A stretch of DNA of 64,000 nt from assembly GCA_029550525.1 (NCBI GenBank), contig JAKPHF010000023.1, forward strand, positions 1 through 64,000. The letters are read 5' to 3'. The first letter of the stretch is position 1; each line of letters opens with the position of its first letter. This stretch comes from Planctomycetota bacterium (GTDB lineage: Bacteria; Planctomycetota; Phycisphaerae; UBA1845; PWPN01). Shown here piece by piece: positions 1 through 64,000 of this stretch. The notes below the pieces were generated by a model that was given only the letters and a program-made list of their open reading frames with translations, ran no database searches and was not told where the DNA came from. The position numbers and the translations under genes are program-made.

Positions 1-1
1 G

Positions 2-223
2 TTTGAATTGTCGGAGGAGTACACGGCCAACGTGAACAAGCGGCTCGACAGCATCCGTCCGGGCGATCCGCTCGAGGGCGCCGAGGAGCCGTTGCGCAGC
101 GCGCCGCCGACTGCCGCCGGCAAGCGTCTGGCCGACAAGAACGCCCGCGCAGCCCGGCGAAAAAATCAGACGCTCGGCCTCTTCGGCGAGCTCGACGCCC
201 CACCCCAATCCAACGTCGGATGA
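2..223 (+). CDS. C-terminal end of an unrecognised protein (partial)
   Basis: The reading frame is open from the left edge of the window and stops at TGA 221-223, so this is the 3' end of a gene whose start lies outside. The visible 73 residues are hydrophilic and rich in Ala, Arg and Lys, with a basic stretch around ARRKNQ and a short tail LGLFGELD. A TTG codon at position 8 could be an internal start, but no ribosome binding site can be judged. No family is recognised. An AGCT-heptamer array begins directly after the stop. Confidence 0.5.
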   Translation, partial: FELSEEYTANVNKRLDSIRPGDPLEGAEEPLRSAPPTAAGKRLADKNARAARRKNQTLGLFGELDAPPQSNVG

Positions 224-230
224 TGAGAAT

Positions 231-333
231 AGCTGTCAGCTCTCAGCTTTCAGCTATCAGCCATCGGCTATCAGCTCAGAGCTCACAGCTGACAGCCTCC
301 GGCTTATAGTTTGGAGCTCATAGCTTACAGCTT
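231..333. repeat. AGCTNNN heptamer array 1
   Basis: About fifteen tandem units of 7 bases follow the pattern AGCTNNN, for example agctgtc, agctctc, agctttc, agctatc, with drift in later units. The invariant AGCT is its own reverse complement, so the array reads alike on both strands. It fills the gap between an upstream plus-strand stop and the convergent flavin reductase stop. The same family recurs at least eight more times in this window. Confidence 0.85.
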
Positions 334-337
334 GTTG

Positions 338-817
338 TCAGTATTGAAGCCCGTTCGACCGCAGATGCACATAGGGCCGCTCGTCGCCCTTGTACGACCC
401 GCCGATGACCTCGCCGATGTACAACCGGTGATCGCCGGTCTCGACGCTGTTGACCACTCGGCAACTCAGGTGCCCCGCGCAATCCTGCAGGATGATGCCC
501 GCCGGATCGGTCTGCGTGGACAAGCCGTCGAACGCCGGCTCATCGAGCCGAAAGCCCCGACCGAAGTGACGAAACATGGAAAGCGGATTCTCGTTGACGT
601 GGTTAAGCACGAAGTGCCCCGACGCCTCGATCAACTCCTGGATCGGCCGCCCCTGCTTGACCGCGACCGTAACCATGGGCGGATCAAACGATGCCTGTTG
701 CACCCACGAAGCCAGAATGCCCGTGGCCCTGCCGCCGTGTGAGGCCGTCATCACGAAACAACCGCTGGGAATCTGCCCGATGGGCCGGGCCACCTGCTTC
801 TTGACGTCGCCGTTCAT
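338..817 (-). CDS. Flavin reductase-like domain protein
   Basis: This 159-residue protein matches the flavin reductase/flavoredoxin fold (FMN-binding split barrel). It opens with the typical IPSGCFVMTA segment, followed by GILASWVQQASFDPP (the substrate and FMN loop) and the later LSCRVVNSVETGDHRLYIGEV segment, in which the GDH motif is characteristic. Members bind FMN and transfer electrons between NAD(P)H or other flavoproteins and partner oxygenases or reductases. The length is normal for a stand-alone domain. No partner monooxygenase or rubredoxin gene is adjacent, so the physiological acceptor is unknown. The start is ATG at 815-817. Confidence 0.85.
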   Translation of the reverse strand: MNGDVKKQVARPIGQIPSGCFVMTASHGGRATGILASWVQQASFDPPMVTVAVKQGRPIQELIEASGHFVLNHVNENPLSMFRHFGRGFRLDEPAFDGLSTQTDPAGIILQDCAGHLSCRVVNSVETGDHRLYIGEVIGGSYKGDERPYVHLRSNGLQY

Positions 818-967
818 GGGCTGTGAACCTCGTCGAGGCCGAATTGTCCTACACTCACGTAACCGCTCGTGCGTCCGTCGCGCGCGCCACGAAGCCGCTG
901 CTCTCGGAGCGGTGGCAGCCCGTCTGGACGCACACGGGAGTACTATAGGCAGGACATGGAGAGTTGG

Positions 968-2077
968 TTAGTGGGAAACAGGCTTGGGTGCAGGCTCGCC
1001 GAGCGGCTTGACCCATGCCAGGCCCGCCCCGCCGTAGACCGGATCGACGTAGGGCACGACGGCTCCGCCCATGATTTCGGGCTGATGCTCTTTGAACACG
1101 GTTTCGCCGACCACCCAGCCCAACACGGCCCCGAACACGACATCGGACAGCCAGTGCTCTCGGCTGTCCATCCGCTCGACGGCCACCAGCCCGGTCAGGC
1201 CGAACATGGGCACGCCGACCAGCGGACCATACGCCCGGTTGAGCACCGTCGCGACCGTCATGGTGCTCGACACGTGCCCCGACGGCCACGCCCCCCACTC
1301 GCCGTTGGGGGAGTCGTCCCACGCCGCCACCTTCAGGCCCATGGTCGTCACGCCGTTGATGATCAGTGCGCTGAACAGCTTGCGGCCAACCTCGTACGTC
1401 TTGTCATCCTGCATCTGCTGGCCGGCCAGATACCAGACGCCGGCCAGGGCAAAATGCGTCGCCGGGTTGCCTATCGCCCCGAACGTGTCGGCCCAGCAAC
1501 TGTTGAACGTGGGATGGTTCCGGAAATTGCGATCGGCCTGATCGTCGGCATCGGTGGTCCGCAGTGCGATGGATGCCCCGCCCGCACTGGCCAGCAGCAG
1601 AAGATTCCACGGATTGCCGAATGCCGCTTTCGTGTCGCTCCACAGCACCCCGGGCATCTCGCGCAGATCGCGTTTGACTGTCTCGCCGAAGCCGGGCAAC
1701 GGTCCGCGCTGCACGGGCTCGGCCTCTGCCGTCACCGTGCCTTCGCCGGATGGCTCGTCGGCCGGCGACTCGGCCGGCACTGATGCGTCGGCGGGAAGCG
1801 TGGCGGAAACCGCAGCTTCGCCGGTGCTGCTCTCCTCCATCGCCGCCAGGCTGAACCGTGGAAATTCGATGCTCGTCGCCGGCGTCTCGACCGTGCGATG
1901 CCATCCGGACGTTGGAGCCACGCACGCGGTCGAGTGCGAGGACAACCGCATGTTCGCCGTGGCTTCGGCCCGACCAGGCCAATCGTTCCCTGCCACCGAT
2001 CGGGATGCACAACCGGCCAACAGGCCCCCCCATCCCGCCAGCACCGCCACTGCGATCCTCATGCTACTGCCCGTCAT
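968..2077 (-). CDS. PAP2-family phosphatase-like lipoprotein
   Basis: A predicted lipoprotein (lipobox LLAGC about 20 residues from the start) with a PAP2 (phosphatidic acid phosphatase type 2) domain in its C-terminal half. PAP2 motif 2 is clear (PSGHVSS), and motif 3 is present as R-x5-H-x3-D in RMDSREHWLSDV. Motif 1, normally K-x6-R-P, reads KVAAWDDSP, so its arginine is replaced by serine. The enzyme may dephosphorylate lipid phosphates at the membrane, or it may be altered in activity. The ATG at 2077 is chosen because GGAGGG lies 7 bases upstream; it overlaps the end of the preceding TPR gene by 14 bases, which suggests translational coupling. An ATG at 2062 is an alternative. The protein is about 369 residues. 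Confidence 0.8.
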   Translation of the reverse strand: MTGSSMRIAVAVLAGWGGLLAGCASRSVAGNDWPGRAEATANMRLSSHSTACVAPTSGWHRTVETPATSIEFPRFSLAAMEESSTGEAAVSATLPADASVPAESPADEPSGEGTVTAEAEPVQRGPLPGFGETVKRDLREMPGVLWSDTKAAFGNPWNLLLLASAGGASIALRTTDADDQADRNFRNHPTFNSCWADTFGAIGNPATHFALAGVWYLAGQQMQDDKTYEVGRKLFSALIINGVTTMGLKVAAWDDSPNGEWGAWPSGHVSSTMTVATVLNRAYGPLVGVPMFGLTGLVAVERMDSREHWLSDVVFGAVLGWVVGETVFKEHQPEIMGGAVVPYVDPVYGGAGLAWVKPLGEPAPKPVSH

Positions 2078-3149
2078 CGGACAACCCTCCCGCCGCACCG
2101 AGCAGTACGGCCTCTTCTCCCTGCGCGGGTTTGTCGCGGTACTTTTCGATCAACGCTCGGATCTTGGGCTGGTCAGGATTGATCTCCAGCGAGCGATGCC
2201 AATGCTCCAACGCCATCCGGCGAAGCTCGGCTTTGGCCGGATCCTGCAGGAACATCGCCATCCGCACCGCGCCCAGCCCGGAATGAGCCTCGGCCATGCG
2301 ATGATCGAGCAGTATCGCGTACTGGTATTGATTCAGCGCGTCTTCGTATTCCCGTTCGCGAAAATAGCAGAAGCCCAGGCGCTCGTATGCCCGGGCACAC
2401 GTGGGATCCAGGTCAATGGCCTTCTTGAACGCTTCGCGGGCTGAGCCGATCCGATCCTGCCGGATCATGACCGTGCCCATGCTCACCAGCACTTCCGGCT
2501 GCGCGGGGTCGCGCTCGAGCGACGCGTTAAACTCGCGCAAGGCGTCGTGATCCTTGCCTTGAGCCTCGTAAGCCATTGCCATCTGCGCGTATGCCGCCGG
2601 ATCGTCCGGGGCCAATTCCGCCGCTTTGGTAAAGCAGGCGATGGCCTCGTCGTACTGCCCCGCCTCGCGATAGCAGATGCCCAGATTTAGTCGCGCGTAA
2701 TAACTCTGCGGGTCCAGGTCGCACGCGTGCAGATACGCCCGGACCGCTTCGGCGAAGCTGCGCATCTTCTGGTAGACGCCCGCCAGCGCCACCGAATAGT
2801 CGAACCGCTGGGGGGCGAGCTTCACAGCCTCGGAGTACGCCTTGGCCGCCGCCGGCAGGTCGCCCCGCTGCTCCTGGATTAGGCCGATCTTCTCATGTGC
2901 CGACGCCAGCCCCGGATGCAGATCGATCGCTTGTTCGAACTCCGCCAGCGCGGCCTCGTAATCCTCCACCTGCAGCAGTTCGTTGCCGCGTTTGGCCGCC
3001 GCATCCGCCCGCATGGCCGCGAACGGCACCAGCTTGCTGCCCGGCACGCATCCGCCCGCCGCCAGCATTGAAAACGCCGCCCAGACGACGTATTGCCTTC
3101 GCCGCCTTGTAGCCGCCGATCGCACTACCGGATTATCGGACATAGCCAT
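2064..3149 (-). CDS. TPR-repeat lipoprotein
   Basis: About 361 residues. After a short cytoplasmic basic stretch there is a hydrophobic segment ending in a lipobox-like LAAGGC, so the protein is probably a lipoprotein. The rest is a string of roughly eight to nine tetratricopeptide repeats, such as LAEFEQAIDLHPGLASAHE and ACFTKAAELAPDDPAAYAQ, a scaffold for protein-protein contacts. It sits immediately upstream of, and overlaps, the PAP2-like lipoprotein gene, so the two probably form an operon and act together at an envelope membrane. The start at 3149 (ATG, weak AGAAAG upstream) is preferred to far-upstream codons because it puts the signal sequence near the N-terminus; ATG 3143 is equally possible. 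Confidence 0.8.
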   Translation of the reverse strand: MAMSDNPVVRSAATRRRRQYVVWAAFSMLAAGGCVPGSKLVPFAAMRADAAAKRGNELLQVEDYEAALAEFEQAIDLHPGLASAHEKIGLIQEQRGDLPAAAKAYSEAVKLAPQRFDYSVALAGVYQKMRSFAEAVRAYLHACDLDPQSYYARLNLGICYREAGQYDEAIACFTKAAELAPDDPAAYAQMAMAYEAQGKDHDALREFNASLERDPAQPEVLVSMGTVMIRQDRIGSAREAFKKAIDLDPTCARAYERLGFCYFREREYEDALNQYQYAILLDHRMAEAHSGLGAVRMAMFLQDPAKAELRRMALEHWHRSLEINPDQPKIRALIEKYRDKPAQGEEAVLLGAAGGLSDDGQ

Positions 3150-3605
3150 GTTTCTTTCTATCGACCACGCCCCGCCCCGTTCTTCACCCGCGTGCGAATC
3201 CCGAAGTGCCAACCGCTGCTCGCTTCCCCAGCCACGCCGGCGATACCTTACTGCCCTGCCGCCCATCCGCCAATTCGCGCCCCGTGCCACCTGACGCTTC
3301 TCCGTCCGGGCTACATCTGCCGCCCCTGCCGGGGCTCCATGGAAAGAGAGGGGGAGAAACGAGTGGAGCTTCGCCGCTAACCGGGGGCTTACGCCGCCCG
3401 GCTACTGACCCCTGCCCCATTCCGGGCAGAAAGAACGAGGTTTCTTGCAGAACTGTGAGCTATCAGCTCGGAGCCGTGAGCCATGAGTCGGGGGCAGTGG
3501 GCTGTGAGCCAGACATCCGGCTGATAGCTCATAGCTGATAGCTGACAGCTGAGAGCTGAAAGCTCTTGCCCGTGCCTCTCCGTCTCTGTGGTTCCGCGCG
3601 ACCCA
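3150..3605. other. Intergenic region with palindromes and heptamer array
   Basis: No convincing gene is seen here. The region is C-rich and contains an imperfect hairpin around 3379-3403 (ccgggggcttacgccgcccgg) and an AGCT-heptamer array at its 3' end. It separates the start of the TPR gene from the end of the amidohydrolase gene on the same strand. Confidence 0.5.
3455..3565. repeat. AGCTNNN heptamer array 2
   Basis: A long array of AGCTNNN/AGCCNNN heptamers, interrupted near its middle by gccagacatccggct, a small imperfect palindrome. The same interrupting motif is found in array 3 (gccggacctctggct). It lies 40 bases from the stop of the amidohydrolase gene. Confidence 0.85.
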
Positions 3606-4835
3606 TCACGACGTGAGGCGATGGCCGTTCTTGATCACCGCCGTGGGACGCGGGCGGCAGCGGATGGCTTCGTGCACGCTGTCCACCGGCAGCACCACCA
3701 GATCAGCCCGGCAGCCCGGCTCCGTGCCATAGTCCGTCCGCTGCATGCTCCGTGACGGATTCACGGTGATGCAGTCCATGGCCGCCTCGACCTGGTGCGG
3801 CAGCGACAAATGGTCGGCATGCACAAGCAGATGGGCGACCTCCAGCATCTGACCCGTGCCGAACGGATAGAACGGATCCTTGATGCAGTCCTGCCCGGCC
3901 GAGACGTTCACGCCGGCTGCCATGAGTTCGCGAACCCGGGTCAGCCCTCGCCGCTTCGGGTACGTGTCGAACCGCCCCTGCAAATGGAGGTTGACGCCCG
4001 GGTTGGTCACCACGTGGATGCCCGCCTCGGCGATCAGGCCGATTACCTTGGCGGCGTGCACGGGCTCGTAACTCGACAAGGCACAGACGTGCGACGCGGT
4101 CACACGGCCCTGCCAGCCGCGCCGAATGGTCTCGGCCGCCAGGTACTCCACGCAGCGGGACAGCGGCGAGTCGGTCTCGTCGATGTGGCAGTCGATACGG
4201 GCGTTGAACTCCTCGGCCAAGTCGAACAACAGCTCGATCTGCCGCCGGCTGTCCTCCGGCGTGCGTTCGTAGTGCGCGATGCCGCCAATGATGTCGCAGC
4301 CCATGCGCATGGCCTCCCGCATCCGGTCCACCGCTCCGTGATCGCGGATCACGCCGTCCTGCGGGAAGACGACCACCTCGATGTCGATGAAGTCCTTCAT
4401 CTGCTCACGAGCGGCCAGGACGCCCTCGCACAGCCGAAGGCCCGCTGTCGAGCCGACATCGACATGGTTGCGGATGGCTCCCGTGCCGAACGAGATCTCG
4501 TCGCGAATGGCTCGCACGGCTCGCTCGCGAACGCTGTCCGGCGTGAACGTCTTTTTGGCCTCGGAATACAAAGCGATGGCTTCGAGCAGCGTGCCGCTCT
4601 TGTTCTCGGGGACAATCTCCAGTGAGTAAGCCAGGTCCAAGTGCAAATGGAGGTCGATGAAACTGGGCAGCACCAACCCGCCCGCGGCATCGACGCGATC
4701 CGCGCTCGGCGGCGAGCCCGCCGTGGGCTGCGGGTCCACGCTCACAATCCGGCCGGACTCCACGCCGATGGTGTACAGCCCGTCTCGGCCCCGCAGCCGG
4801 GCGTTGTCGATCCGCGAAATGGGTTGGCGAGTCAT
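3606..4835 (-). CDS. Amidohydrolase, cytosine deaminase-like
   Basis: A 409-residue metal-dependent hydrolase of the amidohydrolase superfamily, closest in pattern to cytosine deaminase (CodA) and related deaminases. Metal ligands are visible in order: HLHLD after the first beta strand, HIDETDS in the middle, ASHVCALS, and GQDCIKDPFYPFG near the end, where the aspartate is the catalytic one. This D-x-x-K-DPFYPFG stretch is typical of the CodA group. Expected chemistry is hydrolytic removal of ammonia from a cytosine- or isoguanine-like base; the exact substrate cannot be read. The ATG at 4835 is chosen because GGAGG lies 5-6 bases upstream; the open frame extends farther but without a site. 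Confidence 0.85.
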   Translation of the reverse strand: MTRQPISRIDNARLRGRDGLYTIGVESGRIVSVDPQPTAGSPPSADRVDAAGGLVLPSFIDLHLHLDLAYSLEIVPENKSGTLLEAIALYSEAKKTFTPDSVRERAVRAIRDEISFGTGAIRNHVDVGSTAGLRLCEGVLAAREQMKDFIDIEVVVFPQDGVIRDHGAVDRMREAMRMGCDIIGGIAHYERTPEDSRRQIELLFDLAEEFNARIDCHIDETDSPLSRCVEYLAAETIRRGWQGRVTASHVCALSSYEPVHAAKVIGLIAEAGIHVVTNPGVNLHLQGRFDTYPKRRGLTRVRELMAAGVNVSAGQDCIKDPFYPFGTGQMLEVAHLLVHADHLSLPHQVEAAMDCITVNPSRSMQRTDYGTEPGCRADLVVLPVDSVHEAIRCRPRPTAVIKNGHRLTS

Positions 4836-5219
4836 GCGATCCTCCAGGAACATGCAGAATGTCAGTCTGAAAACCAAATTTCCGTAAACGGTATACCTAC
4901 CATCGGCAGAAAACGACTTTCGAGCCAATTTGCGAGAACGCGGCTTGATTCGCCCGCAATCTCCGGATATCAAGCAGTGAAACATCGGGGGGAAGTTTCA
5001 GGCTGCGCGGTTCAGCCCGCGCGGTCGCGTGGTATCGATGACATCAAGATGAGTCGTGCTCCGGCGCCGTCGGAGCAGGTCAACCGGCACGCGGTGCGCG
5101 GTTGCCCGCCAGGGCCGCAACGGTCCGGCCGCTAGGTTGCGCGAGACCGAATCGGGCGTTCGATCCGAGGGGGCGGGCCGGTTCCGGTGCGAGCTTTACG
5201 GCAAGGATGGAGGGTTTGA
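4836..5219. other. Divergent intergenic region
   Basis: This gap separates the divergently transcribed amidohydrolase and PEP-CTERM genes, so it must hold promoters for both. No box pair with good spacing stood out. The first 100 bases are more AT-rich (around 4870-4900) than the surroundings. No coding frame is supported. Confidence 0.4.
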
Positions 5220-6059
5220 ATGCACGGCAAGCGTCCACCATGTGGACCATGGATGGCTTGCGCCGTCGCCGCACTGACCTTGTGCTCACCCGCTTGGGGC
5301 ACACGGGTCAACTACACGGTGGATCCGGCGCAGAGTTCGCTGGCCATGAGCGGCAGTTGGAACGGTTTGCGTTTGTGGGGAAAGCCGGCGGACAGTCTGA
5401 TCACCTCGTACCAGGGACAGATCAAAGCCGAATTGACCAACGACACCATCGAGCTGGTTAGCGTGACGCTTGACGCCGAACCCGGCGGATCTTTTCGGCC
5501 GCGTGCCTGGGGCGGCTGCGGCCGGCAGCAGGCCGATTACGCCGGGTTCCACTGCCTCGGCCTGTTCGGCGACGTCTACGTGGCGTTCCGCAATGTCGCG
5601 CTGGACTTGTCCGGCCCGACATTGGCTCTCACGAACGGCCGGTTCGACGCGTCGCAGCTGACGGCCACCGCAACGAGTGGCAGCATGGACTACGCCGGAG
5701 CGGGCCTCGTGTGGCTGGCGACCGGCCGTGGCCGTGTTCCACTGCAGGGCACCGACGTCGCCAACGAGGTTTCGACCGCCGGCACCGTCACGGTGAACGG
5801 CTCGGTCGAGACCATCACCATCCCCGTGAACAGCACGTTCATGGCCAAGATCGATTCGTGGCTGCCCAGCCGCTGCGAGTGGTTCGAGATAACGCTGACC
5901 GGCTCCATCGTGGCCACCCGCACGGTGAGCAGCGGCGACTCCGGTCACGTGATACCGCCGGACATCAAGCCGGAACCGCAGGTCCCCGAGCCGGCCACGC
6001 TGTCGCTGCTCGTCCTGGGCCTCGGCCTGGCGCTGCGTCGCCCCGGAACCAAGCGGTGA
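5220..6059 (+). CDS. Secreted PEP-CTERM anchor protein
   Basis: A 279-residue exported protein of unknown function. It has an N-terminal signal peptide (hydrophobic AVAALTLCSPAWG) and a C-terminal PEP-CTERM sorting signal: VPEPATLSLLVLGLGLALRR, meaning a Pro-Glu-Pro motif, a transmembrane helix and a basic tail. Proteins of this kind are thought to be processed and anchored at the cell surface by exosortase. The middle is beta-rich, low in Lys, and resembles no enzyme I know. GGAGGG at 5209-5214 precedes the ATG by 5 bases. Confidence 0.85.
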   Translation: MHGKRPPCGPWMACAVAALTLCSPAWGTRVNYTVDPAQSSLAMSGSWNGLRLWGKPADSLITSYQGQIKAELTNDTIELVSVTLDAEPGGSFRPRAWGGCGRQQADYAGFHCLGLFGDVYVAFRNVALDLSGPTLALTNGRFDASQLTATATSGSMDYAGAGLVWLATGRGRVPLQGTDVANEVSTAGTVTVNGSVETITIPVNSTFMAKIDSWLPSRCEWFEITLTGSIVATRTVSSGDSGHVIPPDIKPEPQVPEPATLSLLVLGLGLALRRPGTKR

Positions 6060-6065
6060 GATAAA

Positions 6066-6144
6066 AGCTATGAGCTGTGAGCTGTGGGCCCTGAGCTGTG
6101 AGCCGGACCTCTGGCTGATAGCTGAGAGCTGACAGCTGATAGCT
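6066..6144. repeat. AGCTNNN heptamer array 3
   Basis: About eleven heptamers of the AGCTNNN type between two convergent genes, again with an internal gccggacctctggct interruption. It lies 6 bases past the stop of the PEP-CTERM gene and 8 bases before the stop of the convergent MBL-fold gene, so it forms essentially the whole intergenic space. Confidence 0.85.
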
Positions 6145-6152
6145 AGAAACGA

Positions 6153-7040
6153 TCAACCCTCGTCGGAAGCGACGGGACGCAACGTCTCGCGCCGATTGCG
6201 CGGCGGCCGGTCCATCAGAACCACCACGCGCTGGATGTCCGCGGGTTTGAGTACCTGCAGCAATCGCCGCTTGGCCTCGGCGATGCCCGTGCGACGAGTT
6301 ATGTGGCTGATGACGACGTACTTGCTGTTCAGCCTGGCCAGCACGCCCGGCAAGTCGTTCACGTGCGTATGCTGCCCCAGGTAGGCCCGGTCGATGTGGT
6401 CGCCCTCGAAGAACGTACACTCGATGATGACCACCTCGGCATCGCGAACATGCGGGTGATCGAGATAGTCGCCCGGCGCGCTGTCGCCGCAGAAGGCCAC
6501 ACGCGGAATCTCGAGCCGATACTCGACCTCCTGGCCGCTGCGCTTCAGCTCCGCGATCTGCTGGCCCGACAGCTCGGCCAGCTCGGGCCGCAATTTCTTG
6601 CGCACCTCGATCACCGAAAAACCCAAGGCGGATCCGGAATGCCGAACGCGGAACGGCCGAACCAGCAGATCCCGCCGGATGGCCACGTCCTCGTCCTCGT
6701 CCACGCCGATGACCTGAGCGGGCGTGACATGGCCTTCGATGCGTCCGTAGACCTGCATGAGATCCTGAATGGCCGGCACGAGCCGATGGTGGGCCAGCAC
6801 GCAGCCGGGCGGGAGCCCCTGGAAGTTGCGTTGCGAGAAGTAATAGGCCAAGCCGGCCGAGTGGTCCATGTGCCCGTGCGTCAGGCACACGTAGTCGATG
6901 TTGATCAACTCGCGAGGAGCCCGGCCCACGTCGAACGCGACGTTCATTTCCGGCAGGATGATCACCGTCTCCTCGCCGGCCATGCTGAATCCGAGCAGGC
7001 GATGCGGTCCGACCGTCTTTTCGATAAGTCTTGATGCCAT
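6153..7040 (-). CDS. Metallo-beta-lactamase fold hydrolase, RNase Z-like
   Basis: A 295-residue MBL-fold protein. The metal-binding signature THGHMDHSAG is intact, the bridging aspartate is in VAFCGDSAPG, and a late histidine is in VVISHITRR. The layout (long segment between the first motif and the GDS, then YLGQHTHV) resembles tRNase Z-type and related MBL hydrolases rather than lactamases. It may process tRNA 3' ends or another phosphodiester; the substrate is not certain. The ATG at 7040 is preferred over a TTG at 7058. The protein is cytoplasmic (no signal peptide). It is divergent from nrdR. Confidence 0.8.
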   Translation of the reverse strand: MASRLIEKTVGPHRLLGFSMAGEETVIILPEMNVAFDVGRAPRELINIDYVCLTHGHMDHSAGLAYYFSQRNFQGLPPGCVLAHHRLVPAIQDLMQVYGRIEGHVTPAQVIGVDEDEDVAIRRDLLVRPFRVRHSGSALGFSVIEVRKKLRPELAELSGQQIAELKRSGQEVEYRLEIPRVAFCGDSAPGDYLDHPHVRDAEVVIIECTFFEGDHIDRAYLGQHTHVNDLPGVLARLNSKYVVISHITRRTGIAEAKRRLLQVLKPADIQRVVVLMDRPPRNRRETLRPVASDEG

Positions 7041-7178
7041 ACCAGTATTCTTGCCCAACTCATCCGGCGAGGTGGGCCCGCCACCCGCTCTCGGCCTGGG
7101 CCTTGCGTCCGAGCCGCCCCGAAAACAACAAGTGGGACCGCCCGCGGCCCCAACCGAACAGGAGACATTTCCCCCCGG

Positions 7179-7194
7179 CCACTATATATTGTGG
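7179..7194 (+). promoter_or_regulatory. NrdR box (candidate)
   Basis: The palindrome ccactatatattgtgg agrees at 14 of 16 positions with the published NrdR box pattern acaCwAtATaTwGtgt. It lies in the divergent gap upstream of nrdR, just ahead of a possible -10 element TATACT at 7207-7212. NrdR represses ribonucleotide reductase genes in response to ATP/dATP. Here the only nearby target is nrdR itself (or the divergent MBL gene). No second box at the usual one-helical-turn-multiple spacing was found. Confidence 0.65.
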
Positions 7195-7495
7195 CCTGAT
7201 TGCTGTTATACTCCAATGCGCCGGAAATCGGAAATGTGCGACCCACGCGCCGGGCGTGCGGGGACGAGCCCTTTCCGCCCGGACGCTCATCGCCGATCAG
7301 CCGCCAAGGATTATGAGATCGTGCCCCGGCGAAGCGATGCCGGCAAGACCGGCAGGCAGGCCGAACGGCTGAACGGCCAATCGGAGCCCGGTCTGCCCCC
7401 GTCCATGCGAACCCGGCCAGGCGGGCTCACGGTTTCGCCCCGGCCGGCAGGCGTGCGGCGAGCGGTGTCCGGCAAGTGGGAACGGAAGCATCGAT
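7195..7495 (+). other. Long leader region ahead of nrdR
   Basis: About 300 bases between the NrdR box and the nrdR start have no supported gene. If the TATACT at 7207-7212 is the -10 element, the mRNA has a leader of some 280 bases with several GC-rich stems (for example ccggcaagaccgg). No known riboswitch class was recognised; the B12-box pattern was looked for and not found. Confidence 0.35.
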
Positions 7496-7993
7496 ATGCG
7501 TTGCCCCTTCTGCAAGGAAACCAACCAGGACAAGGTCATCGACTCGCGGCTCAGCGAAGGCGGAGACGTGATTCGCCGCCGTCGCATGTGCCTCAAGTGC
7601 AAGAAGCGATTCACCACGAAGGAACGGGCGGAAAACGAAATTCGCGTGACCGTCATCAAACGCGACGGCACGCGCGTCCCCTATGATCGGTCCAAAATCC
7701 TGCGCGGACTCCAGCGAGCCTGCTGGAAGCGTCCGGTGGACGATGCCGCACTCGAGCGGTTGGTGGACAACGTCGAGGACATCATTTTCCGCAACAACGA
7801 GCGAGAAGTGAGCAGCCAGTACATCGGGTTGCTGATTGGCGATCACCTCCGCGATATCGACCAGATCGCCTACGTCCGCTTCGCCAGCGTCTACCGCCAT
7901 TTCGAGGACCTCGGCGAGTTGATCAACGAGGCCCAGGACGTCATGCACCGCCGTGCCACGCAGGCTCCCGGCCAGCAGCGCCTCTTCGATTGA
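7496..7993 (+). CDS. nrdR: Transcriptional repressor NrdR
   Basis: A 165-residue protein of normal NrdR length. It has an N-terminal zinc ribbon (Cys3, Cys6, Cys32, Cys35) with the conserved MRCPFC start, VIDSR, and RRRRMCLKC, followed by an ATP-cone domain from about residue 50 to 140 (VIKRDGTRVPYDRSKI). NrdR senses ATP/dATP through the cone and represses ribonucleotide reductase operons. The C-terminus is short and ends QQRLFD. No nrd gene is in the window. A candidate NrdR box lies 300 bases upstream, which suggests autoregulation. Confidence 0.97.
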   Translation: MRCPFCKETNQDKVIDSRLSEGGDVIRRRRMCLKCKKRFTTKERAENEIRVTVIKRDGTRVPYDRSKILRGLQRACWKRPVDDAALERLVDNVEDIIFRNNEREVSSQYIGLLIGDHLRDIDQIAYVRFASVYRHFEDLGELINEAQDVMHRRATQAPGQQRLFD

Positions 7994-8090
7994 GGGCATC
8001 CGGCGGAAATCCAGTGTACTGAACCGAAAATGAGACGGCGTAAAGAGTTGCTCTCCGAGGGGTTGTTCGCAAAGAGAGCAAGCTGCATCC

Positions 8091-8200
8091 GAACAGAGTC
8101 AGCAGGGTCAAGCCCCGCCGCTCGCTGATGAAAACGCACGTCCGTGCACAACCGACGAGCCGGCGGGCTTGTTCCGGCGGACTCGGTTCGAATGGGTTGC
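8091..8200. repeat. GC-rich palindrome family A, inverted pair
   Basis: Two copies of the family A element face each other: gtcaagccccgccgctcgct (minus orientation) and gacgagccggcgggcttgtt followed by ccggcggactcggttcgaat (plus orientation). The consensus over the window is roughly GCGAGCGGCGGGGTTT-CCCCGCCGACTC-TTC-AATG. A facing pair like this resembles the REP doublets of other bacteria. It lies downstream of nrdR and ends about 90 bases before the UroD-like gene. Confidence 0.7.
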
Positions 8201-8248
8201 GGGCGATTCGCATGAGGCAGATGCCCGCCCCCCGAATTCCACCGAGAC

Positions 8249-8277
8249 TTGATTAAACGGCGCGCGGGGCCTATACA
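8249..8277 (+). promoter_or_regulatory. Sigma-70 type promoter for the UroD-like gene
   Basis: TTGATT at 8249-8254 and TATACA at 8272-8277 are separated by exactly 17 bases. The -10 box ends 9 bases before the ATG at 8287, so transcription should begin at about the start codon. No Shine-Dalgarno sequence is present, which fits a leaderless mRNA. Confidence 0.6.
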
Positions 8278-8286
8278 TTCGCCGTC

Positions 8287-9279
8287 ATGCCTACCAAACG
8301 CGAGCGAGTTGAGGCGGTTCTGCAAAACCGGCATCCGGATCATCCCCCGGTCTGCTTCTGGCACCACTTTCCGCCGGACCAGGCGACCGGACAGGCGGCC
8401 GTGGACGCACACCTGCGGTTCTTCGAGACGTACGACCTCGATTTTCTGAAGGTGATGAACGACCACCTGTTCCCGCGAGGCGAGGTCACGGTGGTCCGCA
8501 CGGTGGAGGACCTGAAGAAGCTTCGGCCGGTGCCGGGCGACGTGGCGTACGGCGGACAACTGGAAGTCCTGCGAAAGCTTCGAGAGAAGCTGGGCCCCGA
8601 CGTACTCATGACCACCACGCTGTTCAACGCATGGGCCGTGCTTCGCTACCTCACGCAGCCGCCGAGCGACGTGCATGGCCCTCCCAAGATGCATTCGGAG
8701 GACGATCGCGACGAAACCATCACCGCCCTGCTGCGACAGGATCGCCAAGCCGTCCGAGCCGCCCTGCAGGCCATCGGTGAGACGCTCGCGGATACGGCTC
8801 GGCAGTGCATCCTCGCCGGAGCCGACGGCGTGTTCCTGTCCGTGCGGGACGACTGGGTCAACCGCCCCGCCAACGGACCGGACACTTACGACGAGCTGCT
8901 CCGGGATATTGATTTGGCCATCCTGGCGGCGGCGTCAGCAGGCACGTTCAACTTCGTCCACGCGTGCGGGCGGCCGCAGAATTTCGCCGCCTTTGCCGAC
9001 TATCCCGCCCAGGTGATCAACTGGGCCGATCGGAGCGGCGGGCCCAGCATCGCCTACGCCCGAGACCGCGTTCGGCCAGCAATCGCCGCCGGCGTGGACA
9101 ACCTGCGAACGCTCCCGCAAGGCACGCCCGAGGCGTGTGCCGCCGAAGTCCACGACGCCTTGCGGCAGGCCCAGACTCGCCCCATCATCATCGCCGCCGG
9201 CTGCACGTTCGATCCGCAGGCCGTCCCGCCTGAGAACCTGCACGCCGTCGTGGCCGCCGCGAGATCCGTCGCCGGCTGA
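8287..9279 (+). CDS. Uroporphyrinogen decarboxylase-like protein (UroD/MtaA superfamily)
   Basis: A 330-residue protein of the UROD/MtaA/CmuA TIM-barrel superfamily. Signs are the N-terminal KRERVEAVL segment with the following PPVCFW, the middle GADGVFLSVRDD, FVHACGR late in the barrel, and the closing AAGCTFDP...ENL strand, which in this superfamily carries the last barrel loops. The Cys residues in HACGR and AAGCTF could bind zinc as in MtaA-type methyltransferases. There is no adjacent corrinoid protein or heme gene, so whether it decarboxylates uroporphyrinogen or transfers methyl groups is open; the sequence looks closer to the uncharacterised UroD-like branch than to heme pathway HemE. 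Confidence 0.75.
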   Translation: MPTKRERVEAVLQNRHPDHPPVCFWHHFPPDQATGQAAVDAHLRFFETYDLDFLKVMNDHLFPRGEVTVVRTVEDLKKLRPVPGDVAYGGQLEVLRKLREKLGPDVLMTTTLFNAWAVLRYLTQPPSDVHGPPKMHSEDDRDETITALLRQDRQAVRAALQAIGETLADTARQCILAGADGVFLSVRDDWVNRPANGPDTYDELLRDIDLAILAAASAGTFNFVHACGRPQNFAAFADYPAQVINWADRSGGPSIAYARDRVRPAIAAGVDNLRTLPQGTPEACAAEVHDALRQAQTRPIIIAAGCTFDPQAVPPENLHAVVAAARSVAG

Positions 9280-9361
9280 TCACGAAGGCGCGGCCGGATT
9301 GCCGATATGTTTTTTCCCCACCGGACGGAGTTGAACGCCCGGCGGTGGGCTGTCTTCAGTC

Positions 9362-9412
9362 GTCGTGCAGGCTTCCCGCCTGCCTGTGCAGGCCATCTGC
9401 CTGCGTCGCAAA
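9362..9412. repeat. Palindrome family C element (divergent copy)
   Basis: The stretch tgcaggcttcccgcctgcct followed by gtgcaggccatctgcctgcg is a double hairpin rich in the tgcaggc/gcctgc core. It is a diverged relative of the family C elements at 20.8, 34.5 and 48.7 kb. It lies just upstream of ndk. Confidence 0.5.
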
Positions 9413-9440
9413 GCTTTGTCGATCATCAAGGAGACTCTGC

Positions 9441-9902
9441 GTGGAGCGGACACTCATCATTCTGAAACCCGATTGCGTTCAGCGGCGTTTGATCGGCACG
9501 GTCATTCAGCGATTCGAGCAGAAGGGCCTCACGATCGCAGCCATGAAGCTCATGCAGATCACTCGCGAACTGGCCGAGCAGCACTACGCGGTGCACAAGG
9601 GCAAGCCGTTCTACCCCGGGCTCATCGAGTACATCACGTCGGGACCGGTGGTGGTCATGGTGATCGCCGGCCCCAACGCCATCAGCATCTGCCGCAAGCT
9701 GATGGGCAAGACCTTCGGGTACGAGGCCGAACCGGGCACCATCCGCGGCGACTTCGGCTCAAGCCGGACGTATAACCTGGTCCACGGCAGCGACGCGCCG
9801 GAGACCGCCGCCTTCGAAATCAACCTCTACTTCAAGCCGAGCGAGATTCTCGACTACACGCCGGCCGACTACGCGTTTGTCTTCAAGCCCGACGAGAGAT
9901 AA
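9441..9902 (+). CDS. ndk: Nucleoside diphosphate kinase
   Basis: A 153-residue Ndk. It transfers the gamma phosphate between nucleoside triphosphates and diphosphates through a phospho-histidine. The catalytic His is in NLVHGSD (His115), and the family motifs ERTLIILKPD at the N-terminus, GTIRGDFG and the Kpn-loop region are intact. The GTG at 9441 is chosen because Ndk proteins begin with this ERT segment and AAGGAGA lies at 9428-9434; an upstream frame extension encodes only the repeat. The enzyme is cytoplasmic and homo-oligomeric. Confidence 0.96.
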   Translation: MERTLIILKPDCVQRRLIGTVIQRFEQKGLTIAAMKLMQITRELAEQHYAVHKGKPFYPGLIEYITSGPVVVMVIAGPNAISICRKLMGKTFGYEAEPGTIRGDFGSSRTYNLVHGSDAPETAAFEINLYFKPSEILDYTPADYAFVFKPDER

Positions 9903-9909
9903 CCGGCAC

Positions 9910-9974
9910 TCGGGGGGGCGGGCGTCTCGCCCGCCTCTCTGGCCCCCAGGCGAGCAAGATGCCCGCCTCCGCAG
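9910..9974. repeat. Palindrome family B, facing pair
   Basis: ggggggcgggcgtctcgccc and gcgagcaagatgcccgcctc form two hairpins of the ggcgggc-N-gcccgcc type in the ndk-kdsC gap. The same element occurs at 48.6-48.8 kb, at 54.96 kb and inside the sulfatase gene. Confidence 0.65.
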
Positions 9975-10107
9975 CACCGGACCTGATGGCCGCCCCCCGC
10001 ATCAGTCAGGCTTCTTGCAGTCCATCCTGCGCCCAGCCATACTGGTCGGCCCGGCCGGCCGAGGCGGCAGGACCGGGCAAACGAGGCCCATTTGCCGGAA
10101 ACGACCG

Positions 10108-10623
10108 TTGAACGAACCGAGCATCCAGTTGCTGATCCTGGACGTGGACGGAGTCCTGACCGACGGCCGGATCTTCATTGACGACACCGGGCGGCAGACC
10201 AAGGCGTTCCACATTCAGGACGGCCTGGGACTGACCCTGTGGAAGGCGGTCGGCCGTCAGGTCGCCCTGCTGACCTCCAAGAACTCCCCTGCCGCGCTGG
10301 CCCGAGCCCGCATGCTGGGCATCACGCTCATCTCGCAAGGAGCCGAGGACAAGCTGCCCGGCCTTCAGAACCTTCTGGAAGCCGCCGGTGTAGACAGTTC
10401 CCAGACGGCCTACATGGGAGACGATCTGCTGGACGCACCAGTGATGCGGCGAGTCGCCTACCCCATCACGGTGCCCAACGCCGCGCCGGAAGTGCTTCAG
10501 TTGGCGAAGTTTGTGACGCCGCGCCCCGGCGGCCACGGCGCCGTCCGCGATGCCGTCGAACACCTGCTCCGCCGCGAGGGCCTGTGGGCCGACGCCCTCC
10601 GCCACATCGGGGCCGACCGTTAG
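10108..10623 (+). CDS. HAD phosphatase, KdsC type
   Basis: A 171-residue C0-type HAD phosphatase. The nucleophile motif LDVDGVLTDG (Asp12, Asp14), LLTSKNS (motif 2) and YMGDDLLDAPVM (motif 4) match 3-deoxy-D-manno-octulosonate-8-phosphate phosphatase (KdsC), which makes free Kdo for lipopolysaccharide core. C-terminal GGHGAVRDAVEHLL also fits KdsC. The start is taken as TTG at 10108 because it gives the family's usual length; upstream residues in the frame look like repeat translation. The next gene is an LptC/OstA-like protein, the same order as kdsC-lptC in enterobacteria. The related neuraminate or PseH-pathway phosphatases are an alternative. Confidence 0.85.
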   Translation: MNEPSIQLLILDVDGVLTDGRIFIDDTGRQTKAFHIQDGLGLTLWKAVGRQVALLTSKNSPAALARARMLGITLISQGAEDKLPGLQNLLEAAGVDSSQTAYMGDDLLDAPVMRRVAYPITVPNAAPEVLQLAKFVTPRPGGHGAVRDAVEHLLRREGLWADALRHIGADR

Positions 10624-10753
10624 CGGTTCGTGCGGCGGGCTGGTAGAGTATGACCCCGGACATGAACTCGTGATCGAGATCTGAACGCGGACTCCGCCGC
10701 CCGGCCCCACGCCGCGGCCCGGCGGGAGCCCCGCGGTTCGGAGGACTGACTTC

Positions 10754-13700
10754 GTGCTCAAAAAAATCGTCTTGATCCTGACGTTCTTCGGGTTGGCTTG
10801 CGCTGCCTTCCTGGCCTCCGTGTGGTTGGACAACAGCCCGACGGTCCCCACGGCCCGGTCGTCCGGACAATCCGGGCCGAGAGTCAACCTCCTGCAGACC
10901 CGCCCGAGCAGTCAGCCCACGGGCACGTTCGCCTATCGCGGCGCCGAGATCCAGCCGGGCGACGGCTTCATGATCCGCGTGTTCAACCCCGACGGGGAAG
11001 CCCGCATCGTCTTCCAGGCCACCAAGTGCAATCCGCTGAGCGACACGGAGTTTCACGTCACGCAGCCGACCGCCCGCGTCCTGCTGCCGGGCGGACAGTT
11101 GGCGTACGTCCGCGCCGATGAGGGCCACATCGTCGTCCAGCGCGACGACCGGAACAACTACAACCCCAAGCGCGGCAAGCTCGTCGGGAACGTGCAGCTG
11201 TCTATCGACCGCACCAAGCCGGAATGGCGCAAGGCCAATCCCGAACTGGCCGAGCCCGAGGATCATCCGGACGCGATCACCAAAGTCTGGATGGACGACG
11301 TCTCGTTCGACCTCGACCTGGCTCGACTGCACACGGACGGGCCGTTGCTGGTCCAGAGCGTGGACGCCACCATCGAGGGGCGCGGGCTGACGCTGGTGTG
11401 GAACGAAGCGAATCGCCGCATCAAGCTGCTCCGCATCGCCGAAGGCAAGCGAGCGATCGTTCAGATGAAGAGCCTGATGCACCTGGGCATCGGCGGCGCG
11501 CAGAAGGACGCGGAGGCGGCGGTACTCGCGGCGCAAGAGGTTGATATCGAGACCGCCCTTGCGGACCGGCCGGTGGTGCTCGAGGACGAGCCCGTCGCCG
11601 CGGATGAGGAAGCCGACAGTGCCGGCGACGGCGAGCGCATTCCCACCATCACGCTGGCCGATCTCGAAGACACCGAAGAGCCGCTCGACAAAGACCGCAT
11701 CGACACGTATCGGATCGTCTTCCGCGGCGGAATCGTGGCCGAGCAGCGGCAGGGCCTGCGCGTGGTCGGCCGGATGAAGGCCGAGCTGCTCGAAATGCTG
11801 CGCGACTTCGGCTCGCAGGAGCGCTCGGCGGTCGAGCATGCCCCGACGGCCGCCGGCAGGAAAAGCGCGGCGGGACGCGGCGAAAAGCGCGCCACGCCCA
11901 ATCCGGCCGTCGGCGGGCGGTCTGTCGCGGGCCCCATCGCGGCCAAGCCGGTTCCGCATGATGCACCAACAGCAGCGCCGCCGTCTGCGGCCGGTGGAAT
12001 GGTCAAGGCGGATTCAACGCTGGTATTGCGATGGAGCGGCGAGTTGGTCGTAACGCCCGTCGAAGCGACCGAGACTCAGCCGGCCACCGGCAGTCGCTTC
12101 CACCTGATCGCGGAAGGGAACCCGCTTCAGTTGCACGATCGCGAGTCCGGCGATGCCACCTGCCGTCGTCTCGAATATCGCGACGAGACGCAGGAAGTAT
12201 GGCTGTTCGGCGACGCCGAGCGTCTCGTGACGTTGCAAGCTGACGCCGATCGCCAACTGGCGGGCGAGCGCATCTTTCTCGATCGCAAGAACGGCATCGC
12301 CCGCGTCGAAGGCCCTGGCCGCATGACTGATGCCAGGACCACCCAAGAGCGGGAAGCCCAGGACGAGTGCATCCGAAACGAGTTGGCCAAACTGGCCCGA
12401 CAACATGGCGCGGCCAAGAAGACCGAGCACGACAGGGACGGAATCACCATCACCTGGAAGCATGGCGTGGAAGTGCACTTCGCGCCTTTGGAATCGAGCC
12501 AGACACAAGGATTCGGAAAGACGCCGGGCATCGCCGGCGGCAAGGAATACCTGAAATCCGCGGTTTTCCGTGGCGAGGTGTCGTTTGATCAGCCCGGCCA
12601 GAGCATGGCGGCGGATCGAATCGACATCGTCTTCGCCCCGCCCAAGGCTGAACCGGTCGAAGGCGAGCACGGCGTGGCAGCCGAGAGCCTCCTCGCCCAG
12701 GGCAACGTTCGCATGGCCAACGACGAAAGTGTCATCACCTGCGATCGCCTGGAAGTGGAGATGACCACCGACGATACGGGCCGCAACGTGCCGCGGATCG
12801 GCAAGGCCAGCGGCAACGTCGTGGCCCGCCAGGGCAAGCAGGAGATTCGCGCGTCCGACCAGATGATCGTCACGCTCGAATCGCTGCCCAAGCCGGTCGA
12901 TCCGCAGGAGCGCGAGCGGCTGGCAACGGCGGCCCAGGCTTGCGGCTACACGCCCGAGTCCGAAGCGTGGAAGGCCATCGAGCAGAAGCTGGAATCCCGC
13001 CGGCGAATCATCGTGCGGACGCTGAACGCCCGCGGGGATATCGCCGTGCGCGACGCCGATGAACAGGTGGATGTGGGCGCCGACGTGCTCGACTGCGCGT
13101 TTGACGACGATCAGCAAATCTCGCGAGCGCTGGTGATGGGCAGCAAGGAATCGCCGGCCCACGTGGCCATGTCCGACTTCTACATCCGTGGCCCGCAGGT
13201 GAACTTCCGGCTGAGCGATCAGACGGCGGAAGTGCCGGGCGAAGGCGTGCTGCGATTCTTCACCAAGCAGGATTTCTCCGGCCGGCGCGTGGATGAACCC
13301 GTGCCCGTCGTGATCACCTGGCGCGAAGGCATGTCCTTCCGCGGACAGCAGAACATCGGCCGGTTCAGCGGTGCGGTGCGTGCCGTGTCCGAGGGGACGA
13401 TTCTCGACTGCCGCGAATTGACGCTCCGATTCGAAAACGTGCCGGAAGACAAGACCGCCTCGCGTCCGGCCGAGGAAGGGCCCGATTCCCGGTGGATCGC
13501 CGGCAAAGTGATCGATCTGATCCGCGATCGCGACAAGGGGGAATCCAGCGCGTCGGCAGCCTCCATTTCCAAAGGCATTCGCAAGCGGCTCATCCACATC
13601 CACGCCATCGGCGATGCGGTGGTAGCCTCGAGCGAGTATGCCAAACCCGCACGGCAGTTCGGGCCGTTCTCGGGCATCATGGCCGCCATCATGCCCGACG

Positions 13701-14464
13701 CGCTGCAGCCGCAGGCCCAGGAGCCGTCGCGTGAGGATCAGAAGCTGCTGAGTTTCGTGCGGATCAACGGACCGCGCATTACCGTGGATTTGAACAACGA
13801 GCACATGGTGGTGGAGGGCGCGGGCAATCTGCTCGTGCTGGACTACCGAATGCCTGAGGGCCGCCCTACCGCCACTCCGCCGCAAAGCGGCTTGGCTCCC
13901 GCGGCCGTGGGCTCATTGCGCAGCAGCGGGCCCAGCCAGACCGTGTTCACATGGCAAAACTCGATGTCCTACTTGAATCGCCGCTGCGTGGCCGTGCTCG
14001 ACAACCGCGTGATCATGAAGCACGTGGCCGGCTCCGAGGTGGCCATGCCCGACCAGGTCGCGGCGGCCATGAAGATCGATCCACGCAGCTTGGCCTCGCT
14101 GAAATCGCGCCGGGCCGAACTCACCTGCGAGAACCTGGTGGTGGAGTTCGCCCGCAACCGAAACCGCGATTCGCAGGAATCCTCGTCGCTGTCGTCGGCG
14201 ACCGAGCTGAAGTCGTTCCAGGCCTCGCACCGCGTCCGCATGCAGGAGAACAACCGGGCCGTCGAGGGCGAACTGGTCACGTACGACAGCGGCACGGGTT
14301 TGATACGCATTCAAGGCTCGCCGCAACTACCGGCCTGGGCTGCCGACATCGACGAAAAGACGGGCGCGGTCCCGGGCTCCTGGCGCGGGCAAGAGCTGGA
14401 ATGGAATCTGAACACCGGCGTGGTGCGGGTGACCGGCGCGAGCATCACTGCCCAGGGACGGTGA
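10754..14464 (+). CDS. Very large LptC/OstA-like envelope protein
   Basis: A 1236-residue protein with one N-terminal transmembrane helix (VLILTFFGLACAAFLASVW) and an otherwise periplasmic body. The body has several OstA/LptA-like beta-jellyroll segments: around 430-520 (FHLIAEGNPLQLHDRESG), around 630-710 (LLAQGNVRMANDESVITCDR), and the last 80 residues (EGELVTYDSGTGLIRIQG). The repeated theme 'create a column of mass in the membrane path' is that of LptC/LptA proteins, which carry lipopolysaccharide across the periplasm. Normal LptC is about 190 residues and LptA about 185, so this one is several times larger and may fuse the roles. A GTG start at 10754 is preceded by GGAGG (10740-10744). 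It directly follows the KdsC-type gene. No lptB ATPase gene follows. Confidence 0.75.
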   Translation: MLKKIVLILTFFGLACAAFLASVWLDNSPTVPTARSSGQSGPRVNLLQTRPSSQPTGTFAYRGAEIQPGDGFMIRVFNPDGEARIVFQATKCNPLSDTEFHVTQPTARVLLPGGQLAYVRADEGHIVVQRDDRNNYNPKRGKLVGNVQLSIDRTKPEWRKANPELAEPEDHPDAITKVWMDDVSFDLDLARLHTDGPLLVQSVDATIEGRGLTLVWNEANRRIKLLRIAEGKRAIVQMKSLMHLGIGGAQKDAEAAVLAAQEVDIETALADRPVVLEDEPVAADEEADSAGDGERIPTITLADLEDTEEPLDKDRIDTYRIVFRGGIVAEQRQGLRVVGRMKAELLEMLRDFGSQERSAVEHAPTAAGRKSAAGRGEKRATPNPAVGGRSVAGPIAAKPVPHDAPTAAPPSAAGGMVKADSTLVLRWSGELVVTPVEATETQPATGSRFHLIAEGNPLQLHDRESGDATCRRLEYRDETQEVWLFGDAERLVTLQADADRQLAGERIFLDRKNGIARVEGPGRMTDARTTQEREAQDECIRNELAKLARQHGAAKKTEHDRDGITITWKHGVEVHFAPLESSQTQGFGKTPGIAGGKEYLKSAVFRGEVSFDQPGQSMAADRIDIVFAPPKAEPVEGEHGVAAESLLAQGNVRMANDESVITCDRLEVEMTTDDTGRNVPRIGKASGNVVARQGKQEIRASDQMIVTLESLPKPVDPQERERLATAAQACGYTPESEAWKAIEQKLESRRRIIVRTLNARGDIAVRDADEQVDVGADVLDCAFDDDQQISRALVMGSKESPAHVAMSDFYIRGPQVNFRLSDQTAEVPGEGVLRFFTKQDFSGRRVDEPVPVVITWREGMSFRGQQNIGRFSGAVRAVSEGTILDCRELTLRFENVPEDKTASRPAEEGPDSRWIAGKVIDLIRDRDKGESSASAASISKGIRKRLIHIHAIGDAVVASSEYAKPARQFGPFSGIMAAIMPDALQPQAQEPSREDQKLLSFVRINGPRITVDLNNEHMVVEGAGNLLVLDYRMPEGRPTATPPQSGLAPAAVGSLRSSGPSQTVFTWQNSMSYLNRRCVAVLDNRVIMKHVAGSEVAMPDQVAAAMKIDPRSLASLKSRRAELTCENLVVEFARNRNRDSQESSSLSSATELKSFQASHRVRMQENNRAVEGELVTYDSGTGLIRIQGSPQLPAWAADIDEKTGAVPGSWRGQELEWNLNTGVVRVTGASITAQGR

Positions 14465-14566
14465 CCCGAATCGGGGGCACGCATCGGGTGACGTTTTGCA
14501 CCGATGCAACCTTTCATTAAAACGGGTCGATAGAGCAGTTTTTTTGTCGGTCCGGATTTCGGCCTC

Positions 14567-14594
14567 TTGTCTTACGCTTGGTGTCCGGAATAAT
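14567..14594 (+). promoter_or_regulatory. Candidate sigma-70 promoter in a gene-free gap
   Basis: TTGTCT at 14567-14572 and AATAAT at 14589-14594 with a 16-base spacer. It points into the gene-free stretch, so the product would be a small RNA or the 55-codon frame at 14608. Confidence 0.35.
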
Positions 14595-15088
14595 TGGAGT
14601 GAACTTGATGCGGCGGTTTGTACGGTCGCCGCGGCCGTTGTCGTGCGGAGCCAGTCAGTTCGTGAGGATCGAGACGGCGGTTGTTCATTTCACCCCGCGA
14701 TCGCGGGCAGCCATTCGCTCCGGTTGCATTTTGGGATTCGACAGTATTGGTGTTTCGGTTGCTTTCCGGTGGTAAGTGCCTCCTCTGGGCCGGCTGGAGG
14801 AAGGCCTGTCGCCGCGATGCCGACATCCGTTACGGCCGCGGTGCAGGCAGGAAGCGAAACGGCCTGACGGCACACGCCCGGGAAAAGAAGCGTTTGCAGA
14901 GGTTCGTTGGTGTTGGGGTGCAGACAGACGTCGGGGCACGGGAACTGGAGGGGGAGCTCGGTGGTGGAACTGCGACCTGACGGGTCGGGGAACGGTTCCA
15001 CCTGGTATCATACGCAGTAACCCTTACCCCGCGGCATTCAGGAGGGAGATCGGCGCTGGCCTTGTCATCGCCGGTCTCCTTTCTTTTG

Positions 15089-15121
15089 AGAGCTGTAAGC
15101 TATGAGCTATAAGCTGTAAGC
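15089..15121. repeat. AGCTNNN heptamer array 4
   Basis: Five heptamers (agctgta, agctatg, agctata, agctgta, agcccga) about 40 bases before the mqnE stop codon in the convergent gap. Confidence 0.75.
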
Positions 15122-15164
15122 CCGACACTTGACTGAGGGGTGTGCTGCGTGGTGGGGTTCGGCG

Positions 15165-16343
15165 TTACTGCGTCGTCGCGCTGCTGCGCCGAACCGGACG
15201 ATAGAGAGTGTCACGCTCCACGGGCTCGCAGCCTGCGGCGCGGATGAGTCGCCGAATGCGATCGACGGTCAACTCCTGATGCGTCGTGCCGCCGCCCTCC
15301 CGCTTGGTGATGTCGTAATGAACCACCGTGCCGTCGAGATCATCCACGCCCCAATCCAGACTGACTTGGGCCAGCTTGGGCGACTGCATGATCCAGAAAG
15401 CTTTGATGTGGGGAATGTTGTCGAGCATGAGCCGGCAGATCGCCAGCGTCTTGAGATCATCCAGACCCGTGGGGCCCGGCAGATGAGCCAGCTCGCTGCC
15501 TTCCGGAATGAACGATAACGGAATCACGCAATTGAAGTGAGCCGGACGCTCGCGCAGCGACACGTCCTGGTGATCGCGCAGCTTGATCAGGTGACCGATG
15601 CGCTCGGCCGGCGTCTCGACGTGGCCGTACAACATGGTCGCGTTGCTGAAGATACCGAGCGAATGCGCCTCGCGATGAACGTCGAACCAGCCCGCCTCGC
15701 CAACCTTGTTGCGAAACGCCTCGGCATGCACGCGATCGTCGAAGATCTCCGCCCCGCCGCCGGGCAGACTGCCCAGCCCCGCCTCCTTCAGCGCGATCAG
15801 CACTTCGCGAATGGTGCGCCGCGGCCGGCTGATCCGTGTGAAGTGCACGATCTCGATGGCTGTGAACGCCTTGATGTGCAAACCCGGACAGGCCTCGCGG
15901 ATGCTGCGGCACATGTCGAGGTAGTACTCGAAGGGACGACGCGGATGCAGTCCGCCAACAATGTGCACTTCCGTCGCCCCGGCCGCGTGAGCCGCCCGGG
16001 CCTGCTCGACGATTTCCGGCACGCTCAAATCGTAGCCGCCGTCAGAAGCGGGCTTCTGCCCCGCGACCGGTAACGAAGTAGTGGCTTCTCCATCCTTCGG
16101 AAGTGGCCGATAGAACGAGCAGAACTTGCACCGCAGGACGCAGTAGTTCGTGTAATTGATGTGCCGGTTGATGTTGTAGTACGCCTTGCGCCCGTGGAGA
16201 CGCTCGCGCACGTAGTTGGCCATCTCGCCGAGCGTATGAATGTCGGGCGATGCATAAAGTCGAAGGCCATCTTCATAGCTCAGCCGCTCGCCGTCCCGCA
16301 CCTTGCGGAAGATATCGTCGAGGCTGCCGTTGATCGAACCCAT
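15165..16343 (-). CDS. mqnE: Aminofutalosine synthase MqnE (radical SAM)
   Basis: A 392-residue radical SAM enzyme of the futalosine menaquinone pathway. The 4Fe-4S site is Cys68-x3-Cys72-x2-Cys75 (CVLRCKFC). Downstream HIVGGLHP, IKAFTAIEI, LGSLPGGGAEIF and NATMLYGHVE match MqnE rather than MqnC; MqnE joins SAM-derived adenosyl radical to 3-(1-carboxyvinyloxy)benzoate. The ATG at 16343 has GGAG 6 bases upstream. Oddity: after the FeS loop there are roughly 18 extra residues (GEATTSLPVAGQKPASDGG) that are encoded by a palindromic repeat-like stretch (about 16040-16090) and are absent from typical MqnE sequences as I know them. It is the last gene of a minus-strand menaquinone cluster. Confidence 0.92.
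   Translation of the reverse strand: MGSINGSLDDIFRKVRDGERLSYEDGLRLYASPDIHTLGEMANYVRERLHGRKAYYNINRHINYTNYCVLRCKFCSFYRPLPKDGEATTSLPVAGQKPASDGGYDLSVPEIVEQARAAHAAGATEVHIVGGLHPRRPFEYYLDMCRSIREACPGLHIKAFTAIEIVHFTRISRPRRTIREVLIALKEAGLGSLPGGGAEIFDDRVHAEAFRNKVGEAGWFDVHREAHSLGIFSNATMLYGHVETPAERIGHLIKLRDHQDVSLRERPAHFNCVIPLSFIPEGSELAHLPGPTGLDDLKTLAICRLMLDNIPHIKAFWIMQSPKLAQVSLDWGVDDLDGTVVHYDITKREGGGTTHQELTVDRIRRLIRAAGCEPVERDTLYRPVRRSSATTQ
16040..16090. repeat. Repeat-like insertion inside mqnE
   Basis: agaagcgggcttctgccccg and the following bases form a GC-rich hairpin similar in style to the intergenic palindromes, but here in frame within mqnE between the FeS-cluster loop and the next helix. No second copy of this exact element is seen in the window, so its mobile origin is inferred from its position and composition. 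Confidence 0.4.
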
Positions 16344-16487
16344 CTTTCTCCACCCCGGCCGCCGCTCTTTGAGCGGCGGAATGACGAAATCCAAATGACG
16401 AATGACTGAATCACGGCCTCGTGACTGGAGCTCGCGTCTTCCTGTTCATTCACCAAGCCCTAGCCCCAGTCCCCCCCAGCAAACGTA

Positions 16488-17213
16488 TCATATTGCCGCG
16501 CACAGTGCTTCCAAACGATGCCGTTCGGCGGCGAGTTCTTCCACGGCATTCGACGCGGAAGTCACTTGCGGCACCAGGCTCAAGCTGTTGATGCCGCCGC
16601 GATCGCGTGCATGGGCAAGAATCGATGCCACGTTCATCTCTCCCTCGCCGAGCGGCACCTGCCTGCAGCCGATGGCGTCGGCCAGGATCAGGCGATCCGC
16701 CCGGTCGGCGAGTTCGTCCACCGCAGCGCGGGGATCCACGCTGGCCCGGTGGAACTCGAACGTGTCGATCACGACACGCAAGCGCGGGTCGGCCACGCGG
16801 ACGAACAGCTCCCGAAAATCCTCCAGTTGCTCGATGCGACGCCCCAACCGATTGATCACCGCGCAGTTCATGCCGGCGCAGGCGGCCAGCACGCACTGCA
16901 ACCGGCTTGCCAGTTCCTGGATCGAGCCCTGCCGTCGCTCGCCGGTCACCACGGTCCACGCGGACACGCCCGCTTTACGGCTCCAGTTCAATGCCCGAAA
17001 CAAGAGCGAGTCGCTCGACTCGTGGCCGGGCCACTCGACGGTCACGCTGTTGATCGCCAATGCGTTCTGCCGCATGACGGCGAGAGCCGCGTCCATCTCG
17101 GCCTCGCCGGTGAACGTCAGGTCGATGGCCGAGTAACCCGCTCGTACAACGAGGTCCACCGCCTGTTCGAGCGGCCACCTTTTCGCCCAGGTTGTGCCAC
17201 AACTGATTCGCAT
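16488..17213 (-). CDS. Sugar phosphate isomerase/epimerase-like TIM barrel protein
   Basis: A 241-residue protein of the xylose isomerase-like TIM barrel superfamily (AP endonuclease 2 family). Signs are the first strand MRISCGTTW, AGYSAIDLTFTGE with the glutamate, NSVTVEWPGH, INRLGRRIE, VVIDTFEFHRA and ILADAIGCRQVPLGEGE, a metal-site-like strand ending GEGE. Substrate is unknown. It sits 11 bases downstream of the membrane glycosyltransferase gene and upstream of mqnE, so it is in the same likely transcript. It may work on a sugar used by the glycosyltransferase. The ATG at 17213 gives the family's usual N-terminus; longer frames translate the neighbouring gene's end. Confidence 0.65.
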   Translation of the reverse strand: MRISCGTTWAKRWPLEQAVDLVVRAGYSAIDLTFTGEAEMDAALAVMRQNALAINSVTVEWPGHESSDSLLFRALNWSRKAGVSAWTVVTGERRQGSIQELASRLQCVLAACAGMNCAVINRLGRRIEQLEDFRELFVRVADPRLRVVIDTFEFHRASVDPRAAVDELADRADRLILADAIGCRQVPLGEGEMNVASILAHARDRGGINSLSLVPQVTSASNAVEELAAERHRLEALCAAI

Positions 17214-17224
17214 GATCGGCGCGA

Positions 17225-19027
17225 TCACTCCGTCCGCCGGTAGAACACCATGAACGGCTTGGCGGCCCATTGCATGGGCGCAGCCCCATCCACACTCTCG
17301 ACCAGCTCCCACGCGTACCGCGATGCCCATGCGTCCGCGGGCGGCGATTCGGGCCGATCCACGGTCCGGACCACGACGTCGGGAGCATCGGGATCTGCCG
17401 CGGGATCATAGTCGGCCGGAAGCAAAAGCACCGGCCCGCTGAACAGGTTGACCGGCGGCACGGCATAGGGTGCGGGTTCGGCGAACACGCCGACCGTGCC
17501 ATCCGCATTCGGTCGGTGAGCCGCAACCCGCGCGGCAACCAGCGTCCGCGACGTCGGCTGCGAGGCATCGCTGACGAACCCGGCATAGTAACGGCTGCCG
17601 GGAATCGCCGCCGCCAGACCCAGGGCGACCAGAATCTCTGGCCGCCACTCAAACCGCTGGAACACGAGAGAACTGCCCACCACCGCTGCCATCATCAGCA
17701 CGATGGCCGGGAAGATTCCGAACCGCGCATACTCGGCGGGCTGACCTCCGGCAAAAACCGTGAACTGCGCTGCGGCCAGGAGCGCCGGGGCGATCACCAG
17801 CCAACCTGCGTGACGCGTGGCCCACGTCCGGCGAAGCAGCGCCGCGACGATCAGGGCGCACATCGCCAGCCCGCCCAGAACGACGAACGTGGGCGAGGCG
17901 GCCTCGGCGAGCAACCGTACGGCGTTGATCACGGCATCGCCCGACAGGCCGAACTGAAACATCCGCCGCGTGTTCCCCAGGTTGGACGCCAACAGCCCGC
18001 GGTTATCGAACAGATGGATGAGCACGTACGGGTTGGTCGCGAAGTAGGCCACCACGGCCAGCCCCACGCCCCACGCGCCGGCGTGGAGACGAGATCGCCA
18101 CTCCTGTCGAACCAGCAGAATCGCCAAGGGCAGCACGGCGAGCACGGGCCAGGCGGTCAGCACCATGCCCACCGACAAGCCCGCCAGCACGGCGGCCAGC
18201 AGCCACCAGACGTGCTCGGCCGTCCGCACGTAGCGCACGGCGGCCAGGATCGACAGCAGCATCAACACCGCCCCGGGCAGATGCGGCTTGGCCTCGTGCG
18301 ACATGTTAACGACACCGGGCATCATCACGTAGCAGAAACACGCGATGCAGGGAGCCAGTATCGAGCCGCCGGTGAGGCGCCGCGTGAGTGCAAACACCGC
18401 CCAGGCTCCCACCACCGCCCAGGCCACCACGTACAAGCGGGCCGCCACGTAGAACCGTCCGAAAGCCGCGGGATGGTCGAGGTAATACGTCAGATCGGGT
18501 GTGAGCTGAACGAGCCGCACGGCCGAGCCGAGGCGCAACAGCCCGCCCACCGGGTAGATCCACAAGCCGCCGTACTGGTACAGCCGCGGGTCCCAATCGC
18601 CCTGGCCCGGCCGCATCTGGGCCAGCGACATCAACGTGACCATCTCGTCCGGCTGATACGTGAACAGACGGTATCGCCGAACGATCTCGGCCCGCTGCCG
18701 GTCGGTGCCGTTGAGCGGGATCTTGCCGAAAGGATCGGCCAGGCGGTCGCGGTCGGTCAACGGGTCGCGATCGACGTCGGCGCCGACGTTCGCGTCGGAG
18801 CGACGCTCCCCGGCGAGCGAGAGGATCTCCTGCCCCGACCACGACGGCCGGCTTCCAAACAGGAACCGATCCGTCTCACGCGACGGCAAGCCCCAGGTGA
18901 TCCCGCCGGTGAAGACCGCGATCGCCAGCAACAGCAGCAACGTGATGGCCGTCCGATCGTGGCTCCGGCGTCGCCGGACGCTTCGGACTCGAAGGGATTC
19001 GCCGCTGACGGGAAGAGGTTCAGGCAT
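17225..19027 (-). CDS. Polytopic membrane glycosyltransferase-like protein (PMT/ArnT type)
   Basis: A 600-residue integral membrane protein with about ten to twelve predicted helices, beginning with a helix at residues 27-45. A large extracytoplasmic loop follows helix 1 and contains YRLFTYQPDEMVTLMSLAQM, where the DE pair fits the catalytic acidic loop of GT-C glycosyltransferases (PMT, ArnT, and relatives that use polyprenyl-phosphate sugars). The last 130 residues form a soluble domain. The acceptor cannot be read. It lies inside the menaquinone cluster, 51 bases after mqnP and 11 before the isomerase gene, but a direct role in quinone synthesis is unlikely. Confidence 0.65.
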   Translation of the reverse strand: MPEPLPVSGESLRVRSVRRRRSHDRTAITLLLLLAIAVFTGGITWGLPSRETDRFLFGSRPSWSGQEILSLAGERRSDANVGADVDRDPLTDRDRLADPFGKIPLNGTDRQRAEIVRRYRLFTYQPDEMVTLMSLAQMRPGQGDWDPRLYQYGGLWIYPVGGLLRLGSAVRLVQLTPDLTYYLDHPAAFGRFYVAARLYVVAWAVVGAWAVFALTRRLTGGSILAPCIACFCYVMMPGVVNMSHEAKPHLPGAVLMLLSILAAVRYVRTAEHVWWLLAAVLAGLSVGMVLTAWPVLAVLPLAILLVRQEWRSRLHAGAWGVGLAVVAYFATNPYVLIHLFDNRGLLASNLGNTRRMFQFGLSGDAVINAVRLLAEAASPTFVVLGGLAMCALIVAALLRRTWATRHAGWLVIAPALLAAAQFTVFAGGQPAEYARFGIFPAIVLMMAAVVGSSLVFQRFEWRPEILVALGLAAAIPGSRYYAGFVSDASQPTSRTLVAARVAAHRPNADGTVGVFAEPAPYAVPPVNLFSGPVLLLPADYDPAADPDAPDVVVRTVDRPESPPADAWASRYAWELVESVDGAAPMQWAAKPFMVFYRRTE

Positions 19028-19078
19028 AGTACGGATGCGATCTCACCTGCTCGTGCTCGCGGCGGCAGCCCCGCAGTG

Positions 19079-20023
19079 CTACCGCGCGTGCTGCGACAAG
19101 AGAAGGCAATCGGCGATCGTCAGTACGCCCAGTAACAGACTAATCACGCCGTTGACGGTAAAGAACGCCAGATTCACCCGCGAAAAGTCGTCCGGATGCA
19201 CGAGCGCGTTCTCGTAGACCAGCAGCCCGGCCACGATGATCACGCCGGCGGTGTAGAGCCCTCCCAATCCGGCCGCCGGGATCATGGCCGCCAGCAACAC
19301 CACCGTCACGGCGTGTGCGGCGCGGGTGATCCACAGTGCCGCCGCCGGTCCCATCCGCGCCGGAAGACTGAACAACCCCTCGGCGCGATCGATCTGGATA
19401 TCCTGACAAGCGTAGATCACGTCGAAGCCGCCGATCCACAGCGTGACCGCCCCCATGAGCAACAGGGCGGGCCAGCCAAGCGAGGCGGGGTGGATCGCCA
19501 GCCACGCCGCCACCGGCGAAATCGCGATCGCGTTACCAAGCACAAAATGCGACCATCGGCTGAAACGCTTGGTATACGAGTAGAAGCACAGGTAGGCCAA
19601 CACGGGCACGGCGAAGATGATCGGCCACGGATTGGCGTAGAACCAATAAAACCCGGCCGCCCCCAGCATGAACAGGCCGGATGCCGCCAGCAGGAACACG
19701 ATGGCCTGTCGGCGGGTGATCGTCCCGGCGGGAATCGGGCGCCCGGCCGTCCGCGGGTTGCGGGCGTCAAGCGCCGCGTCCACGATGCGGTTGAACGTCA
19801 TCGCCGCCGAACGAGCCGCGACCATGCAAACCACGACCAGCGCCAACTGCCCCGCCCGCGGATACGGGCCCGGCGCGTCGCCCGCCAGCCACGCCGAGCG
19901 CGCGGCCAGAAACACCGCCATGAGCGCGAACGGCAGCGCGAACACCGAGTGGGCGAACTTGATCATCTCGCCCCACCGGCCGATCAGCCGCAAGAAGCTG
20001 CTTGCCTCCAGGATCTCAGCCAT
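19079..20023 (-). CDS. mqnP: Prenyltransferase of the UbiA family, MqnP-like
   Basis: A 314-residue membrane prenyltransferase with about eight helices. Two aspartate-rich prenyl-diphosphate sites are visible: NRIVDAALDARNPRTAGRP near residue 80-100 and DVIYACQDIQIDRAEGL near 205-220. These match UbiA/MqnP enzymes; the NPRT-x2-RP stretch is typical of the futalosine-pathway group. The protein attaches a polyprenyl chain to the naphthoate ring at the membrane. Together with mqnE, ubiX, ubiD and ubiE in the same orientation it supports menaquinone synthesis by the futalosine route. Start ATG 20023; no strong ribosome site. Confidence 0.9.
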   Translation of the reverse strand: MAEILEASSFLRLIGRWGEMIKFAHSVFALPFALMAVFLAARSAWLAGDAPGPYPRAGQLALVVVCMVAARSAAMTFNRIVDAALDARNPRTAGRPIPAGTITRRQAIVFLLAASGLFMLGAAGFYWFYANPWPIIFAVPVLAYLCFYSYTKRFSRWSHFVLGNAIAISPVAAWLAIHPASLGWPALLLMGAVTLWIGGFDVIYACQDIQIDRAEGLFSLPARMGPAAALWITRAAHAVTVVLLAAMIPAAGLGGLYTAGVIIVAGLLVYENALVHPDDFSRVNLAFFTVNGVISLLLGVLTIADCLLLSQHAR

Positions 20024-20137
20024 GCTGAAATCTTAGCGGGATGCTGGCGAGTTTGCCATGCCGGTGCCGCCTGGACGACCTGCGGGCGCGCGTCGATGAG
20101 CCCTCGCGGTTCCGCCCCGCGCTGAGCCCGAACGGCG

Positions 20138-20716
20138 CTATGACCAGCGAACGTTCAGCGTGTGTGGCACGTGGAGCAGATCGAGGACGCGGCCCACGAC
20201 GAAATCGACCAAGTCGCCGATGGTCTTGGGTGCCATATAAAAGCCGGGGTTCGCCGGGCAGATGATGGCCCCGGCCGCCTGCAACCGCAGCATGTTGGAC
20301 AAGTCGATGTGGCTCAACGGCATCTCGCGATGCACGATGATCAGTCTGCGAGCCTCCTTCAGCGTGACCTGAGCCGCGCGGGAGATGAGATTGTCGCCCA
20401 GGCCCGAGGCCACCGAGCCGAGCGTGTTGCTGCTGCAGGGGCAGATGACCATGCCCTCGGTGAGGAACGAGCCGCTGGCCAGCGGTCCGCCCAGGTCGCG
20501 ATAATGGTGCAGCTTCAACCGCGTGGACGGGCGCCCGAGCAATGATTGAGCGTCGAGGTTCCGGATGCCGCACTCGTCGGCCAAGAGCCGTTGACCGTAG
20601 GACGAGACCACCAGATGCACGGTCACGCCCGCGGCATCCAGACAGTCGAGCAACCGCACGGCATACGGACCGCCGCTCGCGCCCGTGATCCCGACGACGA
20701 TGTTCCGGATGGTCAT
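20138..20716 (-). CDS. ubiX: UbiX-type flavin prenyltransferase
   Basis: A 192-residue UbiX/Pad1 family enzyme (MqnM in futalosine organisms). It makes prenylated FMN, the cofactor needed by UbiD decarboxylases. Motifs are the FMN-binding GITGASGGPYAVRLL at the N-terminus, CPCSSNTLGSVASGLGDNLISRAA, and the C-terminal PANPGFYM. The ATG at 20716 gives a start of MTIRNIVVGITGASG as in the family; the longer frame begins inside a repeat. Its partner, ubiD, is at 23.7-25.3 kb in the same cluster. Confidence 0.94.
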   Translation of the reverse strand: MTIRNIVVGITGASGGPYAVRLLDCLDAAGVTVHLVVSSYGQRLLADECGIRNLDAQSLLGRPSTRLKLHHYRDLGGPLASGSFLTEGMVICPCSSNTLGSVASGLGDNLISRAAQVTLKEARRLIIVHREMPLSHIDLSNMLRLQAAGAIICPANPGFYMAPKTIGDLVDFVVGRVLDLLHVPHTLNVRWS

Positions 20717-20763
20717 GCGGTCTTCCCACCTCCTCTTGGTCGCACTTTCATCCTCACACGCCA

Positions 20764-20813
20764 GATGCACACTCCAGTGTGCACGTGTGCAGGCAGGTTG
20801 CCTGCACCACAAC
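20764..20813. repeat. Palindrome family C element
   Basis: A hairpin around gtgtgcaggcaggttgcctg, followed by caccacaa, next to a second stem cacactccagtgtg. Very similar units are at 34.48 kb and 48.71 kb, where the core reads tgcaggcaggatgcctg. It lies between ubiX and the membrane-TPR gene. Confidence 0.7.
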
Positions 20814-20855
20814 GCCCCCTCAAGTCTCAAGCCTCAAGCCTCAAGCCTTCCCCAA

Positions 20856-22814
20856 CTACCGATTCCGATCCGGCATCATGCCCATCTCAGCCAGTTGCCG
20901 CTGTGCTTCCAGCGCCCACGGCGAGGACGCGCGCTGAACCACGATGGCCTCGAACACCGCCCGCGCTTCGGCAGGTCGGTTGTCCGCCTGATACGCCACG
21001 CCCAATTCGTAGCGGGCCTGCGGATACGCGTCGCTGTCCGGCTCACTAGCCAGCTTCGCCACGCACGCTTCCAGGGCCCGAATCTTCAAGCTCTGTGACG
21101 GTTCTGCCGCGGCAATCAACACCTCGAGATTGTCCCGCAAGAGCGTCAGCGGATACTTCGTTTCAATATCCCGGAGCAATTGCTTCAGGTTGCGCACGTA
21201 CATCGCGTCGCGTGGATCGAAGCTCATCAGCGTGCGAAGCGCCATGTCGGCCTGTTGAGGGTCCCGGTTCGACTCGATCAGCGCCAGCAGCTTGCGGCCT
21301 TGCATGGCCACCTCGGCCGGAGCGGTGCCCAGCGAAACCGGGCCCGGTCGTTTGGCCAACAGCGACCAGACGCTCTTGACCTGCTCCGGTTGCGTGGTCT
21401 GCGGCCCGCCGCCGGAGAAGCGATCCACCAGCTCGCGCAGGATAGCCACCGCCTCATCCACACGGCCGGCCCGCACTCGCAGAATCGCCAGCCGATGCAT
21501 GGCCACGCTGGCCAGCGGCGAATCCGGATAACGGCGAGCCAGCATCTCCCACGTATCCGCCGACGCCATATTGGGGAAGTCCTCGTAGTGACGCAGAATC
21601 CCCTTGCGGCGGAACAGATCCCGGTCAATGCGCATGTCCAGGGCGCGGCCCTTGAGATACAACACGTTGGGCACGTACGTACTGGTCGGGTACTTGGCCA
21701 GGAAGCGATCACAAGCCGTCACCGCCTCGTATTGCTGCTCCGCGCACGCCGCATAGCCCGTGTAAATCACCTCGTTCCAGTCTTCGCGCAGCTCGCCGGA
21801 CTGACCCTGCAGAAGCCGGCGGACGTGCTCTTCCATGGCCGTTTGGCTGAGGTGCTGGTCGGCTCCGATCTCCCGCCGCTTGCGAGCGATCTGCTCGATG
21901 GTTTGTGACGCATCGATCTGATCGACGAAGTGCGTCGTCGAGCCCGGCCCGAATTTGTGCTCGATCAACCGGTAATACAGCTCATCCTGGCCCACCTTCA
22001 CTTCGAAAATGGCGATCGGCAGCACGAACAGCACGGCCATGAGCGGCGCGATGGCACCCGGTCGGTCGTTCACCAACCGGGCGATGCCCAACACGATGCC
22101 CATCACCGTGCAAGCGGCGATGATGGCGAACACCCATGGCAGATAGAGGTTGGCGATCTGCACCGGCGTGAGGTGTTCCAGCGCTTGGTCGCTGCCTCGC
22201 GTGGCCAGCACGTAGTACACGATCACCGGCAGCATTGACAGCAGCGCGGTGGCGAAACGAAAGCTGAAACGGAACGGCCGCCACCGTGCGATGAAGCAAC
22301 TCAGCGTGACCGTGATCGCCAACCACGGAAACACCGCGACGAAGCAGATGATCGCCGTGAAGATGAGTGCGAACGGGAACCGGTACAGCATCGAGACCAG
22401 GATGGGGATGGCGGTCATCGACGCCAGCACCAGTCCCAGCACGATGGTCATGATGGGGACCTGGTCCACCGGGATGGGCCGAAGCAGGAAGTCCAGCAGC
22501 GTGACCTGGCGTTCCGTCGTGGGATCGAAAACCTCCCACCACGCGTGCCAATAGTTTTCCTCGGAAAACGGCCCGTACGCCCCGGTGCGCAGCCAGAACG
22601 CAAAGAAGCCCAAGCCGGCAAACAGCAGGGCGTTGACCAGCAGAAGAATGACCGTGCGCCAGCGATACTTCGGCGCGGTCCAGCGCCATACGTCTCGCGG
22701 GGCCGCTTCGTCGCTGGCCCCGATCGCCGTCCGCCACAGGCTGCGGACCAGGCGATGCGTCTCCCGCCGGGGATGCTCAATGGCCCGAAGAACGGGTTTG
22801 ACCAGTTTGGGCAT
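20856..22814 (-). CDS. Membrane protein with C-terminal TPR-like domain, unknown function
   Basis: About 652 residues. The N-terminal half has roughly six transmembrane helices (for example ILLLVNALLFAGLGFFAFW near 55-75, a pair around 120-175, and others to about 275). The C-terminal half is soluble and helical, with TPR-like units such as AEQQYEAVTACDRFLAKYP and the last one YELGVAYQADNRPAEARAVF. The first TPR block resembles outer-membrane tether or BamD-like 'sloppy' repeats. No enzyme motif is seen. It lies between ubiE and ubiX in the same orientation, so it may be co-expressed with the menaquinone genes, but its role is unknown. The ATG at 22814 is preferred because the frame upstream adds a proline-rich tail without a ribosome site. 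Confidence 0.65.
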   Translation of the reverse strand: MPKLVKPVLRAIEHPRRETHRLVRSLWRTAIGASDEAAPRDVWRWTAPKYRWRTVILLLVNALLFAGLGFFAFWLRTGAYGPFSEENYWHAWWEVFDPTTERQVTLLDFLLRPIPVDQVPIMTIVLGLVLASMTAIPILVSMLYRFPFALIFTAIICFVAVFPWLAITVTLSCFIARWRPFRFSFRFATALLSMLPVIVYYVLATRGSDQALEHLTPVQIANLYLPWVFAIIAACTVMGIVLGIARLVNDRPGAIAPLMAVLFVLPIAIFEVKVGQDELYYRLIEHKFGPGSTTHFVDQIDASQTIEQIARKRREIGADQHLSQTAMEEHVRRLLQGQSGELREDWNEVIYTGYAACAEQQYEAVTACDRFLAKYPTSTYVPNVLYLKGRALDMRIDRDLFRRKGILRHYEDFPNMASADTWEMLARRYPDSPLASVAMHRLAILRVRAGRVDEAVAILRELVDRFSGGGPQTTQPEQVKSVWSLLAKRPGPVSLGTAPAEVAMQGRKLLALIESNRDPQQADMALRTLMSFDPRDAMYVRNLKQLLRDIETKYPLTLLRDNLEVLIAAAEPSQSLKIRALEACVAKLASEPDSDAYPQARYELGVAYQADNRPAEARAVFEAIVVQRASSPWALEAQRQLAEMGMMPDRNR

Positions 22815-22931
22815 CGACACGCGTTCCGAACTTGCGCCGACTCCGGCAGTGTGACGCGGCGGTCGTGAAAACCCGACCGGCCGCAACCTCGAGCACGGAG
22901 CCTCAAGCGATGTGGCCGGCCCCGCGCCACA

Positions 22932-23708
22932 TCAGGACGCCTTGACCGCCACGTAAATGGACACGATTCCAAACGTTCGGGGGTGGACCGACGCGCGTTC
23001 GAATCCTGCCGCGTGCAAGGCCGACACAACTTCACCCGAACAAGGAAAGCTTACCACCGACCGCGGCAAATAGCGATAGGCCCCGCTTCGGTCCCGACTG
23101 ATCCAGGTGGCGATGGTGGGCATGAGGCGGTGAATATAGAACAGGTACAAACCCCGAAGCCACGCGGCCTGCGGCAAGGAGAACTCCAGGATGACGGCCC
23201 GGCCGTTCGGCTTCAGCACGCGGTGCATTTCCCGCAGGCCCGTCGCCAGATCCTGAAAGTTGCGGATACCAAAGGCGCATGTAACCAGCGTGGTGCTCGC
23301 GTCGGCGAAGGGAAGCCGCAACGCATCGGCCTGGACGAACGAACCGCCTGCAATCGGTCGCCCTGCCGCCAGGATCAGCATGCTGGCCGAGAAGTCGGCT
23401 CCGATGATTTGGCGCGGACGCACGGCCGCCTCCGCAAACGTGCGGGCCACGTCGCCCGTGCCGCAAGCAATGTCGAGCTGAATGTCGTCAGGTCGAACCT
23501 CGGCCAGGCGGACCATCTCGCGTCGCCAGTAGCGGTCGCGACCCGCGCTCGAGATCGTGTTGACGCATTCGTACGTCGGAGCGATCGCATCGAACATGCG
23601 CTGCACGCGCCGGCTCTTGTCCTCCTGCGTGTGCGGCGACGCCAACCGCGCCGAATCCCACACCAGCGCAATCTCGTCGTGACGCCTACTCTCCGAATCG
23701 CTTCCCAT
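22932..23708 (-). CDS. ubiE: Demethylmenaquinone methyltransferase, UbiE/MenG family
   Basis: A 258-residue SAM-dependent methyltransferase. The N-terminal signature VQRMFDAIAPTYECVN matches UbiE/MenG, DIACGTGDVA is the SAM-binding loop, GADFSASML motif 2, and RNFQDLATGLREMHRVLKPNG the conserved later segment. The enzyme methylates the ring in the last step of menaquinone synthesis. It follows ubiD by 40 bases and precedes the membrane-TPR gene. Ribosome site weak (AAGAGAA). Confidence 0.92.
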   Translation of the reverse strand: MGSDSESRRHDEIALVWDSARLASPHTQEDKSRRVQRMFDAIAPTYECVNTISSAGRDRYWRREMVRLAEVRPDDIQLDIACGTGDVARTFAEAAVRPRQIIGADFSASMLILAAGRPIAGGSFVQADALRLPFADASTTLVTCAFGIRNFQDLATGLREMHRVLKPNGRAVILEFSLPQAAWLRGLYLFYIHRLMPTIATWISRDRSGAYRYLPRSVVSFPCSGEVVSALHAAGFERASVHPRTFGIVSIYVAVKAS

Positions 23709-23748
23709 CTTCTGTTTCTCTTCTCACCGCGTCGCCGCGTCGTTCTTT

Positions 23749-25335
23749 TCAGTCGATCCCCAGCTCTGGCCAGCGGCGGGTCACCTGCTGCTTGATCGCT
23801 TCGCTCATCTCGAGTTCCGCCGGCCATCGCCTGATGGTGCCTTCCCCGGCGATCTTTCGCGTCGCATCGATGCCCATCTTGCTGCCCGCTCCTTCGACGG
23901 GCGATGCGTGATCGAGAATGTCGAGCGGCCCGTCCACGATCACCACGTCGCGGCGCGGATCCACGTTGGCTCCCACATGAAACAGCACATCCTGCTCGTT
24001 GTGAACGTCCACGTCTTCGTCGACCACCACGATTATCTTGCAGAACGACATCTGACCGGCTCCCCAAAGGGCGCTCATCACCCGGCGAGCCTGGTACGGG
24101 TACTCCTTGCGGATCTTGACGAAGACGCAGTTGTGAAACGCGCCGAACTGCGGCAGGTCGTAGTCGATCACGTCGGGGACCATCATCTGCAGCAGCGGCA
24201 GGAAAATGCGTTCGGTCGCCTTGCCCAGGTAGTAGTCCTCCATGGGCGGCTTGCCCACGATGGTCGCGGGATAAACGGGGTCGCGGCGGTGCGTGATGGC
24301 GGTCACTCGCAGCACGGGATACGTGCCCGACAACGAGTAGAAGCCGGTGTGATCGCCGAATGGCCCCTCGATGAAGCGTTGCTTGGGATCGACCCAACCC
24401 TCGATGACGATCTCGGCGTTGGCGGGCACTTCGAGGGGCACGCTGACCGCGGGCACCAGTTCGATCGCCCCGTCATTGAGGAAGCCGGCGAACAGCAATT
24501 CGCTCACACCCGGCGGCAGCGGGCACGTCGCAGCATACGGCAGCACCGACTCGCCGCCCAGTGCGATGGCCACCGGCATGGCTTCGCCTCGAGCCGCCCA
24601 CTTGCGATAGTGCCGGGCCCCGTCGTGGTGCATATGCCAATGCATGGCCGCGAGCTTCTCGCCGAAGACTTGCACGCGGTACATGCCCACGTTGCGGTCA
24701 CCGGTCTCGGGATCCTTCGTGTAGACGCCGCCGAGCGTGATGTAGCGACCCGTGCGGCCTTCGGCCCCCGGAGCTTCCACCACGCCGGCATGCGTGGGAC
24801 GCCCGTCCGGCTCGGGCGGTTCCGAGGCCAAGTCGCCGTCGTGCGGCCAGCATTGCAGAATGGGCAGCGCGTGCAGACTCGCCCGCTCCTTCTCCACCAC
24901 CTCCTGGCAGATACCTCTTCTTCCGACCTTGGGCGCGTAACCGGCCAGTTTGACCAGATCGGGCAGCTTCTTCATCTTGGCCAGCAGCGATGCAGGCATC
25001 TCGGGCTTGACCAGTTGCTGAACGCGGGCGGCCAGCGCCTCCAGATCGTCGCAACCCAGGGCCAGCTTGATGCGGGCGTAGCTGCCGAACAGGTTGATAG
25101 CCACCGGCATGGACGAGCCGCGCACTCGCTCGAAGAGCAAACCACGTCCGCCACACCCGCCGTGCACGGGATCGGTCGCCGGCGCCCCGGCGAGGCCCTC
25201 CGGGCTGGGCGACTTCATCACCCGATCGGCGATCTCCGTGATCTCCAGCACCGGGTCCACCTCGGCCCGCACGCGACGAAGCTGGTCGCGCTTGTCCAAC
25301 TCGGCGATGAACTGCTGCAGGTCCCTGAACGGCAT
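23749..25335 (-). CDS. ubiD: UbiD family prenylated-FMN decarboxylase
   Basis: A 528-residue UbiD decarboxylase (the MqnL role in the futalosine route). Family landmarks are FRDLQQFIAELDKRDQLRRV at the N-terminus, VGMYRVQVFGEK and MHWHMHHDGARHY in the cofactor region, and EGPFGDHTGFYS, which contains the catalytic glutamate area. It removes a carboxylate from the aromatic precursor using prenylated FMN from UbiX. It is the first gene of the minus-strand cluster; AAGGAG precedes the ATG at 25335. Confidence 0.93.
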   Translation of the reverse strand: MPFRDLQQFIAELDKRDQLRRVRAEVDPVLEITEIADRVMKSPSPEGLAGAPATDPVHGGCGGRGLLFERVRGSSMPVAINLFGSYARIKLALGCDDLEALAARVQQLVKPEMPASLLAKMKKLPDLVKLAGYAPKVGRRGICQEVVEKERASLHALPILQCWPHDGDLASEPPEPDGRPTHAGVVEAPGAEGRTGRYITLGGVYTKDPETGDRNVGMYRVQVFGEKLAAMHWHMHHDGARHYRKWAARGEAMPVAIALGGESVLPYAATCPLPPGVSELLFAGFLNDGAIELVPAVSVPLEVPANAEIVIEGWVDPKQRFIEGPFGDHTGFYSLSGTYPVLRVTAITHRRDPVYPATIVGKPPMEDYYLGKATERIFLPLLQMMVPDVIDYDLPQFGAFHNCVFVKIRKEYPYQARRVMSALWGAGQMSFCKIIVVVDEDVDVHNEQDVLFHVGANVDPRRDVVIVDGPLDILDHASPVEGAGSKMGIDATRKIAGEGTIRRWPAELEMSEAIKQQVTRRWPELGID

Positions 25336-25450
25336 CCGGCTCTCCTTATCTGGCTGATTCCGTGCGAGAGCATAGCGTTCGGCCCGCGAGCGAACAATGT
25401 TCTGTCGTGGACTTCGGAACGGGCCGTCTGATCGCTCCCAAGACCATGGG

Positions 25451-25498
25451 CGAAAGAAAAACCGGCACCAGCGTCCTTGTCCGAACGCTGGTGCCGGT
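25451..25498 (-). terminator. Rho-independent terminator after the PEP-CTERM gene
   Basis: On the minus strand a perfect 14-bp stem, accggcaccagcgt / acgctggtgccggt, with a 10-base loop (25475-25484) is followed by TTTTCTTTC. It lies 28 bases past the stop codon of the gene at 25526-26113 and before the ubiD cluster, so it separates the two units. Confidence 0.85.
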
Positions 25499-25525
25499 GG
25501 GATTCTCGTTTGATGGGGCCGGCGA

Positions 25526-26113
25526 TTACCGGCGGCGGATCAGAGCCAGGCCGCCCACGAGCAGGAACACGACCGTAGCTGGCTCGGGAATGGCCGACGA
25601 CGTGAACGAGGCCGTCGTCGTGATCCAGCCGAACCCAATCTCGTTGAAATTGGTGAAGCTGAACGCAAACGACTCCTCGCTCAGATCCGGCACAACCGGC
25701 AGGCCGTGATAGATGATGTTCACGTTGTTGGGGTCGGTGGGGCGATTGCGGGCACCGAAGCCAAACTCGGTCAGTCGAGCCGACTGGAAGGTGATGGTCA
25801 TCAGCGCGTCGACGCCGTCATTGAACTGGATCCAGCCGGGGCCGGATGCGCCGGTGTCATCGATGCTCAACTGCGGCATCTTGAAGGTGACGTTGTGGAA
25901 CACCTGGCCGGTGAACGGCACCTGGAGCGTCAGGCCCGGCCCGAAGTACTCGGCCCGAACCAGGGTGAGATCTTCGTTCATCCAGAACATTGGGGTGGCC
26001 GCGCTACCGGACGGATCGGCAAACGTCGCGAACGTCAACGTCGTAGCCGAAGCCACGTTGACGACCAACAGCAAACCCGCCGCCACCGCGACCACGCCGG
26101 AAAACCTTCTCAT
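25526..26113 (-). CDS. Secreted PEP-CTERM anchor protein
   Basis: A 195-residue exported protein. It has a signal peptide (VVAVAAGLLLVVNVASA) and a C-terminal sorting signal IPEPATVVFLLVGGLALIRRR: the Pro-Glu-Pro motif, a hydrophobic helix and a basic tail. The middle is a small beta-rich domain with many aromatic residues and no cysteine, with no known function. It is expected to be anchored at the cell surface after processing by exosortase. A strong terminator follows. Confidence 0.85.
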   Translation of the reverse strand: MRRFSGVVAVAAGLLLVVNVASATTLTFATFADPSGSAATPMFWMNEDLTLVRAEYFGPGLTLQVPFTGQVFHNVTFKMPQLSIDDTGASGPGWIQFNDGVDALMTITFQSARLTEFGFGARNRPTDPNNVNIIYHGLPVVPDLSEESFAFSFTNFNEIGFGWITTTASFTSSAIPEPATVVFLLVGGLALIRRR

Positions 26114-26476
26114 GGACCTTCCCCCAAATGCGGCCGCCAGCCCTCCGCACGGGAGGAGACAGGCGCGTTGTGTCGGCCCCCGATTGCTTCCGCCTTCTTA
26201 AGGGTGCTGCCACCCTGGAGATGTCTAGCCAACGATACGGTGACGTTTTTACACCCGCCAAACACGCGAGTCAATCCCAGATATCGGAAAAATCCCAGGC
26301 CGGGATAATCACGAAATAAGGGACCGCAGACCGGAGCCAAGGTCCGATACATGGGGAAGGGAATGCAGGAGCCAGAAGACAGAAGACGGTCTGGCTCACA
26401 GCTCATAGCTCATAGCTCAGAGCTCATAGCAGAAAGCTGAGAGCTGATAGCTAGCCGTCAACAGCTCTCCGGGTTT
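26114..26476. other. Intergenic region between fabI and the PEP-CTERM gene
   Basis: Holds the promoter region of the PEP-CTERM gene and an AGCT-heptamer array next to the fabI stop. The stretch 26240-26330 is comparatively AT-rich. No coding frame is supported. Confidence 0.35.
26392..26454. repeat. AGCTNNN heptamer array 5
   Basis: Nine heptamers (ggctcac agctcat agctcat agctcag agctcat agcagaa agctgag agctgat) directly downstream of the fabI stop codon, followed by agctagccg. Confidence 0.85.
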
Positions 26477-27256
26477 CTACACCCCCATGGTGTTGTAACC
26501 AGCGTCCACGTAAAGGTTTTCGCCGGTCACGCCGCTGGACAGGTCGCTGATAAGATAGACGGCCGACTTGCCGACTTCCTCAGTGTTGATGTTTCGCTGA
26601 AGGGGCGATTTCTTCTCCACCCACTCGAACATCTCATCGATGCCGCCGACGGCCATGGCCGAGAGCGTGCGGCAGGGACCGGCCGAAAGCGTGTTCACGC
26701 GAATGTTGTAACGCCCCAACTCGGCGGCCAGATACCGGGCGGAAGCCTCCAACGCAGCCTTGGCCACGCCCATCACGTTGTAACCCGGCACCACCTTCTC
26801 CGCCCCGTAGTAGCTCAGGGCAAGAATCGAACCGCCGGCGGTCATGAGCGGCCGAGCGTGTTGGGCCATGGCGATCAACGTATACGCCGAAATATCCAGA
26901 GCTTGCGTGAAGACGTGTCGCGGCGTGTCCGTGAACCGGCCGATCTTGAGATACTCCTTGTCGGCGAACGCCACCGAGTGCACGACGAACGAGAGCGTGT
27001 CGAAGTCGCGCTTGGCCGCCTCGAAGACGGCCGCAATGTCCTCGTCGCGGCTCACGTCGCACGGGAACAACCACGGGTCCTTGATGCCGCCCCGCTCGAT
27101 CGTCTGGCGCACCCGCCGTTCCATTTTCTCGCCCGGCAGGTGCGAGAATCCGCAGATCGCCCCCTCCGCCACGAGGCTCTGAGCGATATGCCAGGCGATG
27201 CTGCGTTCGTTCGCCACGCCGAAGATCAGTCCCTTGCGTCCGTCGAGCAAACCCAT
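26477..27256 (-). CDS. fabI: Enoyl-[acyl-carrier-protein] reductase FabI
   Basis: A 259-residue short-chain dehydrogenase of the FabI type, which performs the NADH-dependent last reduction step of fatty acid elongation. The N-terminal cofactor loop GVANERSIAW is typical, and the catalytic Tyr159-x6-Lys166 lies in PGYNVMGVAKAAL. The preceding LSYYGAEKVV also matches FabI. AYNTMGV-like C-terminus (VDAGYNTMGV) is conserved. The ATG at 27256 gives the family's normal start; the frame upstream adds 17 residues without a site. GAGG lies about 10 bases before the ATG. Confidence 0.96.
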   Translation of the reverse strand: MGLLDGRKGLIFGVANERSIAWHIAQSLVAEGAICGFSHLPGEKMERRVRQTIERGGIKDPWLFPCDVSRDEDIAAVFEAAKRDFDTLSFVVHSVAFADKEYLKIGRFTDTPRHVFTQALDISAYTLIAMAQHARPLMTAGGSILALSYYGAEKVVPGYNVMGVAKAALEASARYLAAELGRYNIRVNTLSAGPCRTLSAMAVGGIDEMFEWVEKKSPLQRNINTEEVGKSAVYLISDLSSGVTGENLYVDAGYNTMGV

Positions 27257-27817
27257 TCCGCAATAACCTCGATAAACCCAATTGCAACGGCCGGATTCGG
27301 ACTCCATACCGCCCGGCGAGCCGGACCGCCCGGTACACTGCGGCAGTCCTCAAGGCCCGGGGTTTCCGGCAACGACCGGCCTCCGCCCACGATCGCTTCG
27401 GCCTTCGCCCGCCCGCGCCAATCGCCTATTCTAAGCCCGCCGGCAGCCTCGGCCCACGATCCAAAAGCCCGGCAGGCTAGGAACCTGCGCCTATTTTGGC
27501 AAGGAGGGTTCGCGGTCGCGTTCAGCGAATCCGTCGACGTCGGATCCGGGCTGGATCAGACGGGACCATCTACGCTCGAGAGAGCTGTGTTTCGTCAGAG
27601 CCGCCCTGCTGACAGCCGGACTTGCCCCCTACGAAACCTCGGCCCCGCGACGCATCGTATAAGCGATAGGTCCACCGAGACACGGCCTCCGCTGTATCGA
27701 AAGCGAGGCGGAAGATATCATGGTCAGATTACGAGGCGCGTCCGAGACCGGCCCGCCCTGCAAGAGCGGATGCACGGTCAGAGGATGATCGCCATAGAAC
27801 GATCATGGGGTTCTGAC
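27257..27817. other. Divergent intergenic region, about 560 bases
   Basis: Separates fabI (minus) and the FmdB-like gene (plus). No gene is supported; frames that run through it have no ribosome site and no recognisable product. It must contain the promoters of both genes, but no box pair is convincing; a TATAAG at 27658-27663 lacks a partner at proper spacing. Confidence 0.35.
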
Positions 27818-28081
27818 ATGCCGGTGTATGAGTATCAATCCAAAGATCCGGAGGGTAAATCCTGTTATCGTTGCCGGGACGCATTTGACGTCATGCAGTC
27901 CATGAGCGATCCGCCGCTGACCGTCTGCCCCGAGTGCGGCAACCCGGTCGAGCGGCTCATCTCGCTGCCCAACGTCTCGACCGCCCAATCCGTCCGCTCC
28001 ATGCTGAGCGACAAGAACCTCAAGGCCAAGGGGTTCACCAAGCTCGTCAATGAGGGCGACGGCAAGTTCCGCAAAATCTGA
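27818..28081 (+). CDS. FmdB-type zinc ribbon protein
   Basis: An 87-residue protein with the FmdB/CxxC zinc ribbon regulatory domain at residues 1-45: MPVYEYQ at the start, CYRCRDAFDVMQSMSD, then VCPECGNPVERLIS. The two CxxC pairs (CYRC and CPEC) should bind one zinc ion. The C-terminal half is basic and likely helical. Members are found widely and are presumed regulators or RNA-linked proteins; a specific role is not established. The ATG at 27818 is the family's usual start. Confidence 0.85.
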   Translation: MPVYEYQSKDPEGKSCYRCRDAFDVMQSMSDPPLTVCPECGNPVERLISLPNVSTAQSVRSMLSDKNLKAKGFTKLVNEGDGKFRKI

Positions 28082-28179
28082 AATTCTCACAGTCGGCGTC
28101 GGATTTCGAGGCTCGCCATCGACGAGCGGTCGTGCCCTGCGCGACCACCGTCCCCAGACGATGGGGTCGCGGCGCGCGA

Positions 28180-28214
28180 CAGGCCGGCGAAAGTCGCTGA
28201 CTTTCGCCGGCCTG
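28180..28214. terminator. Bidirectional hairpin between convergent genes
   Basis: A perfect 14-bp inverted repeat, caggccggcgaaag / ctttcgccggcctg, with a 7-base loop (28194-28200). It lies 100 bases past the FmdB-like stop and 78 bases past the convergent RNase Y stop. There is no clear U-tract on either side, so termination is inferred from position and stem strength. Confidence 0.6.
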
Positions 28215-28291
28215 TGTTGATTCGATCACCTTTTTGTGACCCGATCACGGGACGGCCGGGATCTTGGAACAACCCCGCCCGCCGATCGGCC

Positions 28292-29878
28292 TTACCGGGC
28301 GTACTCGACCGAGCGCGTTTCCCGAATCAGCGTGATCTTCACTTCCCCCGGGTAGGTCAACTGCTGCTCGATCTGCTTGGCGATGTCGTACGCCGTCTTG
28401 GCAGCCATGCGGTCGTCGAGCTTGGTCGAATCGACGATCACGCGAACCTCGCGGCCCGCCTGCACGGCATACGCCTGCTGCACGCCCGCGAAGCTCGACG
28501 CGATGCCTTCCAACTGCTCGAGCCGCTTGACGTAGCGTTCCAGCGATTCGCGCCGGCTGCCCGGCCGCGAGGCACTGATCGCATCGGCGGCCGCCACCAG
28601 CGGCGTGTACGGGCTGGTCGCCTCGATATCGCCGTGGTGACCTGCAATCGCGTTGAGCACTTCCTCGCGCTCGCCGAACCGCCGGCAGATGTCCGCGCCG
28701 ATCTGCGGGTGGCCACCCTCGACCTCGTGATCCACGGCCTTGCCGATGTCGTGCAGCAAACCGCAGCGTCGAGCCAGACCCGAATCCAGACCGAGTTCGT
28801 CGGCCATGATCTGGCACAGGTAAGCCACCTCGATGCTGTGCTGCAGCACGTTCTGGCCGTAGCTCGTCCGGTAGCTGAGCCGCCCCAGCAGTTCGATCTG
28901 CTTGCGGTTCAGGCCGCCCACGTTGGCCTCCACGCCGGCCTTCTTGCCCCGCTCGACAATCTGGGCCGCGACCTCCTTGGAGACGTCGGCCACCACTTCC
29001 TCGATCCGGGTCGGGTGAATGCGGCCGTCCATGATCAACCGCTCGAGCGCCAGCCGGGCAATCTCCCGCCGGACGGGATCGAACGCGCTGACCACCACCA
29101 CGCCGGGGGTGTCGTCCACAATCACGTCCACGCCCGTGGCCTTCTCGAACGCGCGGATATTGCGGCCCTCGCGCCCGATCACGCGGCCCTTCATGTCGTC
29201 CGACGGAATGTCCACCGTGCTGACCGTCGCTACGCTGGTGTGCTCGGTCGCGTAGCGCTGGATGGCCGTGATGATCACCTCGCGAGCCTTTTGCTGGGCG
29301 GTGTCCCGAGCCTCGGCGAGCGTCTTTTCCACCAGGGCGGCGGCGTCATGCTCGACCTCGTGTTTGATGCGGGTGAGCACTTGTTGGCGGGCTTCCTCCA
29401 CGCTCATGCCCGAGATCTTCAGCAGCGTGGCCCGCTGCTCTTTCAGAATCCCGTCAAGTTCCTGTTCACGAGCGGCCAGAGCCGACTCCTTCTGAGCCAG
29501 CCGGGCCTCCGTCTGGTCGAGCGCCCGCTCCTTGGATGCCAGCACATCCAGTTTCTTGTCGAGGTTGTCCTCCCGCTTCTCCAGCCGCCGCTGCTCTTCT
29601 TTCAGCTCCTCCCGGATCTGACTGCTTTGCTTCTCAAACTCCTTCAGCTTGGCGATGCGTTCTTTCTCGGCGTCAATCTTGCCTTTTTCAACAATGACCT
29701 CAGCCTGATTTTTCGCCTCATCGATGACCTGGAGGGCCTGCTGCCTGGCTGCCGCGAGTTGCTGCTTGGCGATAAAGTTCAGCAGGACGTACACGATCCC
29801 GCCGCCAGCCAACAGCCCGATAGCCAAGAACACCAGGTTCATCGACAGGGCGTCTGCCAGAATCGCAGACGGTCCCAT
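28292..29878 (-). CDS. rny: Ribonuclease Y
   Basis: A 528-residue RNase Y, the membrane-bound endoribonuclease that starts mRNA decay. The order is typical: an N-terminal transmembrane helix ([19 protein letters not shown]), a long coiled coil (about 40-190), a KH domain ([20 protein letters not shown], about 215-280) and an HD phosphohydrolase domain with [12 protein letters not shown] and HHGDIE. The family name Rny fits the whole length. The ATG at 29878 has GGAAGGTGG about 6 bases upstream. Confidence 0.96.
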
Positions 29879-30918
29879 GATGCCACCTTCCTCTATAGAA
29901 TTCACCACGGCCCGGTCGCCGCCAAACGGATGACGGCCAAGCCCGAACCCGTGGTTACACGTTCAATCTGTGTGGGAGTTCCAGGCGGTGAGAAGTGAAC
30001 GGGGAACGCGAGAGGACCGCCCGAAGCATGCGGACGACGAAGACAGTCACCAGGCCCGAGCCGAGCCAATGATGTCAGGCAAGCGAGTGTTCAGTTGGGT
30101 TTTCGGCAGTTCAGGTACGGTTGACCGGCTGGGGAGTCGAGTATCCCCGGCACAGACATCACGATGTTCAGCGGAAGAAGAACTCACCTCCTACTGTGTT
30201 GATCCCGCCGTACCTCAGGCTCGTCCAGGACAGGTCGCCTGCCGCAAAGCCTGCTGAAAAACTCACGTCGGCAAAGCCGCCCGCGACCGCCGCACGCAGG
30301 GGCGGCCGCAACCCTGACACAATTCTTCCCGGCTGTCGTGGGGTGCGATGAACCCACGATGTCGCCCCCCAAGCAGGGGCAACTTGATGCACTGTTTTGA
30401 CAGCCTTTGGTCACCTTGCCGGCACCTCGGCGCCGGCAACGCGTTCAACTGAACCGTTCTCCTTGTTCACCCGCGGTCGGCCATGCGACCACGCGACCCT
30501 GTGTTCCCCGCGCGACCCGCCACTCGCGCAAAACCATCCGACAGATGGATCGGAAAAATTGCGAGAGTGCCGTGCAAAATCGCGACCAAGAAAAACTGAC
30601 GCGCGCAGTTTCCAAGCGCGGTCCGTTAAGGGTTTATTATAAGGCGACCCTCCACGCCGTCAAGGCGGAACCAAGATCAAGATCATTCCCAACTCTAAAT
30701 CCTCAATGGGTTTACCGGATTCGCCGAGACCGTCGCCCGATCCGGAATTACAGCCAGACTACAACTAAGATCATCAAAACCACGAGGCGCGTTCCCGAGA
30801 TTGTGGTCCGGCCCGTCGTATTTACTACAATAGGCCCCGGCCGGTTTTGTGGCTTTGCCCCGACGCTCCGGAGCAAAATATCTCGCTGAATACCGGGAAG
30901 CTTCGCGAGGAGTGGCTC
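29879..30918. other. About 1 kb divergent gap without a supported gene
   Basis: Separates RNase Y (minus) and the DsbD-like gene (plus). It contains hairpins at about 30335-30358 (tcgtggg / cccacga) and 30417-30440 (ttgccggc / gccggcaa), a candidate promoter at 30801-30831, and more AT than the genes around it. Short frames are present on both strands but none has a ribosome site plus a recognisable product. A structured RNA on the minus strand around 30170-30380 was considered and not supported. Confidence 0.4.
30801..30831 (+). promoter_or_regulatory. Candidate promoter of the DsbD-like gene
   Basis: TTGTGG at 30801-30806 and TACAAT at 30826-30831, spacer 19 bases (two longer than ideal). 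The DsbD-like ATG is 88 bases downstream. Confidence 0.35.
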
Positions 30919-33408
30919 ATGCAGCGTGTTCGTCGCCCTGGTTTCACAGCCCTTTTGGCAGCTCTGCTTGTAACGGTATCAGGGATCGCCGGCACGGCGT
31001 ACGCTCAGCTGCCCTCACTGCCGGGGCTCTCCGGCCGTACAACCACCACCGCTGAGAAGCCCGAGGTGACGGCCGAGCTTCTGGCCGACCAGACGGCGAT
31101 CGTCCCCGGCGGTGCGGTGGAGCTGGCTGTCCGACTCACCGTTCCCGAGGGCTGGCACGTCTACTGGGTCAACCACGGCGAAGGCGGCCTGGAGACGACA
31201 TTTGAATGGAAGTTGCCGCCCGGCTATGAGGTCGGCCCCATGCGGTTCCCGCCGCCAAGGCGGCACGTGGACGAAGCCGATGCTCACACATTCATCCTCG
31301 AAGGTGAACCGACCTTCTTGACCACGTTGAAGGCCCCGGCTGACGCCCGCCCCGGCGAACCGGTCACCATCGGCGTGGACGTCAATTGGCTGATCTGCAA
31401 GAAAATGTGCTATCTCGGCAACAAGTCGCTCTCGATCGACCTGCCCGTCGTCGCATCAGCTGATCAAGTCAAGCCGGCCAACGAGAGCGACTTCCGCTAT
31501 GCCCGCAAGCAGTTGCCCGTCGAGGCCGGCAAGGCCGCATACCTGAAGAACCTGCGAGCGGTCGCCAGTGTGGAGAAGGTCAAGCCCGGTGCGGATTTCT
31601 CGATTGCGGTCGTGTTCGACGTGGAACCCGGATACCACATCAACTCGCACGAGCCGCTCGAGGAAGGGCTGATCCCCACCGACGTTTTTCCCGAACGCGT
31701 CGAGGGTGTCGAGATCGGCCGACCGGCCTTCCCGCCCGGCAAGATCGAGGAATCCAGCGGCCAGAAGCTCTCGGTCTATCGCGGTCAAACCATCATCACG
31801 CTGCCGGTGAAGGCCGACGGCAATCTCTCCATCAACACGCTTCGTTTCTCGGGCGTGCTGACGTACCAGGCCTGCGATGATGAGAAGGGCACCTGCTATC
31901 CCCCCACCGCTGCCGAGTGGTCGCTCGAAGTGCCTGTTGCCGGTGCGGACGAGACGCCGGCGGCTGCGCATACGGACATCTTCCAAGCCGCCGCTGCCCA
32001 GGCAGCGCCTGCCGCGCCGGGTGGGCAAACGGAACCGTCGCAAGCCCCAAGCTCCCGCGGCTTCACGCTCGACAGCGACATCCACGCCACTCGCGTGCAG
32101 GAAGAGCACTCCATGCTCGTGTGGCTCATCCTGGCATTTCTGGCCGGGCTGATTCTGAACGTCACGCCCTGCGTGCTGCCGGTCATCTCGATCAAGGTGC
32201 TCAGCTTCGTGCAGCAGGCCACCGAATCTCCCGCTCGCGTGTTCAAGCTGGGATTGGCCTTCTCGCTGGGCATGATGATCGTGTTCAATGTGCTGGCGAT
32301 CCTGGCCACCGCGTTGGGCATGGTGTGGGGTCAGCACTTCCAGAGCCCGACGTTCACCATCACCATCGCGAGTATCGTGTTTGCGTTCGGCCTGAGCCTC
32401 TTTGGCGTGTTCACGCTCGGCGTACCGCAAAGCGTGGGCGACCTGGCCGTCAAAGCCGAGCGCGAGGGCTACGCCGGATCCATCGCCAAAGGTGCGTTGG
32501 CCACGGTGATGGGCACGCCCTGCCTGGGGCCGTTTCTCGGCCCCGTGCTGGTGTGGGCCACCGCTCAGCCGCCCGCCATGGTGTTCCTCGTGTTCAACAC
32601 CATCGGCCTGGGCATGGCCTTGCCCTACGTGCTGTTGACCGCCAATCCGCGCTGGCTGCGCTTTGTCCCGAAAGCCGGGCCCTGGCTGAATACGTTCAAG
32701 CAGGCCATGGCCTTCCTGCTTATGGGCACCGTGGTCTACTTCCTGCACATTCTCGAAGGGCAGCTCGGTGGAGCGGCCGTCGTCTGGATGCTCGTGTTCC
32801 TGACCGGCGTGGGCCTGGCGTGTTGGATGATCGGCACGTTCATCACGTACAAGACCTCGCCTGCGGGCCGGCTGGGTTGGATGGCCGCCGCATTGGCCGT
32901 GGTGTTGGCCGTGGGATACTTCAGCCTGGCACGTGGAATCGAATGGAATCCGCCCGCCTCGGCAGCGGCGGTCGATCGCGTGAGTGGTCGCCAGGTCGCA
33001 AGCGGCGAACTCGGGAAAGAAGCCGCGGACGACGGTGAAGTCTTGCCCTGGGTGCCCTTCTCGATGGACAAACTCACCGAGTTGACGGCAGCCGGCAAGC
33101 CTGTCCTGTTGGACATCACCGCCCGCTGGTGCCCCAACTGCCAGTACAACTCGGCGTTCGTGTTCAACACGGCCGAGGTCAAAGCCGCAGTCGAGAAGTA
33201 CGGCGTCGTGCCCATGCTGGCCGACTGGACGGCCCGCGGTCCGGAGATTGGCCGGCTCATCGACAAGCTCGCCCCCGGCGGCAGCATCCCGCTGGCGGCG
33301 GTCTTCCCCGCCGGCCGGCCCGATGAGCCGGTGGTCATGCTCGGCATCGTCACTCGTCAGCAGATCATCGACGCCCTGGCAGCCGCCGCTGCACCGGCCC
33401 GCGACTGA
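30919..33408 (+). CDS. DsbD-like thiol:disulfide interchange protein
   Basis: An 829-residue envelope protein. After a signal peptide (LLAALLVTVSGIAGTAYA) come two periplasmic beta domains: the first has the ICKKMCY pair as in ScsB-type proteins (about 170), the second a DsbD-alpha-like YQACDDEKGTCYPP pair (about 325). Then come about eight membrane helices of the DsbD/CcdA type with the conserved TPCVLPV and GTPCLGPFLG cysteines, and finally a thioredoxin domain with the active site ARWCPNCQ (about 740). It passes electrons from cytoplasmic thioredoxin to periplasmic proteins. The ATG at 30919 has GAGGAG at the right distance. Confidence 0.9.
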   Translation: MQRVRRPGFTALLAALLVTVSGIAGTAYAQLPSLPGLSGRTTTTAEKPEVTAELLADQTAIVPGGAVELAVRLTVPEGWHVYWVNHGEGGLETTFEWKLPPGYEVGPMRFPPPRRHVDEADAHTFILEGEPTFLTTLKAPADARPGEPVTIGVDVNWLICKKMCYLGNKSLSIDLPVVASADQVKPANESDFRYARKQLPVEAGKAAYLKNLRAVASVEKVKPGADFSIAVVFDVEPGYHINSHEPLEEGLIPTDVFPERVEGVEIGRPAFPPGKIEESSGQKLSVYRGQTIITLPVKADGNLSINTLRFSGVLTYQACDDEKGTCYPPTAAEWSLEVPVAGADETPAAAHTDIFQAAAAQAAPAAPGGQTEPSQAPSSRGFTLDSDIHATRVQEEHSMLVWLILAFLAGLILNVTPCVLPVISIKVLSFVQQATESPARVFKLGLAFSLGMMIVFNVLAILATALGMVWGQHFQSPTFTITIASIVFAFGLSLFGVFTLGVPQSVGDLAVKAEREGYAGSIAKGALATVMGTPCLGPFLGPVLVWATAQPPAMVFLVFNTIGLGMALPYVLLTANPRWLRFVPKAGPWLNTFKQAMAFLLMGTVVYFLHILEGQLGGAAVVWMLVFLTGVGLACWMIGTFITYKTSPAGRLGWMAAALAVVLAVGYFSLARGIEWNPPASAAAVDRVSGRQVASGELGKEAADDGEVLPWVPFSMDKLTELTAAGKPVLLDITARWCPNCQYNSAFVFNTAEVKAAVEKYGVVPMLADWTARGPEIGRLIDKLAPGGSIPLAAVFPAGRPDEPVVMLGIVTRQQIIDALAAAAAPARD

Positions 33409-33413
33409 TCCCC

Positions 33414-33460
33414 CGCGAGCGGCGGGGTTTACCCCCGCCGATTCTTTCCGAATTGGGTCC
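33414..33460 (+). repeat. Palindrome family A element
   Basis: gcgagcggcggggtttaccc followed by ccgccgattctttcc; a stem of CGGCGGGG/CCCCGCCG with a T-rich 3' flank. It starts 5 bases past the DsbD-like stop codon and could act as a terminator. Confidence 0.75.
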
Positions 33461-33543
33461 GCCCCTTCCCTCGGCGGTATACTTCCATGTACGCGACGAC
33501 GTCCTCGGGCATGCTGGGGTGCCCGTTTCCGCCGGGAGACACC

Positions 33544-34452
33544 ATGGCCGACACGCTCCCCATCCTCCTGGACACCGACATCGGTACCAACATCGATGAC
33601 GCCCTCGCGCTGGCCTACCTGCTGGCCCAGCCTCGCTGCGAGCTGCTGGGCGTCACCACGGTGACCGGCGAGCCGCAAGTGCGTGCCCAACTGGCTGACG
33701 CGATCTGCCGGGCGTTCGGACGAAGCGATGTCCCCGTCCACAGCGGCGCGAGCACGCCGATGCTGGTGCCTCAGATGCAGCTCGACGCGCCGCAGAAATC
33801 CGTGCTGTCACGTTACCCACACCGTGAGTACTTTGCCGCCGATGCAGCCATCGATTTCCTGCGTGCGACCATCCGATCGCGTCCGGGCGAGATCACGCTC
33901 TTGAGCGTCGGACCGCTGACCAACGTGGGCCTGTTATTCGCGGTGGATCCCGAGATCCCGCGACTTTTGAAACGCCACGTCATAATGGGCGGCGTGTACG
34001 TCAGCCGGCCGGCGGGTTACGGCGTCAGGGAACGGAACATCATGACCGACCCGCATGCGGCGGCCATCGTCTTCAGGGCGAACCCGCCCGGCCTGCGCTG
34101 TCTCGGCCTGGACGTCACTACGCAGTGCCGCATGCCTGTCGACGAGTGTCGTCGGCGATCCAGCCACGGTCGGCTCTCCATCCTCCGCGAAATGGCCGAC
34201 GTGTGGTCCCGCGATCACCCGTACATTACGTTTCACGACCCACTCGCTGCCGCGGCCGTCTTCGAGCCGGGCCTTTGCCAATATCAGGCTGGACTCGTGG
34301 AGGTCGAACTGCACAGCCCGCGGCTGATGGGTTACACGGACTTCCGCACCGAGGCGGCCGCCAAGCCGCACGAAATCGCCATCCGTGTGGACCCGGATGC
34401 GTTTTTCGAGCATTATTTCGGCACGCTCGAGTCTGTTGTGAGTAGTTCATAG
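33544..34452 (+). CDS. Inosine-uridine nucleoside hydrolase family protein
   Basis: A 302-residue nucleoside hydrolase of the IunH/RihA-C family, which splits the N-glycosidic bond of ribonucleosides. The calcium-binding N-terminus LLDTDIGTNIDDALAL contains Asp10, Asp12, Asp18 and Asp19. SVGPLTNVGLL and the late TFHDPLAAA, whose aspartate completes the metal site, are also present. GGVYVSRPAGYG takes the position of the usual active-site glutamate/asparagine loop. The ATG at 33544 is preceded by GGGAGA. Ribokinase with a sugar transporter and an hpt gene lie 15-18 kb away, a loose purine/ribose salvage link. Confidence 0.88.
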   Translation: MADTLPILLDTDIGTNIDDALALAYLLAQPRCELLGVTTVTGEPQVRAQLADAICRAFGRSDVPVHSGASTPMLVPQMQLDAPQKSVLSRYPHREYFAADAAIDFLRATIRSRPGEITLLSVGPLTNVGLLFAVDPEIPRLLKRHVIMGGVYVSRPAGYGVRERNIMTDPHAAAIVFRANPPGLRCLGLDVTTQCRMPVDECRRRSSHGRLSILREMADVWSRDHPYITFHDPLAAAAVFEPGLCQYQAGLVEVELHSPRLMGYTDFRTEAAAKPHEIAIRVDPDAFFEHYFGTLESVVSSS

Positions 34453-34479
34453 TGGTTGGGGACTGGGGGCCGGCGCCCC

Positions 34480-34535
34480 CGGTTGTGGTGCACGCTTCCA
34501 GCGTGCACGTGCAGGCAGGATGCCTGTACACAAAG
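34480..34535. repeat. Palindrome family C element
   Basis: Stem tgcacgcttccagcgtgca followed by tgcaggcaggatgcctgta; almost the same pair of hairpins as at 48.71 kb. It lies between the nucleoside hydrolase stop and the MoxR gene. Confidence 0.75.
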
Positions 34536-34627
34536 GCGAGAGCGTCGGCAACCAAAGACGTTCGCTAATCCGTGGTATCCAGGCCCCAGTTCCCAGCCCC
34601 CAGGCCCCTCTTCACCGAGGTCCGTCC

Positions 34628-35683
34628 ATGGCCAGCGAATCGTACGCCGTGCTTCTGGAGAGCTTCCGCAAGAGCTACCAGTTGATCATCGCCGAGGTCG
34701 AAAAGGTGGTCATCGGCCAGCGGGAGGTCTTCGACCAGATCTTCGCCGCCATCCTGGCCCGCGGCCACTGTCTGCTCGTGGGCGTGCCCGGCCTGGCCAA
34801 GACGCTCATGGTCTCGACGGCCGCCCAGATCATGACGCTTTCGTTCAAGCGCATCCAGTTCACGCCCGACCTGATGCCCTCGGACATCACCGGCACGAAC
34901 ATCATCGACGAGCCCGAGCGCGGCCGCCGCGAGTTCCGTTTCGTCCAAGGCCCGGTGTTCGCCAACATCATCCTGGCCGACGAAATCAACCGCACGCCGC
35001 CCAAGACGCAGGCCGCTCTGCTGCAGGCCATGCAGGAACGCGAAGTCACCGTCGGCCAGGAGACCTATCCGCTGCCCAATCCTTTCTTCGTCATCGCCAC
35101 GCAAAACCCCATCGAGCAGGAAGGCACGTACCCCCTGCCGGAGGCGCAGCTCGACCGGTTCATGTTCAACATCTGGGTCGATTATCCGGCACTGAAAGAC
35201 GAGGAACGCATCCTGGCCGAGACCACCGGCGGCAGGAACATCGAACTGGCCAAGGTGCTCAACGACCGGCAGATTCTCAACATGCAGAAACTCATCGCCC
35301 ACGTGCCGGTCAGCGACTACGTGATCCAGTACGTGGCACGGCTCGTACGGGCCTCGCGGCCGAGTGACCCGACGGCACCGGATTTCGTCAAAAAGATGGT
35401 GGACTGGGGAGCCGGCCCGCGTGCCGGCCAATGCCTCATCTGGGGGGCCAAGGCCTTCGCGGCCATGGACGGCCGATACTCGGTCAGCCTCCGCGACATC
35501 CAGAATGCAGCCATCCCGGTCATGCGTCACCGCATCGCCTGCAACTTCGCCGCCCAGGCCGAGGGCATCGACTCGGTGGCCATCATCAAGCGGCTCCTCC
35601 AGACTGTCCCCGAACCCGAGGTGGCCAAGTATGCCAACTCGCTGCCCCCGGAGGCCCCCGACGATCTTAGGATCGAGCTATGA
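34628..35683 (+). CDS. MoxR-type AAA+ ATPase
   Basis: A 351-residue MoxR-family ATPase. Walker A is GVPGLAKT (about 52-59), Walker B is NIILADEINR, followed by PPKTQAALLQAMQEREVT and the sensor ATQNPIEQEGTYPLPEAQLDRF, all hallmark MoxR strings. MoxR proteins are thought to be chaperone-like remodelling machines that act with vWA or DUF58 proteins. Here no DUF58 or vWA partner gene follows, so this copy is an orphan. The ATG at 34628 gives the normal start; an upstream in-frame stretch is translated repeat. The stop codon TGA lies inside an AGCT-heptamer unit. Confidence 0.92.
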   Translation: MASESYAVLLESFRKSYQLIIAEVEKVVIGQREVFDQIFAAILARGHCLLVGVPGLAKTLMVSTAAQIMTLSFKRIQFTPDLMPSDITGTNIIDEPERGRREFRFVQGPVFANIILADEINRTPPKTQAALLQAMQEREVTVGQETYPLPNPFFVIATQNPIEQEGTYPLPEAQLDRFMFNIWVDYPALKDEERILAETTGGRNIELAKVLNDRQILNMQKLIAHVPVSDYVIQYVARLVRASRPSDPTAPDFVKKMVDWGAGPRAGQCLIWGAKAFAAMDGRYSVSLRDIQNAAIPVMRHRIACNFAAQAEGIDSVAIIKRLLQTVPEPEVAKYANSLPPEAPDDLRIEL

Positions 35684-35700
35684 GCCGTGAGCTGTGAGCC
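35675..35700. repeat. AGCTNNN heptamer array 6
   Basis: agctatg agccgtg agctgtg agccag: four units beginning inside the MoxR reading frame, so the repeat supplies the last codons (Glu-Leu) and the stop codon of the gene. Confidence 0.7.
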
Positions 35701-35704
35701 AGAC

Positions 35705-35750
35705 AGCGAGCGGCGGGGTTTCCCCCGCCGACTCTGTTCAAATGCAGTGC
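35705..35750 (+). repeat. Palindrome family A element
   Basis: gcgagcggcggggtttcccc then cgccgactctgttcaaatgc; follows the heptamer array directly after the MoxR gene. Confidence 0.75.
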
Positions 35751-35771
35751 GTTTCCGTCGTGATGACGCTG

Positions 35772-36245
35772 CTACTCCACGCCCAGCAGTTCAATGTCGA
35801 ACACCAGGCGGGCGTTCGGCGGGATGTTCGGCGGACTGCCGGTCTTGCCGTAGCCCAGTTCCGGTGGGATGATGAGCTTGCGCTTGCCGCCGACCTTCAT
35901 GGAGCCCACGCCTTCGGTCCAGCCCTTGATCACGCCGTCCAGCCGGAAACTGGTCGGCTGGCCACGATCGTACGAGCTGTCGAACTTCTTGCCGTTTCGC
36001 TCCAGCCAACCCGTGTAGTGCACGCGCACGGTGCTCGTCGGGCCGGCCGGGCTGGGACCATCGCCCACCTTGAGGTCGTAGTACATGAGCCCCGACGGCA
36101 GCTTGACCGGGTCGCCGCTTACCGGTTCGCCGGGATATTTAGACGCGGCGGCCATACTGGGCTTCGGTATCCGAGAAACGGCCGAGACACCCAGGACCGC
36201 GATGAAAACAATGGCACCGACGCCAATGAGCAGATGAGACTTCAT
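35772..36245 (-). CDS. FKBP-type peptidyl-prolyl isomerase
   Basis: A 157-residue protein with an N-terminal membrane anchor or signal (LLIGVGAIVFIAVLGVSAV) and a C-terminal FKBP domain (about 50-155). The domain shows VRVHYTGWL, GKKFDSSYDRG, VIKGWTEGVGSMKVGGKRKLIIPPELGYG and LVFDIELLGV, all diagnostic of FKBP. It catalyses cis-trans proline isomerisation, here probably outside the cytoplasmic membrane. GGAG is 8 bases before the ATG. Confidence 0.93.
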   Translation of the reverse strand: MKSHLLIGVGAIVFIAVLGVSAVSRIPKPSMAAASKYPGEPVSGDPVKLPSGLMYYDLKVGDGPSPAGPTSTVRVHYTGWLERNGKKFDSSYDRGQPTSFRLDGVIKGWTEGVGSMKVGGKRKLIIPPELGYGKTGSPPNIPPNARLVFDIELLGVE

Positions 36246-36354
36246 GTCAAAAGCTCCATTCGCGTAATCGGATCGACGATGTGAGAAACCGTTGCAGAAC
36301 TCGCGAGTCCGCCCGGGGGTGAAACCCGCGACCCGCTCGTGCGGTGGGATCGAT

Positions 36355-38280
36355 CTAGTCCGGGGCGACCAGATTGGCAGGGGTCAAGTCCTCGCCGTTG
36401 CCGCGACCGGCCAGAAACCGCACGATCTTCGTGCGAGGCGGCACTTCGAACAGAAAGTAGTAATAGTAATTGTTGGTGAAGTTGTCGCGGCGAATCCGAT
36501 CCGTCCTCGGCACCGCTGCACCGCTCATCCGCGTGGTCTCGTCGAAATAGACCAACTCGAAGATTCGCTCGCTGCCCACGGTGGCCAGCGCCCACACGCC
36601 GACGGCCCGATACTCCTTGCCGGCCTCGTCGAACACCGCGACATTCTTGAGCTGGCCGGCGAAGTCGATGGCCTGCCCGTACGTGCTGCCCGGCCGTAAC
36701 CGGGTCGTGCTCAGATGCAAGAGATGCTTGCCCGCCGGCACCTGAAACTTCCGCAACGGCGTTTTCGCGCCCTGGATTGGCGTATCGTCGGCGTTGAACT
36801 TCGCGATGATCCGCCCGCCGCCACCTATCACTGTGTCGCCGCGAACTTCGACGTCGTTGTTGACATACTCGGTCAGCTCGAACGGCAACTCGTTGCTGAA
36901 GAACGATCCTTCCAGATCAGCCGAGTTGCGGTTGATGCGGCCACCCGACCGGGACTCAGCACCGCGATCCGTGTTCTCGTGACGATTCAGGTTCGGCCTG
37001 GGCCTGGCACTCGTGCTGCCTTGGCTCGTCCTCTGGCCGCCACCGCCGCCGCCATCGCCGGAGTCTTCCTCCGCGGCATCGCCACCAGACTTCTTGGCCG
37101 GCTTCTTGGTCTTGGCGGCGCGGGCGGCCGGCGGCTTATCCGCCACGCGCGTGATCTCCGTCCGAGCATTGCGACGAAATTCGATGAACCACGGCTCGGC
37201 CTCTTTGGGCACCTCGAACACGAAGTCGAACTGACCGCCCTTGCGTTCCACGGACTCGCCTTCGGCCAGCCGCCGATAGAAGTCCTTGTTTTTGTCCTTG
37301 GGATGAGCCACCTCCGGTTCGTCGATGCCGACCAGATGATACGAACCGGTGCGCCCGCCCGACTCGCGGGTGAACAACCGGACCTGCCCGGTGTTGAACC
37401 GGAACGTGGAGCCGTCATCCGACGCATCGTTACCCACCTGAGCCCGCACGGCCAGATAGCGGTTGCCCGACTGCAGCTTCTGGTTGCTCTTGGCTGGGTC
37501 GATGAACTCGATCTTGGTATTACGTTCAGTCCGCTGAGCCCCATACACGGCGTTGGCCGGGAGTTCCCAGCACGTCTCGACGCGGACCGCGTCCCTCTTG
37601 CGAGCCACGGTGGTCTTCTGCCCGATCTGCGTGAAGCGGTTCCAGAACAGATCGTCCAGCAAGTTCGAGTGGGTGACGGCAAAGCGATTCCCGCCGGCCA
37701 GGGCGTTGTCCGACAGGTGCGAAACCAGGGCCAGCGTGAAACCGTCCGGGTTGAGCCAGATGTTGTTGCGGGAGAAATTCACTTTGCTCAGGTCCACGGC
37801 AGCCAGTACGCTCGCCTCGGTCTCCTGGTCGTCCTTGGGCGTGAGCGACACCAACTCACCGTTGTCGGCCTGGTACATGGTGTACCGGCTGAACCCCAGC
37901 CACTGCCAAGGGAAGGGCAGCATCTGGATGCCGACGCTCAGCGTGCCGATGATGATCATGGCCGTGAAAAAGCCGAAGATCCCGCCGCCGATGCGATCGA
38001 CGTACAGTGAAAAGTGCATGTTGTCCTTGATCAGCAGGTCGACGATCACCCGCATGATCAGCAGGGACACGAAGAAAATGGACATCAGGACGATGGCCCG
38101 GCCGTCATCCGGCTGGCGGTCGATGAGGTAGTCGTAGTAGATCCCTTCGTACAACCCGAATGCCAGGGCCGCCGCCAGCACGGCCAGAAAGAAGTTGATG
38201 GCGGCACTGAACAGCCCGAGCAGCCCCTGGTAAAACGTGATCGCCAGGATCAATACGATCGCGAAAAGTGAAAACCACAT
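36355..38280 (-). CDS. CvpA-like membrane protein with long extracytoplasmic domain
   Basis: A 641-residue protein. The first 130 residues hold four predicted transmembrane helices in the CvpA (colicin V production) pattern, with the conserved-type segment VDRIGGGIFGFFTAMIIIGTL. The rest is soluble: one domain (about 170-390), a low-complexity linker rich in Gly, Asp, Ser and Lys (about 390-450, including KKPAKKSGGDAAEE and a GGGGGG run), and a second beta-rich domain to the end. Fused soluble parts of this size are not usual in CvpA proteins, which are about 160 residues. No function is established. It is next to the PilB/PilT-like genes on the same strand. Confidence 0.6.
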   Translation of the reverse strand: MWFSLFAIVLILAITFYQGLLGLFSAAINFFLAVLAAALAFGLYEGIYYDYLIDRQPDDGRAIVLMSIFFVSLLIMRVIVDLLIKDNMHFSLYVDRIGGGIFGFFTAMIIIGTLSVGIQMLPFPWQWLGFSRYTMYQADNGELVSLTPKDDQETEASVLAAVDLSKVNFSRNNIWLNPDGFTLALVSHLSDNALAGGNRFAVTHSNLLDDLFWNRFTQIGQKTTVARKRDAVRVETCWELPANAVYGAQRTERNTKIEFIDPAKSNQKLQSGNRYLAVRAQVGNDASDDGSTFRFNTGQVRLFTRESGGRTGSYHLVGIDEPEVAHPKDKNKDFYRRLAEGESVERKGGQFDFVFEVPKEAEPWFIEFRRNARTEITRVADKPPAARAAKTKKPAKKSGGDAAEEDSGDGGGGGGQRTSQGSTSARPRPNLNRHENTDRGAESRSGGRINRNSADLEGSFFSNELPFELTEYVNNDVEVRGDTVIGGGGRIIAKFNADDTPIQGAKTPLRKFQVPAGKHLLHLSTTRLRPGSTYGQAIDFAGQLKNVAVFDEAGKEYRAVGVWALATVGSERIFELVYFDETTRMSGAAVPRTDRIRRDNFTNNYYYYFLFEVPPRTKIVRFLAGRGNGEDLTPANLVAPD

Positions 38281-38316
38281 GGCTCGATCCCTTCGTCAAG
38301 GCCTTTCGGTCGGCCG

Positions 38317-38369
38317 GCTGACGGCTGACGATTGACAGCCGATAGCTGACAGCTGAGAGCTGACAGCTG
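38317..38369. repeat. AGCTNNN heptamer array 7
   Basis: Seven to eight units (ggctgac ggctgac gattgac agccgat agctgac agctgag agctgac agct) filling the space between the PilB-like stop and the CvpA-like start. Confidence 0.8.
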
Positions 38370-38373
38370 TTCC

Positions 38374-40194
38374 TCACTGCCCCGGCTTGGCTTCCTCATC
38401 TCGTATGACCCGCAGCATTTCGTTCACGCTGGTCGTGCCCTCGATCACTTTCTGCATGCCGATCTCCTGGAGGTAGAGCATACCGGCCTTGCGGGCGGCG
38501 GCTCGGATGCTGTTCACGGGCTGGCCGGCCTTGATCTGCTCGCGAACCGCATCGTTGACGGTCATGATCTCGAAGATGCCCGTCCGCCCGAAGTACCCGC
38601 TGCCTTGACAGTTCGGGCAGATCTTGGGGTTGCCCTTCTCGTCCACGCACTCTTCAGGTCGGGGCGTCCGGTAGAAGTGCTCGATCTTGTCGATGGGCAG
38701 GTTCGCCTTTTTGAGCAGTTGCGGATCGGGCTTGTAGGCGATGCGGCAGGCCACGCACAACTTGCGCAACAGCCGCTGCGACAGGATGCCCCGCAGCGCC
38801 TCGGCCACGCCGTCGGTGTCGCCGGCCAGGCTCAACACCCGCTTGAGTGCGTCGAAGCTGTCCTTGGCCTGCACCCCCATGTAGATCCGCTTGCCGCCGC
38901 GAGCCGCCGTCACCGCCAGGTGGGCCGTCTCGCGATCCAGGCAGTCGCTCACCATCACCACGTCGGGCTCGCGGCGAAGCACGGTCTGGAGTTGCCGGGC
39001 GTAGCTCCCCTCGTGCTTGGTGGAGTCGTACCGATACTGCGTGATGTTCTCGAGCTCCATCAGCGGCTGCTGTTCGAGCGTCAGCAGGTTCTCCATGAAC
39101 GCGTCGTGACACCGCAAAGCGGCGTAGAGCGTCGTCGTCACACCGCTGGCCTTCGGTCCGCTCACCAGGATCAGGCCGCCGGGAGCGGTCAGCAGTGAAT
39201 CGAAGGCCTCTCGCTGCGCTTGAGTCAGACCCAGGTCGGCGATCCGCAGCCGGTTCTCGTCACCGATGATCTTCAGCGCCAGCCGCTCATGTTGCGTCGT
39301 CCCGCTGGAGAGCACTTCGATCTTCGTCTCGCCGCGCGAGGCTCCCGGTATCGTGCCGAATATCTGCCCCTGCTGGGGCTTGCGCTTTTCTTCCGGGTCC
39401 AGACCGGCGATACGTTTGAGGAACGCCGCCGCCTGTTCGGCGACCTCGCGAGGCATGACGTCGTTGCGTGGTGTCACCACGCCGTCCACCCGGTAGGCCA
39501 CCCGCAGACCGTTGGCTCCGATCAGCATTTCGACTTCGGTGGCTCGCCGCCACAGCGCATCGAACAGCAGGTTCTGGGCGGCCTCGTAGGAGGCGGTCTG
39601 GTTGGGATCCTGAGGCACGGGCACCTTCTTCTTGTCCGCCCCGGTCAGCTTGACCCGTTCGAACGCCAGCGAAGGACCGCTTTCCTTCTTCTTGGAGCCC
39701 AGCGAGGCGAACCATGCCTTGATGTGTCGCGGCGTGAACACCCGGTTGGGTGCATCCACCTGGCTGTTGCGGATCAGCACGTACGTGCCACACACGCCGA
39801 CCGTCACCACGAACCACAGACCGAACCCGGCGGCGAAAAGCCCCGCCGTCTGCCAGGGCAGGAATATCCAGATCGCCAGCCCGGCAATTCCGCCGCCCAG
39901 GACGATGCCGTTCCACATCTCCTGGTTCATCTTCCGCAGCCGCGACAGATCCTTGTCCAGCCACTGGCAGAACAGCAGCCAGGGGATCATGGCGACCAGG
40001 ATGAGAAGCACACGGATGGGACTGATGAAGTTGCCCGGCGAGGGCAACTCGGCCAACGGCCCTGCGGCCAGGGCGGGAACCGCCGGTATCAGTCCGGCGG
40101 CCAAGGCGATCTGCCAGGAACGGACACCCAACGACCCCTCTGGACCGCGGGAGTTCGACGTTGTTCGGGTCCGGTTCTGCTGGATGCAGTGCAT
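38374..40194 (-). CDS. GspE/PilB-like ATPase homologue with lost Walker motifs
   Basis: A 606-residue protein. The N-terminal third has about four membrane helices (around 28-45, 58-80, 92-112 and 118-140), unlike typical GspE/PilB. From residue 200 it follows the type II/IV secretion ATPase pattern, including a C-terminal zinc-binding region with CVAC and CPNC pairs and GRTGIFEIM. However Walker A reads SGPKASGVTTTLY where GPTGSGKTTT is expected, so the essential lysine is valine (residue 352). The Walker B/Asp-box region reads VVMVSDCLDRETA in place of LVGEIRD-x-ETA, and the His box reads YMGVQAKDS. It is therefore probably unable to hydrolyse ATP and may be a structural or regulatory homologue. 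The intact pilT gene lies upstream. Confidence 0.85.
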   Translation of the reverse strand: MHCIQQNRTRTTSNSRGPEGSLGVRSWQIALAAGLIPAVPALAAGPLAELPSPGNFISPIRVLLILVAMIPWLLFCQWLDKDLSRLRKMNQEMWNGIVLGGGIAGLAIWIFLPWQTAGLFAAGFGLWFVVTVGVCGTYVLIRNSQVDAPNRVFTPRHIKAWFASLGSKKKESGPSLAFERVKLTGADKKKVPVPQDPNQTASYEAAQNLLFDALWRRATEVEMLIGANGLRVAYRVDGVVTPRNDVMPREVAEQAAAFLKRIAGLDPEEKRKPQQGQIFGTIPGASRGETKIEVLSSGTTQHERLALKIIGDENRLRIADLGLTQAQREAFDSLLTAPGGLILVSGPKASGVTTTLYAALRCHDAFMENLLTLEQQPLMELENITQYRYDSTKHEGSYARQLQTVLRREPDVVMVSDCLDRETAHLAVTAARGGKRIYMGVQAKDSFDALKRVLSLAGDTDGVAEALRGILSQRLLRKLCVACRIAYKPDPQLLKKANLPIDKIEHFYRTPRPEECVDEKGNPKICPNCQGSGYFGRTGIFEIMTVNDAVREQIKAGQPVNSIRAAARKAGMLYLQEIGMQKVIEGTTSVNEMLRVIRDEEAKPGQ

Positions 40195-40318
40195 GGAGAC
40201 TCCGGCTATGCGCTTCGACTGATCGCGGGGCGCCGTTCCGCAACGCCGGGCGCGATCGAGGGATGAACATTAACACCGGGCGATGATAACCATTGCCGCC
40301 GACCCTCGCCAGCAGCAG

Positions 40319-40353
40319 CGAGCGGCGGAGGCAGTGCCCCCGCCGAGTCTCTT
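40319..40353. repeat. Palindrome family A element (short copy)
   Basis: gcgagcggcggaggcagtgc then ccccgccgagtctcttcc, between pilT and the PilB-like gene; the stem is interrupted compared with the other copies. Confidence 0.55.
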
Positions 40354-40469
40354 CCGCCGAGCAGCACACTCGCCACGAGCGTCACTGCGTCGGTAACGGT
40401 CCAACTGAGTCGAGCCCGGCCGTTCGCCCGGCTCGCGCGCGTCGTGCGACCCGCCTGGCTAGCCGATCC

Positions 40470-41693
40470 TTACCCCAGGATTCCGCCGCCGCCCGAGCTG
40501 ATGCCCTTGAGACGCATCTTCAGCTCCTGCGGGTTCGGCGAAGCGGCGTAGGCCACATCGGTTTCGATGAACTCCTCCTCGACGAGCCGCTTCAGGCACG
40601 AGTTCATATCCATCATGCCTTCGGCTTCACAAGCCCGGATCACCTTGGGGATTTCGTCGTCGCGCTTCTCGTCGATCAGCTTACGAATCGTCGAGTTGGC
40701 GAACATGATCTCCACCGCCGGCACGCGCTGCACGCCCGGCTTGATGCTGGGCAGCAGCTTCTGGCAGATGATCGCCTGGAGGTTGAACACCAGCGTCTGG
40801 CGGACCAGGTCGCGGGAACCTTCCGGAATCAGGTCGAGCACGCGACCGATGGTCTGAGCGGCACCCGAGGCGTGGATGGTTCCGAAGACCAAGTGGCCCG
40901 TCTCTGCCGCGTTCAGGGCCGCCATGAAGGTCTCCTCGTCACGCATCTCGCCCACCAGCACCACGTCCGGGTCCTGCCGCATCAGGTACTTCAGCGCGGC
41001 CTGGAAGTTCGCCACGTCCACGTGCACTTCGCGCTGGTTGATCAGCGACTTCTTGTCGCGGAACAGGTACTCGATGGGGTCCTCGATGGTCACGATATGG
41101 CAGGCTCGCGTCTGGTTGATGTAGTCCAGCGCTGCCGCGATGGTCGTGGACTTACCCGAACCGGTGATACCCGCCAGGAGCACGAGTCCCTGATGAAATT
41201 CGGTGATCTTGTACATCGACTCGGGCAGGTACAACTGCCGGAAGTCCAGGATTTCCGAGTTCACGCGCCGGGCCGCCACGCTGAGCACGCCGCGCTGCCG
41301 GAAAATGTTCACGCGGAACCGGTCGCTCTCGCCCAGCTGGTAGGCAAAGTCAGCGGCGCCCGACGTCGCCAACTGCTTTTTCTGCTGGTCGTTCATGATC
41401 TCGAACCAGATCTCTTCGACCTGCTGCGGCGTCAACGGGGGCTCTTTCACCGGCTTGAGCTGGCCTTTATGCCGGATGTGAACCCGGGCTCCGGACTTGA
41501 AATGCAGGTCCGACGCCTTCAGTTGGACCATGTATTTGAGGTACCGGTGAATCTTCGGCTCTTTCTTGGCCTCCGCGGGCGTGGAGGTTCCGCCCAGAAC
41601 CTCGGTGCTGCTCTCCTGGCCGTTCTGCTCCTCCCCGCCTGGAATATCCAGGGGTTCAGAATCAACGTTGTTGATCTTTCCGCCCGACGACAT
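40470..41693 (-). CDS. pilT: Twitching motility ATPase PilT
   Basis: A 407-residue PilT-family retraction ATPase. After a Gly/Glu-rich N-terminal extension of about 45 residues comes the usual core: KASDLHFKSGARVHIR, Walker A GITGSGKSTT, the Asp box TIEDPIEYLF, Walker B DVVLVGEMRDEET, the His box GTIHASGAAQTIGRVLD. All catalytic residues are present, in contrast to the neighbouring PilB-like protein. It would power retraction of type IV pili or a related fibre. AAGGAG lies 7 bases before the ATG at 41693. No pilin genes are in the window. Confidence 0.93.
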   Translation of the reverse strand: MSSGGKINNVDSEPLDIPGGEEQNGQESSTEVLGGTSTPAEAKKEPKIHRYLKYMVQLKASDLHFKSGARVHIRHKGQLKPVKEPPLTPQQVEEIWFEIMNDQQKKQLATSGAADFAYQLGESDRFRVNIFRQRGVLSVAARRVNSEILDFRQLYLPESMYKITEFHQGLVLLAGITGSGKSTTIAAALDYINQTRACHIVTIEDPIEYLFRDKKSLINQREVHVDVANFQAALKYLMRQDPDVVLVGEMRDEETFMAALNAAETGHLVFGTIHASGAAQTIGRVLDLIPEGSRDLVRQTLVFNLQAIICQKLLPSIKPGVQRVPAVEIMFANSTIRKLIDEKRDDEIPKVIRACEAEGMMDMNSCLKRLVEEEFIETDVAYAASPNPQELKMRLKGISSGGGGILG

Positions 41694-41764
41694 ATCACCA
41701 CTCCTTGCTGGGTCTTGCAGCGGCGGTCCGTCCCTGAAATTTCAGACGGTCGCGCCGATCGCTT

Positions 41765-42532
41765 CTATAGCCGCACGGGAATATTACGGCGGGCCATATA
41801 TTCCTTCGTTTCCCGGATGGAATAGGTTCCAAAGTGGAAGATGCTGGCCGCCAAGACGGCGTCCGCCTTCCCGATGGTCACCGCGTCGGCCAGGTGCTGC
41901 GGGCAGCCCGCGCCTCCCGAAGCCACCACCGGAATGGACACCGCCTCCGCAACCGCCGCCGTAATCTCCAGATCGTAGCCGTTTTGCGTCCCGTCGGCGT
42001 CCATACAGGTCAGCACGATCTCTCCCGCCCCGAGTTCCTCCACCTGCCGAGCCCAGGCGACGGCCTCGAGACCGGTGGGGGTCCGGCCTCCGTGGATGTG
42101 CACATCCCAGAACTCCCGGCCGTCCTTCATCACCCGTTTGGGGTCGATGTTGACCACCGTGCAGCACCGGCCAAACCGCCGAGCCGTCTCCGTGATGATC
42201 TGAGGGTTCAACACCGCCGCCGTGTTGATCGAAACCTTCTCCGCCCCCGCTTGCACCAATCGGGTGACGTCCTCGATGGTCCGGATGCCCCCGCCGACCG
42301 TAAACGGCATGAAGCACTCTTCCGCCACCCGCCGAACCACTTCCAGCATGATGTCCCGGCCTTCGTGGCTGGCCGTGATGTCGAGAAAGACCAGTTCGTC
42401 CGCCCCGGCCTCCTCGTACGTGCGCGCCGTCTCCACCGGGTCGCCTGCGTCTCGCAGATCGACAAAGTTCACGCCTTTGACCACGCGGCCTTCTTTGACG
42501 TCCAGACAAGGGATGATTCGTTTGGCAAGCAT
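41765..42532 (-). CDS. hisF: Imidazole glycerol phosphate synthase subunit HisF
   Basis: A 255-residue HisF cyclase subunit of histidine biosynthesis. It begins with the invariant [19 protein letters not shown], has the catalytic Asp11 and a second Asp (near residue 130, in VVNIDPKRV), then [12 protein letters not shown] and the closing SIFHFG. It forms a heterodimer with HisH, which is not in the window; hisF is isolated from other his genes here. A promoter with good spacing lies upstream in the debris region. Confidence 0.97.
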
Positions 42533-42623
42533 TCACAAGTCACTGCCACAACTGTGCTTAGGCCTGGCTGGCGTGCCCCGACGCCGGACTGTACCGTGCC
42601 GGGTCGATCTCGAGCGAACCCTC

Positions 42624-42651
42624 ATTTTAGATGATCCGCCCCCGACTGCAA
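42624..42651 (-). promoter_or_regulatory. Candidate sigma-70 promoter for hisF
   Basis: On the minus strand TTGCAG (42646-42651) and TAAAAT (42624-42629) are separated by 16 bases. It would start transcription about 85 bases before the hisF ATG. It overlaps the end of the fragmentary gene at 42627-42932, in keeping with that gene being dead. Confidence 0.55.
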
Positions 42652-42932
42652 GTCGCCCCCTCCCAACCCTCCCAACGTGCGCCACCGATGCGCCCGACGC
42701 GGTCGACCCGCTCCCCGAAAACGAAAACGGCGGTGCGGTCATTCATCATGGCGGCGGGGTCGTAATACGGCGGCTCTGCGAAGGCGGCATGTTCGCCACC
42801 CTCGACGCCCACGATCTTGACGTCGCCTCGCGCCGCGGTCAGTCCGCACTGGTATGCCGCCAGCGGCTGATTCCCCGAATCCACGTTCACGTCCACTACG
42901 GCAAAGCGAACGCTCGGCAATGTCGCCGGCAC
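42627..42932 (-). pseudogene. Gene fragment (internal piece of a conserved envelope protein)
   Basis: A short frame with a protein-like stretch: [19 protein letters not shown], then [20 protein letters not shown] and YYDPAAM, after which similarity to any sensible protein fades. The pieces recall a conserved planctomycete protein family that often lies downstream of ECF sigma factor genes (from memory, not verified). There is neither a proper start with a ribosome site nor an expected C-terminus. It directly abuts the broken sigma factor, so an internal deletion probably joined the two. Confidence 0.45.
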
Positions 42933-42934
42933 CG

Positions 42935-43210
42935 AAGCGCCGAGCCGCCAGCGACAGATGTTTGATCACCGGATACAAGAACGTCGTCATGCGGGCGGTC
43001 AGCTGAAGCTCCGGAGCCTTCCGCAGCAGGTACGCAAACGTCTCCTGCAGCATATCGAGGGCATCGTCTGCGTGGCCGGTGAATCGATGGGCGACCCGGA
43101 CCACCCAATCGCGATAGCGCAGGTAAAGCGCATCGAACGAGTTCGCCGCCGTTGTACGCGGCCAGCAACTCGGCATCGGTGCGCGGATCATCGTGAGGAA
43201 GTGTTGTCAT
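42935..43210 (-). pseudogene. Frameshifted and truncated ECF sigma factor
   Basis: The first 24 codons from ATG 43210 (MTTLPHDDPRTDAELLAAYN) are in one frame; near 43140-43150 (cggcggcgaact) the homology moves to another frame and continues FDALYLRYRDWVVRVAHRFTG, DALDMLQETFAYLLRK and [16 protein letters not shown]. This is sigma-70 region 2 of an extracytoplasmic-function sigma factor. Region 4 is missing altogether. Both a frameshift and a C-terminal loss are visible, so it cannot give a working sigma factor unless the frameshift is a sequencing error and region 4 has been lost to an assembly gap. Confidence 0.7.
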
Positions 43211-43331
43211 GGAGCAGTTCGGTCGTGATTCCGACCCCCAAGCGGCGGGGTTGACCGCGTCAACTCCTTTCGACACGCCAACGTGCGAGCGATGCCGTTC
43301 AGCCCCGCCGACCTTCTCGAAAGAGACTCCC

Positions 43332-45059
43332 TCAATGCCCGGCGTTTCGGGCGGGCACCTGATCCCAGTCAACCACGCCGCACGCAGCCGCCCAAGCCGC
43401 GTAGCGGGCGCTCAACCATTGCACCAGGTCCGGCCGGGCGCCGGCCAGGTCGTTCAACTCCGTGCGATCCGACCGCAGATCGTACAGTTCCCACGCCCCA
43501 CCGTGCACAGCCACCAGCTTGTAATCCCCGCAACGCACGGCGCGATTGCCCTCGTGTTCCCAGAACAAGCACTCCCGCTCAGCAAGCGGTTCGCCCGTCA
43601 ACGCCGGTAACAGACTGCGGCCCGGCGTGGGGACGATCTTCCTGCCGTCCCAATCGCTCGGATAAGCGACGCCGGCTGCATCGCAGCACGTGGCCATCAA
43701 GTCGATGACGTGGCCAACCTCGTGTGTGATCCGCCCCGGCTCGTGAATGACCGCCGGCCAAGAGACGATGAGCGGCGTGGCGATGCCGCCCTCGTGCACC
43801 TGCCGTTTGAACCCGCGGAACGGCGTATTACTGACGTTGGCCCACGGCGCGGCATAGCCCCGGTACGATTCGGCCGTGCCCACCGGCGCGCCCGGCTTGC
43901 CTTCGTCGATATCCTCCGCATCACCGCCGTTGTCGGACAAGAACAACACCAACGTGTTGTCTCTGACGCCAAGCTGCTCGATGCGGGCGAGAATGCGGCC
44001 GATCCCCTGATCCATGCGGTCGATCTGGGCCGCGTAGACCGCCATCCGCAGATCCTGCTCGTCGACGTCCTGCACCGCCTGCCACGCCGGCACGTCCGGT
44101 GCCCGCGGCGACAACGCGGCCTGGGGAGCGAGCATCCTGCCCGCCTCCGAAGTGGTCGGACCACCCTGAGGATCACGCCTCTCACCTGGTGCTGAGGCGG
44201 GCGAGACGCCCGCCCCCCGAACGGCTGCCTCCTGCACGATGCCCAGTTGCAGCATGCGTTCGTAACGCCGGCGGCGAATCGCGTCCCAGCCGTCGCGATA
44301 CTTGCCACGATATTTGGCGATGTCCTCGGGCAAAGCGTGCAGCGGCGCGTGCGGTGCGGTGTAGGCCACATACAAAAAGAACGGCCGGTCGCCGGTCCGG
44401 CCCGCCTCGTCGAGAAAGCGGACGGCGTAATCGGTGATGGCATCCGTGATGTAGAATTCCCGCTCGGGCGGCGAGTAGACCTGCCCATCCAGCGCCATCA
44501 CCCGTCGAGGCTCGGGCCGAAAGTAGTTGCAGGCGCCGCTCAACTGCCCGAAGTATCGTTCGAAACCGTACTCGACCGGCCAGTGCTGCCGCTGCATCCC
44601 CAGGTGCCACTTACCCGACATGAACGTGCGGTATCCCGCCCGGCGCAGGACCTGGGCGATGGTCACCGAGTTTTCGTTGAGGCGCCCACGGTAGCCGGGC
44701 AGACCGCGGTCGGCGGTCATATGACCCACGCCGCACTGATGCGGGTACAACCCGGTCAGCAGCGATGCTCGCGTCGGACAGCAGCGGGCCGCATTGTAGA
44801 ACTGCGTGAACCGCACACCCTCCGCGGCCAGTTGGTCGAGGTGAGGTGTGGCGATCTCCGAGCCGTAGCAGGCCACGTCGGAAAAGCCCATGTCATCGGC
44901 GAGGATGATCACGATGTTCGGGTGGGCGGCACGACCGGCGGGTGAAGGATCGCCCATCGAGGCGGCGGGCAAAATCGCGATCGCTGCTGCCGCCAACGCC
45001 GTCGGCAGGCGCCACCGATTCCGGCTGCCGATCAACCTGCGATACTGCCGCCACACCAT
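43332..45059 (-). CDS. Sulfatase (Cys-type, formylglycine-dependent)
   Basis: A 575-residue exported sulfatase. A signal peptide-like start (LAAAAIAILPAASMG) is followed by PNIVIILADDMGFSD, where the Asp pair binds calcium, and by the formylglycine signature CCPTRASLLTG: Cys93 followed by P-x-R. GKWHLG and LFLSDNGGD complete the active site. It removes sulfate esters, for example from polysaccharides; the substrate is not predictable. Oddity: about 32 residues near 280-312 (GAGVSPASAPGE through TTSEAGRMLAP) are encoded by a family B palindrome pair inserted in frame, in a surface loop after the KYRDGWDAIRRRRYERM helix. The enzyme may tolerate it. Confidence 0.93.
   Translation of the reverse strand: MVWRQYRRLIGSRNRWRLPTALAAAAIAILPAASMGDPSPAGRAAHPNIVIILADDMGFSDVACYGSEIATPHLDQLAAEGVRFTQFYNAARCCPTRASLLTGLYPHQCGVGHMTADRGLPGYRGRLNENSVTIAQVLRRAGYRTFMSGKWHLGMQRQHWPVEYGFERYFGQLSGACNYFRPEPRRVMALDGQVYSPPEREFYITDAITDYAVRFLDEAGRTGDRPFFLYVAYTAPHAPLHALPEDIAKYRGKYRDGWDAIRRRRYERMLQLGIVQEAAVRGAGVSPASAPGERRDPQGGPTTSEAGRMLAPQAALSPRAPDVPAWQAVQDVDEQDLRMAVYAAQIDRMDQGIGRILARIEQLGVRDNTLVLFLSDNGGDAEDIDEGKPGAPVGTAESYRGYAAPWANVSNTPFRGFKRQVHEGGIATPLIVSWPAVIHEPGRITHEVGHVIDLMATCCDAAGVAYPSDWDGRKIVPTPGRSLLPALTGEPLAERECLFWEHEGNRAVRCGDYKLVAVHGGAWELYDLRSDRTELNDLAGARPDLVQWLSARYAAWAAACGVVDWDQVPARNAGH
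44129..44223. repeat. Palindrome family B pair inserted in the sulfatase gene
   Basis: gagcgagcatcctgcccgcc at the left and gaggcgggcgagacgcccgc plus cccccg at the right face each other about 50 bases apart, the same arrangement as at 9.91 kb and 48.64-48.83 kb. The insertion keeps the sulfatase reading frame and contains no stop codon in that frame. Confidence 0.75.
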
Positions 45060-45101
45060 GCCGCGGCACCATACCGGCTCGTCGGCGGCACGACAACACT
45101 G

Positions 45102-45129
45102 TTCAACGACAGCAAAATCCTCGTAGAAT
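45102..45129 (+). promoter_or_regulatory. Promoter of manA
   Basis: TTCAAC (45102-45107) and TAGAAT (45124-45129) with a 16-base spacer. Transcription would begin about 45136, just before a GTG at 45138 and 20 bases before the ATG at 45156. Confidence 0.5.
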
Positions 45130-45155
45130 ACCGCCGAGTGAAGGGAGTATTACGT

Positions 45156-46253
45156 ATGCCTGCATACCCGCTGTTGTTCGAGCCCATTTACAAGCCCAAA
45201 ATCTGGGGCGGCGATCGCATTTTCACCCATTTTGGCCGTCCCCGCGTAAGCACCGAGCCGATCGGCGAGTCGTGGGAACTCGCCGACCTCGAGGAAGACC
45301 AATCGCGCGTGGTCAACGGCCCCGCTCGCGGCAAAACGCTCGGCGAACTCGTCGCCGAATGGGGCTCGGATCTGATCGGCCACGTGGAACTCGTCGACGG
45401 CCGCTTCCCCCTGCTCATCAAGTTCCTCGACGCCGCCGAATCGCTCAGCGTGCAGGTGCATCCGACCGAAGCCGTCGCCCGCAAAATCGGCGGGGCTTGC
45501 CGCGTCAAACACGAGGCCTGGTACATCCTCGCCGCCGAGCCGGGCAGCGTCATCTACCACGGGCTTGAACCGGGCGTCACCCAAGAACGCTTCCGCGAAG
45601 CGATGCTGACCGGGAACGTCGAAGGCATCCTCCGCCGCGTACCCGTACGGCCCGGCGACTGTTATTACCTGCCCAGCGGCACCGCTCACGCCCTGGGCGC
45701 CGGCGTGCTGGTCGCCGAGGTCCAGACGCCGTCCGACGTCACCTACCGCACGTACGACTGGGGACGCGTCGATCCGTCCACCGGCCGGCCGCGCGAGCTG
45801 CACCTCGACCAGGCCATCGAGTGCATCGACTTCGACTCGCCTTCGCCGCCGCCCATGCAGGAGCGGACGCACATCGGCACGATCTCGACCGCCGTGACGC
45901 GCTTGGTGTCCTGCCCGTCGTTCACGATCGAGCGCGTGCGCATGAGCGCGGGCACTCGCCGCGACATTCCGCATGCCGAGCCGGTGGTGTGGATGGTGCT
46001 GGAAGGCAGCGGCCGTGTGGAATGGAAAGGCGGCTCGCCGCTCGAATTCCGCAAGGGCAATGTCCTGCTCCTGCCGGCGGCACTGGAGGAAGGCATCGTC
46101 CAGATCGCCGAGCCGACACAGTGGCTCGAGGCGACCGTTCCCGTGCCCAGCGACCTGGCCGGCTACGACCGCCCCACGCCGGAAACGTCGGCTCCGCCGC
46201 CTGGACCGGCGTTCGTGCCGTTGAACGTTTCAAAAGCCGACGCTGGCGGATGA
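45156..46253 (+). CDS. manA: Class I mannose-6-phosphate isomerase
   Basis: A 365-residue class I phosphomannose isomerase, which interconverts mannose 6-phosphate and fructose 6-phosphate. Markers are the N-terminal FEPIYKPKIWGGDRI, LSVQVHPTE (zinc ligands Gln and His), KHEAWYILAAEPG, the active-site loop and SGTAHALGAGVLVAEVQTPSDVTYR around residue 180-205. The ATG at 45156 has GGGAG at 45143-45147; a GTG at 45138 would add six residues on a nearly leaderless mRNA. Mannose-derived sugars could feed glycosyltransferases in the window, but there is no direct operon link. Confidence 0.93.
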   Translation: MPAYPLLFEPIYKPKIWGGDRIFTHFGRPRVSTEPIGESWELADLEEDQSRVVNGPARGKTLGELVAEWGSDLIGHVELVDGRFPLLIKFLDAAESLSVQVHPTEAVARKIGGACRVKHEAWYILAAEPGSVIYHGLEPGVTQERFREAMLTGNVEGILRRVPVRPGDCYYLPSGTAHALGAGVLVAEVQTPSDVTYRTYDWGRVDPSTGRPRELHLDQAIECIDFDSPSPPPMQERTHIGTISTAVTRLVSCPSFTIERVRMSAGTRRDIPHAEPVVWMVLEGSGRVEWKGGSPLEFRKGNVLLLPAALEEGIVQIAEPTQWLEATVPVPSDLAGYDRPTPETSAPPPGPAFVPLNVSKADAGG

Positions 46254-46356
46254 GCCGGTTTGCGATTTGTTCGCGGGCATCCCGCAAGGACGCGCGGTGG
46301 ACCTGGCAGCGTCCCGGCAGACACGGGCACGCGTGGCCGGCCCGCGCACGACCGTC

Positions 46357-46362
46357 TATAAT
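46357..46362 (+). promoter_or_regulatory. -10 element directly ahead of a start codon
   Basis: A perfect TATAAT ends 8 bases before the ATG at 46371 with no ribosome binding site in between, so the mRNA is probably leaderless. The -35 region (about 46334-46339, tggccg) is poor. Confidence 0.5.
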
Positions 46363-46370
46363 TAAGTCTC

Positions 46371-46676
46371 ATGGACATGAGTACCGTCCCGCAATCCAAG
46401 CCGATGTTGGCCATGGCCGCGTTTCCACAACTGGCGCCTGGCGATCGCATCCGCGTGACCGAGCGAATCGTCGGTATGGCCCAGACGTGGGTCACACAGG
46501 TCGAGGGCGAAGTCATCGCCTGCCGGCCCGAGACTACCGGCAGTTGGTTCACCCACGGCAAGCGTGCCAAGCTCTGGCTGCTTCGCGTGCGCCTGCGGAA
46601 GCCCGACGGCGAAATCACGACGCTGAATCTCGATCAGAACTCGCAGGTGGAGATACTATCCAAGGCGAGTCGGTAG
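46371..46676 (+). CDS. Small conserved protein of unknown function
   Basis: A 101-residue soluble protein. The core from about residue 18 reads like a small beta-barrel: LAPGDRIRVTERIVG, WVTQVEGEVIA, TGSWFTHGK, KLWLLRVRLRKPDGEITTLNLD. I recall very similar small proteins across planctomycete genomes, all without a function. The even spacing of charged and hydrophobic residues and the basic patch suggest a nucleic-acid or ligand-binding fold, but this is inference. The start is fixed by the TATAAT box at 46357-46362; an ATG three codons later is also possible. Confidence 0.75.
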   Translation: MDMSTVPQSKPMLAMAAFPQLAPGDRIRVTERIVGMAQTWVTQVEGEVIACRPETTGSWFTHGKRAKLWLLRVRLRKPDGEITTLNLDQNSQVEILSKASR

Positions 46677-46735
46677 GACGAGTAGGGTAGAAGACAGGAG
46701 CCAGGAGACAGGAGAGCAGGAGACGCAAGCACACT

Positions 46736-46790
46736 GCATTTGAGAAGAGACGGCGGGGTCAAGCCCCGCCGCTCGCTTGAAAACGCTCGT
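46736..46790. repeat. Palindrome family A element
   Basis: cggcggggtcaagccccgcc then gctcgcttgaaaacgc, minus orientation relative to the consensus, in the convergent gap. It lies downstream of the AAA ATPase gene on that strand. Confidence 0.75.
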
Positions 46791-46828
46791 TCTCGCGACC
46801 AGCGAGCCTTCGCGAACCGATTACTCCG

Positions 46829-46866
46829 CTGGCTTATAGCTCACAGCCCTAAGGCTCATAGCTCAT
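46829..46866. repeat. AGCTNNN heptamer array 8
   Basis: ctggctt atagctc acagccc taaggct catagct: five units adjacent to the stop codon of the AAA gene. Confidence 0.65.
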
Positions 46867-46869
46867 AAA

Positions 46870-48375
46870 TCAGTTCTTCGACGTCGCTCGGACGGCACGC
46901 TCGAATGCCCAGCCGCGGATGGCGGCCACCTGCTCCTTCATCGTCCGTGACAACGGAACGATTTCCTTGAGACAGTCGTATAGATGCGCGTCGCTGAGCG
47001 GCTGATTATCGAGCCGTGCCGCGGTCAATGCCGACACCACGAACTGCTCGATCTCCGCGCCCGTCCAGCCTTCCGTGCGTGTGGCGATCAAATCCAGCGG
47101 CAGGCCGGTCGGATCGACGTTGCGCCGCCGCAGATGAATCTGCAGAATTTCGAGCCGCTCTTCCTTCTCGGGCAGATCGATGAAGAACACCTGGTCGAAG
47201 CGTCCCTTGCGGATCATCTCGGCCGGCAGCAGGTCGATGCGGTTGGCAGTGGCGGCCACGAACAGCCCCGTCGGTTTTTCCTGCATCCACGTGAGGAAGT
47301 AGCCGAAGATGCGATCGAGCACGCCGCTGTTATCCGCGTGCGCTCGGGAAAGGCTGTTCTCGATCTCGTCGAACCACACCACCGCCGGCGCGATCTCTTC
47401 CATCGTGCGGCAGGCCTCGGCGAATTGCCGTTCCGCATTGCCGAGCCCGCTCGAGAACACCTGCGACATGTCCACACGATACAACGGCAGTCCGAACACG
47501 CTGGCGATCACCCGCGCCGACAGACTCTTGCCGCAGCCAGACACGCCCATCAGCAACACGCCCTTGGGCACGATCTCCGACGAGAGGCTGTCTCGGGAAT
47601 AAAACAGGTCGCGCCGCTGCCGAAGCCACAGCTTCAGCGCGTCCAGGCCACCCAGCTGATCGATGTTCACCGTATCGGGCACATATTCCATCAGCCCCGT
47701 CTTGCGTACGAGCTGCCGCTTTTCCTCCTGAAGGAATGGCACCGCGGTCTCATCGAGCTTGCCGGCCTGGCTCACTGCGTAACGCAAAGCATGCCGTGCC
47801 TCGTTGAAGCTGAGCCCCTGCAACGCCCGGCCCAGCACGTAAGCGGCCTCCTGCGACGGCTCGTCCTTCGTCAGCAGCTTGCCCTCCGTCCTGACCAGCT
47901 CTTCCATCTCGCCCAGGTCGGGCAGGGGCAGCTTGACGAACGCCATCTCACGATCGAGCTCGGCGGGGATGAGTTTCAACGGTGAGCAGATCACCACGAA
48001 TTTGCCCGAGTTGACGCACTCGTGGTAGACGTCGCGGAGCCGCCGCCGCACGTCGGCACCATCCCGCAGGTAGTCGTGAAAATCCTTCAACACGAAGAAC
48101 GCCGCCGTGGGAAATGCGAGGGCAAAGTCCAGGACGGCCCGAGCGTTCTCCGGCTGCGTTTTGTAAGGCCGGCCTCGCTGGGTCAGCCCCTCGGTCGCGC
48201 TCCACACGAAGACCTCGCTCTTGGCGCCGCCGATGTTAGATGCCGCCAGTTGTTCGACCAGCGACAAGACCCGCTCTTCCTCGGGCGTTTGCACATAGAT
48301 TACAGGCCGACCCGCCTCGACCAGAGCGGACACGGCCGCTAATGCTTTCGGTCTATCCTGGAGCGTCTCGCTCAT
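46870..48375 (-). CDS. AAA ATPase of the Ycf46-like group
   Basis: A 501-residue protein. The first 230 residues form a conserved but poorly understood N-terminal domain (YVQTPEEERVLSLVEQLA, PTAAFFVLKDFHDYL). Then comes one AAA module: GGLDALKLWLRQRRDLF, Walker A LMGVSGCGKSLSA, Walker B VVWFDEIENSL, the second region of homology ATANRIDLLP and arginine fingers RKGRFDQVFFIDLP. The arrangement matches Ycf46-like proteins of cyanobacteria and other phyla, related to FtsH-type AAA domains but without the protease. Function in bacteria is unknown; roles in carbon or stress regulation have been suggested. GAGGAA precedes the ATG by 8 bases. Confidence 0.85.
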   Translation of the reverse strand: MSETLQDRPKALAAVSALVEAGRPVIYVQTPEEERVLSLVEQLAASNIGGAKSEVFVWSATEGLTQRGRPYKTQPENARAVLDFALAFPTAAFFVLKDFHDYLRDGADVRRRLRDVYHECVNSGKFVVICSPLKLIPAELDREMAFVKLPLPDLGEMEELVRTEGKLLTKDEPSQEAAYVLGRALQGLSFNEARHALRYAVSQAGKLDETAVPFLQEEKRQLVRKTGLMEYVPDTVNIDQLGGLDALKLWLRQRRDLFYSRDSLSSEIVPKGVLLMGVSGCGKSLSARVIASVFGLPLYRVDMSQVFSSGLGNAERQFAEACRTMEEIAPAVVWFDEIENSLSRAHADNSGVLDRIFGYFLTWMQEKPTGLFVAATANRIDLLPAEMIRKGRFDQVFFIDLPEKEERLEILQIHLRRRNVDPTGLPLDLIATRTEGWTGAEIEQFVVSALTAARLDNQPLSDAHLYDCLKEIVPLSRTMKEQVAAIRGWAFERAVRATSKN

Positions 48376-48639
48376 GGAAGTACATTCCTCGAAAGCTTGC
48401 TCTGCGACCGCCGATAACCCGCGGGCCGCACGAGCCTGCAGTCAATTGTACGCTCACCAATCCCCACCGGGTGCGGCCCGTCCTGCACCTCGGCATCGGG
48501 CAAGCGCCGGATGCAGGCCGCAGCGTCCGAGAATCCGGCGCCTTGGGTCTGGACCACAGATAACACTGCCGGACACGGAAGGAAAGCAGGGGCTGGGGCC
48601 TGACAAGAAACACCATTGACTCAATCTTGTACGGCAGCG

Positions 48640-48672
48640 GTCGGGGGGGTGGCATCTTGCCCGCCTCATCAA
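48640..48672. repeat. Palindrome family B element (left half)
   Basis: ggggggtggcatcttgcccg followed by cctcatcaag; pairs with the opposite element at 48795-48833. Confidence 0.6.
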
Positions 48673-48706
48673 GGGGATCGACCTCCATCCATGATCGGCA
48701 ACCTGT

Positions 48707-48765
48707 TGTGATGCATGCTTCCAGCGTGCGCACTGCAGGCAGGATGCCTGCACCACAATGCACGG
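48707..48765. repeat. Palindrome family C element
   Basis: Two stems, tgcatgcttccagcgtgcgc and tgcaggcaggatgcctgca, followed by ccacaatgcacg; nearly the same as the copy at 34.48 kb. Confidence 0.75.
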
Positions 48766-48794
48766 TGGGTCGTGCATTATAAGTGGCATACTTG

Positions 48795-48833
48795 GTCTGA
48801 GGCGGGCAAGATGCCCGCCCCCCAAAACCCCCC
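48795..48833. repeat. Palindrome family B element (right half)
   Basis: tctgaggcgggcaagatgcc followed by cgccccccaaaa; same right-hand arm as inside the sulfatase gene (44.2 kb) and at 54.96 kb. Confidence 0.7.
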
Positions 48834-48866
48834 GCTTGCGCGAAGGTCGGCACCCCAAGGGCCGTT

Positions 48867-49784
48867 TTACCGCCCCAGCATGGCTTGGATCTCGGCCCTT
48901 CGCGGTGCCGAGGGCTGCGCGCCGAGCTTGGTTACCGACAGAGCCGCTGCCGCGTTCGCGAACCGGATCGCTTCCACCAGAGGCTGGCCCTCAGCCATGG
49001 CGACAGCCAGCGCGCCGTTGAAGACATCACCCGCCGCCGTCGTGTCCACCGCCTGCACCTTGAAGCCTGGCACGAGCCCGGTGAACTCGTCGGACGATAC
49101 GAACACGCCGCGGGCTCCCAGCGTGATGATCACCATGCCCACGCCCTTGGCCCGCAACGCCTGGGCGGCCCGACCGGCGTCCTCGTCGCGATCCACCTTG
49201 ATGCCGGTCAGCAGTTCGGCCTCGGTCTCATTGGGCGTCAACACGGACACACGGGCGAGCAGCGCATCGCTCAACGGCTGTGCGGGTGCCGGATTGAGGA
49301 TGACTCGCACGCCCTTGGCATGGGCCAGTTCCGCCGCGGCCTGCACCGTCTCCAAGGGCGTCTCGAGCTGCATGACCAGGACGTCGGCAGCGGCGATGGC
49401 TCCGGCCGCCGCTTGCACGTCCGCGGGCGAGAGCCGGCCGTTCGCTCCCGAGGCCACGCCGATGCTGTTCTCGCCGTCGGCGGCCACGAAGATGAGTGCC
49501 ACGCCCGATGCCGCCTCCGCGTCCTTGGTCACGTAGGCGACATCGATTCCGTCACTGACGAATCCCTTGATGGCCTGCTCGCCGAACACGTCGTCGCCCA
49601 CCCGGGCGACGAACGTGACGCTGCCGCCGGCCCGAGCGGCGGCCACCGCCTGGTTGGCGCCCTTGCCGCCCGCCGCCATGGTGAACTGACCGCCGAGAAT
49701 CGTCTCACCCGGCCGCGGAATCCGCGCCGCCTGGATGATCATGTCCGTGTTCGAGCTGCCGACCACTACGATGCGACTAGCCAT
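48867..49784 (-). CDS. rbsK: Ribokinase
   Basis: A 305-residue PfkB-family kinase that phosphorylates D-ribose. Both family signatures are present: [24 protein letters not shown] near residue 30-55 (substrate side) and [17 protein letters not shown] near 245-262, which holds the catalytic Asp and the anion hole. NPAPAQPL and [13 protein letters not shown] also match RbsK. GGGAGGTG precedes the ATG at 49784. The ATG overlaps the last codons of the transporter gene upstream by 8 bases, so the two genes are translationally coupled and a ribose or nucleoside-sugar import/use pair is likely. Confidence 0.95.
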
Positions 49785-50892
49785 GCATCACCTCCCACGC
49801 CGCCCAGGCCACCGGTTCCGTAGCAGGCGTTTCGGCCGGTTGCGTCACGGCCGGCTGTGTCGCCGGAGTCTTGGCTTCGACGGCTTTGGCATAGATCAGC
49901 AGCGAAAGCCCCACGATGAAAAACGCGAACATCGCCGTCAGCAGATTGTTCGTCCCCTTGGGCGCGGTCTTGAACTCGCGCCAGATGAACACGCCCCAGA
50001 ACGCCGCCACCATGGTGGCCCCCTGCCCCAGGCCGTAGGAGATTGCCGGCCCCGCCTTGTCCGACGCGATGATGTTGAGCGACATGCCCACGCCCCAGAT
50101 GATCCCGCCGAGGATGCCCACGATGTGCAGCCACGGCGTGCCCTTGCGGAAGTAATCGCTCGGCTGCACCGGCGGACCGCTGAACGGCTTGAGCATAATC
50201 ACCGTGTTGAACACGAAGTTCGAAAGGAACAGTCCCAAGGCGAAAAAGACCAACGCCGTATACGGCGTGAGCATGCCCGCGTTATCCGGATTGCCGAGCT
50301 CCTTCAGATCGGCCGGGAACGAGCGCGCCACGAACTGGTAAAACTGGCTCATGAGCACGCCGCACACGATTGACAGCACGATGCCCTTGACGCTGGTCGT
50401 GCGTGCCCCTGCCGTCAATCGGCGGTACGCGATGGCGTCGATGATGATCGCGATCGTGATGGCCGCCACGCCCAGGAACAGCAATACCGGATCGCCCGCT
50501 GGCCGGAGAATGTAATTGGTCAGTACGCCCAGGATCAGCGCCAGACCGATGCCGACCGGAAACGCCACCGCCATGCCCGCGATGTCAATGGCCGCCACCA
50601 ACAAAATGTTGGCGAGATTAAACACGATCCCGCCCAGCATGGCCCACCCCAGATACGCCGGGGCTGCCTGCTTCAAATCATCGATGAATCCGCGTCCCGT
50701 TTCGCCCGTGCTGCCCAGCGTGAACGCGAACAGCACGGTCAACAAGAGCACGCCGAGGCAGTAGTCCCAATAGAACAGTTGGAATCGCCACTCTTTGCTG
50801 GCCAGTTTCTGTGTGTTCGCCCACGACCCCCAGCACAGCATCGTGACCACACACAGTACGACGGCGACTGCGTAGGACTCGACAATGAACAT
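49777..50892 (-). CDS. GRP/RhaT-type sugar permease
   Basis: A 371-residue membrane protein with ten predicted helices in the drug/metabolite transporter superfamily. Markers of the GRP (glucose/ribose porter) and RhaT groups are [18 protein letters not shown] in helix 1, [17 protein letters not shown] in helix 2, [32 protein letters not shown] and [30 protein letters not shown]. It ends with a Pro/Thr/Ala-rich tail. It is likely a proton- or sodium-linked sugar importer, with ribose the natural guess because ribokinase overlaps downstream. Confidence 0.82.
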
Positions 50893-50993
50893 CCGTCACT
50901 TCCCTTCTCGATGAAAATGGAGCCGCTGATCCGATGCGAAAAGTGCGGACATATCATGCGGCAGGCACAGCAAGCCCGTCAAGCAAAGTCATC

Positions 50994-51040
50994 ACGCGAG
51001 CGGCGGGGCTCGCCCCCGCCGACTCATTTGAAATGGGACC
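50994..51040 (+). repeat. Palindrome family A element
   Basis: gcgagcggcggggctcgccc followed by ccgccgactcatttgaaatg; lies between the transporter start and the PH-domain stop. Confidence 0.75.
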
Positions 51041-51157
51041 ACCACCCACCCTGCTCGCGATCAGAAGCGTTCGTCCGGAATCGTGGTCACACCTGATGAC
51101 AGAAGAAACCGCCTGGCCAAGCCAGACGGCTCGCTCAATTGCACGAGCAGAGAAGCG

Positions 51158-51832
51158 TTACACGCCGTTGCCGTACTTCTGGGCCCGGTGGATGGCCGAT
51201 CGCACTCGTTCGTGGACTTCGAGCGGATTGTGCAGATTGATCCAGGACGCTTCGACGCCGCCCGTTCCGGCGGTGGCGAACGAGATGGAGCCCAGGCCGA
51301 CCAGCCGTTCGTACCACGAGAGCGTGAGAAACGTGTTCTGAATCTTGTTGAGCTGACACTCGAACAGGTCCACGTTGAAGATGCCTCGCAGCCGCATGAT
51401 GCGCCGGTTGGTCAGTACGTACAACCGCGAGACCCACTGCAGCAACGCGAATCCCACCCGAGCCGCCGCCAGCGCCAGCGCAGCCTTGATTACCAGCGGC
51501 GGATTGACGCCGGGCACCAGCGGCCCCACCCATGCCGTCAAGGCGATCACCACCGCCAGCGCGATCAGCCAGCGAGCCGACGTGAACAGGATGAACCAGA
51601 GCGAAGGCTTGATGGCGAAGATCACAATCTCGTCGCCGTCCAGCAGATGAGCGGGGATCAGGTTGGCCGGCGTGAGTTGCCCGGCCGCTCCGTGCTCGGT
51701 GAACGGGGTCTGGAACGTCCGCAACCGGTCGCGATCGCCGATGATGGTCCGCCCGGGCAACGACGTTCCCTTGATAGGACGTGTCTGGGTCATGGACTCG
51801 CAGTGCCCCGTGTCACCGTACCACTTATCCAC
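51158..51832 (-). CDS. Bacterial PH-domain membrane protein
   Basis: A 224-residue protein with two adjacent transmembrane helices (LWFILFTSARWLIALAVVIAL near 80-100 and a hydrophobic stretch near 115-135) followed by a bPH2/DUF304-type PH-like domain, recognised by VSRLYVLTNRRIMRLRGIFN. Members are membrane proteins with unknown ligands. The start is taken as GTG at 51832, which overlaps the hpt stop codon and has GGGAAGAAG upstream; ATG 51793 (MTQTRPIKG) is an alternative 13 codons later without a site. Confidence 0.7.
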   Translation of the reverse strand: MDKWYGDTGHCESMTQTRPIKGTSLPGRTIIGDRDRLRTFQTPFTEHGAAGQLTPANLIPAHLLDGDEIVIFAIKPSLWFILFTSARWLIALAVVIALTAWVGPLVPGVNPPLVIKAALALAAARVGFALLQWVSRLYVLTNRRIMRLRGIFNVDLFECQLNKIQNTFLTLSWYERLVGLGSISFATAGTGGVEASWINLHNPLEVHERVRSAIHRAQKYGNGV

Positions 51833-52367
51833 GGTACACTTCTTCCCTCAAAACCGCAATATCGGGCAGATTTCGATAATGGTCGTTGAAGTCCAGGCCG
51901 TAGCCCACCACGAACAGATCGTCGATGTCGAAGCCCACGAAATCCGCCGACACATCGGGGGGAACCTTGCTCGGCTTGCGGAGAAGCACGCAGGTCCGGA
52001 TGCTCTTGGGCCGCGCTCGCTCGAGGTGGCTTCGGACCAGCCGTAACGTCCCGCCCGTATCCAGGATGTCATCCACCAGGAGCACATGACGGCCGGTCAC
52101 ATCCGTATTCAACTGCTGCACAATGTGGGCCGTGGTCGGCTTGGTGCCCTGGTAGCTCGAAACCGTGATCAAGCCCAGCTTCATCCGAAGAGGCAGGCAA
52201 CGAATCAGGTCCGAGACAAAGATGAAGGCTCCGGACAGGATGGTCACCAGCGTCAGCCCGGCTTGCATGTCGCCCTCGTACGTGCGACTGATTTCCGCCG
52301 CCAGTTGCCGGACTCGCTCGGCAATGCGCTCCCGAGAGATCAAGATTCGTGCAATATCTTCGCTCAT
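51825..52367 (-). CDS. hpt: Hypoxanthine phosphoribosyltransferase
   Basis: A 180-residue purine salvage enzyme that makes IMP or GMP from the base and PRPP. The PRPP-binding loop is VLLVDDILDTGGTLRLV (about 97-113) and the flexible loop SSYQGTK lies near residue 70-76. VGFDIDDLFVVGYGLDFNDHYRNLP is the standard HPRT C-terminal segment. The PH-domain gene starts inside its last codons. Salvage connections exist to the nucleoside hydrolase at 33.5 kb, but not in an operon. Confidence 0.95.
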   Translation of the reverse strand: MSEDIARILISRERIAERVRQLAAEISRTYEGDMQAGLTLVTILSGAFIFVSDLIRCLPLRMKLGLITVSSYQGTKPTTAHIVQQLNTDVTGRHVLLVDDILDTGGTLRLVRSHLERARPKSIRTCVLLRKPSKVPPDVSADFVGFDIDDLFVVGYGLDFNDHYRNLPDIAVLREEVYRG

Positions 52368-52579
52368 CCACGCATGTTACCGCGCGGACGGCAATCCGTA
52401 CACGCGAGCAAGCCCCATCTTTCGCCGCTTGACGCCAGCGACGCCCCTCCCCGCCATGCCGGCACCTTAATCCGTCTGCGACCGGGCTCGAAGTTACAGA
52501 CACTTTACATTCCAGGCCCCTGCTGTCGGGTACATCTCTACAGGTGAAGCACCATTCCTTTTTCAGCAGGAGAAACCCG

Positions 52580-54913
52580 ATGCTCACAGATCGCACGACC
52601 GCATGGATCGCCGCCCTGAGTCTCGCCGGCCTGGGACCTGCGTGCCTTGGCCAAGTATCTGTTTCCAGCCCGGTCGCCAGCCCGTTCGCCGCCAACGTCA
52701 TCGTTCCCCAGTCGGCGTCCTGGCGGACTGCCGCGGGGATCGCCCGCTCGAGTCGCGAGGGCGCGGTGCAGATCACCCGCGTCGAGGTGTACGTGGCGAT
52801 TGTCGAGCAGGTTGCGACCACGACCATGGACGTCCATCTGGCCAATCCTCGGCCGGTGCGGGAAGAGGCCGAACTGCTCGTGCCCGTTCCCGAGGACGCT
52901 GCCGTCCGCGGTCTCGACTTCCAGGGGGCCGGCAAGGAGCCATCCGCCCAACTTCTGCGCAAGCACGAGGCCCGGACCCTCTACGAATCGCTGGTGAGCC
53001 GCACGCGTGACCCCGCACTGCTGGAGTTCATCGACTGCAATCTCGTGCGGACGAGCGTGTTTCCGGTCGAAGCCGGCGGAACCCAACGGGTCCGGCTCAT
53101 CTACGAACATCTTCTGACCGCCGACGGGCCCCGCGTGGATTACGTTCTACCCCGCAGCGACAGCCTCGATTACCGGGTGCCCTGGAAGATCGACGTCAGG
53201 ATTTCATCGACGCGTCCCATCGCCACCGTGTACTCGCCCACACACGAGTTGCAGATGATCCAAAAGCAGCCGAACACGGTCGCCGTCCGCATCAGCGACG
53301 CGGCGGCCCTGAACCCTGGGGCGTTTCGCTTGTCCTATCTGCTGCAACATGAAGAGATGACGGCATCGCTTCTAACCTATCCCGACGCTGCCATCGGCGG
53401 CGGGTACTTCCTCTTGCTCGCTGGCGTGCCGGCGCGGCCGCCGACGAAGGCAACCACCCCCGCCATCCGGCGTGAGGTCACACTGGTCATCGACCACTCC
53501 GGGAGCATGGCCGGCGAGAAGATCGCTCAGGTCCAGGAGGCGGCCCGGCAGGTGATCGGCGGGCTGCGCGACGGCGAGTCGTTCAACCTCGTCGCCTACA
53601 GCGACTCGGTCCGGCTGTTCTCGCCGGAACCGGTCCTGAAGACCGCCGACAGCGCCCGCAAGGCCATCGAGTACGTCCGCGAATTGCGCGCAGCCGGCGG
53701 CACGAACATACACGCCGCCCTCACCGAGTCGCTGCGGATCAAGCCCATGAGCGACATGCTGCCGCTCGTGCTCTTCCTCACCGATGGCCAGCCGACGGTC
53801 GGCCAGACCTCGGAGGTAGCCATTCGCGAGGTGGCCATGAAAGCCAACCCGTACCATCGGCGCATTTTCACGTTCGGCGTGGGCATGGATGTCAACACGC
53901 CGCTTCTCGAGCGGATTGCCGGTGAGACCCGGGCCGTCCCCACGTTCATCCTCCCAGACGAGAACGTCGAGGTGAAGGTGGCGACACTATTCAAGCGCCT
54001 GACCGGGCCGATTCTCGCGGAACCGACGTTGGTCGCCGCCGCGGCCGACGGCAGTTCATGCGTCTCCGACGTCATCCCTGCTCTCTTGCCCGATCTGTTC
54101 GAAGACGACCAGTTGGTCGTGGTCGGCAAGTACAAGGATGCCGATCAGATCCGGTTCGAGTTGTCGGGCAACTATCTGGGGTCCCGGCGCTCGTTCGCGT
54201 TCAGTTTTCCTCTCCGACGCAGCGCGACCGTGCAGAATGCATTCGTGCCCCGGCTCTGGGCCAGCCGACGTATTGCCGAGCTCGTGGATGCGATCCGGCA
54301 ACTCGGCGCGGACAACCGGGGCGTGGCTGCGCTTGCAACGATGACCAACGCCATGGCCGTGCCGTCCAATCCGACCGCCTCTTCCGATCCTCGCATGAAG
54401 GAACTGGTGGATGAGATCGTCCGGCTCAGTCTGCAATTCGGCATCTTGACGGAATACACCGCTTTTCTCGCCCATGAGGGCACCGATCTGAACGATTCCG
54501 CGAGCGTCGTGGCGCAACTGAACTACAACCTGAGCGAACGTGCGATGAAGATCCGGTCGGGCGCGGCCGCGGTCGTCCAAAGCCTCAACAACGCGGGTCT
54601 CGCCCAAAGCAACACGCTCAATCTGCGAAACGCGTACCTCGATGATGGGATGAACCGCGTGACGATCTCGAACGTCCAGCAGATGGGCACCGGAGCCTTC
54701 TATCAGCGCAACGGCCAGTGGTTTGACAGCCGGATCGCCGACCGGACGCAGGAGGTTGCCCCGGCGCGAAAGGTGACTTTCGGCTCGCGGGAGTATTTCG
54801 AACTGGCCGAGAAGCTCGCAACCGAAAACCGCCAGGCCTCCCTCGCACTCCGAGGCGACGTCCTGCTCATGGTGGACGGCCAACCCGTCCTGATCGAAGG
54901 AGCGAAGGACTGA
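52580..54913 (+). CDS. VIT and vWA domain protein, exported
   Basis: A 777-residue exported protein. A signal peptide (WIAALSLAGLGPACLGQ) is followed by a VIT domain (about 60-190), seen in VYVAIVEQVATTTMDVHLAN and LLVPVPEDAAVRGLDF, and by a vWA domain (about 300-470) with the metal-site motif VIDHSGSMAGEK, a later T in GGTNIH and D in FLTDGQPT. This pairing is known from inter-alpha-trypsin inhibitor heavy chains and their bacterial relatives, which bind other proteins. The C-terminal 300 residues are unassigned. The ATG at 52580 has AGGAGA 5-7 bases upstream. It stands alone. Confidence 0.85.
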   Translation: MLTDRTTAWIAALSLAGLGPACLGQVSVSSPVASPFAANVIVPQSASWRTAAGIARSSREGAVQITRVEVYVAIVEQVATTTMDVHLANPRPVREEAELLVPVPEDAAVRGLDFQGAGKEPSAQLLRKHEARTLYESLVSRTRDPALLEFIDCNLVRTSVFPVEAGGTQRVRLIYEHLLTADGPRVDYVLPRSDSLDYRVPWKIDVRISSTRPIATVYSPTHELQMIQKQPNTVAVRISDAAALNPGAFRLSYLLQHEEMTASLLTYPDAAIGGGYFLLLAGVPARPPTKATTPAIRREVTLVIDHSGSMAGEKIAQVQEAARQVIGGLRDGESFNLVAYSDSVRLFSPEPVLKTADSARKAIEYVRELRAAGGTNIHAALTESLRIKPMSDMLPLVLFLTDGQPTVGQTSEVAIREVAMKANPYHRRIFTFGVGMDVNTPLLERIAGETRAVPTFILPDENVEVKVATLFKRLTGPILAEPTLVAAAADGSSCVSDVIPALLPDLFEDDQLVVVGKYKDADQIRFELSGNYLGSRRSFAFSFPLRRSATVQNAFVPRLWASRRIAELVDAIRQLGADNRGVAALATMTNAMAVPSNPTASSDPRMKELVDEIVRLSLQFGILTEYTAFLAHEGTDLNDSASVVAQLNYNLSERAMKIRSGAAAVVQSLNNAGLAQSNTLNLRNAYLDDGMNRVTISNVQQMGTGAFYQRNGQWFDSRIADRTQEVAPARKVTFGSREYFELAEKLATENRQASLALRGDVLLMVDGQPVLIEGAKD

Positions 54914-54956
54914 CCATCTTGCCGGGGCTCGGGCATCGGGGACGGGTCTCCCGTCC

Positions 54957-54996
54957 GCTTCTGAGGCGGGCGGGGCGCCCGCCCCCCGGCCCGCCC
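54957..54996. repeat. Palindrome family B element
   Basis: cttctgaggcgggcggggcg followed by cccgccccccgg; follows the VIT/vWA gene stop by about 45 bases. Confidence 0.65.
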
Positions 54997-55025
54997 TCCC
55001 AGGCGGTCGGCACCCTGTTCCGCGC

Positions 55026-55053
55026 TTGACGCCACCCCTCGAAGATTTACAAT
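55026..55053 (+). promoter_or_regulatory. Strong sigma-70 promoter
   Basis: TTGACG (55026-55031) and TACAAT (55048-55053), spacer 16 bases. It should start an mRNA at about 55060, 95 bases before the ATG of the secreted protein at 55154. Confidence 0.65.
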
Positions 55054-55153
55054 AGTGCGTTTAACCGACGCTGCGGACGGAGGATCCGTGCCGACGGAGG
55101 GGGGACGATCCCGAACGCCAAGCCGACCGACTCCGGAACGGATGGGAGCAGGT

Positions 55154-55804
55154 ATGCGTAAATTGCTGGCAGCATTGGTGTTATGTACCGCCTCCCTCGC
55201 TTTCGGCCAGACCCCGGCCACACGGCCGGAGCCGGCCTTGGCCTCCGCGGCCTGGAACTTGCACTTCAAGTTCCATGACCCCCAGCGGCTGTCGGTGGTC
55301 GAACCGGGTCAGAGCGAGCCGACGGTGTACTGGTACATGCTGTATACCGTCGAGAACCAGAGCGATCAGGAACTGTTCTTTTATCCCGAGTTCCAGATCG
55401 TGACGGACACCATGCAGGTGGTCACGGCGGGCAAGGACGTCAGTCCCGAGGCCTACCAGGCCGCCTTCCGCCGGGCGAACGACCCGCTGCTGCTCCCCCC
55501 GGAGCGGATTGCGGGCCGTATACTCAGAGGCAAGGATCGCGCCCGGCACGGTGTGGCCATCTGGCGGGATTTCGATCCCAAGGCCCGCGGTTTTACAGTA
55601 CACGTAGCCGGCCTGTCCGGCGAAGTCATGCGGTGGAAGAACCCGGCCTTCAACCCCGACAAGGCGGAAGGTCCGAGCAACCAGCGGTACTTCCTGCTCC
55701 GCAAGACGCTCGCGATCCCCTACACGCTGCCGGGGAGTGAGGCGAGCCGGGCGACATCCATCCCCCGCCGCCAGCCCGAAGGGCAGAAGTGGGTGATGCG
55801 ATAA
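55154..55804 (+). CDS. Secreted protein of unknown function
   Basis: A 216-residue exported protein. It has a short signal peptide (LLAALVLCTASLAFG) and a soluble domain that contains WNLHFKFHDPQRLSV, YWYMLYTVENQSDQELFFYPEF, QIVTDTMQVV and ARHGVAIWRDFDPKA. I recall conserved planctomycete proteins of this layout, with no function. No metal site or catalytic motif is visible. ATG 55154 is chosen over upstream starts because it puts the signal peptide first, with GGGAGCAGG just ahead. Confidence 0.75.
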   Translation: MRKLLAALVLCTASLAFGQTPATRPEPALASAAWNLHFKFHDPQRLSVVEPGQSEPTVYWYMLYTVENQSDQELFFYPEFQIVTDTMQVVTAGKDVSPEAYQAAFRRANDPLLLPPERIAGRILRGKDRARHGVAIWRDFDPKARGFTVHVAGLSGEVMRWKNPAFNPDKAEGPSNQRYFLLRKTLAIPYTLPGSEASRATSIPRRQPEGQKWVMR

Positions 55805-55873
55805 TAGAAAGAAGACGCGGAGACACGGACGCGGCGAACAAAGAAGGGTTCGCATCCTGAAGGGATGCGTTTC

Positions 55874-55908
55874 TGGCTCATCGTTTATAGCTCATAGCTT
55901 ATAGCTCG
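55874..55908. repeat. AGCTNNN heptamer array 9
   Basis: ggctcat cgtttat agctcat agcttat agctcga, ending 15 bases before the rpmA start; it lies in the place of a promoter or leader. Confidence 0.75.
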
Positions 55909-55922
55909 ATTCGGAGAAAACA

Positions 55923-56171
55923 GTGGCTCATAAAAAAGGACAAGGTTCATCGCGTAACGGTCGCGACAGCAACCCGCAGTATCGCGGCATCAAGCTGTAC
56001 GGCGGCGAGCATGCCAAAGTCGGATCGATCCTGGTGCGGCAGTGCGGCACGCCCATCAAGCCGGGCCGCTTCGTCGGCCGAGGCCGTGACGACACATTGT
56101 TCGCACTCGTCGAAGGTACCGTCGTCTACAAGGGTGGGCGCGTCTCCATCGAGCCGACCGCTGCCAACTAG
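55923..56171 (+). CDS. rpmA: Ribosomal protein bL27
   Basis: An 82-residue bL27 of the large ribosomal subunit. [22 protein letters not shown] and the closing domain ([14 protein letters not shown]) are canonical; the N-terminal tail reaches the peptidyl transferase centre. The start codon is GTG at 55923 with GGAG upstream. In most bacteria rplU (bL21) is directly before rpmA; here it is absent from the neighbourhood and the upstream gene is unrelated, so rpmA is transcribed separately. A terminator follows. Confidence 0.97.
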
Positions 56172-56202
56172 CCGTCCGCCCCACGTGTTGGATCGCCTCG
56201 AG

Positions 56203-56236
56203 AGCCGCCGGGTCGCGGACCCGGCGGTTCTTTTCG
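56203..56236 (+). terminator. Rho-independent terminator after rpmA
   Basis: Stem agccgccgggtc / gacccggcggtt (56203-56214 and 56218-56229, one G-U pair), loop gcg, then cttttcg. It separates rpmA from obgE. Confidence 0.75.
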
Positions 56237-56265
56237 ATGGGATGCGCGGGCATCCCACCATTCTC

Positions 56266-56287
56266 GGCGGGGCGTCCACCCCGCCGT
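56266..56287. repeat. Small GC palindrome before obgE
   Basis: cggcggggcgtccaccccgccg: an 8-bp stem related in sequence to family A, within the 70 bases before the obgE start. Confidence 0.5.
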
Positions 56288-56306
56288 TTGCGTTGCAGGT
56301 TAATCG

Positions 56307-57467
56307 GTGTTCATCGATCGTGCCGAAATCTACGTGCGTGCCGGCAAGGGTGGCCCCGGCTGCGTGAGCTTCCGCAGAGAGAGGTTCATCCCCAAGGGCG
56401 GGCCCGACGGCGGTGACGGCGGCAAAGGCGGCGACGTCGTGCTTGTGGCCGACGAGTCCGTCGCCACCCTCCTCGACTTCGCCGGTCGCCACCACTGGAT
56501 CGCCGAAAACGGCAAGCCGGGCTCCGGCCAGAACCGCACCGGCCGCAGCGGCCGGGACCTGGAGATTCGGCTGCCCCCGGGAACGCTCGTCTACGACCGC
56601 GACACGGGACGCCTGCTCAAAGACCTCAACGAGCCCGGCATGCGGGTGATCATCGCCCGCGGCGGCCGCGGCGGTCAAGGGAATGCCAAATTTGCGTCAT
56701 CCCGCCGGCAGGCCCCCCGCTTCGCCCAGCCCGGCGAGCCGGCGGAGGAACGCTGGCTCCGCCTGGAGCTCAAGCTCATCGCCGACGTCGGTCTGGTCGG
56801 CCTGCCCAACGCGGGCAAAAGCACGCTCCTATCGCGTCTGTCGGCCGCCCGCCCCAAGATCGCGGATTACCCGTTCACCACGCTCGAGCCGCAACTGGGC
56901 ATCGTCGAGGTCCCTGGCTACCGCCGCTTCGTGATGGCCGACATCCCCGGCCTCATCGAAGGCGCGCACGCCGGCCACGGCCTGGGCGACGAATTCCTCC
57001 GCCACATCGAGCGGACGCGTGTCATCGTCCATCTGGTGGATGTGCATCCGCTGCCCGGCGCTCCCAGCCCGATCCAAGCGTACCGGATGATCCGCAAAGA
57101 GCTTCAGGCCTACTCGGAAGATCTCGCCGCCAAGCCCGAACTCATCGTCGCCAACAAGATCGACTTGGCCCCGGACCTCCAAGCCGTCGATGAGCTTCGG
57201 GCGGAACTACCCGGCCATCCCATCCGAGCCATCAGCGGCGTCACCGGCGCCGGCCTGAGCGGCCTGGCCGAACAGCTCTGGGACATGATCGAACAGGCTC
57301 GGCGAGAAGAGGCTGAGGCCAAGGCGAGCCGTCCACCGGGCAGCGATCCCTTCCTCCGCTTCGAACCCGCTCCCGCCCTGTCCGAGCCATCGGAGCCGCA
57401 CGCCGGATTCCCGGACGAGTCGGACGACGATCTCGGCACGGCCCGCGACGCAGGAAACGAATCATGA
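56307..57467 (+). CDS. obgE: Obg family GTPase ObgE
   Basis: A 386-residue Obg GTPase involved in ribosome assembly and stress response. The glycine-rich Obg fold is at 1-157 (GGPDGGDGGKGGDVVL), the G domain at 158-330 with G1 GLPNAGKST, G3 DIPGLIEGA and G4 NKID, and an acidic Ser/Pro-rich C-terminal tail follows. The start is GTG at 56307 (VFIDRAEIYVRAGKGG), as in the family. It overlaps coaX by 4 bases (ATGA), so obgE-coaX-TrmE-like form one coupled unit. Confidence 0.96.
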   Translation: MFIDRAEIYVRAGKGGPGCVSFRRERFIPKGGPDGGDGGKGGDVVLVADESVATLLDFAGRHHWIAENGKPGSGQNRTGRSGRDLEIRLPPGTLVYDRDTGRLLKDLNEPGMRVIIARGGRGGQGNAKFASSRRQAPRFAQPGEPAEERWLRLELKLIADVGLVGLPNAGKSTLLSRLSAARPKIADYPFTTLEPQLGIVEVPGYRRFVMADIPGLIEGAHAGHGLGDEFLRHIERTRVIVHLVDVHPLPGAPSPIQAYRMIRKELQAYSEDLAAKPELIVANKIDLAPDLQAVDELRAELPGHPIRAISGVTGAGLSGLAEQLWDMIEQARREEAEAKASRPPGSDPFLRFEPAPALSEPSEPHAGFPDESDDDLGTARDAGNES

Positions 57468-58273
57468 TCGCCGAAAAGCACAACGGCAACGGCCAGGACT
57501 CCGCCTCTGGCGCGCATCTCGTTCTGGTGGGAATTGGCAATTCGCGCATTGCCGTGGCTTCGTGGAAGAATGATCGCCGCGGCGCAGCCCAGCATTTTGA
57601 GATCACTCGTTTGTCCGATGCCCTGGACGAGTTGCAGGCCATCTGGAACAGCTTTCCCGCGGGCGTTGAGCGAGCGATCGTGGTTAGCTCCGTCAACCCG
57701 CCTCGCCTCGCGGAGTTCCGCACCGAGTGCAAGACCCGCCATCTCGAACCGCTGCTCGTCGTCGGCGACGAGCTCGATCTGCCGCTGCCCGTCGATCTGC
57801 CCGAACCGGGCAAAGTAGGCACGGATCGCCTGTGCGCTGCCGCGGCGGCGTTCGCAAAGGTGAAATCCGCCTGCGTCGTGGCCGACTTCGGCACCGCCGT
57901 CACCATCGACCTCGTGGCCGATGACGGTGCGTTCCTCGGCGGGGCCATCTTGCCCGGCATGGCCATGTCCGCCCGGGCCTTGCATGAGTACACCGCTCAA
58001 TTGCCGCTCGTCGAGCTGAGCCCGCCCACGGAGATCGTCGGCAAAAACACGGTCAGCGCCATCCGCGGCGGAATCTCAGCCATGATGACCGGCGCTCTCC
58101 GCGAGATTACCGAGCGATATGCGACGGACATCGGCAAGTGGCCGCCACTCATCGTCACCGGCGGCGACGCCGAGACCATCGCCGCTGCGTGCGACTTCAT
58201 CGATCGTGTGGTGCCCGATCTGGCACTCGACGGCCTGGTCATCGCTTATCAAGCGACCAAATCGAAGCCATGA
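57464..58273 (+). CDS. coaX: Type III pantothenate kinase
   Basis: A 269-residue CoaX, the first step of coenzyme A synthesis. The actin-like ATPase fold is shown by IGNSRIAV near the N-terminus, GKVGTDRLCAAAAA, DFGTAVTIDLV (metal and phosphate site) and GGAILPGMAMSARALHEYTAQLP. The N-terminal Asp of the usual DIGNS/T motif is Gly here (VGIGNSRI), a deviation in the phosphate-1 loop that could affect activity. The start overlaps obgE, and the stop overlaps the next gene (ATGA at 58270-58273). Confidence 0.9.
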   Translation: MIAEKHNGNGQDSASGAHLVLVGIGNSRIAVASWKNDRRGAAQHFEITRLSDALDELQAIWNSFPAGVERAIVVSSVNPPRLAEFRTECKTRHLEPLLVVGDELDLPLPVDLPEPGKVGTDRLCAAAAAFAKVKSACVVADFGTAVTIDLVADDGAFLGGAILPGMAMSARALHEYTAQLPLVELSPPTEIVGKNTVSAIRGGISAMMTGALREITERYATDIGKWPPLIVTGGDAETIAAACDFIDRVVPDLALDGLVIAYQATKSKP

Positions 58274-59466
58274 CTTCTCCCCCACCGCAAGCGGCTTGTC
58301 TCACGCCGCCGGCCATTGGCGGCATCGCCCTCATTCAAGTCGTGGGCCGAAATGCAATTGGCGCGGTCAACCCTCACCTGCTCAAAGGCCAGCGGCCTGT
58401 TGACCTCGCCCAGTGGCGAGCCGACGAACTGAGACTTTGCCGCCTGGTGGACGGATCGGAGACCATCGACGATGCCGTGGTCTGCGTACGAACGAACGAA
58501 TCCGGCGAGCAGGTCATCGATCTGAACCTGCACGGCGGCGCTCGCATCGTGCAGCGTGCGCTCCTCATGCTCCAGCGCGAGGGCGTGCGAATCGTCGAGC
58601 CCGCCGAACTGCTGCATACCTGCTGGCCGACACCGACGCGGCTGGCCGCCAAAGCCCTGCCGTTGCTGCTCACCGCCCGCACGCGAAGGACGGCCGTCTG
58701 GCTGGCTCGTCTGCCCGACCTGCTCCGCGAGCGCGTGGCCACTATCATCGCCGCCGTCCGCAGCGGCCCGCCGGCCGACGCCGTCGCCGCCCTGGATAGC
58801 TTGCTCGCCGACGCTCGCCGGGCCCAGCTTCTGATCCACGGCGTTCGAGCCGTGCTCGTGGGCAAGCCCAACAGCGGCAAGTCGACACTCGCCAACGCTC
58901 TGGCCGAACGCGAGCACGCGGTGGTCAGCGACACCCCCGGAACGACGCGTGACTGGACCGAGCATCCCGCCGCCATTGAGGGTGTGCCCTTCACCATCGT
59001 GGACACTGCCGGCATCCGCCACACCGACGATCCCATCGAAGCCGAGGCCATCGCTCGCGCCCGCCGGCAGGTTTTGACCGCTCACGTGATAATTCGGGTG
59101 AATGATCTCACGCAACCGCCCGATAAGCAGGATGAGGATCTGTTTGGCACCGATGGCCAGGCCGCCGGCGAGCAAACGCCCCTGGTGGACGTATACAACA
59201 AGGTAGATCTGCCGGTGCATCCGAAGCAGGCGGCCCGCGGCGAGGGGAAACCCTCTGTTCGCATCAGCGCCCGGACGGGGCAAGGCATCGACCGCCTGAG
59301 GTCGCTGCTGCTCGACCAAATCGGCTTGCCGTGCCAGGCGGACTGGCCGGCGGCGCCCTTCACGGCTGAGCAGATCGAATGCTGTCGGCAGGCGAAGGCC
59401 GCCCTCACCGGCGTCTCGCCCGATCGACCACGAGCCGTCGATTGTCTCGAAAAGATGCGCGGATGA
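58270..59466 (+). CDS. Divergent TrmE/MnmE-like GTPase
   Basis: A 398-residue protein with the MnmE layout but divergent. The N-terminal tetrahydrofolate-binding-like domain begins TPPAIGGIALIQVVG; the central domain is helical; the G domain has G1 VGKPNSGKST, G2 GTTRD and G3 IVDTAGIRHTDD. The usual C-terminal CIGK(C) motif of MnmE is missing: the protein ends CLEKMRG. MnmE is normally about 450 residues and makes the 5-carboxymethylaminomethyl group at tRNA wobble uridine, using that cysteine-containing motif. This copy is thus either a specialised paralogue or inactive in tRNA modification. The start ATG overlaps the coaX stop. Confidence 0.8.
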   Translation: MTSPPPQAACLTPPAIGGIALIQVVGRNAIGAVNPHLLKGQRPVDLAQWRADELRLCRLVDGSETIDDAVVCVRTNESGEQVIDLNLHGGARIVQRALLMLQREGVRIVEPAELLHTCWPTPTRLAAKALPLLLTARTRRTAVWLARLPDLLRERVATIIAAVRSGPPADAVAALDSLLADARRAQLLIHGVRAVLVGKPNSGKSTLANALAEREHAVVSDTPGTTRDWTEHPAAIEGVPFTIVDTAGIRHTDDPIEAEAIARARRQVLTAHVIIRVNDLTQPPDKQDEDLFGTDGQAAGEQTPLVDVYNKVDLPVHPKQAARGEGKPSVRISARTGQGIDRLRSLLLDQIGLPCQADWPAAPFTAEQIECCRQAKAALTGVSPDRPRAVDCLEKMRG

Positions 59467-59501
59467 GGAGCATTGAGAAAGAAGATCGCCTGGCCTGAAG
59501 G

Positions 59502-59507
59502 TATAAT
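59502..59507 (+). promoter_or_regulatory. -10 element ahead of the kinase gene
   Basis: A perfect TATAAT 213 bases before the kinase ATG. The expected -35 position (59479-59484, aagaag) is poor; a TTGAGA at 59473-59478 is too far (23-base spacer). Confidence 0.35.
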
Positions 59508-59719
59508 CGTCAGGAGCTCGAACCGCTGCCGGCCGCGACGCCGCCTCGGTTGAACTCGCCGTCCAACGACCGTACAGTACCGCGGCGAAAAACCGGGCGC
59601 ACAACCGAGTATCGCGGCAATGGCATGCGCTCCACTCGCAGCGCACGGGAACGGGTCGCTCAGGCAACGCATCGCACATTGGTTCGTGTCCGAGCCCGAG
59701 CACACTCGGAGTAGGTTAG

Positions 59720-60958
59720 ATGGCTGATACGACATCCACAGATACAGCGCTCGGCCGGGTGGCCGTCGAGCGCAAGCTTATCACTCCGGAAGAACTCCAG
59801 GTTTGCATCCAGGAGCAGCGTGCGCTGGCCCAGGCCGGCAAGCGTATCAGCCTGACCGAGGTCATGCTCAAGTGCGGCTACCTGACCCGATCGCAGCTCC
59901 AGCGTCTGGGCGGCGACATGGAAGACTCCATCGCCCGCAAGGCCCAGCAGATCCCCGGCTACCAGATCCTCGGCAAGCTCGGCGCCGGAGCCATGGCCAC
60001 CGTCTTCAAGGCCCGCCAGCTGAGCCTCGACCGGATCGTCGCCATCAAGGTCCTGCCCCGCAAGCTGGGCGAAAACGCCGAGTTCGTCGAGCGCTTCTAT
60101 AAGGAAGGCCGCGCCGCCGCCCGGCTGAACCACAACAACATCGTGCAGGCCATCGACGTCGGTAACGCGGGGGAATACCACTACTTCGTCATGGAGTACA
60201 TCGAGGGCAAGACCGTCTACGACGATCTGGCCGCCGGGAAGATCTATTCCGAGAAGGATGCCCTCGACATCGTCATCCAGGTCGCCCGGGCCCTCGAGCA
60301 CGCCGCCGAACGCGGCTTCGTCCACCGCGACGTGAAGCCCAAGAACATCATGCTCACCAAGCAGAACGTCGCCAAGCTGGCCGACATGGGTCTGGCTCGC
60401 GAGACCTCGGACATGGAGGCGGCGGTGGCCGAGGCGGGTCGCGCATATGGCACTCCGTACTATATCAGCCCCGAGCAGATCCGCGGCGAAGTCAGCATCG
60501 ACTTCCGGGCCGACATCTACTCGCTGGGCGCCACGCTGTACCACATGGTCACCGGCAAAGTCCCCTTCGAGGGCTCCACGCCGGCCGCGGTCATGCACAA
60601 GCACCTGAAAGAGCCGCTGGTGCCGCCCGATCACATCGTGCCCACGCTGTCCAGCGGACTCGGCGAGGTCATCGAGTGCATGATGGCCAAGAACCGGGAC
60701 GACCGGTACGCCTCCATCGGCGACCTCCTGGCCGACCTCCAGCGGGTGGCCCGAGGCGAGCCTCCGCTGCAGGCCCGCAAGAAGTACGACGCCAAGCTGC
60801 TCGAAAGCCTGGCCGACGGCCGCGAGACCGATGAGCAGGTCACCGTCCCGTCCGGCGGCGAGACCACGAGCGGCGGCGTGCCCATCGTGTGGGTGTTTAT
60901 CCTGGCCGCCCTGCTCTGCCTGTCGGTCATCGTCAACATCATTTTCCTGACCAAGTGA
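59720..60958 (+). CDS. Serine/threonine protein kinase, tail-anchored
   Basis: A 412-residue Hanks-type kinase. The first 75 residues (GRVAVERKLITPEELQVCI, LTEVMLKCGYLTRSQLQRL) look like a GspE N-terminal-type helical module. The kinase core (about 78-340) has the glycine loop LGAGAMATVFKAR, the ATP lysine VAIKVL, the catalytic loop HRDVKPKN and ADMGLAR, a DFG-to-DMG change that keeps the metal-binding Asp. PYYISPEQIRG is the activation segment. The last 22 residues are a hydrophobic helix (VWVFILAALLCLSVIVNIIF), so it is held in the membrane by its C-terminus. Targets are unknown; the neighbouring downstream gene is a FliA/WhiG-type sigma factor. Confidence 0.92.
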   Translation: MADTTSTDTALGRVAVERKLITPEELQVCIQEQRALAQAGKRISLTEVMLKCGYLTRSQLQRLGGDMEDSIARKAQQIPGYQILGKLGAGAMATVFKARQLSLDRIVAIKVLPRKLGENAEFVERFYKEGRAAARLNHNNIVQAIDVGNAGEYHYFVMEYIEGKTVYDDLAAGKIYSEKDALDIVIQVARALEHAAERGFVHRDVKPKNIMLTKQNVAKLADMGLARETSDMEAAVAEAGRAYGTPYYISPEQIRGEVSIDFRADIYSLGATLYHMVTGKVPFEGSTPAAVMHKHLKEPLVPPDHIVPTLSSGLGEVIECMMAKNRDDRYASIGDLLADLQRVARGEPPLQARKKYDAKLLESLADGRETDEQVTVPSGGETTSGGVPIVWVFILAALLCLSVIVNIIFLTK

Positions 60959-61222
60959 CGCAAAACGGCCGTCGGCGCGCGTATTGGATATCGGAAAGGT
61001 TATCCACCGCCCGCCCGATCAACGGGCTGAGACGGTGCGCGTTTCTTGCGCGACCAACAGTAAGATTCGAGCGATTGCGAACATAGATTTGGCCGCGCGG
61101 GCGCAAGGTTGGCCGGCCGTTGGAGACCGTCCTTTCAAAGATATCCACAGCTGCGGATCGGGAAAAACACACCCAAACATAAACCGTCCAAAAAAATTAT
61201 TGCTTCTAAATCGCTTTTCCGC
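60959..61222. other. Intergenic region with DnaA-box-like sites and an A-tract
   Basis: Two one-mismatch DnaA boxes, ttatccacc at 61000-61008 and atatccaca at 61141-61149, and an A/T-rich run (about 61150-61222) that ends at the -35 of the sigma factor promoter. No gene is seen. Confidence 0.35.
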
Positions 61223-61250
61223 TTGCACTTACCGAGCTTTCGGCTATAAG
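61223..61250 (+). promoter_or_regulatory. Strong sigma-70 promoter of the sigma factor gene
   Basis: TTGCAC (61223-61228) and TATAAG (61245-61250) with a 16-base spacer, preceded by an A/T-rich upstream stretch (aaaaaaattattgcttctaa) that may be an UP element. The leader to the ATG at 61581 is about 325 bases. Confidence 0.65.
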
Positions 61251-61256
61251 TAGTGT

Positions 61257-61580
61257 CAGAATGCAGGCCCGACTTTTGTTCGGATCTTTCACTTCCGGCC
61301 GAGCCTGGGGAGGCAACCCCGCCTCGGCGATCCGGGCGAAAGCGATCCAGGCCTGTATTCCATGGGCTCAAGGATGAGCTCATCATGTGCCGGCACGGAG
61401 GCTTCCTTCCTCGCCGGACACACTTGTGACAAGACGGGTTGGCCATGCAGGTGATTTCGCTTGCAAGCGCTGCGACCGCGGATTCGTTCATCCGCGCCGG
61501 TGCCCTCTCATCGCCGCTGGTGTAAGCAGCGGATCGTGAGCGGTACATCCAGCGCTCGGCTGTGTTCCGGGAGGTCAGGC
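61257..61580 (+). other. Structured 5' leader of the sigma factor gene
   Basis: About 325 transcribed bases with strong hairpins, for example ctggggaggcaaccccgcct, gatccgggcgaaagcgatcc and gtgccggc/gccggacac. No known riboswitch class could be assigned. The leader could control translation of the sigma factor. It ends with GGGAGGT five bases before the ATG. Confidence 0.4.
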
Positions 61581-62393
61581 ATGAAGGCACAGAGCGAGAA
61601 AGCCAAGGTCTCCAAAGAGAAAGACGATAAGGAACTCGCCAAACTCTGGAAGAGGTTTCTCGAGACGCGAGAGGATGAGCTGCGCAACCAGCTCGTCGAA
61701 CGCTACGCGTCGCTCGTCCACATCCAGGCGGCCCGGCTCTCCCGCAAGCTGCCGGCCCAGATCAGCTACGACGAGATCTGCAGCGCCGGTTACGACGGAC
61801 TCATCGAGGCCGTCGAAAGCTACAACCCCGAACGCAAGGCCAAGTTCGAAACCTTCTGCCAGCAGCGCATCATCGGCGCGGTCATGGACTGGCTGCGCAG
61901 CCTCGATCCCCAGTCGCGAACCGTCCGCAACTTCGAGAAGCGTCGCATGGGCGTCCGCGAGATGCTCGATTCCGAACTGGGCCGTCCGCCCATGCATGAT
62001 GAGATCGCCCGGCATATGGGCATCTCGCAGGATCGCTACGACCAGCTCTCGCGCATCAGCCAGCTCGGCCGCGAAGTGCACTTTTCGGCCATGGATCCTC
62101 GCTCCGACTCCCGCGGCCGGTCCAACGACCGAGCCTGGGACATCGGCGATCCCGACCAGACCGACCCCTCGGCCCGCCTGGCTCATGCCATGCTCACCGA
62201 GTTCATCACCCGCGGTCTGTCCCGCGAGGAACGTCTCGTCCTCATCCTGTACTATTATGAGGACCTGACCATGGCCGAGATCGGCGTGGTTCTCGACCTG
62301 TCGGAATCGCGCGTCAGTCAGATCCACAAGGATGTGATCCTTCGTCTGCGCAATCGCTTCAAGGGCAAGCTCGAAGGCGAACTCGTCGCCTGA
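61581..62393 (+). CDS. FliA/WhiG-type RNA polymerase sigma factor
   Basis: A 270-residue sigma-70 family factor of group 3 (FliA/WhiG/SigD type), with regions 2, 3 and 4. Region 2 contains VHIQAARLSRKLPAQISYDE and SAGYDGLIEAVESYNPERKAKFETFCQQRIIGA; region 3 has REMLDSELGRPPMHDEIARH; region 4 has SREERLVLILYYYEDLTMAEIG and SESRVSQIHKDV. Such factors direct flagellar, sporulation-like or developmental genes. No flagellar genes are near, and no anti-sigma gene (FlgM type) follows. The upstream gene is a membrane kinase. A long structured leader suggests post-transcriptional control. Confidence 0.93.
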   Translation: MKAQSEKAKVSKEKDDKELAKLWKRFLETREDELRNQLVERYASLVHIQAARLSRKLPAQISYDEICSAGYDGLIEAVESYNPERKAKFETFCQQRIIGAVMDWLRSLDPQSRTVRNFEKRRMGVREMLDSELGRPPMHDEIARHMGISQDRYDQLSRISQLGREVHFSAMDPRSDSRGRSNDRAWDIGDPDQTDPSARLAHAMLTEFITRGLSREERLVLILYYYEDLTMAEIGVVLDLSESRVSQIHKDVILRLRNRFKGKLEGELVA

Positions 62394-62429
62394 TCGTCCG
62401 TTTCACACGACCCCAACGATCCCGCTTCC

Positions 62430-62475
62430 GCGAGCGGCGGGGTTTATCCCTGCCGCCTCTTCCCCTCATCAGTGC
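62430..62475 (+). repeat. Palindrome family A element
   Basis: gcgagcggcggggtttatcc followed by ctgccgcctcttcccctc; 36 bases past the sigma factor stop codon, in the position of a terminator. Confidence 0.7.
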
Positions 62476-62520
62476 GCTTTCCCGCCGAATCGGCCCCGTC
62501 ACTGCGCCCCACCATGTGAT

Positions 62521-62549
62521 TTGAACCCCCACCCCATCGCCAATAGAAT
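62521..62549 (+). promoter_or_regulatory. Promoter of truA
   Basis: TTGAAC (62521-62526) and TAGAAT (62544-62549), 17-base spacer. The -10 box ends 6 bases before the ATG at 62556, so transcription begins at the start codon; no ribosome binding site is present, which points to a leaderless mRNA. Confidence 0.65.
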
Positions 62550-62555
62550 CGACGC

Positions 62556-63401
62556 ATGCCGCGTAACATCCGACTCCTCATCGCCTACGACGGTACCGAG
62601 TTCCACGGCTGGCAGCACCAGCCCGGTCTGCGCACCGTCCAGGAGTGCATCCAGCAAGCCATCCGCCGCGTCGTCCATCACCAGGTCTCGCTCATCGGCT
62701 CGGGACGCACCGACGCCGGCGTCCATGCCCGCGGCCAGGTCGCCAACTTCGAGACCACCTGCGAGATCCCCTGCGACAACCTTCGCAAGGCGATCGGCAG
62801 CCGCGTCCCCAAGGACATCTCCATCCTGCGGGCCGACGAAGTCCCGCTGGGCTTTCGCGCCACGTTCGATGCCGTCTCCAAGCTGTACCGGTACAGCATC
62901 CACAACGCCCCCGGCCGGCCCGTCGAAGAGATGCTCCAGCGCTACCGTTACCACTTCTGGCACCCGCTGGACGTGCACCGCATGCGACAGGCCGCTGCCC
63001 TGCTCGTCGGAACGCACGACTTCGCCGCGTTCGCCAGCAAGGGCAGCGAGCGCGAGAGCACCGTCCGCACCGTCCTGCGCATCGAGATCTATCGCCGCTA
63101 CGAGCAGATTCACGTGGACGTCGAGGGCACGGGCTTTCTTTACAATCAGGTCCGCAACATGGTGGGCACGCTCATCGAGATCGGCCGCGGCCATTGGCCC
63201 CCCGAGTATGCGGGCGAGATTCTCGCCAGCCGCGATCGCTCCAAAGCTGGCCCGACCGCGCCGGCCCGCGGCCTGTGCCTCGAATGGGTCCGCTACGACC
63301 TGACTCGGCCCACAGAGTCATATATTCGACGCTTTGCCGACGACGCCACCCCTCGAGCCGGAGCTCCAGCCGAAGTCCACGATGAAATGGAGGTGGAATA
63401 G
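62556..63401 (+). CDS. truA: tRNA pseudouridine(38-40) synthase TruA
   Basis: A 281-residue pseudouridine synthase that modifies positions 38-40 of the tRNA anticodon stem. It opens with RLLIAYDGTEFHGWQ, has the catalytic Asp53 in GSGRTDAGVHA, and the later FLYNQVRNMVGTLIEIG. The core ends near residue 245; the last 35 residues are a variable tail. It overlaps the next gene by a single base (TAG/GTG). The promoter ends right at the start codon. Confidence 0.96.
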   Translation: MPRNIRLLIAYDGTEFHGWQHQPGLRTVQECIQQAIRRVVHHQVSLIGSGRTDAGVHARGQVANFETTCEIPCDNLRKAIGSRVPKDISILRADEVPLGFRATFDAVSKLYRYSIHNAPGRPVEEMLQRYRYHFWHPLDVHRMRQAAALLVGTHDFAAFASKGSERESTVRTVLRIEIYRRYEQIHVDVEGTGFLYNQVRNMVGTLIEIGRGHWPPEYAGEILASRDRSKAGPTAPARGLCLEWVRYDLTRPTESYIRRFADDATPRAGAPAEVHDEMEVE

Positions 63402-64000
63402 TGGCTCAAGCCTCCGGCATCCACATCTGCCATATCATCACCCGCCTCATCGTGGGCGGCGCGCAGGAGAACACCATCCTCACCTGTCGCGGCCTGCACG
63501 AGCGCGGCCGCCGCGTGACGCTCATCACCGGACCGGAGGCCGGCCCCGAAGGCCAGTTGCTCGACGAAGCCCGGGCCACCGGCTATGACGTGATCGTGCT
63601 GCCCAGCCTGCGCCGGGCTGTCAACCCGCTGGCCGACCGGCAAGCCTATACCGATCTCGTCGAGATTCTGCGGCAGATCCGGCCCGACATCGTGCACACG
63701 CACAGCAGCAAAGCGGGGATCATCGGCCGATTCGCCGCCCGTGCCGCGCGTGTGCCCATCGTCGTCCACACCATCCACGGCATGAGCTTCAACCGCACCC
63801 AGAGTTGGATGGAGCAGTCGTTATACCGCTTCCTCGAGCAGCGGGCCGCCCGGATTACCGATTGCCTGGTGACCGTGGCCGACGCCATGATCGATCAGGC
63901 CACCGAAGCCGGCATCGCTCCCCGCGAGAAGTTCCGCACGGTCTACTCCGGCATGGAGGTCGACTGGTTTTCGCCTGACCGGTACGACCGCGCTGCCATT
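63401..64000 (+). CDS. GT4-family glycosyltransferase (partial, 5' end only)
   Basis: The frame is open from GTG 63401 to the right edge of the window (200 codons). GGAGGTGG lies about 7 bases before the GTG, and the G of this codon is shared with the truA stop TAG. The protein starts IHICHIITRLIVGGAQENT, the glycine-rich N-terminal loop of GT-B glycosyltransferases, and continues RPDIVHTHSSKAGIIGR, VVHTIHGMSF and DCLVTVADAM. It should transfer a sugar from a nucleotide donor. The donor-binding C-terminal half lies outside the window. Confidence 0.88.
   Translation, partial: MAQASGIHICHIITRLIVGGAQENTILTCRGLHERGRRVTLITGPEAGPEGQLLDEARATGYDVIVLPSLRRAVNPLADRQAYTDLVEILRQIRPDIVHTHSSKAGIIGRFAARAARVPIVVHTIHGMSFNRTQSWMEQSLYRFLEQRAARITDCLVTVADAMIDQATEAGIAPREKFRTVYSGMEVDWFSPDRYDRAAI

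Follow-up and report, generated by a model that had tools for sequence, protein, structure and literature searches.

The PilB, GspE and PilF ATPases (PF00437; PDB 5tsg, 5oiu, 4ksr) are built on an N2D plus C-terminal fold that carries a tetracysteine zinc-type module and a GRTGIFE motif. A 606-residue protein encoded in the planctomycete DNA analyzed here (a stretch of 64,000 nucleotides, hereafter the window) has these parts in common with them but, unlike them, is predicted to have a three-helix membrane anchor, and a Pfam scan found PF00437 alone in it and no cytoplasmic N1/MshEN domain. In addition, and unlike catalytic PilB/GspE, it lacks Walker A, Walker B, the Asp and His boxes and the N2D arginines. 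We refer to it as the membrane-anchored pseudo-PilB, TM-PilB. The platform protein PilC/GspF (PF00482) resembles it in the role that we propose for TM-PilB, that of a membrane docking site for PilT; the two have no sequence relation, and the PF00482 matches in the genome all lie outside TM-PilB. The downstream partner of TM-PilB resembles the CvpA or Colicin V production family (PF02674), whose domain it appears to contain and from which the Phycisphaerae partner differs by an extension of 200-500 aa. CvpA is an old family whose function is poorly known. Pseudoenzymes are a familiar phenomenon in kinases and proteases. In a partial literature search we found no description of a pseudo-ATPase among PilB/GspE, the motors of type IV pili and type II secretion, nor of CvpA together with PilT or of Phycisphaerae with PilT.

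A further comparison is offered by PilU, which, like TM-PilB, is a second T2SSE-family protein encoded near PilT (PMC6821130, PMC6762196). In V. cholerae, PilU drives retraction even when PilT carries Walker A/B mutations, but does not do so where PilT is absent; Walker A mutants also keep their binding to each other and to PilC (PMC6821130; PMC6762196). The PilT/PilU pair is a precedent for a two-motor assembly in which one motor protein is of use although catalytically dead. PilU itself is a soluble, catalytically intact, PilT-like protein, whereas TM-PilB is PilB-like, membrane-anchored and, as its motifs suggest, naturally dead.

Motifs and membrane segments of TM-PilB

TM-PilB is encoded at 38374..40194 on the minus strand, and the PF00437 match, an AlphaFold model and orthologues across the order identify it as a putatively dead PilB/GspE-type protein. 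The match to PF00437 (T2SSE; E 7.6e-58, 196.4 bits against a cut-off of 24.9) covers residues 207-595, that is, N2D and the C-terminal domain, and the protein falls far below the NCBIfam equivalog cut-offs of TIGR02538 (215.1 vs 675.65) and TIGR02533 (224.9 vs 630.25). Sequence comparison and the fold of the AlphaFold model both place PilF, PilB and GspE nearest among solved relatives; the model matched PilB, PilF and GspE chains, with a best E of 1.3e-34 against the PilB/PilF structures. Its pLDDT is mostly 75-95 in the domain and poor, about 40-64, in the membrane part.

The first-pass annotation had reported a Val in place of the Walker A Lys at residue 352, an SDCLD Walker B and the loss of the His box, and the open reading frame bears out all three. 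Walker A reads GPKASGVTTTL (residues 346-356; 39127..39159, minus strand) with Val352 at the position of the Lys, and the Asp box, LEQQPLMELENITQ (residues 373-386; 39037..39078, minus strand), contains LEQQPL, in which the D after E is absent. The Walker B region, VVMVSDCLDRETA (residues 412-424; 38923..38961, minus strand), has SDCLD as its acidic part and has lost the Walker B Glu. The His box, ARGGKRIYMGVQAKDSF (residues 431-447; 38854..38904, minus strand), has zero His in ARGGKRIYMGVQAKD and follows the pattern GGKRIY...VQAKD. The N2D domain (residues about 197-310; 39265..39606, minus strand) is without the H222/E224/R233/R293 pattern of intact orthologues. The fold-defining parts, by the same annotation, are kept, and both CxxC pairs are indeed present: the tetracysteine region with C480/C483, C526/C529 and GRTGIFE (38569..38760, minus strand) is 98.5-100% conserved in 137 dead orthologues, and in the window's protein the last motif is complete as GRTGIFEIM at 536-544.

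A signal-peptide-like hydrophobic segment (residues 29-47, with the end AVPALAA before G; 40054..40110, minus strand; hydropathy 1.86) and three transmembrane helices predicted by hydropathy at residues about 56-74, 96-114 and 117-135 (39790..40029, minus strand) make up the N-terminal part. The membrane anchor noted earlier thus stands, but its "about four" helices become three plus a signal-like segment. Comparable N-terminal signal-like segments are seen in several intact orthologues, and hydropathy gave three hydrophobic segments in 33/48 orthologues. Positively charged residues follow helices 1 and 3 of TM-PilB and, by the positive-inside rule, would place the ATPase-like domain on the cytoplasmic side.

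Other PilB-type and PilT-type genes in the window's genome are intact, and several PilC-type platforms are encoded there too, so TM-PilB is an unusual additional paralogue rather than the sole pilus motor. A separate cluster of PilB, PilT, PilB and PilC-type genes in this genome (G000:C62:2000-7800) is probably its main locus for type IV pili or secretion.

Conservation of the losses and intact orthologues in other classes

A search of 114 genomes of the order recovered full-length TM-PilB orthologues, clearly apart from canonical PilB matches, in about 105 of them (33-77% identity), and in the rest of the class Phycisphaerae TM-PilB is present in 38 of the 40 genomes sampled. The Walker A Lys is absent in 85/85 order orthologues and the first His of the His box likewise (0/85 have it), which excludes chance. 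From the rest of the class, 30/31 sequences are without the Lys, the exception (L044) having lost every other motif. For order and class together this gives 115/116 sequences without Lys and 0/116 with the full motif set; no class member retains more than one of four scored features, and the replacements of the lost residues vary (V, I, L, M, A, R, T, Q or G). Sequencing error is ruled out, because the loss recurs in >100 genomes. Nei-Gojobori dN/dS (omega) for TM-PilB is 0.03-0.27, with a dN of 0-0.05 over the dead core (residues 330-480) in the pairs tested; TM-PilB is under purifying selection. With the losses fixed and the gene under such selection, the earlier proposal of a membrane-anchored pseudo-ATPase appears sound on these sequence data.

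In other Planctomycetota classes the motifs are complete in 32/53 full-length orthologues, membrane segments included, and read GPTGAGKST, VEDPVEY, GEIRD and TGHMVFSTVHAND. The Lys loss, whose conservation across the phylum the first-pass annotation had proposed as a check, therefore extends through the order and the class Phycisphaerae but not through the other classes. A second class mixes intact and dead forms; the 21 dead ones read (families f80, f89, f106 and others) have different replacements and, in most cases, an Asp box lengthened by an insertion of two residues. TM-PilBs are split from canonical PilBs at 97/94 support. All dead sequences fall on one branch (79/92 support), with long-branch attraction in play, and L182, L192 and L195 are without firm placement in the tree. 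A tree that unites the intact and dead members of the second class is no worse, its log-likelihood being 1.3 higher (p-AU 0.538). Since the second class holds both states and the uniting tree is no worse, at least two losses are likely, and motor function has probably been lost at least twice in the Planctomycetota.

We compared residues between 32 intact and 137 dead orthologues. The P-loop Lys, the Asp and His boxes, GEIRD and R419 are fixed in the intact and lost in the dead forms, and so is the N2D set of H222, E224, R233, D275 and R293, trans arginines included; in canonical members of the family this set sits close to the ring's nucleotide. The tetracysteine, R474, R477, Q274, D237 and G322 are 96-100% kept in the dead set, and in the order Q207, G264, R361, H363, K436, Y438, G521 and K582 have become fixed as a new set. 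Read from the alignment, the active site is dismantled as one unit while the remaining domain is still constrained, which fits a structural or regulatory role.

The most eroded copies are L144, L147 and L157. Walker A reads ADKHQGGPTTM and ADKHQGAPTTM in L144 and L147, and L157 has mostly lost the tetracysteine too (LAESSR, CPESGG).

The neighbouring PilT and CvpA-like proteins

The 407-residue PilT, the pilus-retraction motor (40470..41693, minus strand), scores 400.5 bits against TIGR01420 (cut-off 319.1), and its motifs ITGSGKST, IEDPIEY, VGEMRDEE and TGHLVFGTIHAS are intact. The first-pass annotation had credited it with every catalytic residue, which is confirmed here and extends to 111/111 of the upstream PilTs read. 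PilT lies upstream of TM-PilB at 109/164 loci overall (order, 47/81; rest of the class, 30/30; intact forms elsewhere, 13/32; dead forms elsewhere, 19/21). Across the order, genomes with the PilT orthologue tend to have TM-PilB as well (80/2/26/6, Fisher p 0.006, kinship ignored), and genomes with PilT only are rare (2/82, both incomplete). The dead protein occurs without that PilT orthologue in about 26 of the order's genomes, of which at least 15 are at least 90% complete; these have other PilTs of about 43% identity. These 26 or so genomes and the adjacency of 47/81 rule out an obligate PilT partnership as a rule. Of the suggested pairing with PilT, what stands is a frequent, intact neighbour; the proposed look at co-occurrence yielded the association given above.

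In L023 and L029 a different intact PilB-type gene lies directly upstream of the pseudo-PilB gene, replacing pilT, and the PilT orthologue is found slightly further upstream on the same contig.

The downstream gene (36355..38280, minus strand) encodes a CvpA-like membrane protein of 641 aa with a putative N-terminal Colicin_V domain and a long C-terminal extension. It scores 26.6 bits against PF02674 (cut-off 29.3). Three short syntenic homologues from other classes exceed the cut-off (32.8, 35.8 and 40.5 bits), and both Phycisphaerae forms scanned are longer and narrowly under it. CvpA-like proteins are about 200-290 aa long at most loci outside the Phycisphaerae and about 350-690 aa (open frame) within the class, where the extension of 200-500 aa has predicted beta strands (weak AlphaFold model, pLDDT 48.8). 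A CvpA-like gene follows TM-PilB directly at 158/165 loci (order, 79/81; rest of the class, 31/31; intact forms elsewhere, 29/32; dead forms elsewhere, 19/21) and is its near-constant operon partner, which the first-pass annotation had overlooked. With PilT missing at many loci and CvpA near-constant, PilT is a frequent yet dispensable partner. Upstream of pilT lies hisF (41765..42532, minus strand), which has this position also in 21 loci of the class and of other classes, an old and functionally puzzling neighbourhood across the phylum. An Rfam scan of the window gave no match. Scans for promoters and terminators gave no informative signal, and from hisF to the cvpA-like gene the minus strand showed no terminator-like site.

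These counts bear on our main rival explanation, in which the pseudo-PilB and CvpA alone form an envelope complex for secretion, septum or envelope maintenance, the PilB fold is structural and PilT is a historical neighbour. Such a complex, independent of PilT, would account for the closer adjacency of CvpA than of PilT in the order, for the persistence of the dead TM-PilB in genomes without the PilT orthologue and for the long CvpA extension in the Phycisphaerae, where TM-PilB is dead. It accords poorly with a fully catalytic PilT at every locus read in the rest of the class and at nearly all dead loci of the second class, and with the rarity of PilT-only genomes, and we consider it possible but rather unlikely.

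A proposed scaffold for PilT

The explanation that we prefer, and in which we place about half of our confidence, is that TM-PilB is a class-wide dead paralogue of PilB/GspE that likely acts as a scaffold or regulator for PilT at the membrane, beside CvpA. In the planctomycete operon order pilT, TM-PilB, cvpA, the three helices would anchor TM-PilB in the inner membrane with its PilB-type N2D and C-terminal domain facing the cytoplasm. With the Lys of Walker A, the Glu context of Walker B, both the Asp and the His box and the arginines of N2D all lost, TM-PilB is presumably no longer a motor. As a fixed ring or docking scaffold or regulator, it would hold a soluble PilT hexamer (of the adjacent PilT, or of another where that is missing) at the membrane next to CvpA and leave ATP hydrolysis to PilT. 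By analogy with the V. cholerae motors, a PilB ring that is dead and fixed in the membrane could serve to hold an active ring of PilT, or to gate it. We infer that TM-PilB oligomerizes, has lost ATP binding, contacts PilT and CvpA and serves a filament or envelope process. Counting against the scaffold are the 26 or so genomes of the order in which the dead protein lacks this PilT orthologue, the poorly known function of CvpA, the poor membrane part of the structure model and the intact ATPase at the same operon position in other classes, so that catalysis is not foreign to the module. More tentatively, and below even probability, we suggest as a whole that motor function was abandoned at least twice with operon and fold kept, that the pseudo-motor ring holds the active PilT, and that the PilT/CvpA machine is perhaps no pilus.

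We regard it as improbable that TM-PilB, with its unusual motifs, has remained an ATPase or at least a switch that binds ATP. A P-loop of the form GxxxxG[V/L/I/R]TT is kept, its glycine and threonines largely retained, and Walker B GE occurs in 22/85 order sequences and the Lys in L044; however, the Lys has gone along with the D of the Asp box, both His and the arginines of N2D, the replacements vary, and one scored feature is the most that any class member has. Mixed rings of TM-PilB with PilT or an intact PilB, whose inactive subunits would set force or speed, are very improbable: PilB and PilT have the same fold and hetero-assembly has been proposed for PilT/PilU (PMC6762196), but the PilT/PilU data speak against mixed hexamers (PMC6762196), and TM-PilB is predicted to be membrane-fixed and has only about 25-30% identity to PilT. 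Finally, intact orthologues, which the first-pass annotation took as the sign of a decaying gene, do exist, but they sit in other classes and so point to an ancient conserved demotion, and with a loss as old as the class, a frame that almost every genome keeps open, an omega far under 1 and newly fixed residues, a pseudogene on its way out is ruled out for practical purposes.

Intact and dead orthologues at the same operon position within one phylum amount to a natural experiment on the structural versus catalytic role of a PilB-type ring. A gene set open to testing is available in the second class, among whose members there are probably planctomycetes amenable to genetics, and CvpA, an old family, gains a conserved genomic link to PilT.
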